From: a virus
IMG/VR virus record: IMGVR_UViG_3300036985_002638
Location: 1-64,000 of that record
Strand: one strand, 5' to 3'
DNA: 64,000 nt
Of this stretch, positions 1 through 64,000 are shown in pieces; the stretch's first letter is position 1, and the number at the start of each line of letters is the position of its first letter. Both the position numbers and the translations under genes were made by a program. The notes beneath the pieces were generated by a model that made no database searches, was not told where the DNA came from, and saw only the letters and a program-made list of their open reading frames with translations.

Positions 1-149
1 CGGAAGAAACTAAAAAAGATAGTGCTGAAGTAATGGCTGATTTAAAAGCAAAAGCTAAAGAATTAGGTATTAAAGGATTTGCACTACCTCACATGACAGA
101 AGCTAAATTAGTAGCTGCCATAGAAGAAGCAGAGAGTAAACTAGCATAA
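1..149 (+). CDS. C-terminal part of a protein ending in a HeH/LEM-like domain
   Basis: The reading frame is open from base 3 and ends at TAA 147-149, so only the last 48 residues are visible. The end (LKAKAKELGIKGFALPHMTE, then an acidic helix) has the helix-extended-loop-helix shape of HeH/LEM-type motifs, which occur at the ends of phage structural proteins and bind DNA or peptides. A strong terminator follows directly, so this gene closes its own transcription unit upstream of the virion genes. Identity of the full protein cannot be judged. Confidence 0.75.
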   Translation, partial: EETKKDSAEVMADLKAKAKELGIKGFALPHMTEAKLVAAIEEAESKLA

Positions 150-174
150 CTATAACTAAACACAAAACGAAAGA

Positions 175-201
175 GGGCGAGATAAAACTTGCCCTTTTTT
201 T
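175..201 (+). terminator. Rho-independent terminator
   Basis: GGGC at 175-178 pairs with GCCC at 191-194, with additional pairing inside, and is followed by seven T. It lies between the partial gene ending at 149 and the gene starting at 229. Confidence 0.75.
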
Positions 202-228
202 ATTTACTTTTATTAAAAATTTAACACA

Positions 229-1038
229 ATGAACGCTATACAAATAGGTTACGCAATAGACTTTTACACAAATCTTACCCACGCGTCAAGATTTTACAAC
301 ATAGAAAAGAATAAAGCTATGAATGATGCTATTATGAAAAAGATAGATAGCATAACAGATACAATCAATTCTAATCAATTAACAGGAATAGATAGAATCC
401 AAAAGTATAGAGATGAGTTATACACATTACTTAAAACAAGCTCAACTGCGCCGACAAACATAGGTACTTATAATACAGATGTTTACATTAACCATGTAGA
501 CTATCCAATAGATTACCAAACATTTGCCGCTTTAACATTAACCGTAGGCGGAAATACTACTTACGGAAGAGAAACTACTTATAACAAGCGTGGACCATTA
601 TTAGAATGTTCATTTAGAAAACCTACAAATAAAAAACCTTACTTCTTAGAAGATTCAACAGGATTACTTATTTATAAAGGAGATTCTAGTGCTATCACAT
701 CGTGTAAACTAGACTATATTAAACAGCCAGCAGTATTTAATATGGGAGATGAGAGTCAATATATTAATGCAGGAGCAGGTGTAGTGACTATTGGCGCTTC
801 TTACATAGCTACGGAGTTAAGTGTGCAAAATGGTGTTACTTATCAAATAGGAACTCAGTTTACGGCGGCTGTTACAACAACACTAGCAAGCGGACAAGTA
901 ATACTAGCTTCTAATACAACAACTACTGATATGCCTGAGAAATGTCAAGATGAATTAGTTAAATTGGCGGCAAGTATCTTATTAGGAGTAACAAGTGCTT
1001 TTGAAAATTCAGCTTTTGCAGAAAAAGAGACTAAGTAA
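229..1038 (+). CDS. Virion structural protein, unassigned (269 aa)
   Basis: I do not recognise this 269-residue protein. An N-terminal helical part (about residues 1-75) is followed by a beta-rich middle and a C-terminal stretch with many T, A, V and G. There is no signal peptide and no membrane segment. Its place between a terminator and the large structural gene at 1101, in an operon of virion genes, suggests a head completion or connector role. That role is inferred from position only. Confidence 0.7.
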   Translation: MNAIQIGYAIDFYTNLTHASRFYNIEKNKAMNDAIMKKIDSITDTINSNQLTGIDRIQKYRDELYTLLKTSSTAPTNIGTYNTDVYINHVDYPIDYQTFAALTLTVGGNTTYGRETTYNKRGPLLECSFRKPTNKKPYFLEDSTGLLIYKGDSSAITSCKLDYIKQPAVFNMGDESQYINAGAGVVTIGASYIATELSVQNGVTYQIGTQFTAAVTTTLASGQVILASNTTTTDMPEKCQDELVKLAASILLGVTSAFENSAFAEKETK

Positions 1039-1052
1039 AATCGTATTAAAAT

Positions 1053-1080
1053 AATATTTACATTTACATTATATAAACCA
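1053..1080 (+). promoter_or_regulatory. Candidate late promoter before the 530-aa virion gene
   Basis: An AT-rich stretch with TTTACA and ATATAAACC lies about 20 bases before the ATG at 1101. Similar TTTACA or TTACAT plus TATAAA arrangements occur before 9883 and 31177. The match is short and the base composition is extreme, so this is tentative. Confidence 0.3.
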
Positions 1081-1100
1081 AATAAAAAACCAAAAAAACC

Positions 1101-2693
1101 ATGTCACAGAAAAACAAATCAGTATTGTTTAATACATCAGCAGGAAGCGATGTACAATACAGTGGCGGTGAAATCCTAATTGCTGGATTAGACGCTGTCA
1201 AATTATCAAGAGTGATTAATTTCTCTCAAATCAATTATCGTGCTGAAGTAGCACAAGTAATCACAATCGGAGCAACAGCTTACACTCCTACAGCTTCAAC
1301 AGCTTATTCGGTTGAAATCGGAGATGTAAACGTAAGAGACCATGGGTACACTTCTTCTTTAAAGAAGTTTACTTACACTACTCCAGATGATATTACTACA
1401 TTAGGAGCTTCTGCTGCTTTACAACGTGAGGCTATTACATTAAAATTAGTAGCTGAGATTAACGCAGGTTCTCCATTTGTAACTGCTGCTACCTTAACAT
1501 TAGGTAACGGATTTACAGTAACAGACAAAGCAGGATACTTCCCTTATAACCGTCAAGGTAATAATGGTCGTCAAGGTGCTTCTGTAGTTCGTCCAACAAC
1601 TAATACAGATGGAACAGGATTTGCTGCTTCTAACTTCGTATTAACAACTGCGGCTGTTTATGAGTTCGGTACAGGATTAAACTTGTTAAACAATGCTCCT
1701 GTTTACGATTTTATGACAGGTAACTTAATTTCAGGCGAAATTGAAACTCCTTTAACTGCTGCTGGAGCAACTGCGGTAAGTGGACAAAAATACAATATGT
1801 TCAATATTTCTTACTTAGATTTAGTTGCTTTGCCAACTGCATTTAACGGAACATCAAGAGTATATTTAGTTAAAAACCAAACTGCTTATGTAGATAATGG
1901 AGCTGGTGCTTCTACTGCTAACGCAACTGGTTATGCTGCATTTGAAAGAAATTTACAAAGAGGTATTTTATCAATTTATGCTGAAGATCAAGCTTCTATT
2001 GTAGAGTTTTTTGATGGCGCTCCTATTGCAGGCGCAAAAGCTGGTGGCGCTCCTGTCGGAACTACTGGTGCTGAAAATACACTACATTTATCTAGCGGAA
2101 ATGTTTTACATTATGCTATCTTAGGTGCTGGTCAAACATTAACTGCTCCCGCGTATGTAGCTACGGGTTTACAATTAGACTTAGATGCTGCTGATAACGA
2201 AGGTGCTGAGTACTCTGCTCCTGTAGATGCTGTTTCAGGTAAAGAGTTTGTAGTTGGTAAAACAGAATTTTCTTTAATTTGGAAAGCTTCTATTGCTGAC
2301 GTTTCAGATACAGATGATTGTTTAGTAGGTTTCCGTAAGAAAGAAGCTTATCAAGCTGCTGTAGATAATTATGATGAAATGGCTGCTTTCAATGTGAATT
2401 TAGGAGATATTTTTATTTCTACTATTTTAAATAACGCTGCAACAGTAGATACTGATACAACTTTAAATTGGGCAGATACAGAAGTTCATGAATTAGAAGT
2501 TAGAGTATTAAAAACTGGAGCTGTTAAGTTTTTGGTTGACGGAGTTGATAAAACTAGCGTTCAAACTACAGCTTATTCATTTGATGCGGGAGAAGTGGTT
2601 ATTCCATTTATTTATGTATTAAATGCTGCTGCTTCTGCTCCAACAGTAGTTGCTAGCAAGTTTGCTGCGGTTCCAGCTATTTGGAAAGCGTAA
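1101..2693 (+). CDS. Major virion structural protein candidate with C-terminal jelly-roll-like domain
   Basis: This 530-residue protein is rich in A, T, G and V, has no signal peptide, and is followed by its own terminator, as expected for an abundant virion component. Residues 1-315 look like one folded unit. Residues about 325-530 look like a separate all-beta domain (strand-rich, with patterns such as HELEVRVLKTGAVKFLVDG) of the concanavalin/LamG-like type found in phage decoration and fibre proteins. It may be a major capsid, tail or head-fibre protein; I cannot decide which without a structural comparison. The codons are GCT/ACT-rich, unlike many neighbours, which fits high expression. 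Confidence 0.75.
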   Translation: MSQKNKSVLFNTSAGSDVQYSGGEILIAGLDAVKLSRVINFSQINYRAEVAQVITIGATAYTPTASTAYSVEIGDVNVRDHGYTSSLKKFTYTTPDDITTLGASAALQREAITLKLVAEINAGSPFVTAATLTLGNGFTVTDKAGYFPYNRQGNNGRQGASVVRPTTNTDGTGFAASNFVLTTAAVYEFGTGLNLLNNAPVYDFMTGNLISGEIETPLTAAGATAVSGQKYNMFNISYLDLVALPTAFNGTSRVYLVKNQTAYVDNGAGASTANATGYAAFERNLQRGILSIYAEDQASIVEFFDGAPIAGAKAGGAPVGTTGAENTLHLSSGNVLHYAILGAGQTLTAPAYVATGLQLDLDAADNEGAEYSAPVDAVSGKEFVVGKTEFSLIWKASIADVSDTDDCLVGFRKKEAYQAAVDNYDEMAAFNVNLGDIFISTILNNAATVDTDTTLNWADTEVHELEVRVLKTGAVKFLVDGVDKTSVQTTAYSFDAGEVVIPFIYVLNAAASAPTVVASKFAAVPAIWKA

Positions 2694-2712
2694 TAATAAA
2701 TTAATTACAATT

Positions 2713-2747
2713 AAAAAGGCTTGGTGTAAAAAACTAAGCCTTTTTTT
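2713..2747 (+). terminator. Rho-independent terminator
   Basis: AAAGGCTT pairs with TAAGCCTTT around a 12-base loop and is followed by seven T. It closes the transcription unit of the large structural gene ending at 2693. Confidence 0.85.
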
Positions 2748-2778
2748 ATTTATTTTTGATACATAAAAATTTAATAAA

Positions 2779-3117
2779 ATGAATGAAAACGCAAGTGCTG
2801 TAGTAAGGGCAATTAAACAGAAAAAAGAGTTAATAGCTGTAGGATACGAGAAGTTAACTGTAACAGGTGGAGCCGCTCAATCTTTAACCGTTCCAACATC
2901 TGCTGTTTATGCAGAGATTAGAGTTGAATCTGCGACTACTACTGGAATAATTATGAGGTATTTAATGCTAGGAGCTACAACTCCTCCAACAACTACAGAT
3001 GGTATGGCATTATCTTATTTAGATTTCTTTGATATTACAAATGGAGATAACGTGAGAAACTTTAGAGTTATTGCAGTTTCTTCGACTCATACTTTACATA
3101 TACAATACTATAAATAA
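2779..3117 (+). CDS. Small virion-associated protein, unassigned (112 aa)
   Basis: The 112-residue product is beta-rich after a short helical N-terminus. It has the pattern SAVYAEIRVESATTTG, reminiscent of small phage adaptor or fibre-base proteins. It starts a run of fibre-like genes (2779-7743) that are spaced by only a few bases. No specific family was recognised. Confidence 0.65.
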   Translation: MNENASAVVRAIKQKKELIAVGYEKLTVTGGAAQSLTVPTSAVYAEIRVESATTTGIIMRYLMLGATTPPTTTDGMALSYLDFFDITNGDNVRNFRVIAVSSTHTLHIQYYK

Positions 3118-3123
3118 TAAAAC

Positions 3124-3366
3124 ATGATTTCAGCTATTAAAAATATAAAAAGAGTATTTTCTCAAAATGGAGGTAGTGGCGGAGGTAGTAACCTAGAAAT
3201 AAAAGATAATGGTTCTACCTTAACAGCAGCAGCGACATCAATAGACTTTACTGGAGCTGGTGTAACTTCATCCGTAGTGGGCACAGCAGTTACTCTTAGT
3301 ATAACAGGAGGCGGTGGTGGAACATCATCAACAAGTAATTTATTTGCTTACTATAACTTTATATAA
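3124..3366 (+). CDS. Short fibre-like protein with conserved N-terminal anchor
   Basis: This 80-residue protein starts with a basic segment (KNIKRVFSQ) that closely resembles the start of the 496-residue fibre protein at 6050 (KNPRKIFSQ). Glycine-rich linkers flank a module of the IKDNGSTLTAAATSIDFTG type, which is common in phage fibre and appendage proteins. The shared start suggests a common virion attachment point, with this gene carrying a much reduced appendage. It may be a truncated fibre. Confidence 0.6.
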   Translation: MISAIKNIKRVFSQNGGSGGGSNLEIKDNGSTLTAAATSIDFTGAGVTSSVVGTAVTLSITGGGGGTSSTSNLFAYYNFI

Positions 3367-3378
3367 AAACAAAACAAT

Positions 3379-3636
3379 ATGATGACTTACACAGCCCCAG
3401 ATGGGCACATAATCGAATCTTTACCATATCCAAAGGTGGTAGTTTATGATTGCAAATGTTCAGAAATAGTAGATGGTATTTACTATTCTATTGAAACGAC
3501 TGGAGCACCGACTGAAATAGGAATACAACAAATTAATATTAAAAGAGCAGTTGATAATAATAATATGAGTATTGAAATAATAATGAGTTCAGATGAAGAA
3601 TTAATTGAATATCAAAATAATAATAAACTAATATAA
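3379..3636 (+). CDS. Hypothetical protein in the fibre gene cluster (85 aa)
   Basis: I do not recognise this protein. Two ATG codons in a row (3379 and 3382) offer the start. The product is acidic toward the C-terminus and has three cysteines. The gene lies one base before the next start at 3638, so it is co-transcribed with its virion neighbours. Confidence 0.55.
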   Translation: MMTYTAPDGHIIESLPYPKVVVYDCKCSEIVDGIYYSIETTGAPTEIGIQQINIKRAVDNNNMSIEIIMSSDEELIEYQNNNKLI

Positions 3637-3637
3637 C

Positions 3638-4057
3638 ATGGCAGCAAATACAACACCAATTTTCGTAAAACAGGGTAATTTTACGCCCGCAAGAATAGCA
3701 GCAGCAAACACAGCATCTGATGGTTCTGGAACATTAGTAACATTAGTAACAGCAGTTACAGATGGAACAAGAGTAGATGGAGTTAGATTTATTAACTCGC
3801 AAGCTACGGCAGCAGTATCTGGTGCTAAAGTATTAAGAATATTTTTAACTGATACAGGTGGAGCAAATCCACGATTAATTGGTGAGGTAGCTATGGCAGC
3901 AGCTACTCGTTCAAATACAGTTATTGGAGCAACTTCAATTTATACTTTTGACCAAGCAATAGTAATGAAATCAGGACAGTTAATGTCAGTTTGTATGAGT
4001 GTTTATGTTGGCGTTCAAGACCAAACAGATGCTATTGCTTACGCAGGAGATTATTAA
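3638..4057 (+). CDS. Small beta-rich virion protein (139 aa)
   Basis: The 139-residue product is rich in A, T and V and is predicted to be all-beta (for example RVDGVRFINSQATAAVSGAKVLRIFLTD in parts). Proteins of this kind are found next to phage tail fibres as caps or adaptors; that assignment is by composition and position. It ends two bases before the next gene. Confidence 0.6.
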   Translation: MAANTTPIFVKQGNFTPARIAAANTASDGSGTLVTLVTAVTDGTRVDGVRFINSQATAAVSGAKVLRIFLTDTGGANPRLIGEVAMAAATRSNTVIGATSIYTFDQAIVMKSGQLMSVCMSVYVGVQDQTDAIAYAGDY

Positions 4058-4059
4058 TT

Positions 4060-6021
4060 ATGGCAGCTAGAACAGTTAGTAATACAGGTGGTAATTGGGA
4101 CGCTGTAGCAACTTGGGTTGGTGGTGTAGTACCTATTGCTGGAGATACTGTAGATTTTACCGCAACAAGTGGAAATCTTACCGTTAATGTTACAACAGCA
4201 ACATTAGTAGGGATAAATTTTACTAACTATTTAGGAATAATTACATTTAATGCTAATATAGCAGTTAACACATCAGTTAATTTAGGAACAGTTGGATATA
4301 CTCAAGCTGGTAGTGGAACTTTTGGATTAACAATTAGCACTACTACAACAATTACATCAAATGGAGTTGTTTGGAATAATTTATTAGCTTTTTTTGGAAG
4401 TAGTCAAACGTACACATTAGCAGATAATTTGACAGTTACTGGAAATATAACTATATCTGGAACTGGTTCAACAACTTTTACAGGTAACACTTTATATATA
4501 AGTGGTAATTTAACAATTACAACTACAACAACAATTGTTGGTGGAACAGAATTTGTTTTTAATGGAACTGGAACTTGGGCTCATTCATCTACTGGAGTTA
4601 TACAAAATAATGTTACCATTAACACTACTGGAACTCTGACAATAGGCGCTAATATCTATTACAATACAGGTATCCTAACTTACACAGCAGGAACAGTTGA
4701 TACAACAACTAATAATAGCACTTTAAATATAGGGGCATCTACTACTTTAGATACAGATAGAGGAGTAACTAAAATAACTTGGAATAATATAAGGACAAAT
4801 AGTACAATTACATTAACATTATCAAGTAATTTAAACACTACTAATTTGTATCTAAACAATGTTTTAAGTTTTGTATTGGGTGGAAATAACTTATCAATAT
4901 CAGATACTTTAATTATAGGATACGCAACTGGTTCAACTACATTTAATACACCTCAAAATTTACAAGTAACTAATTTATTATTAGGTAATGGTTTTGCTAG
5001 TAATCACATATTAAATGGTTTATTTACAATATCAGTATCGGGTAATTTAACTCAAAATCAAGGCGCTGGCACTTCATCAGGTACAACTTCAATTTTATTA
5101 AATGGAACAGGAACTTGGAGTAATACTAGCACAGGAGCTTTACAAAGCAATTTAACAATAAATACTATTGGAGATATAACTATAAGTGGAAATGTTTATT
5201 ACTCTACAGGCACATTTATTCACACATTAGGAAATGTAGTTACTACAAATAGTACTCTAAATATAGGTTCTACAGCTACGATAAATGCAAGTGAAATATT
5301 TTGGAATAATATTATATTTGGTACTGGAACACAAACTTTAATAAGTAACTTAAATTGTAAAAATTTAACATCTGGAGGAGCGTCAACTAATACTATAAAT
5401 GGTTTATTTAATATAAATGTAAGTGGGAATTTAACCGCAAATGGAATTGTACTAGGCACATCTACTATTATATTAATTGGTACAGGGCTTTGGACTTCTC
5501 TTAATTCTTCTAACACTTTTAGAACACCTGTAATTATTAACGCAAATGGAATTATAACATTAGCAAACACTTTAGAGTGCGGAGGTAATTTAACATATAT
5601 TAAAGGAACTGTAAAAGCGAATAATACAACTATTAGTTTTACCACATCCACATTAATAAATTTACATAAATTAATTTTTAAAAATGTTTTACTAGGTGCT
5701 AGTTCAACTATTACAATGAATGAATTTTTTAGTGGTAGCCCATCACTTGTAACTAACGTAAATTCAACAAGTGGCTCAAATTACACAATAGCTTTTCAAG
5801 ATGGTTTTGAAAAAATATCTAAATTTGTAAATATTAGCAGTTGCACATTGTCAAAACCTTTACAATTATTGGTTCTTACAAAGAGTAAAATAAATTCAAG
5901 AAATAGTGGAATAAGATATATTAATCAATCTCCTAATGGAATAGCAAAGAATAAACCAAGTATTATAAACCAAACAACTTACAATAGCCAGATGTTAATT
6001 AGTGACCCTGGAATGAAATAA
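4060..6021 (+). CDS. Beta-helix-like tail fibre or receptor-binding protein (653 aa)
   Basis: The start is set at ATG 4060, directly after the previous stop; an upstream in-frame ATG at 3991 would overlap the previous gene by 67 bases and add an unnatural Cys/Arg-rich stretch. The protein is extremely rich in T, N, G, I and S. Three imperfect long repeats begin near residues 165, 346 and 469. Each has the pattern GTGxW, then INxxG, then a long strand ladder, which is typical of a parallel beta-helix. The opening (TGGNWDAVATWVGG) resembles the lead-in of G8-type beta-helix proteins. A surface-binding appendage is the best reading. Confidence 0.7.
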   Translation: MAARTVSNTGGNWDAVATWVGGVVPIAGDTVDFTATSGNLTVNVTTATLVGINFTNYLGIITFNANIAVNTSVNLGTVGYTQAGSGTFGLTISTTTTITSNGVVWNNLLAFFGSSQTYTLADNLTVTGNITISGTGSTTFTGNTLYISGNLTITTTTTIVGGTEFVFNGTGTWAHSSTGVIQNNVTINTTGTLTIGANIYYNTGILTYTAGTVDTTTNNSTLNIGASTTLDTDRGVTKITWNNIRTNSTITLTLSSNLNTTNLYLNNVLSFVLGGNNLSISDTLIIGYATGSTTFNTPQNLQVTNLLLGNGFASNHILNGLFTISVSGNLTQNQGAGTSSGTTSILLNGTGTWSNTSTGALQSNLTINTIGDITISGNVYYSTGTFIHTLGNVVTTNSTLNIGSTATINASEIFWNNIIFGTGTQTLISNLNCKNLTSGGASTNTINGLFNINVSGNLTANGIVLGTSTIILIGTGLWTSLNSSNTFRTPVIINANGIITLANTLECGGNLTYIKGTVKANNTTISFTTSTLINLHKLIFKNVLLGASSTITMNEFFSGSPSLVTNVNSTSGSNYTIAFQDGFEKISKFVNISSCTLSKPLQLLVLTKSKINSRNSGIRYINQSPNGIAKNKPSIINQTTYNSQMLISDPGMK

Positions 6022-6049
6022 AAATTTTAAATTAATATCAATAACAAAC

Positions 6050-7540
6050 ATGGGACAGTCAGCAGTAAAGAATCCTAGAAAAATATTCAGTCAAGCTGGG
6101 GCAGACCCTGCATTAAATAATCGTGTAACAAATTTAGAAAATAATGAATACAAAATTACATATTATGAGATTGTGTCAGGAACAAGCGGAAGCCTCACAA
6201 TCCCAGCAAACTCAACCATTAACTCAGATGAGTTTGGTTTATCGGGTAATGCAATACTTTCAAAGATTGATGGCTCAAATAAACCAACGTATGAAAGCCC
6301 TCAGACAGTAGGTGGAGTTGTAGTAACAGCATCTCTTAATACTACTACAGGAGCATGGACATCATCAGGAACTTATACAGATACTAGTGTAGCTTTAATC
6401 TATTCAATTAAGATTAAAGCAGTATATTATTCTACTTTAAATTATGATAGAATAATTGAAACTGTAGATTTAGCTGTAACAAAAACTTCTGATTTAATAA
6501 ATGATGGTGATGATGGAGTATCTCACTTTATATCTTTAAATGATTTACCTTCTAATCTTATATTGTACCCTACAACGGCGTCAAGTGATGTTAGCGGATA
6601 CTTTAAATTAGTAAATAGCATAACAGACCCTAGCTATAATTCAGTTGCTGTAAATGTAAGTACAGGAGCAATAACAACAACGGCTCAATTAATATCTTCA
6701 TTAGCTACAAGTGCAAATATATTAGTTGGCAATCCAGGTGTATTCAATATTTCAACAATAGGTAATATACGAAAAACAAGTGGTAGTGGTACTGCTGATT
6801 TTTATTTTGAAGCTTATAAAAGAGATTCTATTGGAACAGAAACACTTATAACCACATCAATTAATACTACACCTGTAACAAATGCCCTTTATTCTGAATT
6901 TTCAACAACTGGTTTATGGAATAATGGTGATTTTGTATCAACAGATAGAATAGTTTTAAAGTTCTATGCTAATAGAATAACTGGTGGTTCAGACCCTACT
7001 TATGACTTTCAATTTGGAGGAACTGCTCCAGTTAGAACTCTAGTACCTATACCTTTAAATGTGGCTCCTAGTAATTCAATTCAAATTGTATCTAAAGACA
7101 TTACTGATAGCACAGCCTTAACAGGTACAACTGCTATAACTTTAATGAAGTCGGTATTAATACCTGCTAATACTTATGTAACTGGGGATGTAGTTAAAAT
7201 ATTAAATAGAGCTATTAGAAATACAGCAACTGGTACTGCTAGTAATTTATTTTACATTAATACATCTAATACTTTAACAGGTGCAACGCTTGTTGGTACT
7301 CAATCAGCTGCTTCAAGGTATTATGCAAATGAGCGTAATTTATACATTAAGTCAACAACAATTAGTGAAACTATTGATGTTACTACTTCAATTAGTAGTG
7401 ACGCAAATGTATCTTCAGCAAATGCAAATAGCAATTTAAATATTAATTGGGGTGTTAATCAATATATTATTGCAGCTTTCCAAAATGCAGCGGTGGGTAA
7501 TAGTACGGTAATGAGTTCACTAATTATACAAAAATTCTAA
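6050..7540 (+). CDS. Tail fibre-like protein (496 aa)
   Basis: The N-terminus (KNPRKIFSQAG) matches the anchor of the short protein at 3124. A short helical segment (residues 24-32, RVTNLENNE) that could trimerise follows, then long beta-rich repeats ending in a C-terminal domain. The layout of anchor, neck and beta body is that of a phage fibre. It shares one base with the next gene (ATG at 7540). Confidence 0.65.
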   Translation: MGQSAVKNPRKIFSQAGADPALNNRVTNLENNEYKITYYEIVSGTSGSLTIPANSTINSDEFGLSGNAILSKIDGSNKPTYESPQTVGGVVVTASLNTTTGAWTSSGTYTDTSVALIYSIKIKAVYYSTLNYDRIIETVDLAVTKTSDLINDGDDGVSHFISLNDLPSNLILYPTTASSDVSGYFKLVNSITDPSYNSVAVNVSTGAITTTAQLISSLATSANILVGNPGVFNISTIGNIRKTSGSGTADFYFEAYKRDSIGTETLITTSINTTPVTNALYSEFSTTGLWNNGDFVSTDRIVLKFYANRITGGSDPTYDFQFGGTAPVRTLVPIPLNVAPSNSIQIVSKDITDSTALTGTTAITLMKSVLIPANTYVTGDVVKILNRAIRNTATGTASNLFYINTSNTLTGATLVGTQSAASRYYANERNLYIKSTTISETIDVTTSISSDANVSSANANSNLNINWGVNQYIIAAFQNAAVGNSTVMSSLIIQKF

Positions 7541-7743
7541 TGGAAAATTTAATTAAAAAAGATAATACAATTACTTGGCGAAATATTGAAAACGCTGAAA
7601 TAATTGACGTTCAAAAATTAGATGAATTGGCTTTGAATTTAACCTTAGCAGAATATAACACTTATTATTTTGACTATCCAAATACTAGCGTAAATGACAT
7701 TAACTATAAAAATATTGACGAATTAATTAATGCTTTAAAATAA
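7540..7743 (+). CDS. Hypothetical protein after the fibre gene (67 aa)
   Basis: The ATG overlaps the stop of the fibre gene by one base (TAATG), a sign of translational coupling. The 67-residue product is acidic and aromatic-rich. I do not recognise it; a fibre chaperone or accessory role would fit the position but has no other support. Confidence 0.6.
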   Translation: MENLIKKDNTITWRNIENAEIIDVQKLDELALNLTLAEYNTYYFDYPNTSVNDINYKNIDELINALK

Positions 7744-7759
7744 AAGAACTTAAAAGACT

Positions 7760-8158
7760 ATGAATGCCTCAGAATTAATATTTGGAATAAAAGACGTAGT
7801 AGCAATTATCATAGGATTAGGTTCTATAGTTAGTTTTGTTTATGTTATAAAATCAAGTTCAGAAAAAGCTAACATTAAAATATCTGAAGTTAATGATGAA
7901 TTAGATGAATTTAAAAAAGTTGTAAATGAGAAGTTTTTACATTCTAAAAATACAAAAAAAGCAACAGTAGAATATATCATGGATACAGTAGAAAAAAAAG
8001 AGAATTTAATTTACAGTAAAATAACTGAAATAAAAAGTGAACAAGAAGTGGCTCACAATAAGTTATGGAACAAGTTAGACACTGTAGAAAAGATGCAGCA
8101 AAACATTAGTAATAATTTAGCTGAACTAACAGGTTATTTAAAAGCTAAAAATATTTAG
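7760..8158 (+). CDS. Membrane-anchored coiled-coil protein, holin-like
   Basis: One membrane segment (about residues 10-29, VVAIIIGLGSIVSFVYVI) is followed by about 90 residues of strongly charged heptad-like helix. This N-terminal membrane anchor plus coiled coil is seen in XhlA-type and other phage lysis-accessory proteins. Its position just upstream of the murein enzyme at 8280 supports a lysis role. The family itself is not certain. Confidence 0.55.
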   Translation: MNASELIFGIKDVVAIIIGLGSIVSFVYVIKSSSEKANIKISEVNDELDEFKKVVNEKFLHSKNTKKATVEYIMDTVEKKENLIYSKITEIKSEQEVAHNKLWNKLDTVEKMQQNISNNLAELTGYLKAKNI

Positions 8159-8199
8159 TTCAGAATATAAAAACTAATAACTGAAAGGATTAGAAAGAA

Positions 8200-8229
8200 A
8201 AGCATCCGCAATTTTGCGTAGTGATGCTT
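8200..8229 (+). promoter_or_regulatory. Stable hairpin before the lysis enzyme gene
   Basis: AAGCATC (8200-8206) pairs with GATGCTT (8223-8229), and inside it CGCAA pairs with TTGCG, leaving a bulge of TAGT. There is no T-run after it, so it is not a normal terminator. It may be an RNA processing or stability element in the 120-base space between 8158 and 8280. Confidence 0.5.
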
Positions 8230-8279
8230 GTAAGATATTAATGCCAAATAAAAAAGTTTAATATTAAAAAATTAGTAGT

Positions 8280-8894
8280 ATGAGTAGAACTTATAATCAA
8301 ATAGAACAAGCTGTTAGGTCACTTGGATATAAATGGTTTACGGCACCACATTCTTTAAATTATGTTTGGGAAAGAACTTCATTTGAAGCCACAAATAAAT
8401 TTACTGATTATTTACATATTTGTTATCAAGGAAATCATGGGGACAAAGTGATATTAACAATTCCAGCAACAACAAAACCAGGATTAAAAGGTTCGTTATT
8501 AGAACCTACAACTGTTGAAGGTATTAAAGGAACAGCAGTTATAGAAAGTCCTCAACAAGTATTAGGTGGATGGGAATTTAAGGATACTACAAAAGAATTT
8601 AGTTCATATCCATATTTCAGACAAGTTGGTAAGGTTAATTATTGGAGAGATGGAAATAAAGACACTTTTATTGATAAAGTTCAAAGGCAAATAGCAAAGA
8701 TATTTGGCACACATTGGCACAGAATGAGTCAAAATAATACTTATGGAAGTGGATTAGTTAATAATTGGAGTTTAGGCTGCTTCGGAAGCCCAGAGCCTGA
8801 ATTTGAAAAGATATTACCTATTACAAGAATATCGTGTGGTATTTATGGGAATAAGGTTACTGGAACAATCATAGAATCTAAACATATAATTTAA
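8280..8894 (+). CDS. Putative murein-degrading enzyme, YkuD-like (endolysin candidate)
   Basis: The 204-residue protein ends with the pattern GTHWHRMSQN, 12 residues, then NNWSLGC. This resembles the His and Ser/Thr-x-Gly-Cys active-site motif of YkuD-type L,D-transpeptidase/carboxypeptidase folds and of small phage peptidoglycan enzymes with an H-R...N-W-S-x-G-C signature. The catalytic residues would be H142 or H144 and C168. There is no signal peptide, so release would need a holin, and holin-like genes lie on both sides. The enzyme class is inferred from the motif only. Confidence 0.6.
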   Translation: MSRTYNQIEQAVRSLGYKWFTAPHSLNYVWERTSFEATNKFTDYLHICYQGNHGDKVILTIPATTKPGLKGSLLEPTTVEGIKGTAVIESPQQVLGGWEFKDTTKEFSSYPYFRQVGKVNYWRDGNKDTFIDKVQRQIAKIFGTHWHRMSQNNTYGSGLVNNWSLGCFGSPEPEFEKILPITRISCGIYGNKVTGTIIESKHII

Positions 8895-8905
8895 AAAATT
8901 AAGAT

Positions 8906-9121
8906 ATGAAAAAGTATAAAGTATATTTCTCGGTATTTAATTTATTCGGAAATACTCAATCAGAGATTGTAAAATTACAGCAATACGCAAAAGGTATAGT
9001 AAGTGCCATTGCAGGAATGACATGGTATGAATCTAATGCTACTTATGCTATTTATGTAGGTATAGGAGGTGTTGTATTAGATACGTTATTAGCTTGTTTA
9101 TATTTAGAAGAAAAGAACTAA
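8906..9121 (+). CDS. Small membrane protein, holin candidate (71 aa)
   Basis: Hydrophobic segments at about residues 28-42 and 46-66 follow a polar N-terminus, and the C-terminus is charged (LEEKN). Size, topology and position between the murein enzyme and a spanin-like gene fit a holin. Its stop TAA overlaps the ATG of the next gene by one base. Confidence 0.55.
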   Translation: MKKYKVYFSVFNLFGNTQSEIVKLQQYAKGIVSAIAGMTWYESNATYAIYVGIGGVVLDTLLACLYLEEKN

Positions 9122-9756
9122 TGGAAATTTCAGTAGTTAAATATTGGTTAGGGGTAATAGGCAGGGGCATAGTAATATTACTTGCTTGTTTATTTGTATT
9201 TAGATATTGTGGCGGATGCGAGAATAAAATTGAAGTAGCTAAAAATGATAATAGTCAGTATTTTGCTAAGATGAAGTCAGATAGTATGATAATTGTTAGC
9301 TTAATGAAAAAACAATACCAAGACAGTTTAAATACAATAGCTTCAAAACGCTCAGAAGACTCGATTAAGGTAATTGCAGACAATAATGAGATGTTGTATA
9401 GAAGTTCATCTAAAAGAGTTAGAGAATTACTTGCTAGAGGTATTTGTGATACTGTATTGATAAAGATTGCTATGAATGATTGCGATAGTACTATTAAATC
9501 AAAAGATGCTTTACTTGCTCAGAAAGATTCTACTAATAAAAGTGTTAATGAAGAGTTAAGTACAGTAAAAGAAGAGTTAGTTATAAGTAAAGGAATGGTT
9601 GTGACGGCGCAAACAATAATTAAAAATCAAGCGGAGGACTATAAAACTCTTGAAAAGGAGTCTAAAAAAGCTTTAAGAAAACAAAAGATTAAAACAATAG
9701 GCGCTATTATAGTTGCATCAATTACAGAAGTTTTAACTATATTTGCTTTGAAATAA
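9121..9756 (+). CDS. Spanin-like coiled-coil membrane protein (211 aa)
   Basis: The start ATG at 9121 overlaps the previous stop; an upstream in-frame ATG at 9094 lies inside the previous gene and is less likely. Residues about 10-27 form a membrane segment, and residues 35-185 are a long charged coiled coil (with Cys residues at 62 and 70 of the chain after the membrane segment). A second hydrophobic stretch at the very C-terminus (IGAIIVASITEVLTIFAL) could cross or attach to another membrane. That fits an i-spanin or unimolecular spanin in a Gram-negative host. A terminator follows. Confidence 0.55.
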   Translation: MEISVVKYWLGVIGRGIVILLACLFVFRYCGGCENKIEVAKNDNSQYFAKMKSDSMIIVSLMKKQYQDSLNTIASKRSEDSIKVIADNNEMLYRSSSKRVRELLARGICDTVLIKIAMNDCDSTIKSKDALLAQKDSTNKSVNEELSTVKEELVISKGMVVTAQTIIKNQAEDYKTLEKESKKALRKQKIKTIGAIIVASITEVLTIFALK

Positions 9757-9790
9757 ATCTAGGGTCGCAATCTTGAATTTAATTACAACT

Positions 9791-9817
9791 AGCCTTGCAG
9801 AAATGTAAGGCTTTTTT
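9791..9817 (+). terminator. Rho-independent terminator after the lysis cassette
   Basis: AGCCTT (9791-9796) pairs with AAGGCT (9807-9812), followed by a T-run. The T-run merges into the 18-bp palindrome that starts next to it. Confidence 0.8.
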
Positions 9818-9835
9818 AATTCAACTTTGAGTTAA
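9816..9835. repeat. Dispersed 18-bp palindrome, copy 1
   Basis: TTAATTCAACTTTGAGTTAA is a copy of the family TAAYTCAAnnTTGARTTA. It sits between the lysis terminator and the tail connector gene at 9883. Confidence 0.75.
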
Positions 9836-9853
9836 AAACCATTAATTATTTTC

Positions 9854-9872
9854 GTTACATTTGAAGTATAAA
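9854..9872 (+). promoter_or_regulatory. Candidate late promoter before the tail connector genes
   Basis: GTTACATTTGAAGTATAAA lies 11 bases before the ATG at 9883 and directly after a terminator, so a promoter is expected here. The TATAAA part recurs before other virion operons. Confidence 0.35.
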
Positions 9873-9882
9873 TAAGTAGAAT

Positions 9883-10728
9883 ATGCCAACTAAAAAACAA
9901 ATCATAGACGATATTTTAATTTTAGCTGAAAGATTTTCTCGAACTGATGAATCTAGGATTGATGAAGATTGGGTTGGATATAAAGTAGAGCAAGCAAGAG
10001 TTTCGGAAATTCTTAAAGAATACAACATTACTAAGGTTATTGACCAAAATTGGTTAGTTGACTTTGGTATTCACTCGTTAACTAAGGTTAATTTCTCAGA
10101 TGATCCAAACGTAGACTTCTGTAATTGTGATATTATGAAGGCTATAATACCTGAAGTAATCAATTTAACTTACTTAGGAGACGGAAACTTAGATTTAGGA
10201 TTAAGAGTTATATCTGCTTGCGGAAAGACTACTTACACTTTCTATCCTATTGAAACGTGGAGAATGATACCTAAAGAACACGTTAGAAGTATGTTTCATT
10301 ACTATCAAAGATTCGGCACTACTATTTATGTTAATAAAATTGTGCAAAACCTAAGATTTTTTGGAATACCTACTACAACAGAAGGATTAATGATTAAGAA
10401 AACATTACCTGTTATTAGTGGTGGAATTAAATCAGGTTATTCATATACAGTAAAAGGAACAACAGGATTAGTAGTTTACGATGGAGTTAATTATTTACCT
10501 AATGATACGTTCACAGGAACGGCTACAACTACTTTTACAGCTAGCGGAAACTCACAAGTATTCTATACTAACTATGAAGTAGAAATGACTGAGAATGACC
10601 CATATCCTGTATCAGCGCACTTAGCTAGACAAATTGTAATATCTATCTTAACTACTGAGTTTCAGATAGAGAAACAGCAAGTGATGGATGTTTTAAATGA
10701 TTCGGCGGATGATGTGGTAACTAAATGA
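9883..10728 (+). CDS. Tail connector or ring-type structural protein (281 aa)
   Basis: The 281-residue protein is mixed alpha/beta with a helical N-terminus, and its gene is first in a set of overlapping genes that leads to the 1481-residue tail protein. In crAss-like phages, genes directly before the muzzle gene encode ring or connector proteins. I assign the role by this order, not by a recognised motif. Its stop overlaps the next start (ATGA). Confidence 0.55.
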   Translation: MPTKKQIIDDILILAERFSRTDESRIDEDWVGYKVEQARVSEILKEYNITKVIDQNWLVDFGIHSLTKVNFSDDPNVDFCNCDIMKAIIPEVINLTYLGDGNLDLGLRVISACGKTTYTFYPIETWRMIPKEHVRSMFHYYQRFGTTIYVNKIVQNLRFFGIPTTTEGLMIKKTLPVISGGIKSGYSYTVKGTTGLVVYDGVNYLPNDTFTGTATTTFTASGNSQVFYTNYEVEMTENDPYPVSAHLARQIVISILTTEFQIEKQQVMDVLNDSADDVVTK

Positions 10729-11186
10729 AGAAATTAGTAGATAAGAAATTAGGAGAGTGGTCAACTCCAAGAGTACATGGATTGATTAAGAGGGACTTTA
10801 AAAGAAGGTTTAAACAAAAGATAACTACAAAGGATATTAACGATATTTGGAATAGTTACATAGAAGAGGAGATATTGAACAACTTAAAAATAGGAGCGAT
10901 TATAAACTTAGATAATCAAACTAAAATTTGGGTTAAAGCGACAAAAACAACAGACAGTAAAAGAATGATGTCGTTACTAGAGAAAGGATTAACGTATGTC
11001 GGAGGACGAGTAACAAAAGCTAAGTTAAATTTAAGTAGTTCTAAGTATATTTACAAGATAGTATTAGAAACTAAGAGATATAAAAAAAACAAACAGATAT
11101 TTTTTAAATCACACCAAGATTTAAGAGATGCTGTTACAGAAGGAATTAAAAAAGGAACATTAATAACTAGATTAAAATGTCAATAA
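10725..11186 (+). CDS. Basic structural protein, connector-like (153 aa)
   Basis: The ATG is inside the previous stop (ATGA at 10725), so translation is coupled. The product is very Lys-rich. The segment TTKDINDIWNSYIEEEILNN followed by GAIINLDNQTKIWVKA vaguely recalls the helix plus beta layout of HU/IHF-like proteins that occur among crAss-like virion genes. It overlaps the next gene by ten bases. The family is not established. Confidence 0.55.
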   Translation: MKKLVDKKLGEWSTPRVHGLIKRDFKRRFKQKITTKDINDIWNSYIEEEILNNLKIGAIINLDNQTKIWVKATKTTDSKRMMSLLEKGLTYVGGRVTKAKLNLSSSKYIYKIVLETKRYKKNKQIFFKSHQDLRDAVTEGIKKGTLITRLKCQ

Positions 11187-11908
11187 ACAGATTAATATCA
11201 ATAAACAATCCTATAATTAATGCAATGGATTTGGCGGCGGTTGACCACGCTAATCACAGACCATTATTTATGACTTGGGCTTACCAAGCAGAAAAGGAAA
11301 TAGGAAGTTACTATCAATACGAAAGACAATGGAAAGTTATTGATGTTTGCGGATGCACAGCACAACTACCTGATAATGCTATTAAGGTAGAAGGTGCTAT
11401 CTTAGGAAGTCACGATGTTAATTGTGGAAGTATATTTGCTAGAACATTTAGTAATCCAATAGTTAACGCTTCATTATCAGCGGATAATACTTTCTTAATA
11501 GTTGATACAGGAGTATCTGAAACTACAAGTGGATGCGGAATAGTGCCATACCATTTTCAGAATAATAAAATGATATTTGATGTAGAATTACATAACGATA
11601 AAGTAACTGTTCAGTACATAGGATATAAGGTTGATTGTGATGGATTTATGGAGATAGGAGAAAATCACGTAGAAGCTATTACTCAATTCATATTGTATAA
11701 TTGGTGTATGAGAAGAAAAGACACTAAAATGATGCAATGGCACTATACACAATGGGATAGACTATGCGCTCATTCAAGAGCTTTAGATGCTGAGTTATCA
11801 GAAACAGATAGAGAAGAGATTGCAAGATTATACCATGACCCTTATTCAGGTCGTGGATTATGGGTAGGAATGAATATAAACAATACTTATGGCAGGTTCA
11901 GTTATTAA
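11177..11908 (+). CDS. Tail connector structural protein (243 aa)
   Basis: The product begins with about 50 helical residues, followed by a beta-rich middle with a CGC motif and several other cysteines, then a long helical C-terminus. Overlapping starts and stops with both neighbours place it in the connector/tail assembly set. The shape recalls podovirus tail tube (gp4/gp11-like) proteins. This is inferred. Confidence 0.55.
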   Translation: MSINRLISINNPIINAMDLAAVDHANHRPLFMTWAYQAEKEIGSYYQYERQWKVIDVCGCTAQLPDNAIKVEGAILGSHDVNCGSIFARTFSNPIVNASLSADNTFLIVDTGVSETTSGCGIVPYHFQNNKMIFDVELHNDKVTVQYIGYKVDCDGFMEIGENHVEAITQFILYNWCMRRKDTKMMQWHYTQWDRLCAHSRALDAELSETDREEIARLYHDPYSGRGLWVGMNINNTYGRFSY

Positions 11909-14900
11909 TACATTTGACAAAGGACTTCATCAAGATAGTTCTTTTATATTACAGCCTGACGGCACATATCGAAACATGAAAAACGGTATGCTTATTTCTT
12001 ATGACGGTAATCACTACACTGTAGAGATGACTAAAGGGAATAGAGTTTTACTTACTTTAACTCCAAGATATTCTGAGGATGTAGATAATTTAGATTTAGA
12101 GCCTATGCCAATAGGTTTTGTTTCTTTTATAGATAAGTTAGTTGTATTCTCTACTAATAGCGAAACAACTACTGGATACGGAGAAATAGGAGTTATTTCA
12201 TTTACTAGAAGTGGGGTTGATTTTGTTGGTACTTATGTGCCATATTATCACCATATTAATTTAAACTTTACTAAGATTCATAAGATAGAAGGATTTTCTT
12301 TTAGAGAGAATGATAAAAATCAACGCGTATATTGGACTGATAATTTTAACGAACCAAGGGTATTTGATATTGCTAATCCTATTTTTACAAATTATATAGC
12401 TAGTGGTTCTCTAGTAGTAGGCACTCAGTACATGGTACTACAAGGTTGTATTATTTATGATTCTGACGAGTATGGTCCAACTGATGAAAGCGGAACTATA
12501 TTAGGTAACATATTCACCGCTACAATAGCAGGAGGAACAACTTATGGAGTTTCTGATGGTTCGCCATTAGTAATTGAATACTATCCATTATCTTTATTAG
12601 ATTGGTCTCCAAGTAGACTGTTAGGTAATATTGAGTTTAAAGAATATGGTATAGGAGATAAGTATTGCGGAAGCCACATTTACTTCTATAGATTATCTAA
12701 TTCTTATGATGGCGTAGTTACATCTTGGAGTTACGCTAGTACACCTATTCATGTAGGTATGGATAATTCGGCTGCTTATTTAACAGGAAATGCTTATAGA
12801 GATTTTGTAGGTAATGGAAGCGCGACAACTCTTGCGAATAGCGGTAAGTCTGTAAAGTTAAATATAACTGATATTGACACTGATTTTGATACTATTGAGA
12901 TAGCTTGTGCTGAGTTTACGCAATCAGAGGATGTTCCATATAGAATTATTATAACTAATAAAGAAGCTGTAACAGGTTCGACTATGACAATAGAAGATAA
13001 AGGTTCAGTTAATTTAGGAACGGTTACGATTAGCGATTTAACATTGTTTCCTGCAAGTATTTTAAAGTGTAAAACAATAAATACAAATAAGAATTACAGT
13101 ATTATAGCTAACATAACAGAGAGAGAAGAGTTTGATTTAGATTTAAGTGGAGTGGCTATTACTCAGTTTCAATATCCTTTAGTATCTCATGGAGATTTGA
13201 ATTTATGTTCTAATTGTAATATTCCTGCTGATGTAAGCCCTCCATTAACAGGAAATCCTACACTAGCTGGGCAAGTGTTGCCGTACTCAAGATGGTTAGT
13301 TACGTTTGGTAATTTAACTACAGATACAGTTATATATGAAGGTATATACTATGTTACGGGAGAGGTTATTGTTGGAGGTTCTATTTGGTCTATAATGTTA
13401 TTTACAGGAACAGCATCAGTAAGACCATGTACAACTAAAAATAAATATACAGTTACTAACCCATCTTCTTCTGATGTAGGAAAAAGACGAGAAGATGCTA
13501 TACAATTAACAACAGGATTTTGGGATTATAAAGACCCTGCTGTAGCATCTCATAATAAAGGATATTGGAGTGGAGAAAAATATAGATTTGGAATTTTGTT
13601 TTTTGACTTAAAAGGTAATCCATTCTATGTAAAATATATAAAAGGAGACCCAACAACTTTTGACTACACTTTTGATACTATTCCTGATAAAGGAGGATTA
13701 ATGAGAAAAGATGCCATATTTGGAACAACTCCTACTCAATACTCTTACGCATTAAATACGTCTGGAATTAATGTAAGTGGATTAGATATACCTGAGTCAG
13801 TAATGAATCAAGTTAGTGGGTTTAGTATCGTAAGAGCAGAACGAGATCCTATTGCAATTACGCAAGGATTATTGATGCAAAGTGTATATAGTAATTTGCT
13901 CGGTTTTAATTCTGTTATGCCATTAGGTATATGTAGAACAGACTATAGTATTTTACCTATGTATCAAGTTGGAGATGGATATTATATTTACTCTGTATTA
14001 TCGCCTGATATACAAACTGGATATTCTTTTCCTTCTGCGGTTAAAATTGGAGATAATTTAAAAGAAGCTTGTTGGTTAGACGGAACTCAATTAAAAACAG
14101 ATACTCAAAAAAGAGTAATGTTTACTAAATTATTTAATATGCCTGTCGGAAGCTTTGGTACAGGAAAAGATGCTAGTTCTCCAAGAACTTTGCCGCTTAA
14201 ATCAATGAATGGAAATGCTGTTTATAATTTTGATGAGAATAATGGAGCTGGAGGTTTTTTAGGAACAAGTGTTGATTATAGAAATAGATATTCTAACGTA
14301 AACGAGACATTAGTAACACTTAATTATGATTCTATTTGTGGCGTAACACCTTTTGACCCAGGCTATGATATTTTATCTGTTGGGTGTAAAAAGCAAATAA
14401 TTAAATCTCAATTTAATCACTTTGATGCTTTAACAGATTATAACGCTACTGCTAATACGTCTAACTATAACAAGATGTTAGCTAACTTTATAACAGATAC
14501 AGACCCTTCTAATCTTTATGGAGGAGTAAATGAAGCCGCTATAGCAAATACACTGTATATGTCTTGTGGTCACTTTCAGCCTATTAATACACAAGTTAAA
14601 GCAGATACTTTAAACGGTACGTTTGCTTCAGGAATTTACGCAGGAGAAAATAAATATACTTTTAATGATATAGAGGTGTTCGGCGGAGATTGCTTTACAA
14701 ATCTTATTGATTTAGGATATGGATTATGGGATGAAGCATTTGAAACTAGCGACAATGCTATGTCTTATGCTTTATGGTTTCCATGCGAAGGTAACGTGAA
14801 TTATAATTTAAGAAGAGGACAAAAGGTATCGAATAAGAATATGTTTCCTTCTTCGGGAGCTACAGGCATAGGATGGTTTGATTCATCTTTATCTCCTACG

Positions 14901-16334
14901 ACACAATTAGAATCTTATAGTTATAACAAAGCATATACTACCGATGGTAATTTTATTAAATATCCGTCACTACCACTTAATTATAAATTTTCAGGAAACT
15001 TTGATTATAGAATAAGATGGAGTCAATACAAAAATCCTGGAGAGTTAATAGATTCATTTCGTGTATTTAGAATACCTGATTACAGAGATGTAGATGGACA
15101 GCGCGGACAAATCAATAACCTTAAAGCTAGAGATTCTAAACTATTCTATTGGCAAGACCACTCAGTAGGCTACACTCCAATCTTAGAACGTCAATTAGTT
15201 GGAGGAAGCGCTTTAGGAGATGCTACTGCATTAGGTGTAACAGGAGTTATTGATAGATATGATGATATAGATACTAACTTTGGAAATCAACACCAACATG
15301 GACTAACTGAAACAGAATATGGTTTCGCTTGGTTTGATATGCGTAGAAGAGCATTTATGGTAATGGGTATTGGAAGTAAGCCTGAAGAAATGTCTATGGT
15401 TAAAGGATTACAAGTATTTTTTAATAATGAGTTTAATGAAGGTAATGTATTCTATCCTAACAGTTATTCAGCTATTTATAATACTAATAACTTAGGGATA
15501 CCTGAAGTTCCATTACAAGGATATGGTATAGTGGGAGTATATGACCCTACATTTAAAATGACTTATTTAACTTTTAAATACGCTAAGAGAGATTTAGATG
15601 TAAATGATAATGAATTATTTGTAAATAGAGATTTTACATTAGGCTATAATCATGTATTAAATGCTTTTGTAGCTTTTACAGATTGTACTCCTGCGATATG
15701 GCATAATCATAATGATTTAGTATTAACAGCTAATAATCCTAAGAATACTAAAGCTTATAATACAGATATGCCATCTACGAGTTATGTAATTGGAGATACG
15801 GTGTTAGTTGGTAATGTAGAGTATATATGTGTTAATGATGTAACTATAACTTCATATCCAGGTACATTGACTGCAATAACAGGAACTAATCCATTAGCAC
15901 CAAGTAGTAATTCATGGTTAGCTATTAATAAGACTAACGAGATTTACTTACAAAACTTTGGAGCTGACTTATGCAAGTTCTATGGTAAGGTATGGACGCA
16001 TGAATTATCAATAGTAGTAAATGCTAAGAGTGATATGGCTGTTTCGGCGCAAAACATTCAATTTAAAACTATTGGCCCTAATTGGACTGACTTAGTAGCT
16101 ACTACTGATGACCAAACAGCAAGTGATATAAATATACCAACTACTAGCAGAAATTATAGATGGATAGATAAAGCTTGGTTTTCAAGCCTACCATTACCTA
16201 GTAACGGAAGGTTAACAGATTATTATGTGAAATTAAACTTCTCTTATAAGAATTATGTAACTAATCCAACTGTAGCTAAAAACATACAAAAGGTATCGCA
16301 GTGGTTAAAGACTTTTTTCGTGAGTAGAAGATAA
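11889..16334 (+). CDS. Large tail hub or muzzle-type protein (1481 aa)
   Basis: The start (INTFDKGLHQDSSFILQPDG then YRNMKNG) is typical of tail stabilisation/muzzle proteins of podovirus and crAss-like phages, in which an N-terminal propeller-like domain caps the tail. The rest is a long beta-rich chain with no membrane segment. The ATG lies inside the end of the previous gene. The size and position after the connector genes and before the internal virion proteins support the call. The gene ends at a stop only two bases before a palindrome and promoter. Confidence 0.65.
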   Translation: MAGSVINTFDKGLHQDSSFILQPDGTYRNMKNGMLISYDGNHYTVEMTKGNRVLLTLTPRYSEDVDNLDLEPMPIGFVSFIDKLVVFSTNSETTTGYGEIGVISFTRSGVDFVGTYVPYYHHINLNFTKIHKIEGFSFRENDKNQRVYWTDNFNEPRVFDIANPIFTNYIASGSLVVGTQYMVLQGCIIYDSDEYGPTDESGTILGNIFTATIAGGTTYGVSDGSPLVIEYYPLSLLDWSPSRLLGNIEFKEYGIGDKYCGSHIYFYRLSNSYDGVVTSWSYASTPIHVGMDNSAAYLTGNAYRDFVGNGSATTLANSGKSVKLNITDIDTDFDTIEIACAEFTQSEDVPYRIIITNKEAVTGSTMTIEDKGSVNLGTVTISDLTLFPASILKCKTINTNKNYSIIANITEREEFDLDLSGVAITQFQYPLVSHGDLNLCSNCNIPADVSPPLTGNPTLAGQVLPYSRWLVTFGNLTTDTVIYEGIYYVTGEVIVGGSIWSIMLFTGTASVRPCTTKNKYTVTNPSSSDVGKRREDAIQLTTGFWDYKDPAVASHNKGYWSGEKYRFGILFFDLKGNPFYVKYIKGDPTTFDYTFDTIPDKGGLMRKDAIFGTTPTQYSYALNTSGINVSGLDIPESVMNQVSGFSIVRAERDPIAITQGLLMQSVYSNLLGFNSVMPLGICRTDYSILPMYQVGDGYYIYSVLSPDIQTGYSFPSAVKIGDNLKEACWLDGTQLKTDTQKRVMFTKLFNMPVGSFGTGKDASSPRTLPLKSMNGNAVYNFDENNGAGGFLGTSVDYRNRYSNVNETLVTLNYDSICGVTPFDPGYDILSVGCKKQIIKSQFNHFDALTDYNATANTSNYNKMLANFITDTDPSNLYGGVNEAAIANTLYMSCGHFQPINTQVKADTLNGTFASGIYAGENKYTFNDIEVFGGDCFTNLIDLGYGLWDEAFETSDNAMSYALWFPCEGNVNYNLRRGQKVSNKNMFPSSGATGIGWFDSSLSPTTQLESYSYNKAYTTDGNFIKYPSLPLNYKFSGNFDYRIRWSQYKNPGELIDSFRVFRIPDYRDVDGQRGQINNLKARDSKLFYWQDHSVGYTPILERQLVGGSALGDATALGVTGVIDRYDDIDTNFGNQHQHGLTETEYGFAWFDMRRRAFMVMGIGSKPEEMSMVKGLQVFFNNEFNEGNVFYPNSYSAIYNTNNLGIPEVPLQGYGIVGVYDPTFKMTYLTFKYAKRDLDVNDNELFVNRDFTLGYNHVLNAFVAFTDCTPAIWHNHNDLVLTANNPKNTKAYNTDMPSTSYVIGDTVLVGNVEYICVNDVTITSYPGTLTAITGTNPLAPSSNSWLAINKTNEIYLQNFGADLCKFYGKVWTHELSIVVNAKSDMAVSAQNIQFKTIGPNWTDLVATTDDQTASDINIPTTSRNYRWIDKAWFSSLPLPSNGRLTDYYVKLNFSYKNYVTNPTVAKNIQKVSQWLKTFFVSRR

Positions 16335-16335
16335 A

Positions 16336-16353
16336 TAACTCAAAGTTGAATTA
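16336..16353. repeat. Dispersed 18-bp palindrome, copy 2
   Basis: TAACTCAAAGTTGAATTA lies four bases upstream of the GTAACC box of the promoter at 16358, a position suited to an operator or activator site. Confidence 0.8.
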
Positions 16354-16357
16354 TTTT

Positions 16358-16386
16358 GTAACCTTTTATGGATAACTACCGTACAA
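16358..16386 (+). promoter_or_regulatory. GTAACC/CGTATAA-type promoter for the lipoprotein gene
   Basis: GTAACC at 16358-16363 followed by TTTTA, then CGTACAA at 16380-16386 (16 bp between the boxes). It drives the single gene at 16418 inside the otherwise continuous virion module. Confidence 0.6.
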
Positions 16387-16417
16387 GTACTTTATAAACC
16401 AATTAATATTAGAAATT

Positions 16418-16927
16418 ATGGAAGCTATTAAATCTCGTAGAACAAACATTTTTGTTTTATTATTATCAGTAGGGTTTTTATTTTTGGCTGGATGTGCTTT
16501 TGCACAATCTATGGAAATAGAAAGATATTCTAGTTATAATTCTTACTACAAGAAAAGTATAATTACAAAATATCCTTCTTATAATTTAGAGTTTGTTGAC
16601 GGAAAAGATACTACTTATTTTTCCGTTTTCTCTGACAGTATCCGCGCAGGTCATTACGGAGTTAGATTGTACGCTTATTTCTCTAAGACTACAGATTTAA
16701 ACAACTCTATTATAAAAATAGGATTTGAGGATGGTAGTGAAGATTATATTGCTGCATTTGAAATAGATCATAAGTTGAGTTATGTTGAATATGCTATTCC
16801 TCAAAACGTGTTTAATAAATTATTTAGATTTAAAGTTGTTTCAGTTCAGTTTAATTACAGAGATAAGATTAATAAAATAGAAGATTCTTTATATTTCTTT
16901 GCTTTTTTAAGTCGAGCAGCTCGTTAG
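16418..16927 (+). CDS. Exported protein, probable lipoprotein, moron-like (169 aa)
   Basis: A basic start (residues 1-10) and a strong hydrophobic core (FVLLLSVGFLFLAG) are followed by LAGC, a good lipobox with Cys26. An alternative type I cleavage after AFA is possible. The mature part is about 140 residues, beta-rich, with no recognised domain. It has its own promoter and palindrome and sits between tail and internal virion genes, which is how phage morons look. Cell-surface modification or superinfection exclusion in the lysogenised or infected host is a guess. Confidence 0.65.
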   Translation: MEAIKSRRTNIFVLLLSVGFLFLAGCAFAQSMEIERYSSYNSYYKKSIITKYPSYNLEFVDGKDTTYFSVFSDSIRAGHYGVRLYAYFSKTTDLNNSIIKIGFEDGSEDYIAAFEIDHKLSYVEYAIPQNVFNKLFRFKVVSVQFNYRDKINKIEDSLYFFAFLSRAAR

Positions 16928-16974
16928 AAGTATTATTAAAATATGTATTTTTGTTTGTATAAAACATAAATACC

Positions 16975-19900
16975 ATGCCTGAAGATAAAGGAAAAAGTGT
17001 TAAAGCACCTAAAAGTAAATCTAATGATGATTTTGCTCCTCAATTAGTTAAAAGCAAATCTGAAATACCAAAAAACGCTGTACTTAAAATTGATTCTGAC
17101 GGCGGAGAGTATTGGGAAGTTGAGACTAAGCATGAAGAGACTAAGAAAAAGATGTATCCGCCTTCTAGCGGAAAAAAAAGAACAGGGACTCCAAGAAAAA
17201 AAGACCCTGAAAAGTCTTCTACATTTGGGTCAACTATACAGCGATATAAATTACCTCCTCCAGAAGTAATACCTCCTAAGCAAACAGGTTTGTATGGAGG
17301 TATTAGTACTTATGAAAAAATAGACCCTGCTGCTCAATGGGGAGCTGATTATGGAATAACAACATTTACATTTCCTGATGAGTATGGAAGATATACTAAT
17401 ACATCAAGAACTACAAATATTGATAAAGAGGGAAATGAAATAGCTTACGATTTAGCTAATCCATTAAATAGTTTTAAAGACGGAAAGTTTACTCCAACTC
17501 TTACAGGCAGAACTATTGATGATGTAAGAAACGAATGGTCTCTCGTGGGTATGTCTAAGCCAACGGATTATAGTGGAAATAAAGCTAACCCTGATTATAA
17601 AGGAAGTTTAATGATGCCTGGAACTAAAGCTACAAGAGTAGCTGGTGGTGGCGGCGGAGAGTTTAATCAAAGAAATATCGCAAATGTTCCGAATGCTTTA
17701 GATAAAGTTCCAATAGGATATATTGAACAAAAATACGATACTCAAGGAAATCCTATTGTTACTCCAAATGTAGGAGTTCAAATGGATACAAAAAATATAA
17801 CTCCTTTAAGAAAAGGAGAAATGGAAGTAGGTAGAATGTACAATATAGAGAATCCTATTGAGATTAAAGGTAAGTTTGCTAAAGGTGGTATTGTAAGTAA
17901 GATTAAAGGATATTATGATGGAGGTCCTGTCTACAATCCTAATATGAATATTGATGGAACTTATGGGGACTCAAATAGTTCTTATAAGCCAATAGATACA
18001 TTTGGAAGTGGCGTAGTTGGAATGAATGATCAATATACTGCTCAAAACAATATGCAAGCTAAAAAGGCTATAGATGAAAATAAAAAGAAAGCTAATCAAC
18101 AAAAAGCTAGAAATGTAGCCAATGGAATAGGAGAAGGAATGGGAGGCATAGGTTCAGCTTATTATAATTCACAACCCGCACAAAATGAAGGAGAATCTGC
18201 AAGAAACGCAGGATTAGCAGCCGCTTCTCAAATGGGGCCAATAGGAGGAATGATTGGAGGAATTGCCGCAATAGGAGATAAGATAGGAAAACCTATTAGA
18301 AATAGAAGTGAAAAGGTTGATGCTAGTGGAGAATTACTAGATGAAGGTAAAGCTAAAAGAAATGCTGCTATTGGAATAACTTTTAGTCCATCTAAGAGAT
18401 TAACTTACGAAGGAGGATTAACTGATGTTACAGGACAAAAATACATTGATTCTATTGAAAATAAAACAAAATCTCAGTTAGCTGAAGTAAATGCTGCTAA
18501 CACTGCATCTAAACAACAACAAGCTATACTAGCTAGAAATAACCAAGAAGAGAATCCTACATTAACTAATCCTTATGATTTGACGGGAGCGACATTTGAT
18601 AAAAATCAAAATATGATTTTAGCTGATGGACAACAATTTGATAAAAACCGTCCTATGATGAATAAAGGAGGTATAGTTGGTAAAATCAAAAATATGTATG
18701 CTGACGGCGGAGAAATTAAAGGTAAAGGAACTGCTAAATCAGACAGTATAATGGCTGAAGTAAAAGAAGGTTCATTTGTAGTGCCTGCCGAGAATGCAGA
18801 ATTAGCAAAAGGTATTCGTAAACTATATTTAAAAGCTCCTAATAAAAAAGCTAATCTTAAACAAGAAGAAGGTGAAGCAGTAAAACTATCTAATGGAGAA
18901 CATTTATTTACTCCTGAAGAGAATGAATACTTAGAATCTATTGGTATTGAATTAGAAGATTTAGCTCCTAACTCAGAAGAGAATAATGAAGAGATGATAA
19001 TGGGCGGTATGCTAAAAAGAGCAGATGGCGGTTTAGTTGAAGGAGAGGGAGACCCTTTAATTCCTTATAGCAAATCAATAGTTCCTTTAGTAAACAAAAA
19101 AGATTCTGCGGCTTTTCAAACGGGATACATGGAAGCAAATCCAAGAAATACCATTGTAGATAAATACGGAAATGTAGCTTATCCATCAGGTTTATTAAAG
19201 TCAGGAAGCGAAATGATGAAAGAAGTGTCTGAAAGTAATAAAAAATTCGCATTAGAAATGAATAGTCCAGAAAAAGCTGGAATGTACGCTGCTTATTTAG
19301 CTAATCAAGAAAAGTATAAAAAAGGAGTAAGCGCAGGCATGAATTTGACTAATCAAGATGTTATAGATATTGCTAAAGATAAAATAGAAGGTTACTCTTT
19401 CCCTATTGACCGATTATCTCCTGTAGACCAAAAAAGAATCCAAAAAGCGATGGTAGACCTTGGCACATCAAAAAAAGCAGATGGCGGTAAGATTATGGCT
19501 CCTAAAATTAAAAAATATGCCGCAGGTGGAGATGTTGTTGATGGAGAACCTGAAATTAAAACTTCTAAAATAGAAGGCAGAAGAAACTCTACTGGAAATA
19601 AGGATTTTGATACTCAAATAGATGAATTATCTAAAAAAGAGTATTCTAAAGTAGAAGACGTTAAAAGTGATATAGATAAATTACAGAGCTTACAAGAAAA
19701 ATATAGTTCATTGTATGGAAAAAATAGCGAAGAGATAGCTCTTACTATTCAGAAATTACATAAAACCGTTCCTGTTGTTGAAAAAAATGAAAGTAATTAT
19801 AAAAGAGATTCTGAAATAAATAAAAATATAGAACTTGATAAAAAAGAGTTAAAAGAAATGGGTGCTAGCGATGCTCAGATTAAAGAGTATGAAACCGAGG

Positions 19901-21315
19901 CAACTACAGGTAATAATAAATATTTTGATAAATATAGAAATGAAGCTAAAAAGAAAATAGCTGGAGAATTGTCGTATTCAAATGCAGGTAAATCTAAAGC
20001 ATTAGATGAGGATTTATTAAAAAAAGACGCTAAAAATTTTTACGCTAAACGATTAATTGAATCTATTAACAATGTAGAGATTGCTAAATTAAAACCTCAA
20101 AATTTTACTAGAGAGCAAATTGATAATTTTAATAAAGATGTTGAGTTATATAAAAGAAAATCTTTAGATGTTGACGATGCTATTAAAAATGGTGGGATGA
20201 AATTGGTTAGAGAGAGAGATGTTTATAGAGATTTATCTAAAACGAAACCAAGCAGCTCTGCTAATACGTCTGACGCAATTATTTCTGAAACTAAAAATAA
20301 AAGCGATGTAGTAACTCCTAAAACTAATTTAGAGACTGCGCCTAAATTAAAACAAAGTGATAAGACTTATGAAGAATTAATTAAAAAACCTGTTAGTTAT
20401 GTAGGTACTCCCGAAGCATGGAAAAAGGCTGTAGATGATTCTATTGCTAAAGGAGACACTATTCCAAAAGGAGGAGTTCCTACTACTAAACCATCTTTAA
20501 AAGCACCTAAAGTAACTACTTCTAAAGTAACAGTAGATAATTTACCTACTAAGGATTTATCTTTACAAGGATTAAAACAAGATGCTGAGTTAAAGGTTGC
20601 TAATCAAGCTGCTATGCAAGAGGCTTCTATTGCTAATGCTCCTACAAGACAAGCTGTTATAAACGATGCTAATGTAACAAGTAATGAAAATTATTTAGCC
20701 GCGAAACCTAAATCTAAAAACGCTTGGGCGGATAAATTAAGTAACATAGACCCAACTGCATTTGTAGGAATAGGACAAGCAGCATTAGGATTAAATATGC
20801 TAGGTAAAGAGAAAAGACCTATTGATAAAGCTGTAATAGACCCAACATATAATGCTGCTGTTAACCGCGCTCAACAAGATGCTTTATTCGGATTAACTCC
20901 TGAGCAAAGGTTTATGGCAGAGCAAGATATACAAGGAGGATTAAACGATGCTAAATTCGCAGGATTAAACTCTAGTGCATCAGGTTCATTTAATCTTAAC
21001 AGAGCTGCTATTAACGATGCTTGGAGAAACAAATTAGGCTTAAAACAAGCGGATGCTGAGATGAGAATGAATAAACAAAAGTATGCTGATGTAATGGCGG
21101 GGGATAGAGCTAGTATATTAGCTGGTAATAGAAGACAAGCTTTTAAAGACTCTATGGATGCCTTTCAGCAAAAACAACAAGCAGGAAGTGAATTAATAGG
21201 CGCAGGACTAGCTAATACTATTGGAGCTTATAGATTTAGACAAGACCAACAAGCTAGATTAAAAGCAGACGAGGCTAGAGGATATAGTTTAAATAATTAT
21301 AACCCTACAACGTAA
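16975..21315 (+). CDS. Internal virion protein with repeated ADGG motifs (1446 aa)
   Basis: The 1446-residue protein has no membrane segment. Short basic glycine motifs recur: KFAKGGIVSKIKGYYDGG near residue 300, NKGGIVGKIKNMYADGG near 563, a related MGGMLKRADGG near 680 and KADGGKIMAPKIKKYAAGG near 838. Near residue 580 there is a GKGTAKSDSIMAEVKEGSFV segment, a motif well known from phage tape-measure and internal proteins. The C-terminal 400 residues are helical and Q/A-rich. It is most likely an ejected internal or tape-measure-like protein. The GTAACC promoter of the next gene overlaps its stop. Confidence 0.6.
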   Translation: MPEDKGKSVKAPKSKSNDDFAPQLVKSKSEIPKNAVLKIDSDGGEYWEVETKHEETKKKMYPPSSGKKRTGTPRKKDPEKSSTFGSTIQRYKLPPPEVIPPKQTGLYGGISTYEKIDPAAQWGADYGITTFTFPDEYGRYTNTSRTTNIDKEGNEIAYDLANPLNSFKDGKFTPTLTGRTIDDVRNEWSLVGMSKPTDYSGNKANPDYKGSLMMPGTKATRVAGGGGGEFNQRNIANVPNALDKVPIGYIEQKYDTQGNPIVTPNVGVQMDTKNITPLRKGEMEVGRMYNIENPIEIKGKFAKGGIVSKIKGYYDGGPVYNPNMNIDGTYGDSNSSYKPIDTFGSGVVGMNDQYTAQNNMQAKKAIDENKKKANQQKARNVANGIGEGMGGIGSAYYNSQPAQNEGESARNAGLAAASQMGPIGGMIGGIAAIGDKIGKPIRNRSEKVDASGELLDEGKAKRNAAIGITFSPSKRLTYEGGLTDVTGQKYIDSIENKTKSQLAEVNAANTASKQQQAILARNNQEENPTLTNPYDLTGATFDKNQNMILADGQQFDKNRPMMNKGGIVGKIKNMYADGGEIKGKGTAKSDSIMAEVKEGSFVVPAENAELAKGIRKLYLKAPNKKANLKQEEGEAVKLSNGEHLFTPEENEYLESIGIELEDLAPNSEENNEEMIMGGMLKRADGGLVEGEGDPLIPYSKSIVPLVNKKDSAAFQTGYMEANPRNTIVDKYGNVAYPSGLLKSGSEMMKEVSESNKKFALEMNSPEKAGMYAAYLANQEKYKKGVSAGMNLTNQDVIDIAKDKIEGYSFPIDRLSPVDQKRIQKAMVDLGTSKKADGGKIMAPKIKKYAAGGDVVDGEPEIKTSKIEGRRNSTGNKDFDTQIDELSKKEYSKVEDVKSDIDKLQSLQEKYSSLYGKNSEEIALTIQKLHKTVPVVEKNESNYKRDSEINKNIELDKKELKEMGASDAQIKEYETEATTGNNKYFDKYRNEAKKKIAGELSYSNAGKSKALDEDLLKKDAKNFYAKRLIESINNVEIAKLKPQNFTREQIDNFNKDVELYKRKSLDVDDAIKNGGMKLVRERDVYRDLSKTKPSSSANTSDAIISETKNKSDVVTPKTNLETAPKLKQSDKTYEELIKKPVSYVGTPEAWKKAVDDSIAKGDTIPKGGVPTTKPSLKAPKVTTSKVTVDNLPTKDLSLQGLKQDAELKVANQAAMQEASIANAPTRQAVINDANVTSNENYLAAKPKSKNAWADKLSNIDPTAFVGIGQAALGLNMLGKEKRPIDKAVIDPTYNAAVNRAQQDALFGLTPEQRFMAEQDIQGGLNDAKFAGLNSSASGSFNLNRAAINDAWRNKLGLKQADAEMRMNKQKYADVMAGDRASILAGNRRQAFKDSMDAFQQKQQAGSELIGAGLANTIGAYRFRQDQQARLKADEARGYSLNNYNPTT

Positions 21316-21339
21316 CCTTTTAAAATAACTTACGTTAAA
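21312..21339 (+). promoter_or_regulatory. GTAACC/CGTTAAA-type promoter upstream of 21464
   Basis: GTAACC at 21312-21317, overlapping the stop codon of the previous gene, is followed by TTTT and by CGTTAAA at 21333-21339 with a 15-bp gap. About 125 bases separate it from the ATG at 21464. That space has no gene and no other feature I can support. Confidence 0.45.
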
Positions 21340-21463
21340 CAAGTATTAATAATGATGATTAAAATAATCAACGAATGAATTAAAAGTAGGAGTAGAAATA
21401 TTCCTATTTTTTGTTTATAATGAGTTATAAAATTTTATATCTTTAACAACAAATATTTTACAC

Positions 21464-22888
21464 ATGGAATGGGGAACAGCTAAAGGACTCGCGGTAGATT
21501 TAGGATACGACCAACGTATTGCTGACGCTAGATTTCAAGATCAACAAATGAAACGCGCTCAAGCTGAGAATACGGCTGAGTTAAAAGCATTTGAGGATGA
21601 CTTAGATTACATGAATGCAGCCAACTCTTATGACTATAATCTAATTAAGGGAGAGGCTGATAAAACAATTCGAGAGATAGGAACTATAATTAGAGATAAT
21701 CCTGACTTTAGATATAATCCTAATGTAAGAAGACAAATTAACGAGAAGAAAAAATACCTTAAATCTAATCAAAACGTTATTAGAGGAATGGCATCAGACG
21801 AGTCTTTTAAAAGATTAAATGATGATTTAGCTAAAGTAGCTAAGAATCCTAATCAATATGATGCAGGAGCTTACCAAGAGTTACTTGCTAAGAAACAAAA
21901 CTATTTAAAGTATGGACATCAAGACGGACAAGAGGCTGCTGCTACTTATGGCCCACAAGCATTTGTTTATGATAAACCTGAAGACTTTATTGATTTGCCA
22001 ACAACTGCAATAGAAGTAGGTAATAAATATCGTTCTGATAAATATCAAAAAGACGGAAATGGCGGATACCACCAATTAGTGGATGATGCTACTTTACGTC
22101 CATTAGCAGAAAATTTATACAGACAAAGAAAAAGACAATTCCAAGTTCAAAATGGAGTTAAAACTGACGAAGAAGGAATACAAGCGGCTGCTGATATGAT
22201 AAGAGCAGGTATTAAATTAGAACGTAAGTTTGGAGAGCCTAATCATGCTTTAATAGCAGCACAATGGAAGCGTAAGATGGATATGGAAGATGCTAAAGGA
22301 GGCTCAGGAAGACCTATTGATACATATAATAAAATGATTAGAGATGAAGGCTCTTCTTATCCTGGCGCTGAAAACTTAACTAAAATGATTGGAGTTAAAC
22401 CTACTGTTAAGATTTATGATGTTGACGGAAATTATGTAAAAGACGAGAGTGGACGTGAGTTTATTCCTATAGGAAGTTATGTAAGGTCTAATGATGTAGT
22501 TAGAGTAAAACCATATATGAATAAAGAGGGTAGAATGACTCAATATGCTAAAGGTTCAGATAAAGGAGTTGGAGTTATACACGGTTATTCTGTTTATTCT
22601 AAAAAAGAAATGGATGAATTGGGGTGGCTAGATGAGCCTTCTATGAAAAAGAATATTGAAGTTTCTTATGAAAGCGGTAAAGACAAAGAGCCTGTTTATA
22701 AGGTAAAAACACAACACGTATTTGACCCTGAGAAAAATCAAGCTTATGCTTTTAAATTAAATAATGCGGTAGGTGAAACTTCTAAACAAATAGGAGAAAT
22801 GGGTGATGTTGAAAATATACCTAGAAGAAAAGTTTACCAAAACGGAATAGAATATACTTTAAATCCACAAACAGGACAATACGAATAG
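21464..22888 (+). CDS. Helical internal virion protein (474 aa)
   Basis: The first 200 residues are strongly helical and charged (RIADARFQDQQMKRAQAENT in the N-terminal part). The rest is mixed, with no membrane segment. It lies between the 1446- and 2751-residue proteins, with two bases between its TAG and the next ATG. It is presumably co-packaged with them as an internal core protein. The assignment rests on context and composition. Confidence 0.55.
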   Translation: MEWGTAKGLAVDLGYDQRIADARFQDQQMKRAQAENTAELKAFEDDLDYMNAANSYDYNLIKGEADKTIREIGTIIRDNPDFRYNPNVRRQINEKKKYLKSNQNVIRGMASDESFKRLNDDLAKVAKNPNQYDAGAYQELLAKKQNYLKYGHQDGQEAAATYGPQAFVYDKPEDFIDLPTTAIEVGNKYRSDKYQKDGNGGYHQLVDDATLRPLAENLYRQRKRQFQVQNGVKTDEEGIQAAADMIRAGIKLERKFGEPNHALIAAQWKRKMDMEDAKGGSGRPIDTYNKMIRDEGSSYPGAENLTKMIGVKPTVKIYDVDGNYVKDESGREFIPIGSYVRSNDVVRVKPYMNKEGRMTQYAKGSDKGVGVIHGYSVYSKKEMDELGWLDEPSMKKNIEVSYESGKDKEPVYKVKTQHVFDPEKNQAYAFKLNNAVGETSKQIGEMGDVENIPRRKVYQNGIEYTLNPQTGQYE

Positions 22889-22890
22889 TT

Positions 22891-25800
22891 ATGCCAGAGA
22901 AGCCAAAATTTAATCCTAACGAGCCATATAAAACTGTAAATACAGCTAAACCTGCTTTTGACCCTAATCAAGACTTTAAAGTAATTGATGAAGGTAGAAC
23001 TTTCGATAGAGATAGTAATGTAGAGTTACCTAAATACACAACTCCTCAAGATTTAGAGATAGATAGTACATTGAATTTTATCCAAGAAAATTCTCTTCGG
23101 ACTATGCGTGATGATGAAAAGGATATATTGAAAAATATGATGAAAAATCCTTTGACTTCTAAGGAGGAATTATCAGATGCTATAGTGACTCTACAAGGTA
23201 AAAAAGCAAAACAAATAGATAATAGTTGGACAACACCTGATTATTACATGAAACGTGATGAAAAGAGTGGTAATTATAAACCTATTGCATTAGAACAAGG
23301 AGAGAAAATACCTGTTGGATACCACGCTGCTAGTATTTGGGGAACTAAAGAATCTGCTAAAGATGATAATGCTTGGCAAGATATAGGAAAGAGTTTAGCT
23401 AATGGAGTATTCGGATTAATGGGTGGAGTTGTTGACGTTGCTCAATCAGGATATGAGTTAGTAACAGGAGATGAATCTGAAACTTTAAGAAGCGGAAAAA
23501 ATGCAATAGAAGGATTAAAATTTGAAAAAGATGCTGATTTAGATAGACCTGTTTATAACATGGAAGGTATAACTAAATGGGCTGACTTATTAGATAAAGA
23601 TAGATTTGATTTTAGTCCACAAGCTTTATGGGGTACGTTTAATTCAACAGCCGAATCATTAACAGAATTTGGATTAGGTTCATTAACAGGAGCTACATGG
23701 TTAAAAGGAGCTAAGGCTTTAAAGTATGGCTACAAAGGAATAGATAAGGCTTTAGATTTAGGTAAAGCAGGAAAACTAGGCGCAATATTTACAGGAAGTT
23801 TCTTCACTAATATCGGAGAAACTAGGGATGCTGCTGAGGAGGCTGGGTTAGAAGGTAGAGATAAGGGTGCTGTTTCATTAGGAATTGCTACTGTAAAATC
23901 TGCTATTGACGCTGCTTTTGGTTTAGAAGGTAAGATTATGTCTAATGCTTTTAAGGCTAGTGAAAGAGAAGTTTTTAAAAACTTAATCAAAAAAGCTGAA
24001 AAAGATGCTGTAACAGGGTTGATTACTCCTAATGGGTTTAAACAATTAATGAAGGAGGCTAGTCTTGAATATTCTACTTTAGCAAAAGTTGGTTCAAAAA
24101 GTGGACAAGTTGTTAAGGATATGATTGAAGAGGGTAGTAATGAAGTTGCTACTGATTTTGCTCAAAAAGCAGGTGAACAATTATGGGATAAATTAACTCC
24201 TGATGAGAGAGGGCAATTTGGAACAGATGCTTTTGATGCTAAATCATTTGGTAGTTATGCTAATAGTTTTACTCAAGGAGCTATTAGTGGAGGAATGATG
24301 TCTATTCCATCTCAAGTATTAAAAAACAACCACGATAGACAATCTATTAATGCTTATGAGAGAGTTAAGGAAGGTCCAGAAGCGGTTAATGCTTTAAGAA
24401 CTGACTTAAATAATGCTTTAGATAAAGGAGAAATAACTCCATCAGAACATGAGCAAGCTAATTTTAAAATAGATGCCTACAGTAAATATAACGAAGAAAC
24501 TAAAGGTGTTAATTTAAAACCTGAAAATGAAAAGAAGGCATTTGAATTATCATTCCAAATACAAGGGCTTAAAACTGAAATACCAACTAATGAGAATGAA
24601 ATCTCTAAGCTTGATCCAATTGCTAGGGCTAAAGTTGAGAGTAAACAGAAACAAGCTAAAGAACTTCAATCTGAATTAAATGATATTATCCGCCAAGGAG
24701 AAATCAAAGGTGAGCCTGTTATTCCTAAGAAAGAAGAAGAGCGTATTCAAAAAGAAAAAGAAAAGGAGATTAAGGTAGAGGAAACTAACTCAAAGTTGAG
24801 TCAAGAAAAGGAAGTTGAAAAAGCTAAAACAAGACAACCTGATATTGAAGGTTTAGGTAAAGAGAAAGTAATTACATATCCTAAACTTGAAAATAAACCT
24901 TATTGGAAAGACGATAAAAGAACTTATGAAGAAATAGATACAGAAGAATTTAATAACCCTTCTACTGATGCGCGGACTATTCATAGAGTTGTTCGTAAAG
25001 AAGCTTATAATAAACCTAACAGAAAACTATTCGGAAACTTAACTAAGAGATTATATTCTTACATTAATGATGAAGGAGATAGAATGAAGGGTGATGTTAT
25101 AGAAGTTACTATGGAAGATGGTAAAAAGATTCGTGTAGCATCTTCTAAACAAGAATTTAAAGATGAAAATGATAAGACTGTAAGATGGGATGATATTTTT
25201 AGAAGACACTTTAGAAGTGAAAGAACGCAAGGGAATGAAGAAGGATTACCTGTAGGTATCCGCGCAGTTGATTTGAATAATCCTTTGAATGAAGATAAAG
25301 GACCTGATTATAAACCTGGCAAAATAGCTTTAAAAGTATTTGATGCTAGAACGGGTAAGTTTTTATCATGGGCTAAAGAAACTAAAACAGGTAGTGCGGA
25401 GTCTTTAGATAAAGCAGGGAATGAATTATATACAGCAGAGCAAAAGGATTTACTTAAAACCTTAGAGCAACAGATGTATAACGAAAATCCTGAAGGTGGT
25501 GATGTTATAGAAAGACTTACTAAACCAAAACCTAAACCAACTCCTACAGATTTAAAAGCTCAAAAAACTGATATAGAAAGAAGAAATAAAGAAACAGAGT
25601 CTAAAATAAAAAATAAAGAGCTGTTTTTAGCAGAGTATGATGAAAAAGGAAACAAAATAGGGGAAAGTGTTGGTGAAATGATTTCCCAAAGTAGTGCAGC
25701 TCCTATTGCAACATCAGTAAGAGAGCAAGATGGTTTTGAATTTGTTGAATTTTCAAATCCACAAACAGGGCAAGTTGATGTAATTGTTTCAGGAGATACA

Positions 25801-28800
25801 AAAGGTAATTATGTAGGTTTTTACAGATTATATGAAAATGGTAAACCTACAAATAAATGGAGTTCTAAAATGAACTCTAAAAGTAAAACTGCTTTTAAAA
25901 CAATGATTTCTGGTGTGCAAGAAATGTTACCACAAAATCATGAATATTCAGAAAAAACTTCAATATCTACAGATGGTTTAAGGGTTTGGAATCAACAATT
26001 ACAAAGAGGGTACGAGTTGCAATACGATAGCAATGGTGATTTAATAACCGATGCAGTAGCTATAAACGGAGATGCTTTAGTAAATGAATTAGGTATTGAT
26101 GTAAATGAGGGTAATTTCGATAATATATCTGTTACTTCTAAAAAACAATTTGAAACAGTAAAAAAAGCTTTATTACCATACTTAGAAAAATTTGGATTAA
26201 ATGAATCTAATATTAGAAATGTAAGCGGTACAGTAGAAATAGATTTGCCTGTTTTAAGAAAATCTAATACAACACAACCTACTACACAAACATCTAATCA
26301 ATCTGAAATAGAAGCTAAGAAAGCTGATATAGAAAAAAGAAGTGGATTAAATGGTGTGGAAGAAATAATATTTTCAAATCCTAATTTTAGGCTTGAAGGT
26401 TTTGAAATAGATGGTAATTATTGGAATGTAGTAACATCAACAGACAGAGCTAAAGTTCTTGTAAATATAAATGGTGTTATTGTACCTTTTTATTTGACAA
26501 CAGGGCAAGCAGGTAAAGGACTTGTTCCAGGATGGTATCCGTTTTTTGGAATAGGTAAAGATGGTTGGCTTAATAAAACAGATAAGTCTGATATGGAGAC
26601 TTATTATGAAAGATACTGGGGTAAAGAAACAGCAGATATTGTAAAATCTATATCTGAAGAGTTAAATGGTTTTTATGGTACAGACCCTTCTGCTTTTAAA
26701 AATGATGGAGATCCAAATGCAACTTCAAGACCTTTAACTACTTTAGCAGATAAAGTAGAGGATTATATTAATTCAAAATTAAATTATACCCCTGCAATTA
26801 ATAATGCAGATGCAAGAAAAACTTTAAGAAGTAATGTAGAACAATTAGGTAAAGAAATCAATGCTAAATATGATGCAGAATTAGCTGCTTTAGAAGGTAC
26901 AACAACTACTACAGAGAAAGCTAAAGTAGCTACTGAGAAAATAGTAGAAGAAGGTAAAGCTAAAGTTGCAGAACAAAAAGCATCAGTACCATTAACTATT
27001 ACAAAAGCAGTAAAGCAACAATTATATGACTTAGGATATAGTAAGGTTAATGTGGATAACATGAAGCCTGAAAGAGCATTAGATATTATTAATAAACAAG
27101 AAACAAACAAGAAAGAAGTTATTTCAGAAAAGGAATCTACTAAAAAAGAACCTGCTGCTAAAAAAGATAGTTCAAGTCTTAGAAGAAAAATAACAGGTTA
27201 CAATCAACTAAGTAGTGATGAAAAGAAATCTGACTTTGGTGTTAATCTTAGAAAAGAAATTCAAAAAGAAGTTGAGGAGTTCGGAGGTTCACTTAAACCT
27301 TTGCTTAAAGGTAAAATACAATTATTAGATAGCGAAGGTAAGCAAGTAAAGAAAGCTCCTATAAAAAGAAAACAATCTGTTATAGATGCCGAGAAAGCTA
27401 TTGCTAAGAAAAGAAAAGATGCTTTAAGTACTAATCCAACTACTCCTGAACAGTATATAGCTATGGTTATAGGTTCTAAGGGACAATTTAAAGAAAGTGT
27501 AGTTGGAGAGATTCCTGATGTACCTTCAATGATGAAGGATTTTAAAAATGGATATACATTAGAATCATTGTATCAAGGGTATCAAGAGAAGTCTGGGTTT
27601 TATGATATTAATGAAGATGATTTTAACTCTAGGGCTAATTCTTTTTTAAGTGATTATTTAACAAAAGGAGGTAGAGATTTAGCTATTGATTATGCTGTTG
27701 AAGCTTACGAGAGAGAAATTAATGATGGATATACTGATAAAGAGATAGCTGAAATGGTAGCTTATGGCGAGAGTTTAGGGCTGACTGAGAATGAAGTTGT
27801 TGTAATAGATGAGTCTGTGCAAAACTTAAATGAAGAAGAAGTAACTGAATTAGAAACTAAAATAGAAAACACAAATGAAAAAGACAGAAACGAAGAATCA
27901 GCAAACAAAATCATCCAAAACATTGCAGGAGAGGAAGGAAGCAATAAAAGTCCATTTGATGAAATGGAAAGCGAACAGGACAGTGAAGAAGGAAAAGATA
28001 TAATTAAAGGAGAAGAAGGCGCTGAACCATTCCAAAAAGTATCTCAACGTAAAGGAGATTTCCAAAAAGTATTTGAAAAAATACAAGCTAACTTTAAAGG
28101 TATTACAGTAGTTGAGGATGCTAGTAAATTTAAAGGAGAGCAATCTACAGTTGCAGGTAAGGTATCAGCGGATGGAAAAACTATTTACATTAATCCTAAC
28201 TACGCAGGATTAGATACTCCTATCCACGAGGCAGGACATATCTTAATTGACGCTATGGGATATAATAATAGAATTATACAGGCGGCTATTAAGCAATTAA
28301 GAACAACTCCTTTATACGCAGAAACTAAAGAACGTTACAAAGAATTATCTGAAAGTGAATTAGATAAAGAAGTATTAGCAGAAGCAATCGGAAGAGAAGG
28401 TGCTGACATCTTTGATAAAGTAGAAGATAGAAGTAAATTTAAAGCTTACCTAGATTATATATTTGATTGGTTGAAGCAGAAGTTAGGTTTAGATAAGAAC
28501 GTAGCTAAGAGCCTTGCTAAACAGATAATTGGAGGTGTTAAAACTAAAGAGTTAAAAGGTGTTGCTACAGGTAAAGAACAATTACAGAAGGATAAGAAAA
28601 AACCATTTGCGGACCAAGCATTAAAGTATAATCAATATGCAACAGCAGAAGGTTTTGATGCTCAGAAAGAATTTGATAAATACGAGCAAGCTACTGTAGA
28701 ATTAAGAGAGGTAAAAGAAGATGAGAAATTAGCTACAATAGCCGCCGATGAAGCTGTTACAGACGAAGAAATTAAGTCTGCCGATGCTGAGTTAGAAAAA

Positions 28801-31146
28801 CAAAGAGCCTTATTAAAAGAAGCTAGTAAAGAGTTTGCTATTAAAGCTAAAAGATACTTAGGGTACTTAAAATATAAAAAAGACTTTAGAGCAGTACAAG
28901 CTATCCTAAAAGATAAGGATTTAGATGAATATACTGAAAATGAGTTAAACGATTTAATTACTAAGTTATTTTCATTTAATGATAGAGCAGCTAAGGCAGT
29001 AAAAGAGAGAGCGTATCAAAGACTTGGACACCTAGTTACTGTTAAGCAAAACGAGATACATAAAGATAAAGAAGGCTTTATAGAGGCATTAGGTAAAACA
29101 AGTGATATTAGTCCACTACAAAGTAAGATATTACATTACTCTCAATTTTCTGAAAAGAATGCAGATATGCAAGCCTTAGCATTAGCAAATGGAAAGGCTA
29201 TTATTGATAAAATAACTGAAGCTAATTCATTAAAAGATACTCATGCTAAACTTGGATTAAAAGTAATTCAAGAAGAGAATAAGAGATTAGGTATTACAGG
29301 TAAAGCCGCCAATAGATTTAGTTCTGATTCAAGTAAATACTTTGAGTGGATGATAGATGATAATGGTAATTACTTAACAATAGATGAAGCAAAAGCTAAA
29401 GGATTGTCTAAAGCTAAACTTGACTACTTAGACTTCCATAGAGAAACAGTTGCAGGATATAGAGAATCTATGTCTGCAAATGACTATGAGAATGTTAAAA
29501 TGGGTGCCATTAGAGTAGATAAGAACTTTAGAGAGGCTTATAAATCAGAAGGTTTAATTCCTGCTTTTAGTTATTACTTAGGTGGAGGAGCAACTAACTT
29601 AGGTAGAGTTAGAATCCTACATAATGGTAAGGTAATGTCTTATTCTGAAATAGAGAAAGAGATTATTGCTGGTGTTGACAAGAAAAACATTAAGAGTATA
29701 GCAAAGGCTTTATATAATTTACTTGTAGCTAACATTAAAGCTAGACGCCAATTAAAGAAAGGTCAAAATATTGATGAGAAAGATAATCCATTAGAGTTAA
29801 AAGGAGATGCTGAGTATTCATTAAACGAGAAAGGTCAATTAGTAAGTAAGTTTGATAAGCCAAGAGCTAAAGATAGAGGTTACTCAAAAGACTTCTATAA
29901 AGCTATGAATCAATTTATAGATGAGTCAGCACACGTTAAGCATATCAGTAAGATTATGCCATTAGTTGAGGCTATAGAGTATCTTAATAAGTATGGTTAC
30001 ATGGAAGAGGGATATGTTCCTAAAAAGAATGTATCTAAGTGGATTAACGATTGGAAAGCTTTACAGATTTTCAAAGAACCTTATGTAAATGATCCTGTTA
30101 TTGATGCGGCTATTAAATCTTTAAGAAAATTAGTAGCAAGTACAACAATGTGGTTTAATATTCCTGCTAATGCTATTAACGTATTTGTAGGTAACTACAA
30201 TAATTGGAGAGCTGAGAACGCAGAAACATTAGCTAGAGGTAATGCTAGATTATTTGGAGGTAAAGGAAGTAGAAAAAAAGTAGGTATTGTTAATGATTAT
30301 GCTTTGGCTATTATTAAAAAATACAACTTAGTAAACCAAGATTTTGACTCTCATCCTGTAATTAAAGCAGGTAGTATATTTTCTAAGTTAGCAACGTGGG
30401 GTACTCAAGTAGGTGAATATCAAATACAAGGTTCTTTAGGGTTAGGTTTACTTAATCAAGAAGAGTTTGATAGTTTTGAGTTTACTAAAGATAAATACGG
30501 TAACGATGTATTAACTGTTAAGCCTAATGGAAAGTATACTGAAGATGAGATTAAATCTAAAATGACTCAAGTTAAGAATAGAGTTACTGATATACAAGGT
30601 AAGTATCCTGACGAAGACCGCCGTAATATTATGCGTGGAGAGTTCGGTAAAGCTTTATTCCAATTTAAAGTATGGATGCCAGATTGGTTCAAAGAAAGAT
30701 TCTCAGCTAGATACTTTAATGCTTATGGCCAAGAGAAAGAAGGTTCTTATACTAAGATGTTAAGAGTAGGAGTTAAAGAAATGGCTGCCGATTTAAAGAA
30801 AGGTGATATTAAAAAAGCTTTAACTAATCCTGCTTTTGTTCAAAACTTAAAAGGAATGGCTACAATCGGAGCTTTATTAGCTCTTAAACACGGAGGAGAT
30901 GACGATGATGATAAGAAAAAAGGTGGGTTAAATTGGGATAGTGCATTAAGTCAAGTATTATTTATCTTTGATTTAGAGCAAGATAAGTACATGGTAAGTA
31001 ACCCTGCTGCTATTTTGGGCAAGATTAAAGATATGTTAAATGCTTTTGAGGCACTTGTAGGATTTGAGGAAGATGCTTGGCAGAAAACTAAGAGAATTTT
31101 ACCAGGAGGTAAAGCTGTAACATTTGTTGAAAATCAAATAAAATAA
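22891..31146 (+). CDS. Giant polyvalent internal virion protein with zincin-like peptidase domain (2751 aa)
   Basis: This is the largest gene in the window. An N-terminal low-complexity part contains repeated F/DPNQ-type motifs, followed by a helical region near residues 290-480 and K/E-rich linkers (about 600-650 and 1380-1460). A peptidase-like segment has I-HEAGH at residues 1778-1783, matching the HExxH-type zinc site in shorter HExGH form, with a downstream Glu-rich helix (KEVLAEAIGREGAD). The C-terminal 500 residues (PANAINVFVGNYNNWRAEN, then FQFKVWMPDWFKERF) look like the large polyvalent protein type C-terminus that phages and conjugative elements deliver into the recipient cell. No RNA polymerase DxDGD motif was seen. 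It is probably ejected with the DNA and may cleave murein or host proteins. Confidence 0.65.
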   Translation: MPEKPKFNPNEPYKTVNTAKPAFDPNQDFKVIDEGRTFDRDSNVELPKYTTPQDLEIDSTLNFIQENSLRTMRDDEKDILKNMMKNPLTSKEELSDAIVTLQGKKAKQIDNSWTTPDYYMKRDEKSGNYKPIALEQGEKIPVGYHAASIWGTKESAKDDNAWQDIGKSLANGVFGLMGGVVDVAQSGYELVTGDESETLRSGKNAIEGLKFEKDADLDRPVYNMEGITKWADLLDKDRFDFSPQALWGTFNSTAESLTEFGLGSLTGATWLKGAKALKYGYKGIDKALDLGKAGKLGAIFTGSFFTNIGETRDAAEEAGLEGRDKGAVSLGIATVKSAIDAAFGLEGKIMSNAFKASEREVFKNLIKKAEKDAVTGLITPNGFKQLMKEASLEYSTLAKVGSKSGQVVKDMIEEGSNEVATDFAQKAGEQLWDKLTPDERGQFGTDAFDAKSFGSYANSFTQGAISGGMMSIPSQVLKNNHDRQSINAYERVKEGPEAVNALRTDLNNALDKGEITPSEHEQANFKIDAYSKYNEETKGVNLKPENEKKAFELSFQIQGLKTEIPTNENEISKLDPIARAKVESKQKQAKELQSELNDIIRQGEIKGEPVIPKKEEERIQKEKEKEIKVEETNSKLSQEKEVEKAKTRQPDIEGLGKEKVITYPKLENKPYWKDDKRTYEEIDTEEFNNPSTDARTIHRVVRKEAYNKPNRKLFGNLTKRLYSYINDEGDRMKGDVIEVTMEDGKKIRVASSKQEFKDENDKTVRWDDIFRRHFRSERTQGNEEGLPVGIRAVDLNNPLNEDKGPDYKPGKIALKVFDARTGKFLSWAKETKTGSAESLDKAGNELYTAEQKDLLKTLEQQMYNENPEGGDVIERLTKPKPKPTPTDLKAQKTDIERRNKETESKIKNKELFLAEYDEKGNKIGESVGEMISQSSAAPIATSVREQDGFEFVEFSNPQTGQVDVIVSGDTKGNYVGFYRLYENGKPTNKWSSKMNSKSKTAFKTMISGVQEMLPQNHEYSEKTSISTDGLRVWNQQLQRGYELQYDSNGDLITDAVAINGDALVNELGIDVNEGNFDNISVTSKKQFETVKKALLPYLEKFGLNESNIRNVSGTVEIDLPVLRKSNTTQPTTQTSNQSEIEAKKADIEKRSGLNGVEEIIFSNPNFRLEGFEIDGNYWNVVTSTDRAKVLVNINGVIVPFYLTTGQAGKGLVPGWYPFFGIGKDGWLNKTDKSDMETYYERYWGKETADIVKSISEELNGFYGTDPSAFKNDGDPNATSRPLTTLADKVEDYINSKLNYTPAINNADARKTLRSNVEQLGKEINAKYDAELAALEGTTTTTEKAKVATEKIVEEGKAKVAEQKASVPLTITKAVKQQLYDLGYSKVNVDNMKPERALDIINKQETNKKEVISEKESTKKEPAAKKDSSSLRRKITGYNQLSSDEKKSDFGVNLRKEIQKEVEEFGGSLKPLLKGKIQLLDSEGKQVKKAPIKRKQSVIDAEKAIAKKRKDALSTNPTTPEQYIAMVIGSKGQFKESVVGEIPDVPSMMKDFKNGYTLESLYQGYQEKSGFYDINEDDFNSRANSFLSDYLTKGGRDLAIDYAVEAYEREINDGYTDKEIAEMVAYGESLGLTENEVVVIDESVQNLNEEEVTELETKIENTNEKDRNEESANKIIQNIAGEEGSNKSPFDEMESEQDSEEGKDIIKGEEGAEPFQKVSQRKGDFQKVFEKIQANFKGITVVEDASKFKGEQSTVAGKVSADGKTIYINPNYAGLDTPIHEAGHILIDAMGYNNRIIQAAIKQLRTTPLYAETKERYKELSESELDKEVLAEAIGREGADIFDKVEDRSKFKAYLDYIFDWLKQKLGLDKNVAKSLAKQIIGGVKTKELKGVATGKEQLQKDKKKPFADQALKYNQYATAEGFDAQKEFDKYEQATVELREVKEDEKLATIAADEAVTDEEIKSADAELEKQRALLKEASKEFAIKAKRYLGYLKYKKDFRAVQAILKDKDLDEYTENELNDLITKLFSFNDRAAKAVKERAYQRLGHLVTVKQNEIHKDKEGFIEALGKTSDISPLQSKILHYSQFSEKNADMQALALANGKAIIDKITEANSLKDTHAKLGLKVIQEENKRLGITGKAANRFSSDSSKYFEWMIDDNGNYLTIDEAKAKGLSKAKLDYLDFHRETVAGYRESMSANDYENVKMGAIRVDKNFREAYKSEGLIPAFSYYLGGGATNLGRVRILHNGKVMSYSEIEKEIIAGVDKKNIKSIAKALYNLLVANIKARRQLKKGQNIDEKDNPLELKGDAEYSLNEKGQLVSKFDKPRAKDRGYSKDFYKAMNQFIDESAHVKHISKIMPLVEAIEYLNKYGYMEEGYVPKKNVSKWINDWKALQIFKEPYVNDPVIDAAIKSLRKLVASTTMWFNIPANAINVFVGNYNNWRAENAETLARGNARLFGGKGSRKKVGIVNDYALAIIKKYNLVNQDFDSHPVIKAGSIFSKLATWGTQVGEYQIQGSLGLGLLNQEEFDSFEFTKDKYGNDVLTVKPNGKYTEDEIKSKMTQVKNRVTDIQGKYPDEDRRNIMRGEFGKALFQFKVWMPDWFKERFSARYFNAYGQEKEGSYTKMLRVGVKEMAADLKKGDIKKALTNPAFVQNLKGMATIGALLALKHGGDDDDDKKKGGLNWDSALSQVLFIFDLEQDKYMVSNPAAILGKIKDMLNAFEALVGFEEDAWQKTKRILPGGKAVTFVENQIK
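24786..24803. repeat. Dispersed 18-bp palindrome, copy 3 (inside coding sequence)
   Basis: TAACTCAAAGTTGAGTCA matches the family in 17 of 18 positions but lies inside the 2751-codon gene, where it encodes N-S-K-L-S. It may be coincidental or a true binding site. Confidence 0.45.
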
Positions 31147-31151
31147 TCTAT

Positions 31152-31168
31152 ATATTTACACTATAAAA
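31152..31168 (+). promoter_or_regulatory. Candidate late promoter before the second virion gene group
   Basis: TATTTACACTATAAAAG lies eight bases before the ATG at 31177. It resembles the stretch before 1101. Tentative. Confidence 0.3.
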
Positions 31169-31176
31169 GTAATAAA

Positions 31177-31848
31177 ATGGCATTAGAAAGAATAGATTTA
31201 ACAGGTTGTATCGAAATAGAGAAAGGTTGCACACAACTTTTGTTCTCAGATATAACTGGATTCCTTGTTACAGTATGTAACGATGAGTATAATGAATTTG
31301 GATATGGATTAATAGATGGAATAGCATTAGATGATGTTACTTCCGCGCAATTAAACGTCTATTATCCTTCGATGACTACGCCTATTACTTTTGATTTCAT
31401 TATCGCTAGTCACGTTATTACAGAATGTTTATTCACTGATTTAAACGGAACAGTAACAGATATTACTGCTTTATTAGAATCTACAGTATTCCCTTTGACT
31501 AACTTTGATGTTACTTTAGCTGCTTATGGAGTTACTTTACCTGAAATGGCGGATGGCATCTTTAAATGGGATTACACTATCAGTGGATTGAGTGGAGGAT
31601 TATCATTCTCTTATACTACTTCAGATGAAGCTTTGTCTAGTTGTTCAGTAAATTGTTGCATAGAGAATAAATATGTAGAAATGGACTTATCTTGCGGATG
31701 CTTTGACGATAAATTAAAAAACTTAATTCTATCAGAAGTATTATTACAAGGCGCTAAATACGCTATGAACGTAGGACAAGATAATAAAGCTCAAGGTATG
31801 TTAGATAAGGCTGCTGAGATTTGTGATAGTAATTGTACAGATTGTTAA
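31177..31848 (+). CDS. Cysteine-rich structural protein (223 aa)
   Basis: The 223-residue protein has a beta-rich body and many cysteines, clustered at residues 154-166 (SSCSVNCCIE), 175-177 (CGC) and at the C-terminus (CDSNCTDC). The cysteines could bind metal or form disulfides in a virion part. It opens a compact group of five small genes (31177-33990) after the internal virion genes. No family was recognised. Confidence 0.6.
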   Translation: MALERIDLTGCIEIEKGCTQLLFSDITGFLVTVCNDEYNEFGYGLIDGIALDDVTSAQLNVYYPSMTTPITFDFIIASHVITECLFTDLNGTVTDITALLESTVFPLTNFDVTLAAYGVTLPEMADGIFKWDYTISGLSGGLSFSYTTSDEALSSCSVNCCIENKYVEMDLSCGCFDDKLKNLILSEVLLQGAKYAMNVGQDNKAQGMLDKAAEICDSNCTDC

Positions 31849-31866
31849 AAATTAAAAATATTAAAT

Positions 31867-32268
31867 ATGTGTAAATGTTCAGGTAAATGTGGTTGTAATA
31901 TCACATCAACAACAAAAGGAGAAAAAGGTGATGCTAGTCCAGTATCTAATTTAGGATATAAAGTTTATTCTGCATTAATTTCACAATCTGGAACTAGTAT
32001 ACCTACCGCTAATGTTTTTCAAAACACATTAGGCGCTACGATTAGCTTCACAAGGTCTGCTATCGGAGTATACGTTGCTACTTTTTCATCTGACCCAACA
32101 ACAGATTCAGCTAAAATATTAGTAGTTGTTAGTGCAAATTCTCTTGGGGTTTTAACTCAAACTGCTAAAACAACTAGTACGGTTGGATTTAGAAGTTATA
32201 ATTATTCTGCTGCTCTGTCTGATGATATATTGGCAAATAATTTTTTAGAAATTCGCGTATACCCATAA
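31867..32268 (+). CDS. Small fibre-like protein with Cys-rich start (133 aa)
   Basis: The start MCKCSGKCGCN, followed by TTKGEKGD, is a Cys-rich tip joined to a short collagen-like piece. This is a known opening of small appendage proteins in Bacteroidota phages. A beta-rich C-terminal domain follows. It shares its final base with the next ATG (TAATG at 32266-32270). Confidence 0.6.
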   Translation: MCKCSGKCGCNITSTTKGEKGDASPVSNLGYKVYSALISQSGTSIPTANVFQNTLGATISFTRSAIGVYVATFSSDPTTDSAKILVVVSANSLGVLTQTAKTTSTVGFRSYNYSAALSDDILANNFLEIRVYP

Positions 32269-32852
32269 TGGAAATTCAAACTAAACATAGACTAGAATTA
32301 TTAAACGCAAAGTGTAATTATGTTTGCGCTGTAGATATTTTACAAAATAAAATGTCTTACGGAGAGGATGTATCATGTTGCATTAATAAACTTTACTTGG
32401 CTCAAAAACTTATAGGGAGACTTGAGTGTTTTTGTTTTGAAACTCCTGTGTATGACAATGCTGTGTCAGCAGAGTTTACTTTTACTGTAGCTAATAATTT
32501 CTACTTACCAGATACTATTTTGCAATTAGATGTTAATGGAGTTCAAGTAGCAACTAAAATAATAGAAAAGGAACCACCAATAAAACCTATATCGTGGTCT
32601 GAATTATTAGATAGTATTAATTATACTTACGAATTAGTAAATAATGGCGACACCAGTACACTTACTTTAATCATGCCTTGTAACATTACAGACATTACAG
32701 CATCAATAACTAAATCAGGAGTAACTAATACATTTATTTTAACTAATACTGTTGTAGGAGTATGTGAAGTACCTACACCTCCTTGTTATAACTGTATAGA
32801 GAACTCTGATTTACCTAAAATGTATGAAGTGTTACATAAATTATTACAATGA
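32268..32852 (+). CDS. Virion-associated protein, unassigned (194 aa)
   Basis: About 60 helical residues with several cysteines precede a beta-rich domain, and a PPC-x-x-C motif is near the end. It overlaps both neighbours by a few bases, so it is part of one operon with the Cys-rich proteins before it. Function unknown. Confidence 0.55.
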   Translation: MEIQTKHRLELLNAKCNYVCAVDILQNKMSYGEDVSCCINKLYLAQKLIGRLECFCFETPVYDNAVSAEFTFTVANNFYLPDTILQLDVNGVQVATKIIEKEPPIKPISWSELLDSINYTYELVNNGDTSTLTLIMPCNITDITASITKSGVTNTFILTNTVVGVCEVPTPPCYNCIENSDLPKMYEVLHKLLQ

Positions 32853-33376
32853 TTTTTACAATAGCTCAGATAAACACTATATGGCAAAATAAAACTGCCA
32901 CATTAGATAAAATTTATCTTTGTGATGATAATTATATGTATAAGGGAGTGAGTAACGGCGCTTTAACAAGAGTTCTTACTGGCAACTTAGATAATTATAA
33001 AGCTGAGTTAAGAAAGCAACAGTTAGCTGCTGAGCAAGAGGAATATCAACAGCAATTAACTGTAGAGTCATTAGTTAGTCAAGTATCAGAATTAAGTACA
33101 AAATCTGAAATAAAACAAGTAGAGGTTGATTTTGGTAACGAAGGATTATTTGAAAAAGAATTTACTATATATGACAGTAGAATATTATCAGATACATTAA
33201 TATTAGCATCATTAGCATACTCTAAACCAACAGATAAAGATTTAGATGAATTAGAGATGGATGATTTAATAATTAAAGCAGGGGTATCATCCGAAGAAAT
33301 ATTTAACTTGTTTATAACGGCAGCAGATGGAAGTCCATTAGAAGGAAAATTTAAAATTAACTACTCAATAAATTAA
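32849..33376 (+). CDS. Virion-associated protein with helical middle (175 aa)
   Basis: A central Q/E-rich helix (about residues 50-95, RKQQLAAEQEEYQQQ) could be a coiled coil, followed by a small beta domain. The ATG overlaps the previous stop (ATGA). It is probably an appendage or assembly protein, by context only. Confidence 0.5.
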   Translation: MIFTIAQINTIWQNKTATLDKIYLCDDNYMYKGVSNGALTRVLTGNLDNYKAELRKQQLAAEQEEYQQQLTVESLVSQVSELSTKSEIKQVEVDFGNEGLFEKEFTIYDSRILSDTLILASLAYSKPTDKDLDELEMDDLIIKAGVSSEEIFNLFITAADGSPLEGKFKINYSIN

Positions 33377-33381
33377 ATATT

Positions 33382-33990
33382 ATGGCAATTATTAAAGACT
33401 TATTAGGATATATTTGGAAAATAGATCAAACTTCTCAAGCAGGTAGAGTTACACAATATAATACAGATGCTTCTTTAGTTAAAACTATTGATGGTGTTTC
33501 TAAAACGTATTCAGCTTCTATAACAGGACTTGTTGTTGCTGCGGCGGCTACTGATTTTTTTATGATAACAGGAAGTGCTACTAAAACAATCCGTATAACT
33601 AAAATAGAATTGATAGGTACGGCTACTGGAGATATAGTTACAGATATTACAGTTATAAAGAGGTCTACATTAAATGAAGAAGGAACATCAACAACTTTAA
33701 CAAGTGTTCCTCACGATAGTTCAGATGAACCAGCTACATCAGTTATAAAAGCTTATACTGTTAACTCAAAAAAATTAGGTACATCTGTTGGTGATATAAT
33801 TTCTCATAAATTATTTTTAAGTACATCCAAAACTCAACCATACGCATTAAAAATGTTATTTGGAGATAGAGCTTCTAAAGCTATTGTTTTAAGAGGAGCC
33901 GACCAATGTTTATGTTTAAATTACAATGGAAATACTAATGCAGGTAACGCTATATCTATTTCAGTAGAGTTCATAGAAGACTCCTTGTAG
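33382..33990 (+). CDS. Beta-rich virion protein, decoration or fibre type (202 aa)
   Basis: The body (residues 45-200) is beta-rich with the order TKTIRITKIELIGTAT, then VIKRST, then VPHDSSDEPATS, then FIEDSL. I have seen this arrangement in jelly-roll phage structural proteins. There is no signal peptide. It is the last virion gene before the module ends. Confidence 0.55.
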   Translation: MAIIKDLLGYIWKIDQTSQAGRVTQYNTDASLVKTIDGVSKTYSASITGLVVAAAATDFFMITGSATKTIRITKIELIGTATGDIVTDITVIKRSTLNEEGTSTTLTSVPHDSSDEPATSVIKAYTVNSKKLGTSVGDIISHKLFLSTSKTQPYALKMLFGDRASKAIVLRGADQCLCLNYNGNTNAGNAISISVEFIEDSL

Positions 33991-34002
33991 TATTAGTATC
34001 TA

Positions 34003-34572
34003 GTGAAAAAATGCTGCAAATGTAAAATAGAAAAGAATATTGTTTGTTTTGTTTTTTACAAAACAACAAAGGATGGTCTATCGCCAGATTGTAAATCTTG
34101 TAGAAAAATATATAAAGCAAAATGGGATGCTAATAATAAAGAGCATAAAAGTATGTATAAAAAGAAATGGTATATTGAAAACAAAGAAGATGTTAAGCAA
34201 TATGGAAAAGATAATATAGTAAAAACAAGGTTATCTGCAAAGAAATATCAACAAAAACACAGAGATGAAAATCCTGAAATTTATTCTTCAAAAGAGTATA
34301 AAGAAAAAATGCGTTATTTAACCATAAAATCTAAGTACGGAATTACATCAGAAGATTATAATGCAATGTTTCTTAAACAAGAAGGTAAATGTGAAATTTG
34401 TAAAATTCACCAAAGTAATATAAATAGAACATTGGTAATAGACCATTGTCACGCTACAAATAAGGTTAGGGCATTACTTTGTCATAAATGTAATCTTGCA
34501 ATAGGGTTAATGAATGAAAGTATAGAATCGTTAAAATCAGCCATGAATTATATTAATAAATGGACTGAATAA
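34003..34572 (+). CDS. HNH endonuclease of the recombination endonuclease VII type
   Basis: The start is GTG 34003 (MKKCCKCKIEKN). The C-terminal part has CEICKIHQ, then LVIDHCHATNKVRALLCHKC, then NLAIGLMNES. These are the two CxxC zinc pairs and the D-H-C/H-H core of the T4 endonuclease VII-like HNH fold. An N-terminal CCKC zinc knuckle precedes a basic linker. Such genes act either as junction resolvases or as free-standing homing endonucleases. Its position at the edge between two transcription units and its lower coupling to neighbours favour the mobile form. Confidence 0.75.
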   Translation: MKKCCKCKIEKNIVCFVFYKTTKDGLSPDCKSCRKIYKAKWDANNKEHKSMYKKKWYIENKEDVKQYGKDNIVKTRLSAKKYQQKHRDENPEIYSSKEYKEKMRYLTIKSKYGITSEDYNAMFLKQEGKCEICKIHQSNINRTLVIDHCHATNKVRALLCHKCNLAIGLMNESIESLKSAMNYINKWTE

Positions 34573-34595
34573 TAGTTAGCTATAAAATAATAAAA

Positions 34596-34618
34596 AACCC
34601 TCTTTTTTAGGGAGGGTT
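34596..34618. terminator. Bidirectional terminator between convergent modules
   Basis: AACCCTC (34596-34602) pairs with GAGGGTT (34612-34618), with A-runs to the left and T-rich sequence inside and around. It separates the rightward virion module from the leftward replication module. The remaining 100 bases up to 34720 hold two ACGATTC copies and a possible GATGAG/CTCAT pairing, but nothing I can name. Confidence 0.65.
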
Positions 34619-34720
34619 AATTACTGACTTACGATTCAGATGAGCTAGTGGGCTTTAATTTATTTAGGAATAGATTAAACGCATCTCATTTTTACGATTC
34701 ACACGTCTGTGACCAATGTT

Positions 34721-35116
34721 TTAAACATCATTTAGGCTAAATATAATTCCTTTACAGAAGCTTTTACCGTCTTTTTTTAAATCATACTGAACGTGCTTTA
34801 TAAGAGTTAAGAACTTCCATTTGAATAGACTGTGCTTATCCCAAAACACTTCTATCACTTTTCTTGATTTATTAGGACACTGCTTAGTATAAGGTACATA
34901 TTCATCTCCTTCTTTAGCCATAAATATCTGTCCGCCGTGAAGTAAATCAAACTCATCTTTTAAAGAACCACTAAAGATTATAGTATCGTCACCAATGGCA
35001 GACACTATTACTAAGTTACTGTATTTAGCTGAGTTAATAACACTTTTAGTAAAGCTATCATCTACGTCAAATCCATTTAATTGTTTTGCTAGTTCTTCAG
35101 CAGATATTTTGCTCAT
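34721..35116 (-). CDS. Conserved phage protein of unknown function (131 aa)
   Basis: Last gene of the leftward operon. The C-terminal part (VFWDKHSLFKWKFLT, then VQYDLKKDGKSFCKGIIFSL) resembles a small protein found in many phages, with the ending F-x-x-x-x-x-G-x-x-[YF]-C-x-G-I-x-F. No enzymatic motif is seen. It begins directly next to the stop of the GroES-like gene. Confidence 0.6.
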   Translation of the reverse strand: MSKISAEELAKQLNGFDVDDSFTKSVINSAKYSNLVIVSAIGDDTIIFSGSLKDEFDLLHGGQIFMAKEGDEYVPYTKQCPNKSRKVIEVFWDKHSLFKWKFLTLIKHVQYDLKKDGKSFCKGIIFSLNDV

Positions 35117-35650
35117 TTACTTCTTTTTAGACTGTTTAGTAACTGCGAAAATTGTCTTTTTTCTAGCTTTCAACTTCTCTTCATAAATGTCTTCTTTGTT
35201 AGCTTGAGCTTTATCTACACGTTTTAATGTAGCTGCTTGAGTTTGTATTTTAGCGTTTCTACGTTTCTGTTCCGCCGACTCTGGAGCTGCTTTTACTTGA
35301 GCTTCTTCATCTAATACAATGTAATAAATAGAACTCTCATGCGTCATTAAATAAGGCTTACCATTGATAATAGACTCTAAGTTAGCCATTGAATTGTAAA
35401 TCACTAATAAACCCACTTTAAGGTAATCTGAACACTCAGGACCTAATGCTATGATTCTAGCAGTAAACTCTTGAGTACTAACTGCATCAGGAATGATTAA
35501 TCCTGTTTCAGACTTTCTTTCTCCTCCTTTAACGCGTTGTAATAAAACTGATTTACCTAATGGAATAACGTTTACATTACTTTTAACTAAATCCTCTGGC
35601 ACTTTGATTGCTTGGATTCTTTTTGCTAATTGCTGATTAATGCTTTCCAT
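35117..35650 (-). CDS. GroES-like co-chaperonin
   Basis: Residues 25-115 have the Cpn10 layout: VIPLGKSVLLQRVKGGERKS, then TGLIIPDAVS, then ARIIALGPEC, then VGLLVIYNSM and a final beta-strand. GroES proteins form a seven-membered lid on GroEL, and phage versions such as T4 gp31 adapt host GroEL to fold the capsid protein. A Lys/Ala-rich C-terminal extension of about 50 residues (IQTQAATLKRVDKAQ) is unusual. No GroEL gene is in the window, so host GroEL is the presumed partner. Confidence 0.75.
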   Translation of the reverse strand: MESINQQLAKRIQAIKVPEDLVKSNVNVIPLGKSVLLQRVKGGERKSETGLIIPDAVSTQEFTARIIALGPECSDYLKVGLLVIYNSMANLESIINGKPYLMTHESSIYYIVLDEEAQVKAAPESAEQKRRNAKIQTQAATLKRVDKAQANKEDIYEEKLKARKKTIFAVTKQSKKK

Positions 35651-35753
35651 AGGTAGTAGGCTGTGTTGTTGTTAATTTAACTTTTGGGAATTTGTTTTCT
35701 GTCATCCATGCTTTTAAGCAATCGGCTCGTTTTGACATTTTTAATTTACTCAT
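35637..35753 (-). CDS. Very small protein overlapping the GroES-like gene start (38 aa)
   Basis: An ATG-to-TAA frame of 38 codons (start MSKLKMSKRADCLKAWMTEN) lies just upstream and overlaps the GroES-like start by 14 bases. The spacing and frame quality suggest a real, translationally coupled gene, but the length makes it uncertain. Function unknown. Confidence 0.45.
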   Translation of the reverse strand: MSKLKMSKRADCLKAWMTENKFPKVKLTTTQPTTYGKH

Positions 35754-35810
35754 TTTTTCTTTTTTTTGTTTGGTTATAAAATTAAACTATTTGTATTTAT
35801 TATCAAAATA

Positions 35811-36101
35811 TTAAGCGCATAAACTGTTTAAAAAATCAACAATTCTTTTAGCTTCTAAATCCCACATATTATAAAGTTCGTTTCCTTTGTTTTTATCTCG
35901 GATTTCTATCACTTTATTTTTCCAATCTCTGACTTGTTGAATATCATCTGACAATATTCTGTCTAACTGCTTAGTAGTAGAGAATGGATCAGGTTCTTTA
36001 ACATAGATTAACTCAGAACTATCCTCTGTTTTATTTTCTAACATTTCTTTGCTAATGTCTTTATTGTCTGAAGGATGTATTATCTTTATCATTATTGACA
36101 T
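35811..36101 (-). CDS. Hypothetical acidic protein (96 aa)
   Basis: The 96-residue product is charged and helical, with a central pattern DPFSTTKQLDRILSDDIQQV. Its start overlaps the end of the lipoprotein gene by ten bases. An alternative ATG four codons in is possible. I do not recognise the family. Confidence 0.55.
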   Translation of the reverse strand: MSIMIKIIHPSDNKDISKEMLENKTEDSSELIYVKEPDPFSTTKQLDRILSDDIQQVRDWKNKVIEIRDKNKGNELYNMWDLEAKRIVDFLNSLCA

Positions 36102-36337
36102 TCATTGCAACTGTTTTTTTCTATAACAGTTAGGTTCATTTGATTAGTTGCTCCATAGTTTGAAGTGGCTTGATATTCTGCATCCGTTGAGGTGCATTTG
36201 TAGAATATAAAAGAGTTATTGAAACCCATCTGATACCAACAATATACTTTTGAATTTGTTGTTTGTGTTGTGCTGCTTGGAGCAGTAGTTTTCTTTTGAC
36301 ATCCTACAAATAGGACTAAAATTAATAAGTGTTTCAT
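36092..36337 (-). CDS. Small lipoprotein (81 aa)
   Basis: A short N-terminus (MKHLLILVLFVGC) has a clean lipobox, LFVGC with Cys13, followed by a Ser/Thr-rich linker and a small Cys-containing domain. It has its own GTAACC/CGTATAA promoter at 36362-36389. Surface location in the infected cell is likely; function unknown. Confidence 0.6.
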   Translation of the reverse strand: MKHLLILVLFVGCQKKTTAPSSTTQTTNSKVYCWYQMGFNNSFIFYKCTSTDAEYQATSNYGATNQMNLTVIEKNSCNECQ

Positions 36338-36361
36338 AATTATTTGTTTTTGATTTAAATT

Positions 36362-36389
36362 TTATACGATACTTGATATAAAAGGTTAC
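36362..36389 (-). promoter_or_regulatory. GTAACC/CGTATAA-type promoter for the small lipoprotein gene
   Basis: On the minus strand GTAACC (36384-36389) is followed after 15 bp by CGTATAA (36362-36368). The 24-base leader down to the ATG is nearly identical to the leader of the MazG-like gene. Confidence 0.65.
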
Positions 36390-36418
36390 AAATTAATCAA
36401 TCATTTTAATTGTTTAAA

Positions 36419-36712
36419 CTAATCTTTGATAAATGTACCGTCTACAGTCTTTCCACTTCTATTAGATATTTCTACCCATGCAGCTTCTAAACAGTCTTCT
36501 ATTCTTAATTGATTCTGCTCTGCGAGTATAATTAAAGTAACCATTACATCACCTATGCCATCAATTAATTTAGGAGTATCCTTCTTCAATAAAGCAGATG
36601 CTACTTCTCCTACTTCTTCTGTTACTTTAGCCATTTGAGCTAATGAGTTTTCTTTTTTCAATAGGTTCTTATCCGCCGCCCATTGAACTACATTTTTGAT
36701 TGTTTCTTGCAT
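36419..36712 (-). CDS. MazG-like nucleotide pyrophosphohydrolase
   Basis: The 97-residue protein has the all-alpha MazG/NTP-PPase pattern: KVTEEVGEVASALLKKD (the E-x-x-E of helix 1) and then DGIGDVMVTLIILAEQN (the E/D-x-x-D of helix 2). These acidic residues bind magnesium and the pyrophosphate. The enzyme would hydrolyse non-canonical or stress-linked NTPs; phage MazG homologues are thought to adjust host (p)ppGpp or the nucleotide pool. It has its own promoter. Confidence 0.75.
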   Translation of the reverse strand: MQETIKNVVQWAADKNLLKKENSLAQMAKVTEEVGEVASALLKKDTPKLIDGIGDVMVTLIILAEQNQLRIEDCLEAAWVEISNRSGKTVDGTFIKD

Positions 36713-36736
36713 GATTATTTGTTTTTGATTTAAATT

Positions 36737-36764
36737 TTATACGATAATTAATGTAAAAGGTTAC
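36737..36764 (-). promoter_or_regulatory. GTAACC/CGTATAA-type promoter for the MazG-like gene
   Basis: GTAACC at 36759-36764 and CGTATAA at 36737-36743 on the minus strand, 15 bp apart. The palindrome at 36772 is seven bases upstream. Confidence 0.65.
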
Positions 36765-36770
36765 ACTTTT

Positions 36771-37241
36771 TTAACTCAAGTTTGAATTATATTCTTGTTT
36801 TAATCTTTCTTCTAATTGAAATACTTTCTGCCACTCAGGTTTATTGATTATTTCACTTCGCGGATTGTTATCGAAAATACTATGGCATCCTGTTCCTTGT
36901 ATATTATAACACATTATTCTGATATTATCAGGGTTAAGCCTAAATCTCTCATATCTGCTTTTTCTGAGTATATGAGCAAAGTTTGAATGAGTTACAAGGC
37001 TAAGTCTTTTTTCGCATACAAAGCAAGTAATAGGATTATCCTCGAATGAATCTAATATAACTTGGAATACATCTTTCTCTCCTGTAGCTTTAAATACTTG
37101 CTTTTTAGCTACCGATTTACCTTCCGATTTCTTTTTAGCTTGTTTAAGTTCGTAATTACATCTTTGGCAGTAGCCTTTTTTAACAGCTATAACACCTTCT
37201 TTGTCACATTTTACACAAACTCCATGATGCGGTTGAAACAT
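36771..37241 (-). CDS. Zinc-finger/HNH-like protein, NinG-type candidate (156 aa)
   Basis: An N-terminal zinc ribbon (CVKCDKEG, then YCQRC) precedes a Lys-rich linker. A second unit has CFVCEKRL, then SNFAHILRKSRYERFRL, then NIRIMCYNIQGTGCHSIFD. The C-x-x-C, H, C-x-x-x-x-x-x-C-H series recalls NinG/HNH-type DNA-binding folds that accompany RusA-like resolvases. The last codons (N-S-N-L-S-stop) are the 18-bp palindrome. The neighbouring RusA-like gene supports a recombination role. Confidence 0.6.
   Translation of the reverse strand: MFQPHHGVCVKCDKEGVIAVKKGYCQRCNYELKQAKKKSEGKSVAKKQVFKATGEKDVFQVILDSFEDNPITCFVCEKRLSLVTHSNFAHILRKSRYERFRLNPDNIRIMCYNIQGTGCHSIFDNNPRSEIINKPEWQKVFQLEERLKQEYNSNLS
36772..36789. 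repeat. Dispersed 18-bp palindrome, copy 4
   Basis: TAACTCAAGTTTGAATTA overlaps the stop of the NinG-like gene and lies seven bases upstream of the next promoter. Confidence 0.8.
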
Positions 37242-37242
37242 A

Positions 37243-37803
37243 TTATCTTAATAATTTAATGTGAACTCCTGGATTATTTTTATCGTATTGATATGGTTTA
37301 AAAGAAGGGATTAGAAAGTCTGCTGAATCATCTTCTATCCAATTATTTTCAGTGAATAAATCTTCGCAAGTTTGCGATGCATTACAATAATCGAACCTAT
37401 GCTTACTTCCCCTTACAAATGTAAACTCAACTCTAAATGGAGGTTTTAATCCGTAATGTTCAATAGCTTTTCTAAACTCTATTCCAAATATATTGTATTG
37501 CATAGCTGTAACCTTCTTATATTCTGAGTGACCTTTGCTTGGTAAACTAATCTGCTTGCCATTTCTAACAAAGTTTATTCTACTATTCTTTTTAGAAGGA
37601 ACGTTGTAAGTAATAAACCACTCTGTATTTATTTTATGCTCAAAATCAGGGCTGTCATTTACTTTTAACTTAGGTATAATATCAAGCATTTCAAACTCTT
37701 TAAATTCTTTTGGAGTATGCTTTTTACTATAAGTACCATCTTCATTACGAGTTAATCCCATAGCTTCTAATCTCTCTATTGTAAACCCTGTTTTCTTAGC
37801 CAT
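37243..37803 (-). CDS. RusA-like Holliday junction resolvase
   Basis: The C-terminal 120 residues follow the RusA layout: VPSKKNSRINF near the start of the fold, then a helix, then KHRFDYCNASQTCEDLFTEN and WIEDDSADFLIP. The Asp residues in D-Y-x-N and in E-D-D are the expected metal ligands. RusA-type dimers cut four-way junctions made in recombination. The N-terminal 70 residues are an extra extension. It overlaps the gene before it by one base. Confidence 0.75.
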   Translation of the reverse strand: MAKKTGFTIERLEAMGLTRNEDGTYSKKHTPKEFKEFEMLDIIPKLKVNDSPDFEHKINTEWFITYNVPSKKNSRINFVRNGKQISLPSKGHSEYKKVTAMQYNIFGIEFRKAIEHYGLKPPFRVEFTFVRGSKHRFDYCNASQTCEDLFTENNWIEDDSADFLIPSFKPYQYDKNNPGVHIKLLR

Positions 37804-38114
37804 TATCCAAATATTAATTTAAGTTTTTTAAGAGCCTCTGCTTCATCAAATTTAGGAGAAGTAATAAGTAATTGGGTATTAATACCATATCTTACTGCTA
37901 ACCATATAATCTGAGCTTCACTTAGTGTATTCTTTTGAGGCTTATCACTAAAGTATCTTGATAACTGCTCTGGAGCTATCTTGAATCGTCTTTCAGAAGC
38001 ATCTAACACAACCGCCGAGTTCTTAAATCCAAATCCTACATTGGACGGATAAAGCTCTTTCAGCCTGTCGTGGATATGCTTCTTTAAGACTTTACTATCC
38101 TTTACTAATGACAT
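37803..38114 (-). CDS. Helix-turn-helix-like protein (103 aa)
   Basis: The segment FKIAPEQLSRYFSDKPQ followed by LSEAQIIWLAVRYGI looks like a helix-turn-helix pair as in small phage regulators. It overlaps the next gene upstream by about 20 bases. No specific family was recognised. Confidence 0.55.
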   Translation of the reverse strand: MSLVKDSKVLKKHIHDRLKELYPSNVGFGFKNSAVVLDASERRFKIAPEQLSRYFSDKPQKNTLSEAQIIWLAVRYGINTQLLITSPKFDEAEALKKLKLIFG

Positions 38115-38358
38115 CTAAGTATTCATCTATGTTGTTAATAGCTATATCTAATTGTTTCTCTAGTAAATCATTTGTAGTTTTAGGAAAAGTGAGTCTTCCG
38201 ATTTCTGATTTAGTTTTACGATCAACAAATGTTTGGAGGTTAAAAAATTCTCCATCAGCGTTTCTACCTATTGGTTCTTTGAAAGTATCAATAGTAACAA
38301 TGATGTTTCTTCCGTCTTTTGTTTTTGCTTCTTTAGCGATTGATGCTGTTGGTTTCAT
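38095..38358 (-). CDS. Hypothetical protein (87 aa)
   Basis: An 87-residue beta-rich protein (NIIVTIDTFKEP, then GEFFNLQTFVDRKT), with a helical C-terminus. It lies between the NinB-like and helix-turn-helix-like genes in the leftward operon. Not recognised. Confidence 0.55.
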   Translation of the reverse strand: MKPTASIAKEAKTKDGRNIIVTIDTFKEPIGRNADGEFFNLQTFVDRKTKSEIGRLTFPKTTNDLLEKQLDIAINNIDEYLDVISKG

Positions 38359-38366
38359 GTTTATAT

Positions 38367-38834
38367 TTATTTATTAATTACTATTTCTCTGTAATATTTA
38401 TCTGTATAAGACTCGGGAGATAATACTATTACTCCTTCTTGAGCCACAAAATTGAGGACGTTGTCTATGAACTCCGATGTTTCTTTCTTATTCAACTCTG
38501 TTAAACTCTTTACCATGTGCTTGTCGTATTTCTTTTTACCTACTACTACTCTTATTTGGTAAGCTAAAAACATAGGTTGAAACACTTGCTTATGTAATTC
38601 CTCTACATTACTGTAACCTTGGAATGACTCGTGTTGTAAGCAAGTTCTAAGTATTCCTCCCCAATAGTAAGAGAATTGAGATACACTAGGGCGTTTGTGA
38701 CGTTCTTTAATTACAAGTTCTATTTCTTTACCTGCAAGAGCATCACGTTGTTCATCCCATAAATCTTTATGGTAAAATACTATATTTCCGTTATCTAAGC
38801 ATCTGCCGAAGTGGCGCACAATTACATCTGCCAT
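38367..38834 (-). CDS. NinB-like recombination protein (155 aa)
   Basis: The pattern KRPSVSQFSYYWGGIL, then a helical stretch, then SLTELNKKETSEFIDNVLNF and a proline-containing end follows the NinB family (ssDNA-binding recombination mediators of lambdoid phages). Position beside SSB-, RusA- and NinG-like genes supports it. Confidence 0.6.
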   Translation of the reverse strand: MADVIVRHFGRCLDNGNIVFYHKDLWDEQRDALAGKEIELVIKERHKRPSVSQFSYYWGGILRTCLQHESFQGYSNVEELHKQVFQPMFLAYQIRVVVGKKKYDKHMVKSLTELNKKETSEFIDNVLNFVAQEGVIVLSPESYTDKYYREIVINK

Positions 38835-38851
38835 TTATTGTTTTTGTTTTG

Positions 38852-38926
38852 GTACACATACAGGACTCGAACCTGTGACCTCTTGGGATTATTGCCAAGC
38901 CTCTATCCAACTGAGTTAATGTGTAC
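38852..38926 (-). tRNA. tRNA-like gene with atypical anticodon loop
   Basis: On the minus strand the sequence folds as a cloverleaf. The acceptor stem is TACACAT/ATGTGTA, extended to eight pairs by G at 38926 with C73. The D loop is canonical (AGTTGGATA), and the T arm is canonical (ACAGG-TTCGAGT-CCTGT) with a five-base variable loop. The anticodon stem CTTGG/CCAAG encloses eight bases, CAATAATC, without U at the usual position, so the anticodon cannot be assigned. The G-1:C73 pair is otherwise a mark of tRNA-His. CCA is not fully encoded. Confidence 0.7.
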
Positions 38927-38939
38927 TGTTAATTGTTAA

Positions 38940-39698
38940 TTAGAACATATCTCCTTCTTCATCTCCTGGATTAAAGATAATCTCCTTCTCTTCTTCCTCC
39001 ATTTTAACTTCTGATTTAGGAGCTGATTTAGATTTAGAGTTTAAGCCATTATCTTGATTAGAATCCACAACTTCACCTGCCGCTACTGTAGAAGCGTTTT
39101 TAGCTAAATATGCAGTTAAGTACTCTTGTAACTCTCTATCTAATTCTATTGCCGCGTTATTAGCTTCATCAGATACTTTTAAAACTTCATACACTGGTTC
39201 AAAATACTTAGTAGCGCCCTTCTTCATTGGATTAGCTTTCTTAACCGAAACTCCAATCTTACTCATCTTCTTTCCTTTGCAGAACTCAATGTATGGTCCT
39301 AATGCAGAACCTTTTAATTGTAAGTTAGCTAATACATAATTCTTACCTTCTTTAATAGCTACATATACAGATTGAACGTAATCAAGTCCGCGAGATGATA
39401 ACTTCTCTTTTACGTTTTCGTATAAGCCTGTCATAACTACTCCGTTCTTTGTACGAACTGTTAGCATATCAGTTTTAGTGTTACGGATTTCATTTGAATA
39501 GAATCCTAATCCTGCCTTCTCATCATAACCTTTAGTTGTAGATAATTGATCTAACGGCAGAAAGTAGAAAGGTAATTCAATGAATACATTTTCTTTCTTT
39601 TCTTTATCGTAGTACTTAAATTTTCCTTCCGAACCACTCCATTCGATAAATTTTGAAGCTGGGTTTACGGCGTTGTCTGTTGGATTACTTCTTGACAT
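38940..39698 (-). CDS. Single-stranded DNA-binding-like protein (252 aa)
   Basis: A beta-rich body (residues 10-180) precedes a flexible Ser/Lys-rich linker and a very acidic tail (EEEEKEIIFNPGDEEGDMF) that ends in phenylalanine. This C-terminal tip is typical of bacterial and phage SSBs (such as T7 gp2.5 or E. coli SSB), where it docks replication partners. The body does not show a clear OB-fold signature to me. A variant GTAACT promoter is upstream. Confidence 0.65.
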   Translation of the reverse strand: MSRSNPTDNAVNPASKFIEWSGSEGKFKYYDKEKKENVFIELPFYFLPLDQLSTTKGYDEKAGLGFYSNEIRNTKTDMLTVRTKNGVVMTGLYENVKEKLSSRGLDYVQSVYVAIKEGKNYVLANLQLKGSALGPYIEFCKGKKMSKIGVSVKKANPMKKGATKYFEPVYEVLKVSDEANNAAIELDRELQEYLTAYLAKNASTVAAGEVVDSNQDNGLNSKSKSAPKSEVKMEEEEKEIIFNPGDEEGDMF

Positions 39699-39726
39699 TT
39701 GTTTTTGTTTTTATGGTTTATATTAT

Positions 39727-39755
39727 TTATACGTTTAATTTTGATATAAAGTTAC
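39727..39755 (-). promoter_or_regulatory. Variant GTAACT/CGTATAA promoter for the SSB-like gene
   Basis: GTAACT at 39750-39755 and CGTATAA at 39727-39733 on the minus strand, 16 bp apart. The last C of the consensus is T here. Confidence 0.5.
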
Positions 39756-39782
39756 ATCTTTTGATTAAAATATGCAAGAGAT

Positions 39783-40049
39783 TTAAAATAATAATGCTTT
39801 ATCCGTGTATAGGTTAACTCTATTCATATTCTTCTTGTGGTACTTTCTGATAGCTATTTTACGTTCACTTACTGCATTACCGTGGGTGTGGATAGTTCCT
39901 AACTTATTAATGGTTAGTTTGAATGTTTCTGCTTTAGAAAACATGATATTCATCGCGCCGATGTGTCGCATGATAACACACTTTATCTGCTCTTCCGTGT
40001 ACTCAGGATGCTTTTCTTTTAGTTTATGTAGTAGTTGAGCGTTTAGCAT
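39783..40049 (-). CDS. Small basic protein, possibly HU/IHF-like (88 aa)
   Basis: Helical N-terminal half (EEQIKCVIMRHIGAMNIMF) is followed by a strand with LTINKLGTIHTHGNA, which faintly recalls HU/IHF proteins, and by a basic C-terminus. The stop of the upstream gene and its own start touch at 40049. The homology is a weak suggestion. Confidence 0.55.
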   Translation of the reverse strand: MLNAQLLHKLKEKHPEYTEEQIKCVIMRHIGAMNIMFSKAETFKLTINKLGTIHTHGNAVSERKIAIRKYHKKNMNRVNLYTDKALLF

Positions 40050-40672
40050 TACACGGTTACTTTTAAATCTTTGTAATACTTAATACCATTTACTACCTTA
40101 CCATCTTCTAATGAGTCAGAATTAGCTTTTAGATACTCTTTTACTTTACTTTCATCTACCATTAAGAACTCTTTAGGAACTGAGTTAATATCTACTACTT
40201 CAAATGTCCAAGGCCTTCTTACTTTAGATATTACTTCTATTTCAATAGGAGCTTCTTCAAACACTGGCTCAATACCAATTTCTGCCATAGCAGCTAACTC
40301 TTCTTCTTTAGCTTTTCTTTCAGCGTCTTTTAATCTAATCCAAGCTATCTTTTCATTTTTAAGATGCTTTAATGCTTCTTCTGAAGACTCAGATACATAA
40401 GCCGCCGCCGAGTCAATAGCTTTACCTTTCTCAAAATAAGGTTTCTTTTCTGCTACTCTAACAGACTCTACTGCCTTAATAAGTTCATTCACTTTACCCA
40501 TTTGGTTCTCACAGACTGCTAAACTATTCTCATCAGTTACTTTGATTTGCAGGCAGGTTTCCGCCGCTTTGTCGAGTTGTAATTTTACATTCTCAAATTT
40601 AAGAAGAGATGACTTTAACTCAGGAGTTTGTACTATCAATTCTTGTAGTGTTACTTTTTCTTTCTTTGCCAT
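40049..40672 (-). CDS. Coiled-coil replication/recombination-associated protein (207 aa)
   Basis: Residues 1-125 are a long charged helix. Residues 145-207 form a small domain (RRPWTFEVVDINSVPKEFLM, then DESKVKEYLKA) that recurs in phage proteins encoded next to SSB and recombination genes. I cannot name its activity. It overlaps the downstream gene by one base. Confidence 0.55.
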   Translation of the reverse strand: MAKKEKVTLQELIVQTPELKSSLLKFENVKLQLDKAAETCLQIKVTDENSLAVCENQMGKVNELIKAVESVRVAEKKPYFEKGKAIDSAAAYVSESSEEALKHLKNEKIAWIRLKDAERKAKEEELAAMAEIGIEPVFEEAPIEIEVISKVRRPWTFEVVDINSVPKEFLMVDESKVKEYLKANSDSLEDGKVVNGIKYYKDLKVTV

Positions 40673-40675
40673 GGT

Positions 40676-41014
40676 TTATTTTTTTAGTGATTTTAAAAAC
40701 GAAGTTAATTCTTTAGCCAACAAGGCATTATTATATTGTGATGATTCTATTTGATATAAAGCACTCCTTAATCCTCTTTTAGTTTGAGTCTCAAGACTTG
40801 TGCCTTCTCCTTTTAGGCAGATAAATCTATCCCAAGGTATCTTCACTTCTTTTCTTTTCTTCATAACTACAAAGTGATCTATTTTAACATCTAAAACAGT
40901 AAAACAACCGTCCATTTCAGATATATGAACTTGACTTCCTGGGATACAAGGTTTTTTGTTTTTAACCAAAACTCCAGAACTGTAATAATACCATGGATTA
41001 TAATATGTACTCAT
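40676..41014 (-). CDS. Hypothetical protein (112 aa)
   Basis: First gene after a GTAACC-type promoter. The middle (QVHISEMDGCFTVLDVKIDH) suggests a small beta-barrel. Function unknown. Confidence 0.55.
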   Translation of the reverse strand: MSTYYNPWYYYSSGVLVKNKKPCIPGSQVHISEMDGCFTVLDVKIDHFVVMKKRKEVKIPWDRFICLKGEGTSLETQTKRGLRSALYQIESSQYNNALLAKELTSFLKSLKK

Positions 41015-41032
41015 AATTTCTAATTTTAATAG

Positions 41033-41060
41033 TTAAACGTATAAAAATAAATAAGGTTAC
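41033..41060 (-). promoter_or_regulatory. GTAACC/CGTTTAA-type promoter
   Basis: GTAACC at 41055-41060 and CGTTTAA at 41033-41039 on the minus strand, 15 bp apart, 19 bases before the ATG at 41014. Confidence 0.6.
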
Positions 41061-41090
41061 AAAAAATTGAATAAATAATCAAATTATTTT

Positions 41091-41510
41091 TTATTCTTCT
41101 CTATTAAGCCTAAATTTATGGTATTGAGCATCTAATTTAGGAATAGGTATTTCATCAGGAAACACTCTTTTATCAGCATCAGCTTTAATATTAAGCCATA
41201 TCTCAGCCATCTTACATTTACAGTAGTCTTGGTATATCTTCTTATGCTTATCTTTATCTTTAATACTTCTATCTTGGATGACTAAGTAGTCTGCTTTACA
41301 ATTCTCTAATACTTCTTTCTTGATATTTTCATCAATAGTCATATCATTACCTGCCCATTTAAGTAAATCGTATAGCATAGCTCCTGAGTGTGTGTTTGTT
41401 ATTATTCCACAACCTTCATTATCGTAAAGGTTATAGAACTCTTTTAGGCATATAGCGGATAAAGCTAATCCTATTGGGGATTTAAAATCTACTTTAGAAC
41501 TCGTCTCCAC
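41091..41510 (-). CDS. Hypothetical protein downstream of the DnaB-like helicase (139 aa)
   Basis: A mostly helical 139-residue protein whose start overlaps the helicase end by 17 bases, so the two are translated together. It has a few cysteines (CKADYLVIQ, YCKCKM) but no complete zinc motif. Not recognised. Confidence 0.55.
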   Translation of the reverse strand: METSSKVDFKSPIGLALSAICLKEFYNLYDNEGCGIITNTHSGAMLYDLLKWAGNDMTIDENIKKEVLENCKADYLVIQDRSIKDKDKHKKIYQDYCKCKMAEIWLNIKADADKRVFPDEIPIPKLDAQYHKFRLNREE

Positions 41511-42870
41511 TTGCGCCTCCTTTTATTATATCGTTTGAATCAGGAGCATAGTCTTTGAATGCCGAGTATTTACCCTCAAATCTTACATAAACCTTTCCCG
41601 TGCTTCCGTATCTGTTTTTAGCTACGTTAATTTCACACAGTCCACGCAAATCCATTCCTGTTTTTGGATCTGTTGCATCAGAATTATAGTAATCAGCCCT
41701 GTAAAGTAACCAAATTTGTACAGCGTTGGCCTCTATTGCTCCCGAGTCTTTCAAATCAGACATTAAAGGATATGGCGGATTTCTCTTCTCTACATCTCTT
41801 GACAACTGAGATAATTCAATCATGCAACAATTTTCAGTTTTAGAAGTTTCAAGTAACCCATTACATCTATCTCCAACTTGTTCTTCTTTAGATTTTCCAA
41901 CCGTCTCTTCTTTGGTATTCTTCATTAACTGTAAATAATCAATCATTACAGTCATAAGTGTACTTAATGGAATGCCTAGTTGTTTACGAACCTTTCTTAT
42001 CTTAGTTCTCATATATTGCCAAGTAATTCCAGGAGTGTCATCAATAACTAGGTTTCTCTTAATCTTATCTCTTAGTTTTTTAATCCTTACTAAATCTTCA
42101 TCAGATACATTTCCGCTTCTAATCTGCCAACTATTAATCTCTAGGCAGTTAGCCCAAATGTTTTTCATTAATTGTTTTGCGGGCATCTCTAAAGAAAATA
42201 TAATTAACGGCTCTCCTTTATCAACAGCTATATGTTTAGTTATGTTAATAATTAAGCTAGTCTTTCCCATCCCTGGCCTTGCTCCAACAACAATAACTTC
42301 CTGCTTTGCTCCCGATGTAATTTTATTCAAGTCTTTTATACCATAAGAGTGTCCGATTGTTTCCGATTTACTATTCTGAGCTTCCATTAACTCTTCAAAA
42401 GCTTCATCAAAAATATCTTCAACGTGTCTTTCTACTGATAGATTGTTCTTAATGCTTTCAATATCCGACACTATTGACTTTAAATCTTCAATAGAACTAT
42501 TTACATCAGTTATCTCATTACTAAGCTCTGAGTGAACGCTATGAAGTATAGGTAGCATTTTTCTCTTAGTGTACTCATCGAATATATCATTTACATACTC
42601 TGATACGTTTTTAGCAATAGCATAATTTGGTTCCGACACTTCCAATCCAATCTCTTTCTTGTTACAGCCAGACTTAATTAACATATTAGAAAGTAGATAA
42701 ACGTCAGACTTTCTACCTTTATCGTGGTTATGTTTTATAATTTTATACTTAACCTTGTTAAAATTTGTGGACCACAATTCATCAAATATCAAATGGTGAC
42801 ATGACTCGAATAAATTTTCATTATCTGCATATAAATTTAGTACCGCTCTTTCTTTCTCTTTTAATGTCAT
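41494..42870 (-). CDS. DnaB-type replicative DNA helicase
   Basis: RecA-fold helicase of 458 residues. The N-terminal domain (1-165) is helical, as in DnaB. The Walker A motif is GARPGMGKTS at 196-205. Walker B is in TVMIDYLQLM near 315, with the H-motif region SQLSRDVEKR and a later R-finger region (NRYGSTG). DnaB hexamers unwind the replication fork 5' to 3'. It lies just downstream of a small replication-protein-like gene (42873), which may act as its loader. Confidence 0.85.
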   Translation of the reverse strand: MTLKEKERAVLNLYADNENLFESCHHLIFDELWSTNFNKVKYKIIKHNHDKGRKSDVYLLSNMLIKSGCNKKEIGLEVSEPNYAIAKNVSEYVNDIFDEYTKRKMLPILHSVHSELSNEITDVNSSIEDLKSIVSDIESIKNNLSVERHVEDIFDEAFEELMEAQNSKSETIGHSYGIKDLNKITSGAKQEVIVVGARPGMGKTSLIINITKHIAVDKGEPLIIFSLEMPAKQLMKNIWANCLEINSWQIRSGNVSDEDLVRIKKLRDKIKRNLVIDDTPGITWQYMRTKIRKVRKQLGIPLSTLMTVMIDYLQLMKNTKEETVGKSKEEQVGDRCNGLLETSKTENCCMIELSQLSRDVEKRNPPYPLMSDLKDSGAIEANAVQIWLLYRADYYNSDATDPKTGMDLRGLCEINVAKNRYGSTGKVYVRFEGKYSAFKDYAPDSNDIIKGGASGDEF

Positions 42871-42872
42871 AG

Positions 42873-43250
42873 TTAACTTCTAAAAAATGATGATGTTTGC
42901 TCCACTTTTTCTTGTATTTTATTCTTATCAACAAACCAAACCGATAAAGCTTTCCCTTTCCAATTAAGAACAGGTGAACCATTAGCTCCTTTCCATTCCA
43001 TAGTAGAATAGTATTCAAAAAACTTATTCGCGGATTCTAAGGTATATCCTTTTGATTTAAAGTATTCTCTTACGTCTTCTACTCTTGGAGCAGGAGCAGG
43101 TTTCTTCTTTTCTTTCTTAGGTTTACTAAAATACTCTTTAATAGCTTCGTGGGTAGTCTTAGAATACTTTTGTTGTTTCTTAGTTCTATCCGCCAAAGTG
43201 AAATTGTAAATAAATATTTCTCCTTCTTGTGTTACTTCTAGTTTTGTCAT
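42873..43250 (-). CDS. Replication-associated protein, possible helicase loader (125 aa)
   Basis: A Lys/Pro-rich linker (residues 50-60) separates a beta-like start from a C-terminal helical unit with EYFKSKGYTLESANKFFEYY and NWKGKALSVWF. This Y-[FY]-...-W-K-x-x-A-x-x-W pattern occurs at the ends of phage replication initiator and DnaT/helicase-loader-like proteins. The gene ends two bases before the DnaB-like start, which supports that role. Confidence 0.6.
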   Translation of the reverse strand: MTKLEVTQEGEIFIYNFTLADRTKKQQKYSKTTHEAIKEYFSKPKKEKKKPAPAPRVEDVREYFKSKGYTLESANKFFEYYSTMEWKGANGSPVLNWKGKALSVWFVDKNKIQEKVEQTSSFFRS

Positions 43251-43254
43251 TTTT

Positions 43255-43272
43255 TAATTCAAGTTTGAGTTA
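43255..43272. repeat. Dispersed 18-bp palindrome, copy 5
   Basis: TAATTCAAGTTTGAGTTA overlaps the stop codon of the gene ending at 43270 and lies five bases upstream of the next start region. Confidence 0.8.
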
Positions 43273-43551
43273 TAAATTAAATACTTTATCTAAATTGATT
43301 TGTTGATACCATTGCAAATAACTTACATCAACTTTTTTAGGCTCGTTAATCAATAACTGACTAGCTTTACTTTTACTTAAATGCTTTCTGTTAATTATCC
43401 AAGCATTAGCCGATTCATTAAAGTTAACGAGTGTAGGAACATTTGTGATATTAAATAACAACTTTTTTCTAAATGCTAGTATCTGATTTTCAAATATTAG
43501 GTAGTTAGAGTAGGTTATAAAATAATCGTTGTTTGGTTTTGCTTCGTTCAT
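43270..43551 (-). CDS. Hypothetical protein (93 aa)
   Basis: A 93-residue, tyrosine- and asparagine-rich protein with a possible helical hairpin (FENQILAFRKKLLF and HLSKSKASQLLI). It precedes the replication genes. Not recognised. Confidence 0.5.
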   Translation of the reverse strand: MNEAKPNNDYFITYSNYLIFENQILAFRKKLLFNITNVPTLVNFNESANAWIINRKHLSKSKASQLLINEPKKVDVSYLQWYQQINLDKVFNL

Positions 43552-43568
43552 TATCAGTTAGTTAAGGT

Positions 43569-43632
43569 GGTTGATTGCGTGTAGCGAGTAGTTAGCAGTA
43601 ATAAAACTCCCACGCTCCTGTGCGTATCAACC
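43569..43632. ncRNA. Folded intergenic element at the end of the cassette array
   Basis: GGTTGAT (43569-43575) pairs with ATCAACC (43626-43632), with further pairing inside (TGCG and CGCA-type segments). It contains GTTAGCAGTA followed by A and TAAAAC, which also occurs on the opposite strand beside the hairpin at 43938. It marks the left boundary of the three-gene array. Confidence 0.5.
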
Positions 43633-43887
43633 AGCGTTAAAAGAGCCTAATATTACGCCTCTTACTTGTTCCTCATTTGCTATCCCTATTTCTTTACAAA
43701 ATATAGATGTTTCTTTTAAAGCCCAATCACTCCATTTGCTATTAGGTTCTTTGTAAACCCTACCGTCAGGATGTATTGTTTTAGCATCAGTTTCATTTTC
43801 AGCGCAAACGATACATGAGTCATAAGTATCATAATCGTTGTTGTCATTTTGGGTTAATAAGTATATTTTCATTTTAATTATTTTCAT
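43627..43887 (-). CDS. Conserved phage/cassette protein (86 aa)
   Basis: The sequence KIYLLTQNDNNDYDTYDSCI, then VCAENETDAKTIHPDG, then GVILGSFNAG belongs to a small protein family I know from phages and from gene cassettes, with unknown function. Start could also be ATG at 43872 (five codons in), which fits the family start better. It is the third gene of an array separated by attC-like hairpins. Confidence 0.7.
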   Translation of the reverse strand: MKIIKMKIYLLTQNDNNDYDTYDSCIVCAENETDAKTIHPDGRVYKEPNSKWSDWALKETSIFCKEIGIANEEQVRGVILGSFNAG

Positions 43888-43937
43888 TTTAAGTTTTATG
43901 TTTTACATTTCAAATTGCTATTCTGTTTTACTACTGC

Positions 43938-44007
43938 TAACAGCACCTAATAAACAGGCGGACATCAACTATATTTATACCGCCCGTCCATTAGCTGCAA
44001 AACGTTA
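43938..44007 (-). repeat. attC-like hairpin A
   Basis: A 20-base box (TAACAGCACCTAATAAACAG on the plus strand, 43938-43957) and a 17-base box (TTAGCTGCAAAACGTTA, 43991-44007) flank a variable hairpin with GGCGG/CCGCC. The boxes pair imperfectly with each other, leaving bulges. Both boxes are identical in the element at 44895. Confidence 0.65.
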
Positions 44008-44059
44008 GTTTCAATAAAATAAACCATTGATGTTTACTTTTCTGATGTTAATATAAGCG

Positions 44060-44365
44060 CTACTTACCGTACTTTTCCTTTAATCTTTCTAATTGCTCCA
44101 ATTCCCTTCTTTTAATTTCTTCATTTCTTTTGTTGGTTTCAGCTATTCTAAAACTAAACTCTTCGTCTGTTTCTAATCTTTGATTAAAAGCAGTAATTGA
44201 AACATACGCATTTCCATAATCATCATAAGCTTCTATGTCAATATAATTAGCTCCTAATTTTTCAAGTTCATTAATATCTTCTTTTAATTTGCTTATTTCA
44301 ATTCCATAAGTCCAGTTAACTGAGTAATTAACTTCAAATTTTCTTAATTGTTTTTCCTTATTCAT
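44060..44365 (-). CDS. Hypothetical cassette protein (101 aa)
   Basis: The 101-residue protein has an N-terminal beta segment (KFEVNYSVNWTYGIEIS), a middle with D-D-Y-G-N, and a charged helical end (RRELEQLERLKEKYGK). It is flanked on both sides by attC-like hairpins, like a gene cassette. Not recognised. Confidence 0.6.
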   Translation of the reverse strand: MNKEKQLRKFEVNYSVNWTYGIEISKLKEDINELEKLGANYIDIEAYDDYGNAYVSITAFNQRLETDEEFSFRIAETNKRNEEIKRRELEQLERLKEKYGK

Positions 44366-44401
44366 ATTTTTTTATTTTAATTTGGTTTATTTTACTGTAA
44401 A

Positions 44402-44484
44402 CTAACACAACCTAACAAACATTTGAGCGTTACTGCTAATATGTATCAGTTGGTCTACAAACGTCTGTTAGCCCCGTCCGTTAG
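44402..44484 (-). repeat. attC-like hairpin B
   Basis: Left box TAACACAACCTAACAAACAT matches the box of elements A and C in 17 of 20 positions. Right box TTAGCCCCGTCCGTTAG keeps TTAGC and CGTTAG. The inner part is longer (about 45 bases) and different. Confidence 0.55.
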
Positions 44485-44503
44485 TACCAATAGCCTTTGA
44501 TGT

Positions 44504-44851
44504 TTACGCTTCGGTTGTTGATATAGGTGGATTTGGTAATCGCATCCAATGTGTTACTGTTCCAAGTAAATTATGATTTGTATCAGATTTAAACTTATTA
44601 TCTTGTAAAAACCAAACTCCCTGATAAACACATTGGTTGAATTTTGGAGCATCGGCATTAAATAATAATACAAATTCAACTCTTTCCGTTGGTAATTTAT
44701 CTTTTACATTAAACCATTTATTTTTTTGGTTTGAGTATTCAACTATTAAAGCATCAATACACTTTAATACAGTTTCTTTTGGATGAACTAATGGAAAGTT
44801 GTAATAAGCAACTTCTACTATTTTTTCAGCGTATTGTTTTGAATCTATCAT
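44504..44851 (-). CDS. DUF551-domain protein (115 aa)
   Basis: The pattern WFNVKDKLPTERVEFVLLFN, followed by YQGVWFLQD and ending in THWMRLPNPP, is the DUF551 signature, widespread in phages and genomic islands with unknown function. It is the first gene of the three-gene array, preceded by hairpin C and a promoter. Confidence 0.75.
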   Translation of the reverse strand: MIDSKQYAEKIVEVAYYNFPLVHPKETVLKCIDALIVEYSNQKNKWFNVKDKLPTERVEFVLLFNADAPKFNQCVYQGVWFLQDNKFKSDTNHNLLGTVTHWMRLPNPPISTTEA

Positions 44852-44894
44852 AATTGTATGTATTTGTTTTTAAATTTAATTTGGCTACTGGTAC

Positions 44895-44943
44895 TAACAG
44901 CACCTAATAAACAGCAAGCCGATTTATTAGCTGCAAAACGTTA
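44895..44943 (-). repeat. attC-like hairpin C
   Basis: TAACAGCACCTAATAAACAG (44895-44914) and TTAGCTGCAAAACGTTA (44927-44943) are identical to element A; the inner part is only 12 bases. It lies between the promoter at 44952 and the DUF551 gene. Confidence 0.65.
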
Positions 44944-44951
44944 ATATATAC

Positions 44952-44979
44952 TTAAACGTATATAAAAATAAAAGGTTAC
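44952..44979 (-). promoter_or_regulatory. GTAACC/CGTTTAA-type promoter for the cassette array
   Basis: GTAACC at 44974-44979 and CGTTTAA at 44952-44958 on the minus strand, 15 bp apart. The cassette array follows directly, as after an integron promoter. Confidence 0.6.
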
Positions 44980-45001
44980 GTTTATTTGTAAATATTTAAA
45001 A

Positions 45002-45247
45002 TTATAAATGAGTGTCAAGCAATTTAAGCATTTCTAGCCAATTCTCTTTAGTTTTAAAATAGATTTCCATCGTGGACGCACCAGCTTTTTCTCTTAGTAA
45101 GTAAATATCTAATCCATAGAGTGAAGTATCGTCTTTGTAGGCGTAATAGCCCGCGAAATCAATCTGATTAAAAGAAAACATAACATATCCATCTACATAT
45201 ACTTTTACTCTTCCGTTGTAAATTTTAAGTTCGCGTTTATGTTTCAT
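45002..45247 (-). CDS. Hypothetical protein (81 aa)
   Basis: An 81-residue beta-rich protein (LKIYNGRVKVYVDGYVMFSF) ending with a short helix. It is the last gene of the operon that begins with the intein-containing helicase. Not recognised. Confidence 0.55.
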   Translation of the reverse strand: MKHKRELKIYNGRVKVYVDGYVMFSFNQIDFAGYYAYKDDTSLYGLDIYLLREKAGASTMEIYFKTKENWLEMLKLLDTHL

Positions 45248-45251
45248 GGTA

Positions 45252-45596
45252 TTAATCTTTTTTGTTAATAGCTATCATAACATTTTGTAATAATTTTCCA
45301 GATATTTCTCCTATAATATAAGATGCGTGGATTAACTTATTATACTTACTATCAGCTTCTTTTTTTTCATCAGGCTTCATCATTTTACGTATAGGACTAG
45401 CTTTAATCATCTCACTATCTTTCTTTAGCATCTCTATAATACCTCTAGCGTGTAACATGGCTGCTAAATCATTATCAATACTATTCTTAGTTTCTAATTC
45501 ATATCCTTCTTTAGATATAGTTAGTTTGTAGTCAATAGAACCTTCTATTACTAAGTTTGTTGGAGACTCCGCCGACTTGTTTTCTTGTTTTTTCAT
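45252..45596 (-). CDS. Hypothetical protein (114 aa)
   Basis: A polar N-terminus is followed by a beta-hairpin-like region and two long helices with many Met and Lys residues. It lies four bases upstream of the 81-residue gene and two bases downstream of the 50-residue zinc protein. Not recognised. Confidence 0.55.
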   Translation of the reverse strand: MKKQENKSAESPTNLVIEGSIDYKLTISKEGYELETKNSIDNDLAAMLHARGIIEMLKKDSEMIKASPIRKMMKPDEKKEADSKYNKLIHASYIIGEISGKLLQNVMIAINKKD

Positions 45597-45598
45597 AT

Positions 45599-45751
45599 TT
45601 ATTTGTTTTTATAGTTATTTGCTAAGCATTTAAAGCATTGTAAGACTCCTTTTATAATATTCATGTCAGAAGTAAATACTGGGTGTAAGCTATACTCTGT
45701 AGGCTTTTTACAGATATAACATACTTTTGTTTCTTTTACTTCTTTTTCCAT
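45599..45751 (-). CDS. Small zinc-ribbon-like protein (50 aa)
   Basis: An ATG-to-TAA frame of 50 codons contains CYICKK at residues 11-16 and CFKCLAN near the end. Two CxxC pairs in a 50-residue protein suggest one bound zinc. It overlaps the helicase stop by 16 bases, so it is coupled to it. Function unknown. Confidence 0.6.
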   Translation of the reverse strand: MEKEVKETKVCYICKKPTEYSLHPVFTSDMNIIKGVLQCFKCLANNYKNK

Positions 45752-48360
45752 TTGTTCTTCATTTCTAATTCGTAGTATATAGTACTGTATTGCCCCTTAG
45801 ATGCGAAGGTAGTGTCATATCCTTTAGATTTCAAATATTCTAACTCTTTTTTATTACAAGGTTCTAATGATATAATATCCGCGCATTGTTGTTTAGTGTA
45901 AGTATTATTTTGAATGTCGTGTCCTAAATCAGATATATATTTCAACTGCGCGGATGTAGCTGCTTCTTGCATCTTTTTCCATCCAAATTGTTTAGCAGGA
46001 GGTAAATCAATTAATATAATCTTTTCGTCTTTCTTATGTAAGTTTTCTACATGAGCAACTCTTCTTTGTCTTTCTTCTAATATTTGTTGTTTTTTAGCAT
46101 CAGTAGTAAATACTCTATCTTCTAAATTAAGAACTCTATCTAACTCCCAACAATTTATAAGCTTGTGTCTTGATGTCGAATCAACGAAGTCCAGGATAGT
46201 ACAAACTTGACCGTATTTATCAACGTATTCTTTTGATTTTAATCTAGTACCTCTTCCTACCGATTGAACAAATTTAACTAATGATTTTGTAGGAGATACA
46301 TTACCAATACACCCTACTTCTGGATGATTAAATCCTGTAGTAAGCACCATTACATTAGTTAATACTTGTATCTTACCCTTCTTAAAATCAGATATTGTTT
46401 GTTTTCTTTCAGGAGTTACTTTTTCGTCTCCAACAACAGGTTTACAACTAATTCCGTATTCGTTAAATATTTCAGATAAATCAACCGCGTGTTGTATATC
46501 AACACAAAAGAATATCCCTTGTTTTCCTGTAGCGTGTTTGATATAACTTTCAACTACTAATCTATTTCTTTTAGGTATATTTACTTCTGTAGCTAAATCC
46601 TTTGTATTAAGCTCTCCAGCAGTTGTTTTTACATTGTCTAATGAAACGTCTGTCTTAATTCTAATACCGTCTAATTGGCATAGGTAATTGTTTTTAATAC
46701 CATCTGCAATATTGTATTCAAATGTTATTTTATCAAATAAATTACCTAGAGATAAGCCGTCCATACGATACGGAGAAGCTGTCAATCCAACCATTAACTT
46801 AGGTTTGAAGTAATTTAAAGGCATGATATAAGTTCGACTCATATATTTATGGCACTCGTCCACAATAATTAGATCGAAATAATCTTCAAGTATCTTATCG
46901 AGTCTCCTGTAGAGTGTTTGTGCGCTGGCTACGATGACTTCTGCGTCTATTTTGAACGTATCTGCTTTAATAACGCCCATTCTAAACTGATTATTCTTAT
47001 TCTCGAAATGACACTTAGCTCCGTTAACCCAATTAATGAATCCTATTCCTTCAACGTGTCCAGCCATTTCTTCATCGAATTTATTTTCAATGAATGCAAG
47101 TGCTGATTGTTCGATTAGTTCTTCTGTATCAGCGATAAATAGAACCCTTTTAGCTTTTAAGCGTTCAGATAGTTCTACTGCAACTTTAGTTTTGCCCGTA
47201 TTGTGATGTACCGTAAAGTCACCTGTTAAGTATAAATGATTTCCATCTAATTCAAACCCATAAAAATCATCTTCTGTTAATGGCTCTACAGAAAATCCAG
47301 TAACTAAAACATCTTTTATTTGTCTTCTAGGACTCGCTTGTTTCCTTTTTATTTTACAAGGAATTTTATCAGTATGTCCGCTTATGTATATTCTATAATA
47401 TAATCCTTCAAAATTAATTGATTTTATTTTTGCTATTTTTTCTTTTTTATAAGCGCAAAACCCTAAAGACCTAGCTAAAAATAAAATATCGTCAGCTAAA
47501 GAATTGTATTTAGAAGATATTTCATATCCGCATCCATCGTGATTTAAGCTTCCATCAGAATCAATTAATCCCGCTAATAATTGCAATCTAGCATCCTCGT
47601 TTCCTGTTAATAATAGGCTTGGTATTATTTTCTCCCCAGTAATACACATACTTTTGCATATTTCAGATATGCTATTCTTATCTTTTCTAGCCTGATGTCC
47701 ATTTGGCATTGTAAATGAAAAGAACATACACCTATCTTCAGGAACAGTTTTTTTAATAGTTATTTCTGGATGGTTTATTGAACAAAACTCTTTAAATTCC
47801 CCAAAGAACCAATTTTCAACTTCAATATCAGGAATAGTTATTTGAGGAGTATTGAATGTTCCGTCTCCTAACCATAATCCTATAAAATAAGGATGAGTAG
47901 GACTTCCTTTATCTATACTGCTTATTATTGGCTTTCTGTAAAGTTTATATAAATGTTTTTTTGATTTACTCCAATCTAAATAATCCTTAACTGTTACGTT
48001 TTCTATTTTATTAGGATTATATTTTTCTCTATGAGGTTTTAATGTAGTTCTTTTTAAAGATAAAATATGGTTTTCGTTAACCATAAATGAATCTCCTTTA
48101 ACTGGAGTTATTTTATACATCAACTCGTTACCTCTAGCTAAGTTTAATACGGTTCTTTCAGTAGAATCATCTCCCATTAATTTATCTCCAACAACAATAT
48201 CCTGAACCATTTTAATAGTTCCGTCAAACATTATGATCGGAGTATTTAGAGCATGGCATCCAGTAGCTAATACAAGTAATAGCTTATCATTACCATTCTT
48301 TAAATCATCTTCTATACAAGCTAACGCTTGTTCTTGATAAGGCCTCAAGTTCTTTACCAT
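45736..48360 (-). CDS. SF2 (DEAD/H-type) helicase containing an intein
   Basis: The extein, residues 1-34 plus 388-874, is a superfamily 2 helicase of the UvsW/RAD25-like type. Walker A is ATG-TGKT, split by the intein; motif II is DECH (IIVDECHKYM); motif III is VGLTASP; motif VI is QSVGRGTRLK. It probably remodels branched DNA during replication and recombination. The intein (353 residues) sits exactly within Walker A, between Gly34 and Thr388. Without splicing the ATPase would be dead. The C-terminal 100 residues of the extein are helical and specific. Confidence 0.85.
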   Translation of the reverse strand: MVKNLRPYQEQALACIEDDLKNGNDKLLLVLATGCHALNTPIIMFDGTIKMVQDIVVGDKLMGDDSTERTVLNLARGNELMYKITPVKGDSFMVNENHILSLKRTTLKPHREKYNPNKIENVTVKDYLDWSKSKKHLYKLYRKPIISSIDKGSPTHPYFIGLWLGDGTFNTPQITIPDIEVENWFFGEFKEFCSINHPEITIKKTVPEDRCMFFSFTMPNGHQARKDKNSISEICKSMCITGEKIIPSLLLTGNEDARLQLLAGLIDSDGSLNHDGCGYEISSKYNSLADDILFLARSLGFCAYKKEKIAKIKSINFEGLYYRIYISGHTDKIPCKIKRKQASPRRQIKDVLVTGFSVEPLTEDDFYGFELDGNHLYLTGDFTVHHNTGKTKVAVELSERLKAKRVLFIADTEELIEQSALAFIENKFDEEMAGHVEGIGFINWVNGAKCHFENKNNQFRMGVIKADTFKIDAEVIVASAQTLYRRLDKILEDYFDLIIVDECHKYMSRTYIMPLNYFKPKLMVGLTASPYRMDGLSLGNLFDKITFEYNIADGIKNNYLCQLDGIRIKTDVSLDNVKTTAGELNTKDLATEVNIPKRNRLVVESYIKHATGKQGIFFCVDIQHAVDLSEIFNEYGISCKPVVGDEKVTPERKQTISDFKKGKIQVLTNVMVLTTGFNHPEVGCIGNVSPTKSLVKFVQSVGRGTRLKSKEYVDKYGQVCTILDFVDSTSRHKLINCWELDRVLNLEDRVFTTDAKKQQILEERQRRVAHVENLHKKDEKIILIDLPPAKQFGWKKMQEAATSAQLKYISDLGHDIQNNTYTKQQCADIISLEPCNKKELEYLKSKGYDTTFASKGQYSTIYYELEMKNKWKKK
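47200..48258 (-). mobile_element. Intein with LAGLIDADG homing endonuclease, inserted in Walker A
   Basis: Residues 35-387 of the helicase gene. It starts with Cys35 (CHALNTPIIMFDG) and ends with VHHN, followed by Thr as the +1 nucleophile. Hint-domain blocks are visible: block A at the start, block B in NENHIL, and block F/G at FYGFELDGNHLYLTGDFTVHHN (in two pieces). The inserted endonuclease has two LAGLIDADG helices, YFIGLWLGDGTF and LLAGLIDSDGSL, so it should still be active. It splices itself out of the protein and can home into intein-free copies. Confidence 0.9.
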
Positions 48361-48363
48361 ATA

Positions 48364-48864
48364 CTACTTACCTAATTTTTTAAGGTTACTGAATAGAGTT
48401 GCTACTACAGGAATATCTTTAATTCTGTTTCCTGTAACATTAGCATGAGGGTAACAGTTTTCAATATCATTAAGACTATATTTAGGGTTGTTGTCTTCTA
48501 TGTAATTAAATCTGTTTTTTTCTGATGTGAATGTTAAATATCTATCAGCCACTTCCTTATCTTGTTTAGAGAAGTTATGAATAACAGCAATATTTTGTGA
48601 TGGAATAGTTAAATCTTTACTTAATAAATATAATACAGTAAAATTCTTTTCAAACATCTCCGCGCCGTCTGTAGTAATGTATATTGGAGATTTACTTTCT
48701 ATATGCCATGGAATAACATCTTCTTTTACTTCTTCCCAATCTAAAGAATCTTCTATTATCCATTTGGCAATAGCTTCACATTCTTTATAAGCATAGTAAT
48801 AGTTCTTGTTACTTACTCCAATTTCTACAATGATTCCTGTTTTTTTATGTTTGTACTTTTTCAT
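48364..48864 (-). CDS. Hypothetical protein upstream of the helicase (166 aa)
   Basis: A 166-residue protein with mixed alpha/beta content, first gene of the operon behind the promoter at 48883. The segment KSPIYITTDGAEMFEKNFTV has no diagnostic motif. Not recognised. Confidence 0.55.
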   Translation of the reverse strand: MKKYKHKKTGIIVEIGVSNKNYYYAYKECEAIAKWIIEDSLDWEEVKEDVIPWHIESKSPIYITTDGAEMFEKNFTVLYLLSKDLTIPSQNIAVIHNFSKQDKEVADRYLTFTSEKNRFNYIEDNNPKYSLNDIENCYPHANVTGNRIKDIPVVATLFSNLKKLGK

Positions 48865-48882
48865 AATTATTAATTTAAAAGG

Positions 48883-48911
48883 TTATACGTTAAATGATTT
48901 AGAAAGGTTAC
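48883..48911 (-). promoter_or_regulatory. GTAACC/CGTATAA-type promoter for the helicase operon
   Basis: GTAACC at 48906-48911 and CGTATAA at 48883-48889 on the minus strand, 16 bp apart. The palindrome at 48927 is 15 bases upstream. Confidence 0.65.
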
Positions 48912-48926
48912 GATTATTATAGAAAA

Positions 48927-48944
48927 TAATTCAAAGTTGAGTTA
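48927..48944. repeat. Dispersed 18-bp palindrome, copy 6
   Basis: TAATTCAAAGTTGAGTTA between the helicase operon promoter and the RNA island. Confidence 0.8.
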
Positions 48945-48948
48945 AAAA

Positions 48949-49009
48949 AGATTAGTGGATGTTGCAACTTATTCTTACATCGGTTTTTGTCTCCCCGAAT
49001 CACTAATCT
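48949..49009. ncRNA. Structured RNA element 1 of the RNA island (61 nt)
   Basis: AGATTAGTG pairs with CACTAATCT over nine bases. Read leftward the inside can form a five-pair stem with a seven-base loop (TGTAA-GAATAAG-TTGCA) and a CGG/CCG stem. The size and closed ends recall a reduced tRNA, but there is no T arm. Confidence 0.45.
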
Positions 49010-49035
49010 CTTAATCCGCCATGGATTTAATAAAT

Positions 49036-49170
49036 ATTACAAGTTATCTCCTCTTACTATAAGATATGAATGAAGCCAAGCAGGGCATCATATCTCCTTA
49101 CCTGACGTGTATAGTCAATCAGAGACTCCAGCTAGGATTTTAGAGTCCAGCGGTGGCGTTACCTTGTAAT
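49036..49170. ncRNA. Structured RNA element 2 of the RNA island (135 nt)
   Basis: ATTACAAG (49036-49043) pairs with CTTGTAAT (49163-49170). Inside, GATATGA pairs with TCATATC and GACTC with GAGTC. Read leftward, 49131-49151 contains GCTGGACTCTAAAATCC, which resembles a tRNA anticodon arm with CTA in the loop. No T arm is present, so it is not a standard tRNA. Confidence 0.45.
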
Positions 49171-49173
49171 TTG

Positions 49174-49246
49174 TTGTCTGACTAAGGCTCGAACTTAGAC
49201 TCTACTGAACCAAAATCAGTCGTGTTGCCAGTTACACTATCAGACA
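49174..49246 (-). tRNA. tRNA-Gln (anticodon TTG)
   Basis: A full cloverleaf on the minus strand: acceptor TGTCTGA/TCAGACA, D stem GTGT/ACAC, anticodon stem ACTGA/TCAGT with loop TTTTGGT (anticodon TTG, reading CAA), T stem CTAAG/CTTAG with loop TTCGAGC, discriminator A. CCA is not encoded. It lies in the middle of the RNA island. Codon CAA is very common in the virion genes, so the tRNA may boost their translation. Confidence 0.9.
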
Positions 49247-49250
49247 ATTT

Positions 49251-49313
49251 ATCAGCAGATTACTCGTTGTTTTAATAAATCCACTGTTAAGTAGTTTTAC
49301 GAGGTCTGCTGAT
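49251..49313. ncRNA. Structured RNA element 4 of the RNA island (63 nt)
   Basis: ATCAGCAGA (49251-49259) pairs with TCTGCTGAT (49305-49313), and CTCGT with ACGAG inside. It starts four bases after the tRNA-Gln. Its role is unknown. Confidence 0.45.
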
Positions 49314-49371
49314 AGTTGTTAAACAAACAATATAAAGAACGATAGTTTTACCTGATTACAAATTTAATAAA

Positions 49372-49584
49372 TTATATTGGTTTAAAAGGATATACTCCTT
49401 TAAAATGTAAGTTAAAGTGTCGTCCAATAGATTCGCTATCAATTAACTTCCTAAACTCTTCTGCGGACACATCAGAGTATTCGTATTGCTTACCTTGATT
49501 GAATGTTACAATAAGGATATTAGTCTCTGTATTGTACTCTAATGCCTTTATTTGGCTACTTACTACTTCTAATTTAGTTTTCAT
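49372..49584 (-). CDS. KTSC-domain protein (70 aa)
   Basis: The start is set at ATG 49584 (MKTKLEVVSSQIKALEYN); an in-frame ATG 20 codons upstream would add a non-conserved K/T-rich stretch. The pattern S-S-x-I-x-x-L-x-Y, then LIVTFNQGKQYEYSDVS, is the KTSC domain, a small fold found alone or fused in phage and bacterial proteins, proposed to bind nucleic acid. It overlaps the gene upstream. Confidence 0.75.
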   Translation of the reverse strand: MKTKLEVVSSQIKALEYNTETNILIVTFNQGKQYEYSDVSAEEFRKLIDSESIGRHFNLHFKGVYPFKPI

Positions 49585-49735
49585 TGTCTTGTTTGTTTGT
49601 TTTTTGATTGTGTTTTTCACAAAATAAATCATTTGTAAGTCCAACAGATATAATTACTCTACACAAATTACATAGAGTAGCACCACTTCCATTGTTTAAT
49701 TTGTGTATAGGTTTTATTTTTTTTATCTTTTTCAT
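49574..49735 (-). CDS. Small protein with CxxC motif (53 aa)
   Basis: A 53-codon frame (start MKKIKKIKPIHKLNNG) with LCNLCRVI and a later CEKH, four possible zinc ligands in all. It overlaps the KTSC gene start by 11 bases, so the two are coupled. Function unknown. Confidence 0.55.
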   Translation of the reverse strand: MKKIKKIKPIHKLNNGSGATLCNLCRVIISVGLTNDLFCEKHNQKTNKQDNEN

Positions 49736-49754
49736 ATTAGTCTTGTTTGTTTAG

Positions 49755-50048
49755 TTAGTAAAATCCTTTTCCTACTACTTCTTCCCACAACTGAATCATA
49801 GTAGTTCTAATAGAATCTTGTTGTTGTTTATCTAATAATCCAAAATCGTGTCTATATCTCATAGCCATTGAATCTATAAGTTTAGGGTTTGGACTATTTA
49901 CTTCAATCTTTTCAGCCATATCTTTTTGACATTGAGTGTAGCCATAGGTAACTGCATCCGCAATACTGTGCGAAGTCCAATCATTAAACATATTAACTTT
50001 ATCAGAATACTTATAGCTTAGTTTTTGTATTTCTTCTTTGCTTTTCAT
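49755..50048 (-). CDS. Hypothetical helical protein (97 aa)
   Basis: A 97-residue helical protein with SHSIADAVTYGYTQCQKDMA and a following acidic helix. Proteins with W-x-x-x-S-I-A-D-A-V-x-Y-G are common among small Bacteroidota phage genes, with unknown function. Confidence 0.55.
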   Translation of the reverse strand: MKSKEEIQKLSYKYSDKVNMFNDWTSHSIADAVTYGYTQCQKDMAEKIEVNSPNPKLIDSMAMRYRHDFGLLDKQQQDSIRTTMIQLWEEVVGKGFY

Positions 50049-50061
50049 AGCGTTTTTGTTT

Positions 50062-50241
50062 TTAGATTGTTTTGAAATTTATTACACTTTTTATTTTATT
50101 TGCATTATCAATAGTTGTTTGTAACATATTACCAGAATAAGAACCAAACTTTATTTCTTTCCATAAGGATGAATATAAATCAATCCATTGTGTAACTGTC
50201 ATAGCAGGCATTCCTTCTAGTATTTTTATTTGATTTTCCAT
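50062..50241 (-). CDS. Small hypothetical protein (59 aa)
   Basis: An ATG-to-TAA frame of 59 codons (start MENQIKILEGMPAMTVTQWI), the first gene behind the promoter at 50267, with the 97-residue gene just downstream. Not recognised. Confidence 0.6.
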   Translation of the reverse strand: MENQIKILEGMPAMTVTQWIDLYSSLWKEIKFGSYSGNMLQTTIDNANKIKSVINFKTI

Positions 50242-50266
50242 GATTATTATTGTTTGATTTATACTG

Positions 50267-50294
50267 TTAAACGTAAATAAAATAAAAAGGTTAC
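50267..50294 (-). promoter_or_regulatory. GTAACC/CGTTTAA-type promoter, leftward
   Basis: GTAACC at 50289-50294 and CGTTTAA at 50267-50273 on the minus strand, 15 bp apart. It starts the leftward genes 50241-49372 and perhaps the RNA island. Confidence 0.6.
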
Positions 50295-50299
50295 ATAAA

Positions 50300-50326
50300 A
50301 AACAAAACTCCCGAATTAACGAGAGT
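50300..50326 (-). terminator. Terminator-like hairpin upstream of the leftward promoter
   Basis: Read leftward, ACTC-T-CG and CG-G-GAGT form a stem around TTAATT, followed by TTTTGTTTTTT. It sits just upstream of the leftward promoter and may stop antisense transcription from the right. Confidence 0.45.
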
Positions 50327-50404
50327 TCTGCTGGACAAAAACAAGAAATAATCAGTCAAAAAGCAACACGAACCATTTGAAAGTTATGGTAAATTTAATA
50401 TTTT

Positions 50405-50422
50405 TAACTCAAAGTTGAATTA
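50405..50422. repeat. Dispersed 18-bp palindrome, copy 7
   Basis: TAACTCAAAGTTGAATTA in the divergent region, upstream of the rightward leader. Confidence 0.8.
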
Positions 50423-50449
50423 TTTTTTAAAAGTAATTGAAAATATTTA

Positions 50450-50457
50450 TATCTTTG
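50450..50457 (+). promoter_or_regulatory. Candidate host-type -7 element (TAnnTTTG)
   Basis: TATCTTTG matches the TAnnTTTG -7 element of Bacteroidota primary sigma promoters, and GAGGC follows as a possible transcript start. A clear TTG element at the usual distance is not seen, so this is tentative. If real, it starts the leader at 50458. Confidence 0.4.
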
Positions 50458-50606
50458 AGGCATATAATTAATAGGTGAGACTTTTGGTTATATAAAAAAG
50501 ATTGATTATTTTTACAAAGATTTTATAACATACTGGCTAGTGCTACACAACTGCCTCAACTCCTAGAAGTCTCACACGGTAATTCGTTTGAGGCTTTTGT
50601 GTTTTT
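50458..50606 (+). promoter_or_regulatory. Folded leader with terminator-like hairpin (possible attenuator)
   Basis: GCCTCAA (50553-50559) pairs with TTGAGGC (50588-50594), followed by TTTTGTGTTTTT, a terminator shape just before the gene at 50616. GTGAGACTT (50475-50483) pairs with AAGTCTCAC (50567-50575), whose 3' strand lies in the loop of the first stem, so the two form a pseudoknot-like or competing pair. This suggests controlled read-through into the early operon. Confidence 0.55.
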
Positions 50607-50615
50607 AGGAAGTTT

Positions 50616-51329
50616 ATGAATATTAACCAATTACTAATAAAAGATTTAATCGAGATGAATAAGCAGCGTTATTTAGCTGTATTCATTAAGTTTAAGAGTA
50701 TCTATAGTAGTGGATGTGTTCATAATTATTCTCCTTATAAATTCTCATCAGTAACTAAATTAAGCCGTAATTCTGTAAAGAAGTATGTAGATTACTTTAT
50801 TGCTAATGGATGGGCTAGAATGGACGGAAACAACTTAATCTTTAATAAATTTAGATCGTTTGACGAGAATAAGAAAAGATTAATGTGTGTCATCAGTTTT
50901 AAGAAATCAATAAAAGAAATAGAAATATTATTATACAGAGAAGTATTAAGATTAAAACAATCTCAATTTAACTTTCTGAAACGTGTGAAATGCGACCTAC
51001 AAAATCCAACAGGAATTAAAACGTATAAACGAGCTTTAAATACTCAGAAAAAATATACACTTAATTCCGAAAACCTCCCAGGTGCGCAGGAGAAGTACAA
51101 AGTTTCAATAAAGAAGATTGCAGAGAGTTTTAATTGCTCTGTAGGTAAAGCAATGGGTGTAATAGATAAACTTTGTGAGAAGAATCAGATTAAGCGATTT
51201 AGGCAAATGGAGATAGTTTGTTTTGGTATGACTAAAGCAATTAATCAGCAAGCTATAAATACTCACAAAGGAGCTTATTTCAGTAGAAATCAAGTAGTTT
51301 ATAGATACACTAATAAATATACTTTTTAA
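50616..51329 (+). CDS. Protein with two helix-turn-helix units, probable early regulator or replication factor (237 aa)
   Basis: Residues about 40-75 (FSSVTKLSRNSVKKYVDYFI, then NGWARMDGNNLIF) look like a winged helix. Residues about 165-200 (KIAESFNCSVGKAMGVIDKL) look like a second helix-turn-helix. The C-terminus is basic and Tyr-rich. It is the first gene of the rightward early operon and follows the folded leader. A transcription regulator is one option, a replication initiator the other. Confidence 0.6.
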   Translation: MNINQLLIKDLIEMNKQRYLAVFIKFKSIYSSGCVHNYSPYKFSSVTKLSRNSVKKYVDYFIANGWARMDGNNLIFNKFRSFDENKKRLMCVISFKKSIKEIEILLYREVLRLKQSQFNFLKRVKCDLQNPTGIKTYKRALNTQKKYTLNSENLPGAQEKYKVSIKKIAESFNCSVGKAMGVIDKLCEKNQIKRFRQMEIVCFGMTKAINQQAINTHKGAYFSRNQVVYRYTNKYTF

Positions 51330-51338
51330 TCAATAATT

Positions 51339-51425
51339 ATGTGTCAAAAAAATGAATCTTATTTAAATCCAACTCCTATTCCTACGGAATACTTAACAGT
51401 AATACTTAAACAATGGAAGAACTAG
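51339..51425 (+). CDS. Very small protein upstream of 51413 (28 aa)
   Basis: An ATG-to-TAG frame of 28 codons (MCQKNESYLNPTPIPTEYLT) overlaps the next gene start by 13 bases. It may be a real microprotein or a leader peptide that couples translation. Confidence 0.4.
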   Translation: MCQKNESYLNPTPIPTEYLTVILKQWKN

Positions 51426-51685
51426 AAAGAAGATATAACGCAAAAGAACGTCAGCGAAATTCTGATTATTTTAACTCTGAAATTTTACCAGAATTGAAGA
51501 AAAAATATGTACACGGAATTATCAATAAAGATAGCGAACAAAATAGATTTAAGTACAATAGAAATATCGTTGATTATTATCCAAGAAGAAAGAGATTGTG
51601 TCACGTAAATAGTGGACAATGGTTTACGGTGGACGAGGATGAATTTATAGCTAGTAGAATAATATTTTTACTTAACAGAAAATAA
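51413..51685 (+). CDS. Small basic hypothetical protein (90 aa)
   Basis: A 90-residue, Arg/Lys-rich protein with a helical start (EELERRYNAKERQRNSDYFN) and a C-terminal unit with HVNSGQWFTVDEDEF. It may bind nucleic acid, judging by charge only. A GTAACC promoter for the next unit begins two bases after its stop. Confidence 0.6.
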   Translation: MEELERRYNAKERQRNSDYFNSEILPELKKKYVHGIINKDSEQNRFKYNRNIVDYYPRRKRLCHVNSGQWFTVDEDEFIASRIIFLLNRK

Positions 51686-51687
51686 TT

Positions 51688-51716
51688 GTAACCTTATTTA
51701 AAGAAACATAGTATAA
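51688..51716 (+). promoter_or_regulatory. GTAACC/AGTATAA-type promoter, rightward
   Basis: GTAACC at 51688-51693 and AGTATAA at 51710-51716, 16 bp apart, 29 bases before the ATG at 51746. Confidence 0.65.
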
Positions 51717-51745
51717 GCTATTAAAATTTAAAACATCCGCCGACT

Positions 51746-51907
51746 ATGAAAGACTTATCAATTAAATACTCTAAGAGTGAAGTAAGAGAGAGGAAAAAGA
51801 GATTTCCTAAATTACATCCGCGAGATAAGCAAAAGAAAAACAAAGAAATATTCGATAAAAGTTATTTTGGATTATTATTAGCAGAACGTAACCTTTTAAA
51901 CAAATAA
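51746..51907 (+). CDS. Small basic protein (53 aa)
   Basis: A 53-codon frame (start MKDLSIKYSKSEVRERKKRF) that is very Lys/Arg-rich. It has its own promoter. Its last codons (A-E-R-N-L-L-N-K) contain the GTAACC box of the next promoter. Function unknown. Confidence 0.6.
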   Translation: MKDLSIKYSKSEVRERKKRFPKLHPRDKQKKNKEIFDKSYFGLLLAERNLLNK

Positions 51908-51916
51908 AACGTATAA
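51888..51916 (+). promoter_or_regulatory. GTAACC/CGTATAA-type promoter, rightward
   Basis: GTAACC at 51888-51893, inside the end of the previous gene, and CGTATAA at 51910-51916, 16 bp apart. Only five bases separate the second box from the ATG at 51922, so the transcript would be leaderless or nearly so. Confidence 0.65.
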
Positions 51917-51921
51917 AAATC

Positions 51922-52026
51922 ATGGAAGAAACATTAATTAAATCAGCTTATTGGGATAACTTTAATCTTAACTTGTATATTAGTTATCTTCAGAAAAAAA
52001 TAGCATTAACTTATGGAACAAAATAA
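51922..52026 (+). CDS. Very small protein (34 aa)
   Basis: An ATG-to-TAA frame of 34 codons (start MEETLIKSAYWDNFNLNLYI) immediately behind a promoter. The next gene starts one base after its stop. Function unknown. Confidence 0.5.
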   Translation: MEETLIKSAYWDNFNLNLYISYLQKKIALTYGTK

Positions 52027-52027
52027 T

Positions 52028-52198
52028 ATGGGAGCAAATAAATCAATAAAAGTAATATTCAAGGCATACGATCAAACTCACGAGTTGATATTTCCTGCAA
52101 CACATCAATTATCTGATGTATCTAATTATCTTCGTAATGTCTGTAATACTTACATTATTGTAGACTTAATTCCAACTTCAAAAGAACCTACAATTTAA
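52028..52198 (+). CDS. Small hypothetical protein (56 aa)
   Basis: Start chosen at ATG 52028, one base after the previous stop; an in-frame ATG at 52013 overlaps the upstream gene. The 56-residue product is a small beta-alpha-beta-like protein (SIKVIFKAYDQTHELIF). Its stop is part of the palindrome at 52196. Confidence 0.55.
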   Translation: MGANKSIKVIFKAYDQTHELIFPATHQLSDVSNYLRNVCNTYIIVDLIPTSKEPTI

Positions 52199-52213
52199 CT
52201 CAAACTTGAATTA
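52196..52213. repeat. Dispersed 18-bp palindrome, copy 8
   Basis: TAACTCAAACTTGAATTA overlaps the stop at 52196-52198 and ends four bases before the ATG at 52217. Confidence 0.8.
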
Positions 52214-52216
52214 TAA

Positions 52217-52318
52217 ATGATTAGAGATAAGTTTATAGAGATTATATCTGGCAGAGAGTCTAATATAATAATAGGATTAGGCATATTAGTATTGGTATGT
52301 ATAGCACTTAATAATTAA
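52217..52318 (+). CDS. Single-pass membrane microprotein (33 aa)
   Basis: A 33-codon frame with a polar N-terminus (MIRDKFIEIISGRESN) and a membrane segment (IIIGLGILVLVCIAL). It sits directly behind a palindrome. Such small membrane proteins in early operons often act on host membrane proteins, but nothing here shows the target. Confidence 0.55.
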   Translation: MIRDKFIEIISGRESNIIIGLGILVLVCIALNN

Positions 52319-52322
52319 TAAG

Positions 52323-52649
52323 ATGAGTAAAGAAGAAGCAATAGACTTAATAGCAGGTCGCATAATTGATGAGTATAGAAAGCATCCGTTATTAGAATGG
52401 AATAAAATAGCGGCTAGTAAAATACACTCGCAATGGTTTCAGCATTATACAGATGAGATAAATGATTTAAAGAGTCAATTATTAATATCTGAACAGAAAG
52501 TGAAACTAAACTATGTAAATTTAGTAGACGCTATTAATGAGAATGAGCAGTTAAAAGAAGGTATATCTGATTTAAAATTACAGCTCAAAGCGGCGGATAT
52601 TGATTTAGAACATTATAAAAAAATAGCCTCTGATAATAACCATTTTTAA
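52323..52649 (+). CDS. Coiled-coil protein (108 aa)
   Basis: The C-terminal 65 residues (INDLKSQLLISEQKVKLNYV, then ENEQLKEGISDLKLQLKAAD) form a long leucine-rich coiled coil. The N-terminus is a short helical head. Function unknown; found in the early operon. Confidence 0.6.
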   Translation: MSKEEAIDLIAGRIIDEYRKHPLLEWNKIAASKIHSQWFQHYTDEINDLKSQLLISEQKVKLNYVNLVDAINENEQLKEGISDLKLQLKAADIDLEHYKKIASDNNHF

Positions 52650-52662
52650 AACACATAAAATA

Positions 52663-52836
52663 ATGCAAATATTATATTACATATGGGAGGTATTGTGTCA
52701 GATATGGCCAATAGCTTTAATAATGGGATTTATATCTATTCCTTTACTTTGGATATGGTTTAATGAAGAGAGTGAATATGAATCTCTTGATGACCATTAT
52801 AGCAGTGAGGATGTTAATGATGAATCTAATATTTAA
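52663..52836 (+). CDS. Small membrane protein (57 aa)
   Basis: A 57-codon frame with one or two hydrophobic stretches (residues 3-30, IWPIALIMGFISIPLLWIWF) and an acidic tail (EESEYESLDDHY). It lies two bases before the next gene. Function unknown. Confidence 0.55.
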   Translation: MQILYYIWEVLCQIWPIALIMGFISIPLLWIWFNEESEYESLDDHYSSEDVNDESNI

Positions 52837-52838
52837 TT

Positions 52839-53195
52839 ATGACTGAGAAACAACTATTCACTTACACTAATACTGTAATATGTGCTGAGTTACTATCTAA
52901 CTATCTTGAGAGTTTAAAAGAAACTCCTGTGTATAGACAGCAGATAAAGCATTTGTCAGGTAATCTGTCCACTGAGTTAGAAAAGATGCTTAAAACAGAA
53001 CTTCCTAAGATATTTGATGTAGATGAGGTATTCACTGTTAATCTAATGAGAGAGTATAAGGATTTAGTAGAAAATCTTACTTCGGCATCGGCGGATGATT
53101 TAATAGTAATCGGACAACTAATAAAAGAATACAAGAAGGACAGTAGTAAGTTCCTAGATAAATTTGAAATAACCTTAACTAAGATAGATGAGTAA
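52839..53195 (+). CDS. Hypothetical helical protein (118 aa)
   Basis: A helical, Leu/Glu-rich 118-residue protein (KHLSGNLSTELEKMLKTELP) of the early operon; its stop overlaps the next start by eight bases. Not recognised. Confidence 0.55.
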   Translation: MTEKQLFTYTNTVICAELLSNYLESLKETPVYRQQIKHLSGNLSTELEKMLKTELPKIFDVDEVFTVNLMREYKDLVENLTSASADDLIVIGQLIKEYKKDSSKFLDKFEITLTKIDE

Positions 53196-53496
53196 CATAG
53201 AGTCAAATAAATTGATAGCGGAATTTATGCAAATTCCTAAATGTAAAAGATGTGAAAATTGTGGAGCGTATCAGTATAGTGCGGCTATTATTTTCCATCC
53301 AAAAGAAATGCTTTACGACTCATCTTGGGATTGGTTAATGCCAGTATGTAAAAAGATATGTAAAACAACCCCTTATAACTCTTATTTAGCTATAGAAACT
53401 ATTACGGTATTTGCGGATATTGAAGATGTGTATAAAGCAGTTGTAGAATTTATAGAATGGCATAATAAACCTGATAAAATGGTTGTGGACGAATAG
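53188..53496 (+). CDS. Conserved small phage protein with cysteine cluster (102 aa)
   Basis: The pattern CKRCENCGAY (two CxxC) is followed by YDSSWDWLMPVCKKIC and VEFIEWHNK. A short W-D-W-L-M-P-V element is common in small phage-borne proteins of Bacteroidota. Here a zinc knuckle is inserted near the start. Function unknown. Confidence 0.6.
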   Translation: MSNIESNKLIAEFMQIPKCKRCENCGAYQYSAAIIFHPKEMLYDSSWDWLMPVCKKICKTTPYNSYLAIETITVFADIEDVYKAVVEFIEWHNKPDKMVVDE

Positions 53497-53599
53497 TCTA
53501 TTCTAAACTCTAAAACACCCCTGAGCATAATAAAGAATAATGGGTAAAAACCACTCATAAAACAAAATATATAGGTTTATAGTAATTATATGAATAAAA

Positions 53600-53617
53600 T
53601 AATGCAAATTTGAGTTA
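53600..53617. repeat. Dispersed 18-bp palindrome, degenerate copy 9
   Basis: TAATGCAAATTTGAGTTA, one mismatch to the consensus, three bases before the ATG at 53621. The 123-base space 53497-53620 holds no other feature I can support. Confidence 0.6.
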
Positions 53618-53620
53618 TAA

Positions 53621-54166
53621 ATGGCAGGAAACACTAAACTAATAGAATCTATAACCTTAAAAGAGCTTCTACCTAAACAGGAGTTGGCGGACCAATCTTG
53701 TAATAAAGCCTTCACTCGTCATTTGTGTAACATATTCCTTTACTTAGACACAACAGAGTGCGCCTTATTCACATGGCTTGTAGGATATAGTGACCAAGTG
53801 AACGTATTTACATACTCCACCACTCTATTACAACAGTTTGATAAAGCTTCTGATAGAGCCATGGAGATATATGGAGTAGATAAGGTAAAGTATAAAACTT
53901 CGAGGGACAATGCGCGGATGACATTTATATCTTTAGTAGAGAAAGGACTATTAATAAGAATAAAAGGTAAGAATAGATTTATGATCAATCCTTATATGGT
54001 ATATTCAAGTAATCCTAGAAAGTTTGCAAGAGCATCAAGACATAAGGAGTATTTAGATATTATAGAATTTAGTTCGGCGGATAAACTAGCAGGAGAATTA
54101 ACAGAATATTGTAATGATATAGAAAGAGTGTTTAAAGAATATACAAAGAAATATGGAAATTGGTAA
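53621..54166 (+). CDS. Winged-helix protein, possible replication initiator (181 aa)
   Basis: Residues about 75-130 (SRDNARMTFISLVEKGLLIR, then KGKNRFMINPYMVY) have the helix-turn-helix and wing of RepL/RepA-like plasmid and phage replication proteins, where a similar MINPYM strand follows the recognition helix. It is followed by a second winged-helix gene. It could bind the iterons at 60890-61190; this is speculation. Confidence 0.6.
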   Translation: MAGNTKLIESITLKELLPKQELADQSCNKAFTRHLCNIFLYLDTTECALFTWLVGYSDQVNVFTYSTTLLQQFDKASDRAMEIYGVDKVKYKTSRDNARMTFISLVEKGLLIRIKGKNRFMINPYMVYSSNPRKFARASRHKEYLDIIEFSSADKLAGELTEYCNDIERVFKEYTKKYGNW

Positions 54167-54491
54167 GCGTAAGTCTAAAGTAATTACATTAAAAGGAGAG
54201 GATGCCTTCATAAGACTCCTAGCAGCTCAATTTGGCACCACGGCGGATATGGAAATAAATCTTATTAAAGTCCTTATTAAATTCGACTTGTTTACGCCAT
54301 TTTGTATGGAGAAGCATATGAGACGGCGGATACAAAAAGAGATGGATGTACCTTACACAACATTAGGAACAGCTATAACCCGACTAATAAAGTCAGGTAT
54401 AATAGCAAGGAACGGAAAGAATGTTTATGTTAATGTCGCTTTTAGGGGTCTCGAAAATATAGATTCAATAGTGTTTAAGAAAGCATTATAA
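54153..54491 (+). CDS. Winged-helix DNA-binding protein (112 aa)
   Basis: Residues about 65-105 (MDVPYTTLGTAITRLIKSGI, then IARNGKNVYVN) form a winged helix. The start overlaps the previous gene by 14 bases, and its end overlaps the convergent HNH gene by 17 bases. It may act with its upstream partner. Confidence 0.6.
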   Translation: MEIGKRKSKVITLKGEDAFIRLLAAQFGTTADMEINLIKVLIKFDLFTPFCMEKHMRRRIQKEMDVPYTTLGTAITRLIKSGIIARNGKNVYVNVAFRGLENIDSIVFKKAL

Positions 54492-54981
54492 ATTTTTTGC
54501 GCTTTAAATTTATATTAACATAATACCTTGTAGTGTTGTAATATTTACATAATTCAGATATCGAATTAAAATACCTATTATCATCTTTGTTCATTATTTT
54601 CTTAGACATTCTATCTGTACTTATTCGCTTATTCAATTCACTTATTTTAGCAAGTCCACTTTTGTGCGCGTGATAAGTGTTTTCGCTAGCCGTAACCCAC
54701 TCTAAATTAGAAACATGATTGTTCAACTTATTACCATCTTTATGATTCACTTGAGGTAGATTATTTTCGTTTTCTATAAAATGAATTGCAACCAATCTAT
54801 GAATATAGAAATTAGCTCTTTTTTTTAGATACGTTAAGCTAACTTGTAAATATCCTGCTCCAGCTATATTTGCAGCCATTTTCTTTTGGTTTTTTCTAAT
54901 AACTATTGCTGTATTGCTTATTTTATAAATACCTTCATAGCCTATTACATCTTTCCAAATTTCATTTTCTATATTTTCCAT
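54475..54981 (-). CDS. NUMOD4-HNH homing endonuclease (168 aa)
   Basis: Start chosen at ATG 54981 (MENIENEIWKDVIGYEG); an in-frame upstream ATG at 55029 would run back through the terminator hairpin. EIWKDVIGYEGIYKISN is the NUMOD4 motif. The HNH core is YIHRLVAIHFIEN, then QVNHKDGNKLNNHVSNLEWV with the N-H-K-D-G and N-L-E-W-V hallmarks. Such free-standing endonucleases cut an allele without the gene and copy themselves in. It lies between the early operon and its terminator, oriented against it. Confidence 0.9.
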   Translation of the reverse strand: MENIENEIWKDVIGYEGIYKISNTAIVIRKNQKKMAANIAGAGYLQVSLTYLKKRANFYIHRLVAIHFIENENNLPQVNHKDGNKLNNHVSNLEWVTASENTYHAHKSGLAKISELNKRISTDRMSKKIMNKDDNRYFNSISELCKYYNTTRYYVNINLKRKKFIMLS

Positions 54982-54997
54982 TTTAATTAAAATAAGA

Positions 54998-55046
54998 AAC
55001 CCTCTAAGTTTGAGGTGGTAGACTCGCACAAAAAGGGTTCTTTTTT
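54998..55046. terminator. Bidirectional terminator-like hairpin
   Basis: AACCCT (54998-55003) pairs with AGGGTT (55034-55039), followed by CTTTTTT on the plus strand and TCTTATTTT on the minus strand. CCTC/GAGG can also pair inside. It likely ended the early operon before the HNH gene was inserted, and now also ends the leftward genes from 60802. Confidence 0.55.
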
Positions 55047-55141
55047 AAATATTTTTATATTATCGCTACCACACGACAGCGTAAAAGTAGTTATTTTAGT
55101 TTAATTAAGCAAGTAATTTAGATTATAATTCCTTTTATAAA

Positions 55142-55399
55142 TTAATCTCTAGCAAGCCCTGAGTTACGCTCCTCGTATCGTTGCTCCCAATAGTCAAAAC
55201 TCGTTTGTTCGTAATGTTTTTGGCATTTCCAATTAAGGTTTTCGATGTCGGAGGATGGTATCAACTCGCTAATCTCCAGACTTCCATTCTTAATAGAGTT
55301 TATTCTAATAGTAACTTCACCATCTTCTTTGAAGTATTCGAAGTCTATATCAATATTGATTATAGCTCCATCAATAGTTATTTCAGTGTTATATGTCAT
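55142..55399 (-). CDS. Hypothetical protein (85 aa)
   Basis: An 85-residue beta-rich protein (EITIDGAIINIDIDFEYFKE) with a charged end. Last gene of the leftward small-gene block before the terminator. Its start overlaps the next gene upstream by 11 bases. Not recognised. Confidence 0.55.
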   Translation of the reverse strand: MTYNTEITIDGAIINIDIDFEYFKEDGEVTIRINSIKNGSLEISELIPSSDIENLNWKCQKHYEQTSFDYWEQRYEERNSGLARD

Positions 55400-55688
55400 G
55401 GTTAGTTGCTTTGTTTATTACATCGTTTATTCTTTCCTTTTGGAATAAAAATAAATTATCCCAAATATCTGTATTGTTTTTTATTTCAATCAAAACCTCT
55501 AATAATTCAGGTGCGGCGGCTATTAATCTAGCATTTGCGTTACCTTCTTCATCGTCAGTATCAAAGCACCATACTGTAGCTAAATTTTCAGTTGAACCGT
55601 GTAAATTAGATATATCTATTCCAACTGCGCCGTGTTCATTAATACTTGTTTCGTCTTCTGTCACCCATGGTCCCTTTGTATGTTTCAT
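55389..55688 (-). CDS. Conserved phage protein, HTPGPW family (99 aa)
   Basis: The start HTKGPW and the core NANARLIAAAPELLEVLIEI are the marks of a small, very widespread phage family of unknown function (G-P-W start, N-A-R-L-I-A-A-A-P-[DE]-L-L-E). A paralogue is at 56353. The structured element at 55724 is upstream. Confidence 0.75.
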   Translation of the reverse strand: MKHTKGPWVTEDETSINEHGAVGIDISNLHGSTENLATVWCFDTDDEEGNANARLIAAAPELLEVLIEIKNNTDIWDNLFLFQKERINDVINKATNHDI

Positions 55689-55723
55689 AACTATATGTTT
55701 TAATTGATTAGTAAAGTTAAGTA

Positions 55724-55794
55724 AAGCCGCCTTATGTATTTTAGAAACCCTATAACCATTAACCCCTTAATGGCAAAATATCACTCGGCGGCTT
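55724..55794. ncRNA. Structured element upstream of the HTPGPW-family gene (71 nt)
   Basis: AAGCCGCC (55724-55731) pairs with GGCGGCTT (55787-55794), and inside CCATTAA pairs with TTAATGG around CCCC (GGGG on the minus strand). These are perfect stems of eight and seven pairs in AT-rich DNA. It lies 36 bases before the ATG at 55688 on the minus strand and could be a leader element. The rest of the space 55800-55946 shows nothing clear. Confidence 0.55.
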
Positions 55795-55946
55795 AATATT
55801 GATTTAATTTGATTTTAATGAGGTTAAATATTTTTATAGTACTTTGTATTAGATTTATTGTTAAGTGTCGGCAGAATTGAAATTTGATAAGTAGAATTTG
55901 ATTTTAATATCAACTTATTAGTTTGCATTATACATCCGCCTATAAA

Positions 55947-56147
55947 TTATCTGTGTCTGCCTAAATATTGGATATGAATTTGTTTACCGTCTGAAAATCC
56001 AGTTAATGTATCGGGTGTTGTTGGGTTGTTACTTATGCACCCTATCTCTTCAGGCATATTATATCTATCTGTTTGGTATCCATTAAATGCTACAGATACT
56101 GATAAAGCTAATATTAATGCGATTATAAATTTATCTTTATTGTCCAT
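55947..56147 (-). CDS. Small single-pass membrane protein (66 aa)
   Basis: A membrane segment (FIIALILALSVSVAFNGY) starts at residue 7 and is followed by a polar tail of 45 residues with no lipobox. Function unknown. Confidence 0.55.
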   Translation of the reverse strand: MDNKDKFIIALILALSVSVAFNGYQTDRYNMPEEIGCISNNPTTPDTLTGFSDGKQIHIQYLGRHR

Positions 56148-56181
56148 GTTTTTAGTTGTTTAAGATTATACTTCCGTTTTA

Positions 56182-56199
56182 TAATTCAAGTTTGAGTTA
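56182..56199. repeat. Dispersed 18-bp palindrome, copy 10
   Basis: TAATTCAAGTTTGAGTTA overlaps the stop of the 48-residue gene at 56197. Confidence 0.8.
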
Positions 56200-56343
56200 A
56201 AAAAGTGTTTTTTGTTCGTTTTGTTTGTTTTCTATATATTTCATGCAAGCCTTTTTACTACTAAACTTAGCATAAAACATCCATTGGCCGTTAACTTTCT
56301 TATCAAGGCTCCAGCCTCCTATTGATTTTCTTATCTCGTACAT
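56197..56343 (-). CDS. Small basic protein (48 aa)
   Basis: An ATG-to-TAA frame of 48 codons (start MYEIRKSIGGWSLDKKVNGQ) with WMFYAKFSSKKACMKY. The G-x-W...W-x-x-x-x-x-F pattern is common in small phage proteins. Its stop is in a palindrome. Confidence 0.55.
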   Translation of the reverse strand: MYEIRKSIGGWSLDKKVNGQWMFYAKFSSKKACMKYIENKQNEQKTLF

Positions 56344-56352
56344 GATTTCTAT

Positions 56353-56664
56353 TTATTTAGTTGCTTTTTCAATGGCTTTATCAATAAATTCTTGCGCCTC
56401 TGTAGTTAAGTTTTTACAGTTTAATAAAGCTACATTCAAGGCTTCTAATAAGTCTGGAGCTGCTAATATTAGTTTAGCGTCTGCTCTTTGTCTTTCGTTT
56501 AATACATTTGATCCTAAATTAGTTTCAATCTTGCATACTACCTGAGTAGTCCAATGGGTTCTATCTTCCATGTCGCAAATTTTACCGTTATTGCTTGAGT
56601 ATGTGCTTGTTACTCTTCCATCAATACCCATTTCCCATGTTCCTGGCGTGTGTTTAGTTTCCAT
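56353..56664 (-). CDS. Conserved phage protein, HTPGPW family, second copy (103 aa)
   Basis: Start KHTPGTWEMG and core RADAKLILAAPDLLEALNVA match the same family as 55389, with an R-x-x-A-x-L-I-x-A-A-P-D-L-L-E-A-L core. Two diverged copies in one gene block suggest duplication or independent gain. Confidence 0.75.
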   Translation of the reverse strand: METKHTPGTWEMGIDGRVTSTYSSNNGKICDMEDRTHWTTQVVCKIETNLGSNVLNERQRADAKLILAAPDLLEALNVALLNCKNLTTEAQEFIDKAIEKATK

Positions 56665-56676
56665 ATTTTCTAGTTT

Positions 56677-56898
56677 TTAGATTGTTTTTACGTTAATTAC
56701 TGGACAAAGTTTCTTTATTTCGTTATAAATTTTAAGGCATTCAATGGCGGTTTTGCTATAAAATAGTTTATAAGCAAGTGCTTGATTAACATTATACATC
56801 CGTTCATAATTAGCCTTTTTAAAGCCTATTGTTATCACTTCATTACTGTACTTCATGTAAGTTATAACTCCGTTCTGTGGTAATATCGTGTGTATCAT
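56677..56898 (-). CDS. Hypothetical protein (73 aa)
   Basis: A short mixed protein (GVITYMKYSNEVITIGFKKA then a helix). Not recognised. The AAAGGA-type intergenic motif before it is degenerate. Confidence 0.5.
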   Translation of the reverse strand: MIHTILPQNGVITYMKYSNEVITIGFKKANYERMYNVNQALAYKLFYSKTAIECLKIYNEIKKLCPVINVKTI

Positions 56899-56912
56899 TA
56901 TACGTCCTGTTA

Positions 56913-57203
56913 TTAATTAAGGTTTAATCGTGTCTCTATTTTGATCCTTACTGTATCTTTTAAACTTCTTTCTGAGTTTGTTTCATCTCCCAATGCTACA
57001 TTAAGCCAATTAATATGAGGGTATTTGTCGGCGGCGCTGTTAATTAATTGGGCTTTTTGTCTGTATAAACTGAATATCTTTTCAGCCTTATTGGCGGGTA
57101 TATCAGCCTTTGCTTTTACTTCTTTAATGTCGTTTACTATTAATTGAATAAGGCTTTTAAAGGCTTCAATATTAATCATATCGCTTTTAGTTAGGTTTTT
57201 CAT
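56913..57203 (-). CDS. Hypothetical helical protein (96 aa)
   Basis: A 96-residue helical protein with EAFKSLIQLIVNDIKEVKAK. Not recognised. Confidence 0.55.
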   Translation of the reverse strand: MKNLTKSDMINIEAFKSLIQLIVNDIKEVKAKADIPANKAEKIFSLYRQKAQLINSAADKYPHINWLNVALGDETNSERSLKDTVRIKIETRLNLN

Positions 57204-57240
57204 AGTTGTATGTATTAAGGGTTAAATTATATTATAGTTC

Positions 57241-57522
57241 CTATTTATGTTTAATGTGGTAATTTTGAGAGTGCGCGTAACCTAAGTAGCACCCGTGGCA
57301 TTTTGAACTATAGTCTTTGCCTAAATAAACTGGTGACAAGTCCTCTCTATCTGTTATAAATATTACTTCGTTAACTTCATCGCCTGTTGACATAGATTTG
57401 TATGTATCTACTCTGCTATAACTTGAACATCTTACTTTGTCAATTACTGTAAATTTAACTGGAGTAAAGGTTCCATAGTTTGTATGCTGAACTTTTGGAT
57501 TTTTTATCTTTATATCTTTCAT
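57241..57522 (-). CDS. Hypothetical protein with CxxC (93 aa)
   Basis: Beta-rich, with a later motif SSKCHGCYLGYAHS that could help bind zinc together with His residues in the tail. Not recognised. Confidence 0.5.
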   Translation of the reverse strand: MKDIKIKNPKVQHTNYGTFTPVKFTVIDKVRCSSYSRVDTYKSMSTGDEVNEVIFITDREDLSPVYLGKDYSSKCHGCYLGYAHSQNYHIKHK

Positions 57523-57552
57523 GGCTAAATGTATTATAGTTCCGTTTATAAA

Positions 57553-57783
57553 TTAAAATAAGCTAATTTGTTCAAAGTTTGCCTTTAGTCTGTCTGCTAC
57601 TGCGTACATTCCACATTTAGTTGCTGGCACCTTAGTATGTGTTAATATCTCCATTATCTGAACTCTCAAACTCTTATTGTTTGGTCCTGCTAAAAACATA
57701 CTTACGTTCATCTCAAAATGAAACCTATCTGCGTTATATTCGTTTCTTAACTGCTCTATAACTTTTAATGCTTTCTCTTTCAT
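57553..57783 (-). CDS. Hypothetical helical protein (76 aa)
   Basis: Helical 76-residue protein (KALKVIEQLRNEYNADRFHF). Not recognised. It is preceded by an intergenic AAAGGAACTATAA-type motif. Confidence 0.55.
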   Translation of the reverse strand: MKEKALKVIEQLRNEYNADRFHFEMNVSMFLAGPNNKSLRVQIMEILTHTKVPATKCGMYAVADRLKANFEQISLF

Positions 57784-57822
57784 GGGGTTAAATTTTATAG
57801 GGTTTATATTATAGTTCCTTTA

Positions 57823-57963
57823 TTAAATTGGATTAGATGATAGCATTATAAACTGTCCGTGTTTATCTATCATTTGTTTATTAAACTCTGTTAAGTCTTG
57901 CGTATCTGTGTAAATTTCTGTTACTGGTCCTCGCGGTGTCAATAGTTTTATTTCGTATTTCAT
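57823..57963 (-). CDS. Small protein (46 aa)
   Basis: An ATG-to-TAA frame of 46 codons (start MKYEIKLLTPRGPVTEIYTD), followed downstream by the next gene with an AAAGGA-type intergenic motif. Not recognised. Confidence 0.5.
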   Translation of the reverse strand: MKYEIKLLTPRGPVTEIYTDTQDLTEFNKQMIDKHGQFIMLSSNPI

Positions 57964-57975
57964 GGCTATAAGGTT

Positions 57976-58125
57976 TTAATGTTTACTTCTCCATATTTTA
58001 ATAGCGTCTTTAACTGAGTAGTCAAAAAACTTTTGTCCATTAATATTAATACAGCCGTTTGCATATTTGTATGCAAAAATTCCGTTTCTTACTTTTGTTT
58101 TGCTTATTGGTGTATCGAATAACAT
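57976..58125 (-). CDS. Small basic protein (49 aa)
   Basis: A frame of 49 codons (start MLFDTPISKTKVRNGIFAYK) behind a GTAACC/AGTATAA promoter. Not recognised. Confidence 0.5.
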   Translation of the reverse strand: MLFDTPISKTKVRNGIFAYKYANGCININGQKFFDYSVKDAIKIWRSKH

Positions 58126-58145
58126 AATTTTAAGGTTTTAAATAT

Positions 58146-58174
58146 TTATACTAATTTATTTATACAAAGGTTAC
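58146..58174 (-). promoter_or_regulatory. GTAACC/AGTATAA-type promoter, leftward
   Basis: GTAACC at 58169-58174 and AGTATAA at 58146-58152 on the minus strand, 16 bp apart, 20 bases before the ATG at 58125. Confidence 0.6.
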
Positions 58175-58190
58175 ATTATAGCTCCTTTAA

Positions 58191-58388
58191 TTAATTAAGT
58201 CCTTTATCGTTAAATTTTACTCTTACACTTATTCTTCCTGTTTGCTTCCAGAATATTAAAGTCTTTGGCCCAAACATATAACAAAATTTATATAGTGCCT
58301 TATCTGTTTCTTTAACCGTGGCGCCGTTACAAGTTGCTAAAAAAGCTCTTTTATTTTCTTGGATAGTATTATTATTTAATGTTTTCAT
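58191..58388 (-). CDS. Small basic protein (65 aa)
   Basis: A 65-residue protein with FCYMFGPKTLIFWKQTGRIS. Not recognised; followed by the promoter at 58146. Confidence 0.5.
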   Translation of the reverse strand: MKTLNNNTIQENKRAFLATCNGATVKETDKALYKFCYMFGPKTLIFWKQTGRISVRVKFNDKGLN

Positions 58389-58425
58389 GGCTTTTATGTT
58401 TTAATAGTTTTAAATTATAGTTCCT

Positions 58426-58671
58426 TTAATCTTTTAAATATTCAAGCATATCATTTATACACTCGCTTGTTGTTTCTCCCTCGTCTGCTCTATCATAGTA
58501 TGTATAAACGTCAAACCAATTTTCAAAATCATTCTTTTGTCTTGTACTTAGTTTTTTATATAGTTCTTGCGCTTGCTTGCGTTGTCCGTTGGTCCTACTA
58601 TCTAATATATACTCGAAATATTCTTCAATAGTATTGAAATCTAGTCCTTTTATTGTTGCTTTACTTACCAT
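58426..58671 (-). CDS. Hypothetical protein, acidic (81 aa)
   Basis: Helical and acidic, with EEYFEYILDSRTNGQRKQAQ and a final ECINDMLEYLKD. Not recognised. Confidence 0.55.
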   Translation of the reverse strand: MVSKATIKGLDFNTIEEYFEYILDSRTNGQRKQAQELYKKLSTRQKNDFENWFDVYTYYDRADEGETTSECINDMLEYLKD

Positions 58672-58716
58672 GGTTTCTAATTATTAAGGGGTTAAAATTA
58701 TTTGCTTGTTGTTTTA

Positions 58717-58926
58717 TTAGTTGTTTAAATATCTAGTGTTAAATTCTATTTGTGTTACTTTTTGAGGGGTTTTATTGAGATTAAAAGCTACTTCCTCGAT
58801 AAATTCTAAATTGTCAGGATTTTTAATATTGTTAGTCCATTTCGGGCAAGCATCAACATTAAATTTTTGTAGTGTGCAGCTATTTAATAAAATTGTGCTT
58901 GCTAGTGTTACAATTACTGTTTTCAT
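58717..58926 (-). CDS. Small lipoprotein (69 aa)
   Basis: N-terminus MKTVIVTLASTILLNSC is a lipoprotein signal with LNSC and Cys17 as the lipid-bearing residue. The mature part is polar, with one further Cys (DACPKW). The third lipoprotein of the window. Confidence 0.6.
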   Translation of the reverse strand: MKTVIVTLASTILLNSCTLQKFNVDACPKWTNNIKNPDNLEFIEEVAFNLNKTPQKVTQIEFNTRYLNN

Positions 58927-58976
58927 GGTTTTGGGGTTTTTAGGGGTTAAAATTATTATTTATCAATCGGCGGGCT

Positions 58977-59159
58977 TTATCGAATACGGTTAATATAATT
59001 GTATAGTCTTAATCTTGCTTTGTATCTTGTATCAACATATATCTCAGCATCGAATTTAATCTCCCAATTTTGGGCTGTGTCACTATCATTGGTTAATCTC
59101 TCAACCGTTTGATCTTTGGCGTTTTTGTAAACTACATGTAATAAATATGGCTTTTGCAT
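58977..59159 (-). CDS. Small hypothetical protein (60 aa)
   Basis: A 60-residue, beta-hairpin-like protein (YLLHVVYKNAKDQTVERLTN). Not recognised. Confidence 0.45.
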   Translation of the reverse strand: MQKPYLLHVVYKNAKDQTVERLTNDSDTAQNWEIKFDAEIYVDTRYKARLRLYNYINRIR

Positions 59160-59182
59160 TTTCTTAAATTTTAGATTGTTTT

Positions 59183-59200
59183 TAACTCAACTTTGCGTTA
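59183..59200. repeat. Dispersed 18-bp palindrome, copy 11
   Basis: TAACTCAACTTTGCGTTA with one mismatch, between the genes at 59159 and 59217, next to an AAAGGA-type intergenic motif. Confidence 0.7.
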
Positions 59201-59216
59201 TATTTCCTTTTATTAA

Positions 59217-59564
59217 TTAATCAAATTTTAAAGGCACTATTTCACTTATCATTATCTCTATATTGTTACTGTATAGTTCCTTTTCTCCTTTCTTCCATTT
59301 TTCTATATCGTATTTTGATGGTTCGTTGTTGTCTTCGTCTACTAAATTACTCCACCATAAAACGGTTTTATCTTCGTTTGTTTCCGCGTGTTCAAAATTG
59401 AACGGCAAATAAATAGTATTATTAAAGTGATTTTCTATTGCCTCGCGTATTGTTTCCGTTTTTTGTGTGCTTTCAATATCATAACAATTAACCTGTTTTC
59501 CTTCTCCTTCGTTATAACTGTCAATATATACCGTGTGAATTGTTGTTACTTTAAATTTTCTCAT
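59217..59564 (-). CDS. Hypothetical protein (115 aa)
   Basis: The N-terminus KVTTIHTVYIDSYNEGEGKQ with an acidic, Trp-containing C-terminal part. Not recognised. Preceded by a CC-ATG start context as in many genes of this block. Confidence 0.55.
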   Translation of the reverse strand: MRKFKVTTIHTVYIDSYNEGEGKQVNCYDIESTQKTETIREAIENHFNNTIYLPFNFEHAETNEDKTVLWWSNLVDEDNNEPSKYDIEKWKKGEKELYSNNIEIMISEIVPLKFD

Positions 59565-59624
59565 GGTTTCCTGGTTTTAAGTTGTTAATATTTGATTTTT
59601 GTTTTTGCGGTTCGGCGGATGTGC

Positions 59625-59912
59625 CTATTTATATACTTTCATTAATTCTATTATATGCCTTTCATCTTCTTGTATATTATATGACTGTATTAATATTCCT
59701 CCGTCATATCTTTTATTATGGTATTTCTTCCCTCCTATCTTCTTAGCTCTCTGTAATGCTAATTTATATTTATTGTCAATTCCTATATATATCCCTGTCT
59801 TATCATAATCATCGTTATCAGTTATGAAGTTTAAAAAGTGACAAACATATCTAGGGTTCCCGTTAATATCATTGTTAACCCTTGTCCATTCTATTTTATT
59901 TGTAGTTTCCAT
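59625..59912 (-). CDS. Conserved small phage protein (95 aa)
   Basis: The features NPRYVCHFLNF, then YKLALQRAKKIGGKKYHNKR, then GGILIQSYNI recall a family of about 90 residues in phages (N-G-N-P-R-Y-V..., A-x-x-x-G-G-x-K-Y...G-G-x-V-x-Q-S-Y-N). Function unknown. Confidence 0.6.
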   Translation of the reverse strand: METTNKIEWTRVNNDINGNPRYVCHFLNFITDNDDYDKTGIYIGIDNKYKLALQRAKKIGGKKYHNKRYDGGILIQSYNIQEDERHIIELMKVYK

Positions 59913-59970
59913 ATCTTTATATATTTAAATTGTTATTTACCTTGTATCTTTAATCCTTAACCGTTGGTAG

Positions 59971-59990
59971 TCGTTTGTTGTCGGTTAATA
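59971..59990. repeat. Copy of the origin-linked motif CGTTTGTTGTCGGTTA
   Basis: TCGTTTGTTGTCGGTTAATA also occurs at 61099 and 61205 beside iterons. Here it lies in the 138-base space between the genes at 59912 and 60051, which has no other feature. Confidence 0.5.
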
Positions 59991-60050
59991 TAAACCTATT
60001 TATGTATGTGTATTATATAATTTTTATACTTCCAACATATTAACGTTCAA

Positions 60051-60299
60051 TTAGTTACGCGCTTTAAATCTCTCTAATTGGTGGTGAATATTTGCGTATA
60101 AATCCGAAATTAAATCGCTTAAAATGTCGTTTAGTTGGTACATTTCCAGGTCATACAACTGGTTAAAAGTATCTCCATTAACTAAATGAGGCGCTGTTTC
60201 TCTGTAATTGTCTAATATGCAGCCAATTAGCTCGGTTTTAGCTTGGCGTTCTCTATTCATTAGGTCGCGGAGTTTTAGGGTTATTTGTGGATTTTTCAT
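60051..60299 (-). CDS. Hypothetical helical protein (82 aa)
   Basis: Helical 82-residue protein (LKLRDLMNRERQAKTELIGC). Not recognised. Confidence 0.55.
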   Translation of the reverse strand: MKNPQITLKLRDLMNRERQAKTELIGCILDNYRETAPHLVNGDTFNQLYDLEMYQLNDILSDLISDLYANIHHQLERFKARN

Positions 60300-60382
60300 T
60301 GGTTCTATTTTTTTAGGGGGTTAAAAATGTTAAAAGCTTGTAAACATTGGTGTCTATACGGTGGACGAATAGCATTTTGTGG

Positions 60383-60802
60383 TTAAAATTCTGGTGCAAT
60401 TATACCGAATCCGCCAAAGTCTTTATGTATGTTTAAATCTTTTGCTTTCTCGCTTTTAATCTTTATAGCGTATCCTCTAGCGTCAAAATTGATATATACT
60501 AAATCTTTTGCTTTTTCGCCTAATATCTTAACTAACTGCTTTTCAATACCGTTAAAAAATACCTCTACTTCTTTTTCTGTAGCATCTTTTAAATCATATC
60601 CAGTAAACTTATTACGTTCTAATAAATTTAATGTGTTTGTATTCATTAGGCAAGTTGTGGCAAGATGTGCTTTTCTTTCTACTCTTATAAGTTTTTTGCA
60701 TAGTTCTATTGGTTCAATTCCAGTATTAAAAATATTGTTTAGGTTTTCGCCGTGTCTTTTAATGTTATTATACATTAATTCTTTTTTAGTTTCTGCTTTC
60801 AT
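60383..60802 (-). CDS. Hypothetical protein (139 aa)
   Basis: The start is placed at ATG 60802 (MKAETKKELMYNN) because the upstream in-frame ATG at 60850 adds a Lys/Thr/Asn-rich stretch. The body is alpha/beta, ending in AKDLNIHKDFGGFGIIAPEF. It is the first gene of the leftward block nearest to the origin-like region. Not recognised. Confidence 0.55.
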   Translation of the reverse strand: MKAETKKELMYNNIKRHGENLNNIFNTGIEPIELCKKLIRVERKAHLATTCLMNTNTLNLLERNKFTGYDLKDATEKEVEVFFNGIEKQLVKILGEKAKDLVYINFDARGYAIKIKSEKAKDLNIHKDFGGFGIIAPEF

Positions 60803-60890
60803 GGTTTCTAGTTTTATAGGGTTAGTATGTTTGTTTGTTTGCTTATTCAAATATCGTTATTCTTTCGGGACCATATTAAATATTGGTATG

Positions 60891-61221
60891 AACGGTAAAA
60901 CAAATTTGTTAGCGGTAAAATAGATTTATGAGTGGTAAAAGGATCTATTAAAAAACGTGTTAAAATTTACCCTATTTATTTAACCTTTATACTAAGTCCA
61001 AAAATGATAGTTTAAATTAAAACCGTGCCAAAATCGTATAAATTTAAACTATTACATAAGCGGTAATAATCCAGGATAAGCGGTAATGGCTCAAATAGCC
61101 GTTTGTTGTCGGTTAATAGCGTGCCAAAATTACTGTAAATATGTTAAATTATAAGCTATTACATGAACGGTTATAATCAATGATGAACGGCAAAGGTTAA
61201 TTATCCGTTTGTTGTCGGTTA
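60891..61221. other. Candidate replication origin with 20-bp-spaced iterons
   Basis: Seven copies of [AG]A[AG]YGG[TC][TA]A-type iterons lie in three groups: 60891, 60911 and 60931; 61058 and 61078; 61165 and 61185. Within each group the spacing is exactly 20 bp. Two groups are inside an imperfect tandem duplication of about 107 bp that also repeats GTGCCAAAAT and CCGTTTGTTGTCGGTTA (61099 and 61205). There is no gene. Iterons phased to two helix turns are typical of initiator-binding origins. Confidence 0.65.
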
Positions 61222-61224
61222 TTC

Positions 61225-61242
61225 TGACTCAATTTTGAGTTA
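61225..61242. repeat. Dispersed 18-bp palindrome, copy 12
   Basis: TGACTCAATTTTGAGTTA, one mismatch to the consensus, four bases after the second CCGTTTGTTGTCGGTTA motif. Confidence 0.7.
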
Positions 61243-61576
61243 TAAACGTGTGTTATTCCTGGGATAGGTTGTTATGTGTCGGCGCGTTATAAAATGATTA
61301 TGCAAGGCGGCGGCCTTACTAAAATAATATATTTATATATATAACATTACTAATTTATTTACTTATCTACTAGCATAGCATAAACCAATTTACCATATAT
61401 AAATACTAATTTACTAATCCTAATAAATCCTAATTTCAAATATCTGTTTAGCTTTTCGTCTTTGTATTATCCCCCCCGTCCCCCGCTTTTTGTTTCTGTT
61501 GTAAAATTTAAGCTATATAGTCCCACGAAAGTTTTAATTTTTTAAAAAAAAATTTGATGTTTATTTTATCAATGTT
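61243..61576. other. Gene-free AT-rich stretch with a C-tract
   Basis: About 330 bases without a gene. An AT-rich part (61320-61440, repeated TTTA, TACTAAT and CTAAT segments) could unwind easily and suits an origin. A C-tract of 7+5 bases (CCCCCCCGTCCCCC, 61471-61484) and an A-run at 61546 stand out. I see no promoter until the GTAACC box at 61577. Confidence 0.55.
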
Positions 61577-61605
61577 GTAACCTTTAGGGAATGGTTAACG
61601 TATAA
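61577..61605 (+). promoter_or_regulatory. GTAACC/CGTATAA-type promoter, rightward
   Basis: GTAACC at 61577-61582 and CGTATAA at 61599-61605, 16 bp apart; the ATG at 61614 is eight bases after the second box. Confidence 0.65.
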
Positions 61606-61613
61606 GGTGTAAT

Positions 61614-61784
61614 ATGAAAATAACGGCAGCAAAGGGGTTTTTGAGACAAGTTAAGAAGGCTATGGAAGGAAAGGTATTAATGTGGGATTGGGTGGATGAG
61701 AGGTGGATTGTAGGGGATTTGTATAAGGTTAAGAGGTTTAGTAAGTGGACAGTAGTGATAAAAGATTTTAGTAATGAGAAGTAG
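61614..61784 (+). CDS. Small basic protein (56 aa)
   Basis: A 56-codon frame (start MKITAAKGFLRQVKKAMEGK) ending in a Trp-rich part. It is the first gene of the rightward block. Its end overlaps the next gene by 11 bases. Confidence 0.6.
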   Translation: MKITAAKGFLRQVKKAMEGKVLMWDWVDERWIVGDLYKVKRFSKWTVVIKDFSNEK

Positions 61785-62013
61785 AAGTAAAGTAAAGGAA
61801 GTAGTAGGTTCGGATTATGTTTTGACATTTGGTAAGCATAAGGGTAAGGCTATATGGTGGATTCTTATGAATGATTGTGGTTACGTGGTGTGGTTAGTAG
61901 ATAACGATGTATTAAGTTTATCTGAGGGGATATATGAAGAAGCTAAGGCTTTTTATAGTGAGATGGATGATATGAATGCAGGGTTCGGCGGATGTGAGGT
62001 AGATATTTACTAA
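61774..62013 (+). CDS. DUF3820-like protein (79 aa)
   Basis: The pattern LTFGKHKGKAIWWIL, then YVVWLVDN, matches the F-G-K-[YH]-K-G-x-x-[LI] core of the DUF3820 family, a small putative nucleic-acid-related domain also found at the C-terminus of some exonucleases. An acidic C-terminal tail follows. Confidence 0.7.
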   Translation: MRSRSKVKEVVGSDYVLTFGKHKGKAIWWILMNDCGYVVWLVDNDVLSLSEGIYEEAKAFYSEMDDMNAGFGGCEVDIY

Positions 62014-62029
62014 ATAAATTAAAATAATT

Positions 62030-62058
62030 GTAACCTTTTAAAGGGATAATAAGTATAA
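62030..62058 (+). promoter_or_regulatory. GTAACC/AGTATAA-type promoter, rightward
   Basis: GTAACC at 62030-62035 and AGTATAA at 62052-62058, 16 bp apart, six bases before the ATG at 62065, so the transcript has almost no leader. Confidence 0.65.
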
Positions 62059-62064
62059 GGGTGT

Positions 62065-62262
62065 ATGGAAGAGAATAAAGGTTCCGCCGAAATGGTGGAT
62101 AGAAAAGAAGGATATTATTGGGTTAGATATACTAAGTCAGAAGAATTTGAGGTTGCTAAGTGGTGGCCAAAGGAGGGTAATTGGACTAGAAATAACTACG
62201 AGTGGGAGTTCTGGGATGAAGATTTTTACGAAATAGATGAAAGACAGATATGCAGAAGTTAA
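62065..62262 (+). CDS. Conserved small phage protein, Trp-rich (65 aa)
   Basis: The segment GYYWVRYTKSEEFEVAKWWP, then WEFWDEDFYEIDE, is a motif shared by many small phage proteins (Y-x-W-V...W...W). Function unknown. It overlaps the next gene by 13 bases. Confidence 0.65.
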   Translation: MEENKGSAEMVDRKEGYYWVRYTKSEEFEVAKWWPKEGNWTRNNYEWEFWDEDFYEIDERQICRS

Positions 62263-62438
62263 CCTTAATAGAAGATATGATGCCACATGAGATAGTGTTG
62301 TATTACTTTCCAACGGCAGATGAAAACGATATTGATTGGATATTGTGGAACAAGACAGTATTTCCTTATGGGCCGATAGAGAAGATAAATGATAGTATTT
62401 ATGAGTGGTATTTAAAAAATAACTCAACTTTGAGTTAA
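62250..62438 (+). CDS. Hypothetical protein (62 aa)
   Basis: A 62-residue acidic protein with HEIVLYYFPTADENDIDWIL. It overlaps the previous gene by 13 bases, and its final codons N-S-T-L-S-stop are the palindrome. Confidence 0.55.
   Translation: MQKLTLIEDMMPHEIVLYYFPTADENDIDWILWNKTVFPYGPIEKINDSIYEWYLKNNSTLS
62420..62437. repeat. Dispersed 18-bp palindrome, copy 13
   Basis: TAACTCAACTTTGAGTTA, a perfect consensus copy apart from the two central bases, overlapping the stop at 62436-62438. Confidence 0.8.
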
Positions 62439-62473
62439 AAATAGGTAATTAATAAAAAAGTAATTAATTTAGC

Positions 62474-62815
62474 ATGGTGTCAACTAATAAGATAAAACCT
62501 TACGCGATATACGATAGTGTATATGATTTACAGTATATGGAACTGTATAGTGGTAGTGAAAGAGATCCTGTAGTGGATGCTTCGATATATGCTGTAGACA
62601 ACTTAGCTTTTGATTGTTTTGGTAGTAAACTTCCTTTTAGTATACAAGTAGGATTAAATGCTCAGTATTTAGATAGAAGTAAATACTTACTTGAGGATAT
62701 GGATAAGAGGGTTGTGAGATGTAGTCAGAGAGTTACAGTTACTATTATCGTATTTAATAACATGGATGATTACTTATGGTATGAAAACGGAGAGAAAACA
62801 TGGATAGATTTATAA
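62474..62815 (+). CDS. Hypothetical protein (113 aa)
   Basis: A 113-residue acidic protein with YSGSERDPVVDASIYAVDNL and a later IIVFNNMDDYLWYENG. It overlaps the next gene by 16 bases. Not recognised. Confidence 0.55.
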   Translation: MVSTNKIKPYAIYDSVYDLQYMELYSGSERDPVVDASIYAVDNLAFDCFGSKLPFSIQVGLNAQYLDRSKYLLEDMDKRVVRCSQRVTVTIIVFNNMDDYLWYENGEKTWIDL

Positions 62816-62931
62816 GCCAAACATATAGTTATAGTACTCATAGAAATTACTTTATGAATAGTACAGGAGACTTATTTATAAATAAAGAAGGAGATTTATT
62901 AATTTATTACAGATTTGAATATGGCAAGTAA
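62800..62931 (+). CDS. Small hypothetical protein (43 aa)
   Basis: A 43-codon frame (start MDRFISQTYSYSTHRNYFMN) that is Tyr-rich, overlapping both neighbours by 11-16 bases, so the three are coupled. Not recognised. Confidence 0.5.
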   Translation: MDRFISQTYSYSTHRNYFMNSTGDLFINKEGDLLIYYRFEYGK

Positions 62932-63148
62932 TAGTGAATACGAACAAAGAAGAAGTTTTGAGGGTAATAAGTCTAATGCTATAATAGAGGAAATAGATGG
63001 CATTATGTGGTTTACACCAACATCTCAATTAGAAAGCGGCAGGAAGATAGTTCGCATAACTGGGTATGAAATGGCAATGCTTGACGATAAACAAGATAAG
63101 TTACTAGTTCATCCGTCTACTATATACAATCCAAATAGTAAAATTTAA
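62921..63148 (+). CDS. Hypothetical protein (75 aa)
   Basis: The start is ATG 62921; a TTG at 62915 is in frame but less likely. The protein (start MASNSEYEQRRSFEGNK) has a middle with GIMWFTPTSQLESGRKIVRI. Not recognised. Confidence 0.55.
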   Translation: MASNSEYEQRRSFEGNKSNAIIEEIDGIMWFTPTSQLESGRKIVRITGYEMAMLDDKQDKLLVHPSTIYNPNSKI

Positions 63149-63163
63149 AAACCAAATAAATAT

Positions 63164-63952
63164 ATGAAAAGAACAATTAGTAAAATCACTGTTAATTCAG
63201 GAGGTTTAAAGGGATTAATCCTAGAGGGTCGCGAAGATGTGGCTAAGAACAACAAGATTACTGAAGATGGCTTCAAGTTAACTAAAAAGCATCCGATTTC
63301 GAGAGATTTAGAAGACAAACTTAAAGAGTTTCGTTTTTTTGCTTTAAATATTTGTGGTTTAATAACAGATAGTACAAGTAAGAATGAGAAATTAATGTTA
63401 CTTGACGGATGTGATGTATTATCTATTGAGTTCGAGAAGGGTGTTACTGGTTACTTTAAGATTAAGGTAGCAAGCCGAGTATTTGATACTAAGACTATTA
63501 CATTAAGCACTCCAAAGACAGATTCTAGTGACGATTATCAGTATTTTGATACAGTTATGAATGTAGTAGAGTCATTATTAGAAGAAGTTGAGCAGTATGA
63601 GAAGGGATTGAAACAAATCAGTGACGAAGACTTAATGATAAGCTATATCAGACACGGTAAAGATAAGAGTATGGATTTAGACAAGTTAAATGAGATGTCG
63701 GCGGAAGAAAAAGCGGATTACTGTCAATCCATCCTTGAGAAACTAGGATGCTTAGTTATTCGTCCTGATGAAGTATATGAAGAAGGAGAAATAGAAGAAG
63801 TGTCTTTAGAAACTAATGTACAACCATTAATGTTAGATATGGACCCAATGAGTGATGAATCTCAAGAAGTATGGGAACATACTATGCCACAAGAAGATGA
63901 AATTGAGCCTTTAGAATTAAAAATTGCAGAACCAATTAAACTAAAAAAATAA
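63164..63952 (+). CDS. Acidic hypothetical early protein (262 aa)
   Basis: The N-terminal 140 residues look like a folded alpha/beta unit (FRFFALNICGLITDSTSKNE, then FEKGVTGYFKIKVASRVFDT). The rest is highly acidic and ends in a repeat-like E/P/L part (EPLELKIAEPIKL). An ssDNA- or partner-binding early protein is possible because of the acidic tail, but no family is recognised. Confidence 0.6.
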   Translation: MKRTISKITVNSGGLKGLILEGREDVAKNNKITEDGFKLTKKHPISRDLEDKLKEFRFFALNICGLITDSTSKNEKLMLLDGCDVLSIEFEKGVTGYFKIKVASRVFDTKTITLSTPKTDSSDDYQYFDTVMNVVESLLEEVEQYEKGLKQISDEDLMISYIRHGKDKSMDLDKLNEMSAEEKADYCQSILEKLGCLVIRPDEVYEEGEIEEVSLETNVQPLMLDMDPMSDESQEVWEHTMPQEDEIEPLELKIAEPIKLKK

Positions 63953-63955
63953 ATA

Positions 63956-64000
63956 TGATTCATAATCTATTTCCAAATGAGGTGTATTTAGAACCTAACG
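63956..64000 (+). CDS. Start of a further gene, cut by the window end
   Basis: ATG at 63956 opens a frame (MIHNLFPNEVYLEPN) that is still open at base 64000, four bases after the previous stop. Too short to judge. Confidence 0.55.

Follow-up and report, generated by a model that had tools for sequence, protein, structure and literature searches.

The closest described systems to the one reported here are the integrons and the integrase-less clusters of their cassettes (CALINs). An insertion specific to the integron integrase IntI has been called essential for integron function (PMC8138268; PMC9668308). The former of these sources distinguishes an 'Integron-like' subgroup of the simple tyrosine recombinases and calls the insertion essential there, whereas the members that we find linked to cassette arrays are insertion-less. 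Few complete integrons are on record for Bacteroidetes, with Salinibacter ruber being named (PMC9024848). CALINs have already been reported from phages, e.g. from Polaribacter phage P12002L, along with a small number of integrons of host type (PMC9892861). Like the phage CALINs, the array described below is an apparently integrase-less cluster of cassettes in a phage genome, and one of the reported clusters is in a Bacteroidota phage; the CALIN of P12002L is set beside our array by its description. The published clusters had been detected by means of standard attC models, and IntI1 was the integrase used to test them, whereas our array has relatives with a linked non-IntI recombinase and an attI-like site. 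The open-access literature on Bacteroidota and phage integrons, preprints excluded, yielded neither a description of this system nor its box sequences.

The window analysed here is a stretch of 64,000 nucleotides from a virus record (IMGVR_UViG_3300036985_002638) of 73,844 bases, which codes for a 1481-aa protein matching phage virion proteins. It is very likely, judging from sequence comparisons, that the window holds three mobile cassettes of an integron-like system used by Bacteroidota phages, in a record without a recombinase of its own, and we infer that these cassettes were placed by recombination.

Organization of the array

The window contains a real array of cassettes with attC-like elements. 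On the plus strand the pattern GTTA-body-TAAC-hairpin-...-GTTA repeats three times and ends at 44940, and the bodies hold three short genes on the minus strand (43627-44851 in all), i.e. opposite to the elements. A sequence-only reading of this DNA had recognized the same layout of three small genes between elements of one orientation. Each cassette is delimited from a GTTA to the base preceding the next GTTA, a boundary rule derived from the junctions in the relatives L150 and L154 (see below). Cassette 1 (43591-44003, plus strand) comprises a body, with a gene for an 86-aa protein of unknown function belonging to phrog_5444 (43627-43887, minus strand), and element A (43938-44007, plus strand), which is attC-like by its boxes and folding and consists of TAAC, an inner hairpin and TAGCTGCAAAACGTTA. 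Cassette 2 (44004-44479, plus strand) has a gene for a 101-aa protein, also of unknown function, with a weak match to phrog_25568 (44060-44365, minus strand), and the attC-like element B (44403-44483, plus strand). Cassette 3 (44480-44939, plus strand) has a gene for a 115-aa DUF551 protein (PF04448, E 8e-10; 44504-44851, minus strand) and the attC-like element C (44895-44943, plus strand); its ends are 91-96% conserved among cassettes of other phages.

The boxes of A and C are exact copies of one another, as had been noticed from the sequence: the left box TAACAGCACCTAATAAACAG stands at 43938-43957 and 44895-44914 (chance expectation 0) and the right box TAGCTGCAAAACGTTA at 43992-44007 and 44928-44943, all in the same orientation. 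Element B, for which conservation of most of the boxes had been claimed, retains the layout but its boxes have diverged. A 32-base repeat, 81% identical between its copies (44024-44055 and 44494-44525), lies just inside the starts of cassettes 2 and 3 and mostly extends past the paired arm described below.

The distal border of the array lies at 44940-44979: homology to the relatives L149, L150 (the same locus as L038) and L154 restarts at about 44936, and the conserved gene that follows (45002-45247, minus strand) codes for a protein 99% identical in recombinase-bearing relatives. Viral contigs contain 101 relatives of this 81-aa protein, mostly lacking the neighbour genes present here. At the opposite border, DNA homology to L149, L150 and L154 ends at 43280, where the recombinase comes next in those relatives; a conserved gene (42873-43250, minus strand) is syntenic with them, and a 93-aa ORF of unknown function (43270-43551, minus strand), which has no Pfam or PHROG match and is unrelated to the recombinase, occupies the place of the latter. 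No Phage_integrase domain was found in the entire record of 73,844 bases, and on this point the earlier description, of a cluster without its integrase, fits the record; close relatives keep a recombinase. A promoter had also been placed at the head of the array: a sigma-70-type scan gave 14 sites against 12.2 expected, which is not above chance, with a model that may not fit Bacteroidota. An Rfam search of 43300-45200 gave nothing above chance, and the motif TTTAAACGTATATAAA near the distal border is not enriched in the window. Further along the window, a helicase ORF of the DEAD/ResIII type (45736-48360) contains an intein, recognizable by its Hint and LAGLIDADG homing-endonuclease domains.

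Complementarity between the ends of single cassettes

The boxes had been thought to pair across each element. Within the linear array this is true of GTTA with TAAC and of the inner hairpin only; the long complementarity joins instead the two ends of one cassette: 43591-43607 with 43925-43941 in cassette 1 (17 bases), 44004-44026 with 44383-44406 in cassette 2 (23-24 bases, with a single 1-nt offset) and 44480-44495 with 44883-44898 in cassette 3 (16 bases). In 62 phage cassettes the two ends of a cassette match at 7.02 of 10 tested positions and the two sides of one element at 3.63; permuted pairs match at 3.56 (maximum 4.32), and none of 10,000 permutations reaches 7.02. Seven cassettes of bacterial genomes show an end match of 8.71 out of 10. 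The complementarity extends over 10 bp, followed by a constant mispair at position 11 (5% identity) and then by about 4 bp more.

Folding as DNA agrees with this arrangement: the sites of the window re-joined as circles give z values of -4.5, -5.8 and -4.0 (the first for element C and the last for B), and when left in the linear array they give -0.2, -1.9 and 0.1. A parse for units with complementary ends recovered 454 of them, some overlapping, in 163 viral loci, versus 66 in reversed sequence. The element is a hairpin of 48-127 nt with a variable middle, always in one orientation. A static hairpin would have left and right flanks that pair with each other; the flanks of these elements do not, and hence the elements are best understood as joints between mobile units.

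Distribution of the boxes and exchange of cassettes

The sequence-only reading had named in advance two findings that would speak against a gene-cassette array, namely boxes unique to this genome and relatives without exchange of genes at the boxes. The comparisons bear the cassette reading out on both counts. The boxes occur in at least 119 viral stretches and in 68 of 295 genomes of one bacterial class, in which a control pattern had one match. Such searches detect only sites close to the consensus of the window, so the array sizes obtained are lower bounds. At the level of longer sequence, an exact 60-mer of the end of cassette 3 with element C had no match in viral contigs; among 50,697 GenBank phage records the short element gave only partial, chance-like matches and a long element none. 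A search of GenBank phages for the DUF551 protein also found nothing. The hosts are presumably Bacteroidota, going by the named bacterial records that bear the boxes rather than by a phage-host link.

Using the distal flanking gene (45002-45247) as bait, we recovered relatives with a 99% identical flanking protein and a DnaB that is 65-97% identical. L149, L150 and L154 have array borders in common with the window but different cassettes. In L038, our reading of the sequence places an HNH-like ORF (6921-7472, flipped) beside dnaB, which is absent from the window. Four cassettes, 98.5-100% identical, occur in both L150 and L154 but in changed order, cut exactly at GTTA; this GTTA stands right after 'ATAATA' on the recombinase side and after C inside the array. 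Among all loci, 90 pairs have a cassette in common with both of its neighbours different, a figure that includes several pairs from the same contigs and reduces by hand count to approximately eight groups of distinct contigs; several of our other counts likewise include overlapping loci from one contig.

Gene polarity and cargo

Of 90 viral cassettes, 81 have their gene directed against the element, towards the recombinase gene, whereas in cassettes of bacterial genomes gene and element have the same direction in 15 out of 19. The four exceptions among the latter are on L122, L124 and L125, which on our reading of their gene content are phage-like. In 26 viral cassettes an ORF starts inside the element, with a leader whose last residues are often L-G-A-V (TTAGGTGCTGTTA).

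Chromosomal arrays of Bacteroidota (L337, L338, L340 and L341) have the same boxes and the canonical gene direction. L338 and L341 bear at the array base a related recombinase of 384-390 aa, transcribed in the direction of the cassettes. These arrays differ from those of the phages in that gene and site have the same direction, like the cassettes of classical integrons, and in that the recombinase is N-terminally extended. The elements are also present on plasmids of Emticicia and Chryseobacterium. On the Chryseobacterium plasmid NZ_CP041688.1 (L353) a reverse transcriptase of a group II intron (2768-4084) is found near a long element; attC sites are insertion targets of some group II introns. 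On the Emticicia oligotrophica plasmid pEMTOL01 (L352) the anti-phage genes kwaA and kwaB (8055-9559) are separated from a long element by about 2 kb.

Most of 92 phage cassette proteins belong to no Pfam family. The recognized cargo includes DNA methylases and PAPS reductase-like, DUF551, DUF4326, ProQ-like and YopX-like proteins, and looks like the ordinary accessory genes of phages.

The linked recombinase and its attI-like site

At the array base of the close relatives represented by L038 (L150) stands a tyrosine recombinase of 277 aa, P0001, and compact recombinases of this kind are present in eight box-bearing virus records. A Phage_integrase domain is missing from 39 of 49 such records, which says little about its true absence because many records are fragments. 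A scan with the family alignment yielded 324 relatives; around the best 80 of them, with 306 kb and 425 kb covered on the two sides of the recombinase, the elements distribute by side and strand as 84 : 1 : 1 : 0, the 84 being on the 5' side in array orientation. Of 69 recombinase genes, 47 have an attI-like motif, TACATATAnnnGTTA, on their 5' side when no more than one mismatch is allowed; at the same tolerance none of the 69 has it on the opposite strand, and none on the 3' side. In L149, L150 and L154 the cassettes begin at the GTTA of this motif. The window lacks both the motif and a recombinase, so that its own array is only putatively mobile.

These data bear upon a simpler account, in which the elements are mere repeated hairpins, such as terminators or regulatory stems, and the swapping is homologous recombination at short common boxes. 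Mosaicism is indeed general in phage genomes, and boxes of about 16-20 bases are common to different loci. However, the junctions of identical cassettes share GTTA only, wherever the neighbour is the attI-like site or a box of another type; the ends of the cassettes covary; and one recombinase with a conserved attI-like motif is found on one side only. Hence, we regard this account as very unlikely and retain the interpretation of the array as mobile cassettes.

Although related to IntI, the recombinase is without the insertion specific to the latter. It scores best, at 165-206 bits, with NF040815, the XerA/'integron integrase' profile, whose cut-off is 220; the IntI profile TIGR02249 matches only in two pieces, at 132-165 bits against a cut-off of 265. 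In five MAG genomes TIGR02249 had no match above cut-off, and it responds in 14 of 14 control genomes. Residues 180-247 of IntI4 (68 in number) correspond to about 25 profile positions in the linked recombinases. The spacing from KxxR to HxxRH is 53-64 in the 61 phage proteins in which the motif was found and 58-60 in the chromosomal proteins, versus 99-100 in two IntI proteins. The columns R, K, H, R, H and Y of the alignment are conserved, and we take them to be catalytic from what is known of the tyrosine recombinase family. In a maximum-likelihood tree, rooted for drawing only, a split with support of 100/99 separates the Bacteroidota XerC/D from the phage proteins, the chromosomal Bacteroidota proteins and IntI. 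A clade of 52 phage proteins is supported at 98/96, and two further ones, P0002 and P0003, are less firmly placed. The AlphaFold model of the recombinase (pLDDT 89.9, pTM 0.68) aligns with XerA at Z 24.1 (rmsd 14.3, 261 aligned) and with the integron integrase 2a3v at Z 21.8 (rmsd 4.0, 266 aligned).

Relationship to integrons and other mobile systems

The phage system shares several features with integrons: a recombinase gene with an adjoining attI-like site, cassettes of mostly one gene and one folded site, junctions at GTT(A), and re-ordering of single cassettes. Of the components by which a strict integron is recognized, the relatives have an attI-like site next to the recombinase gene, at which cassettes begin; a site built from both ends of a circular cassette is indicated by the covariation of the ends and the folding of the circles, and single-cassette exchange by the comparison of relatives. 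What sets the system apart is a recombinase without the IntI-specific insertion, an outer stem that is about 15 bp long and contains a constant mispair, in place of the 7-bp R box of integrons, genes that face the recombinase gene and may start inside the site, and a home in Bacteroidota phages. As the insertion is missing, and is called essential in the literature, we do not file the array as a strict integron: the phage system appears to work like an integron while lying outside the strict IntI definition. The original picture of an attC array is amended in four respects: the system departs from the canonical IntI/attC integron, the outer stem is made by the two ends of a single cassette, the gene polarity is reversed, and the proposed promoter found no support. 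A CALIN is defined by two or more attC sites without an integrase; the array has three attC-like sites, and its record of 73.8 kb, which may be incomplete, contains no Phage_integrase.

It might be argued that a canonical array was captured from a bacterial integron and is moved by a true IntI. The layout of recombinase, attI and cassettes, the GTTA junctions, the folded sites and the precedent of phage-borne CALINs (PMC9892861) all speak for this, but the low scores with TIGR02249, the missing insertion, the short spacing from KxxR to HxxRH, and the reversed gene polarity of the phage cassettes make it very unlikely. Xer/dif (pdif-like) modules, in which genes between XerC/XerD sites are moved by Xer recombination, are suggested by the recombinase, whose sequence and fold resemble those of XerA. 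The sites of pdif modules are short, double-stranded and two-armed; here the site is a hairpin of 48-127 nt with a variable middle in one constant orientation, and a single dedicated recombinase stands apart from the Bacteroidota XerC/D in the tree, which renders this explanation highly improbable. We give next to no credence to the elements being ends of IS91-like rolling-circle transposons: an element in L123 does adjoin a tyrosine recombinase and IS91-like transposase pair, but the phage arrays have no such transposase between elements, Pfam finds no transposase, and hence no Y2 HUH transposase between characteristic ends, among nine ORFs in and around the array, and the units are a gene and a site with complementary ends. 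The pair in question, with a 283-aa tyrosine recombinase, occupies 364-2376 in L123 and recurs at 470-2477 in L133; we rejected it as the driver of the arrays because these have a different linked recombinase.

A model for cassette exchange

Each mobile unit begins at a GTTA, extends up to the following one, and contains a gene body and one attC-like site. In the circularized cassette the complementary ends of the body would form an outer hairpin arm and the hairpin of the element an inner one. The compact recombinase would most likely bind both arms on folded single-stranded DNA, followed by strand exchange at GTTA with a second attC-like site or with the attI-like TACATATAnnnGTTA just 5' of the recombinase gene; cassettes could thereby be gained, lost and re-ordered singly. 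Directly visible in the sequences are the units, their complementary ends, the junctions precisely at GTTA, the shuffling among relatives and the link of the arrays to a recombinase with an attI-like site. That this recombinase drives the exchange, and on a single-stranded substrate, we infer. The array of the window may be served in trans or be frozen.

Implications

The close relatives, with a recombinase of their own and arrays in which the cassettes differ or are re-ordered, suggest that Bacteroidota phages possess an integron-like apparatus by which genes are traded one at a time. Reported phage integrons are few, mainly host-type ones and integrase-less clusters; here there is probably a separate, self-contained lineage, with a compact recombinase devoid of the IntI domain, an attI of its own, and a pool of cassettes of reversed polarity, many of which are predicted to start translation inside the site. 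If so, the IntI insertion would be dispensable for cassette exchange, and the need for it becomes directly testable with a natural recombinase that lacks it. The GTTA ends along with TACATATAnnnGTTA offer a search signature by which many small uncharacterized phage genes may be found and sorted. Accessory genes would be traded singly by phages: one locus among near relatives shows shuffled cassettes, and the system offers a mechanism for the single-gene mosaicism of phage accessory regions.
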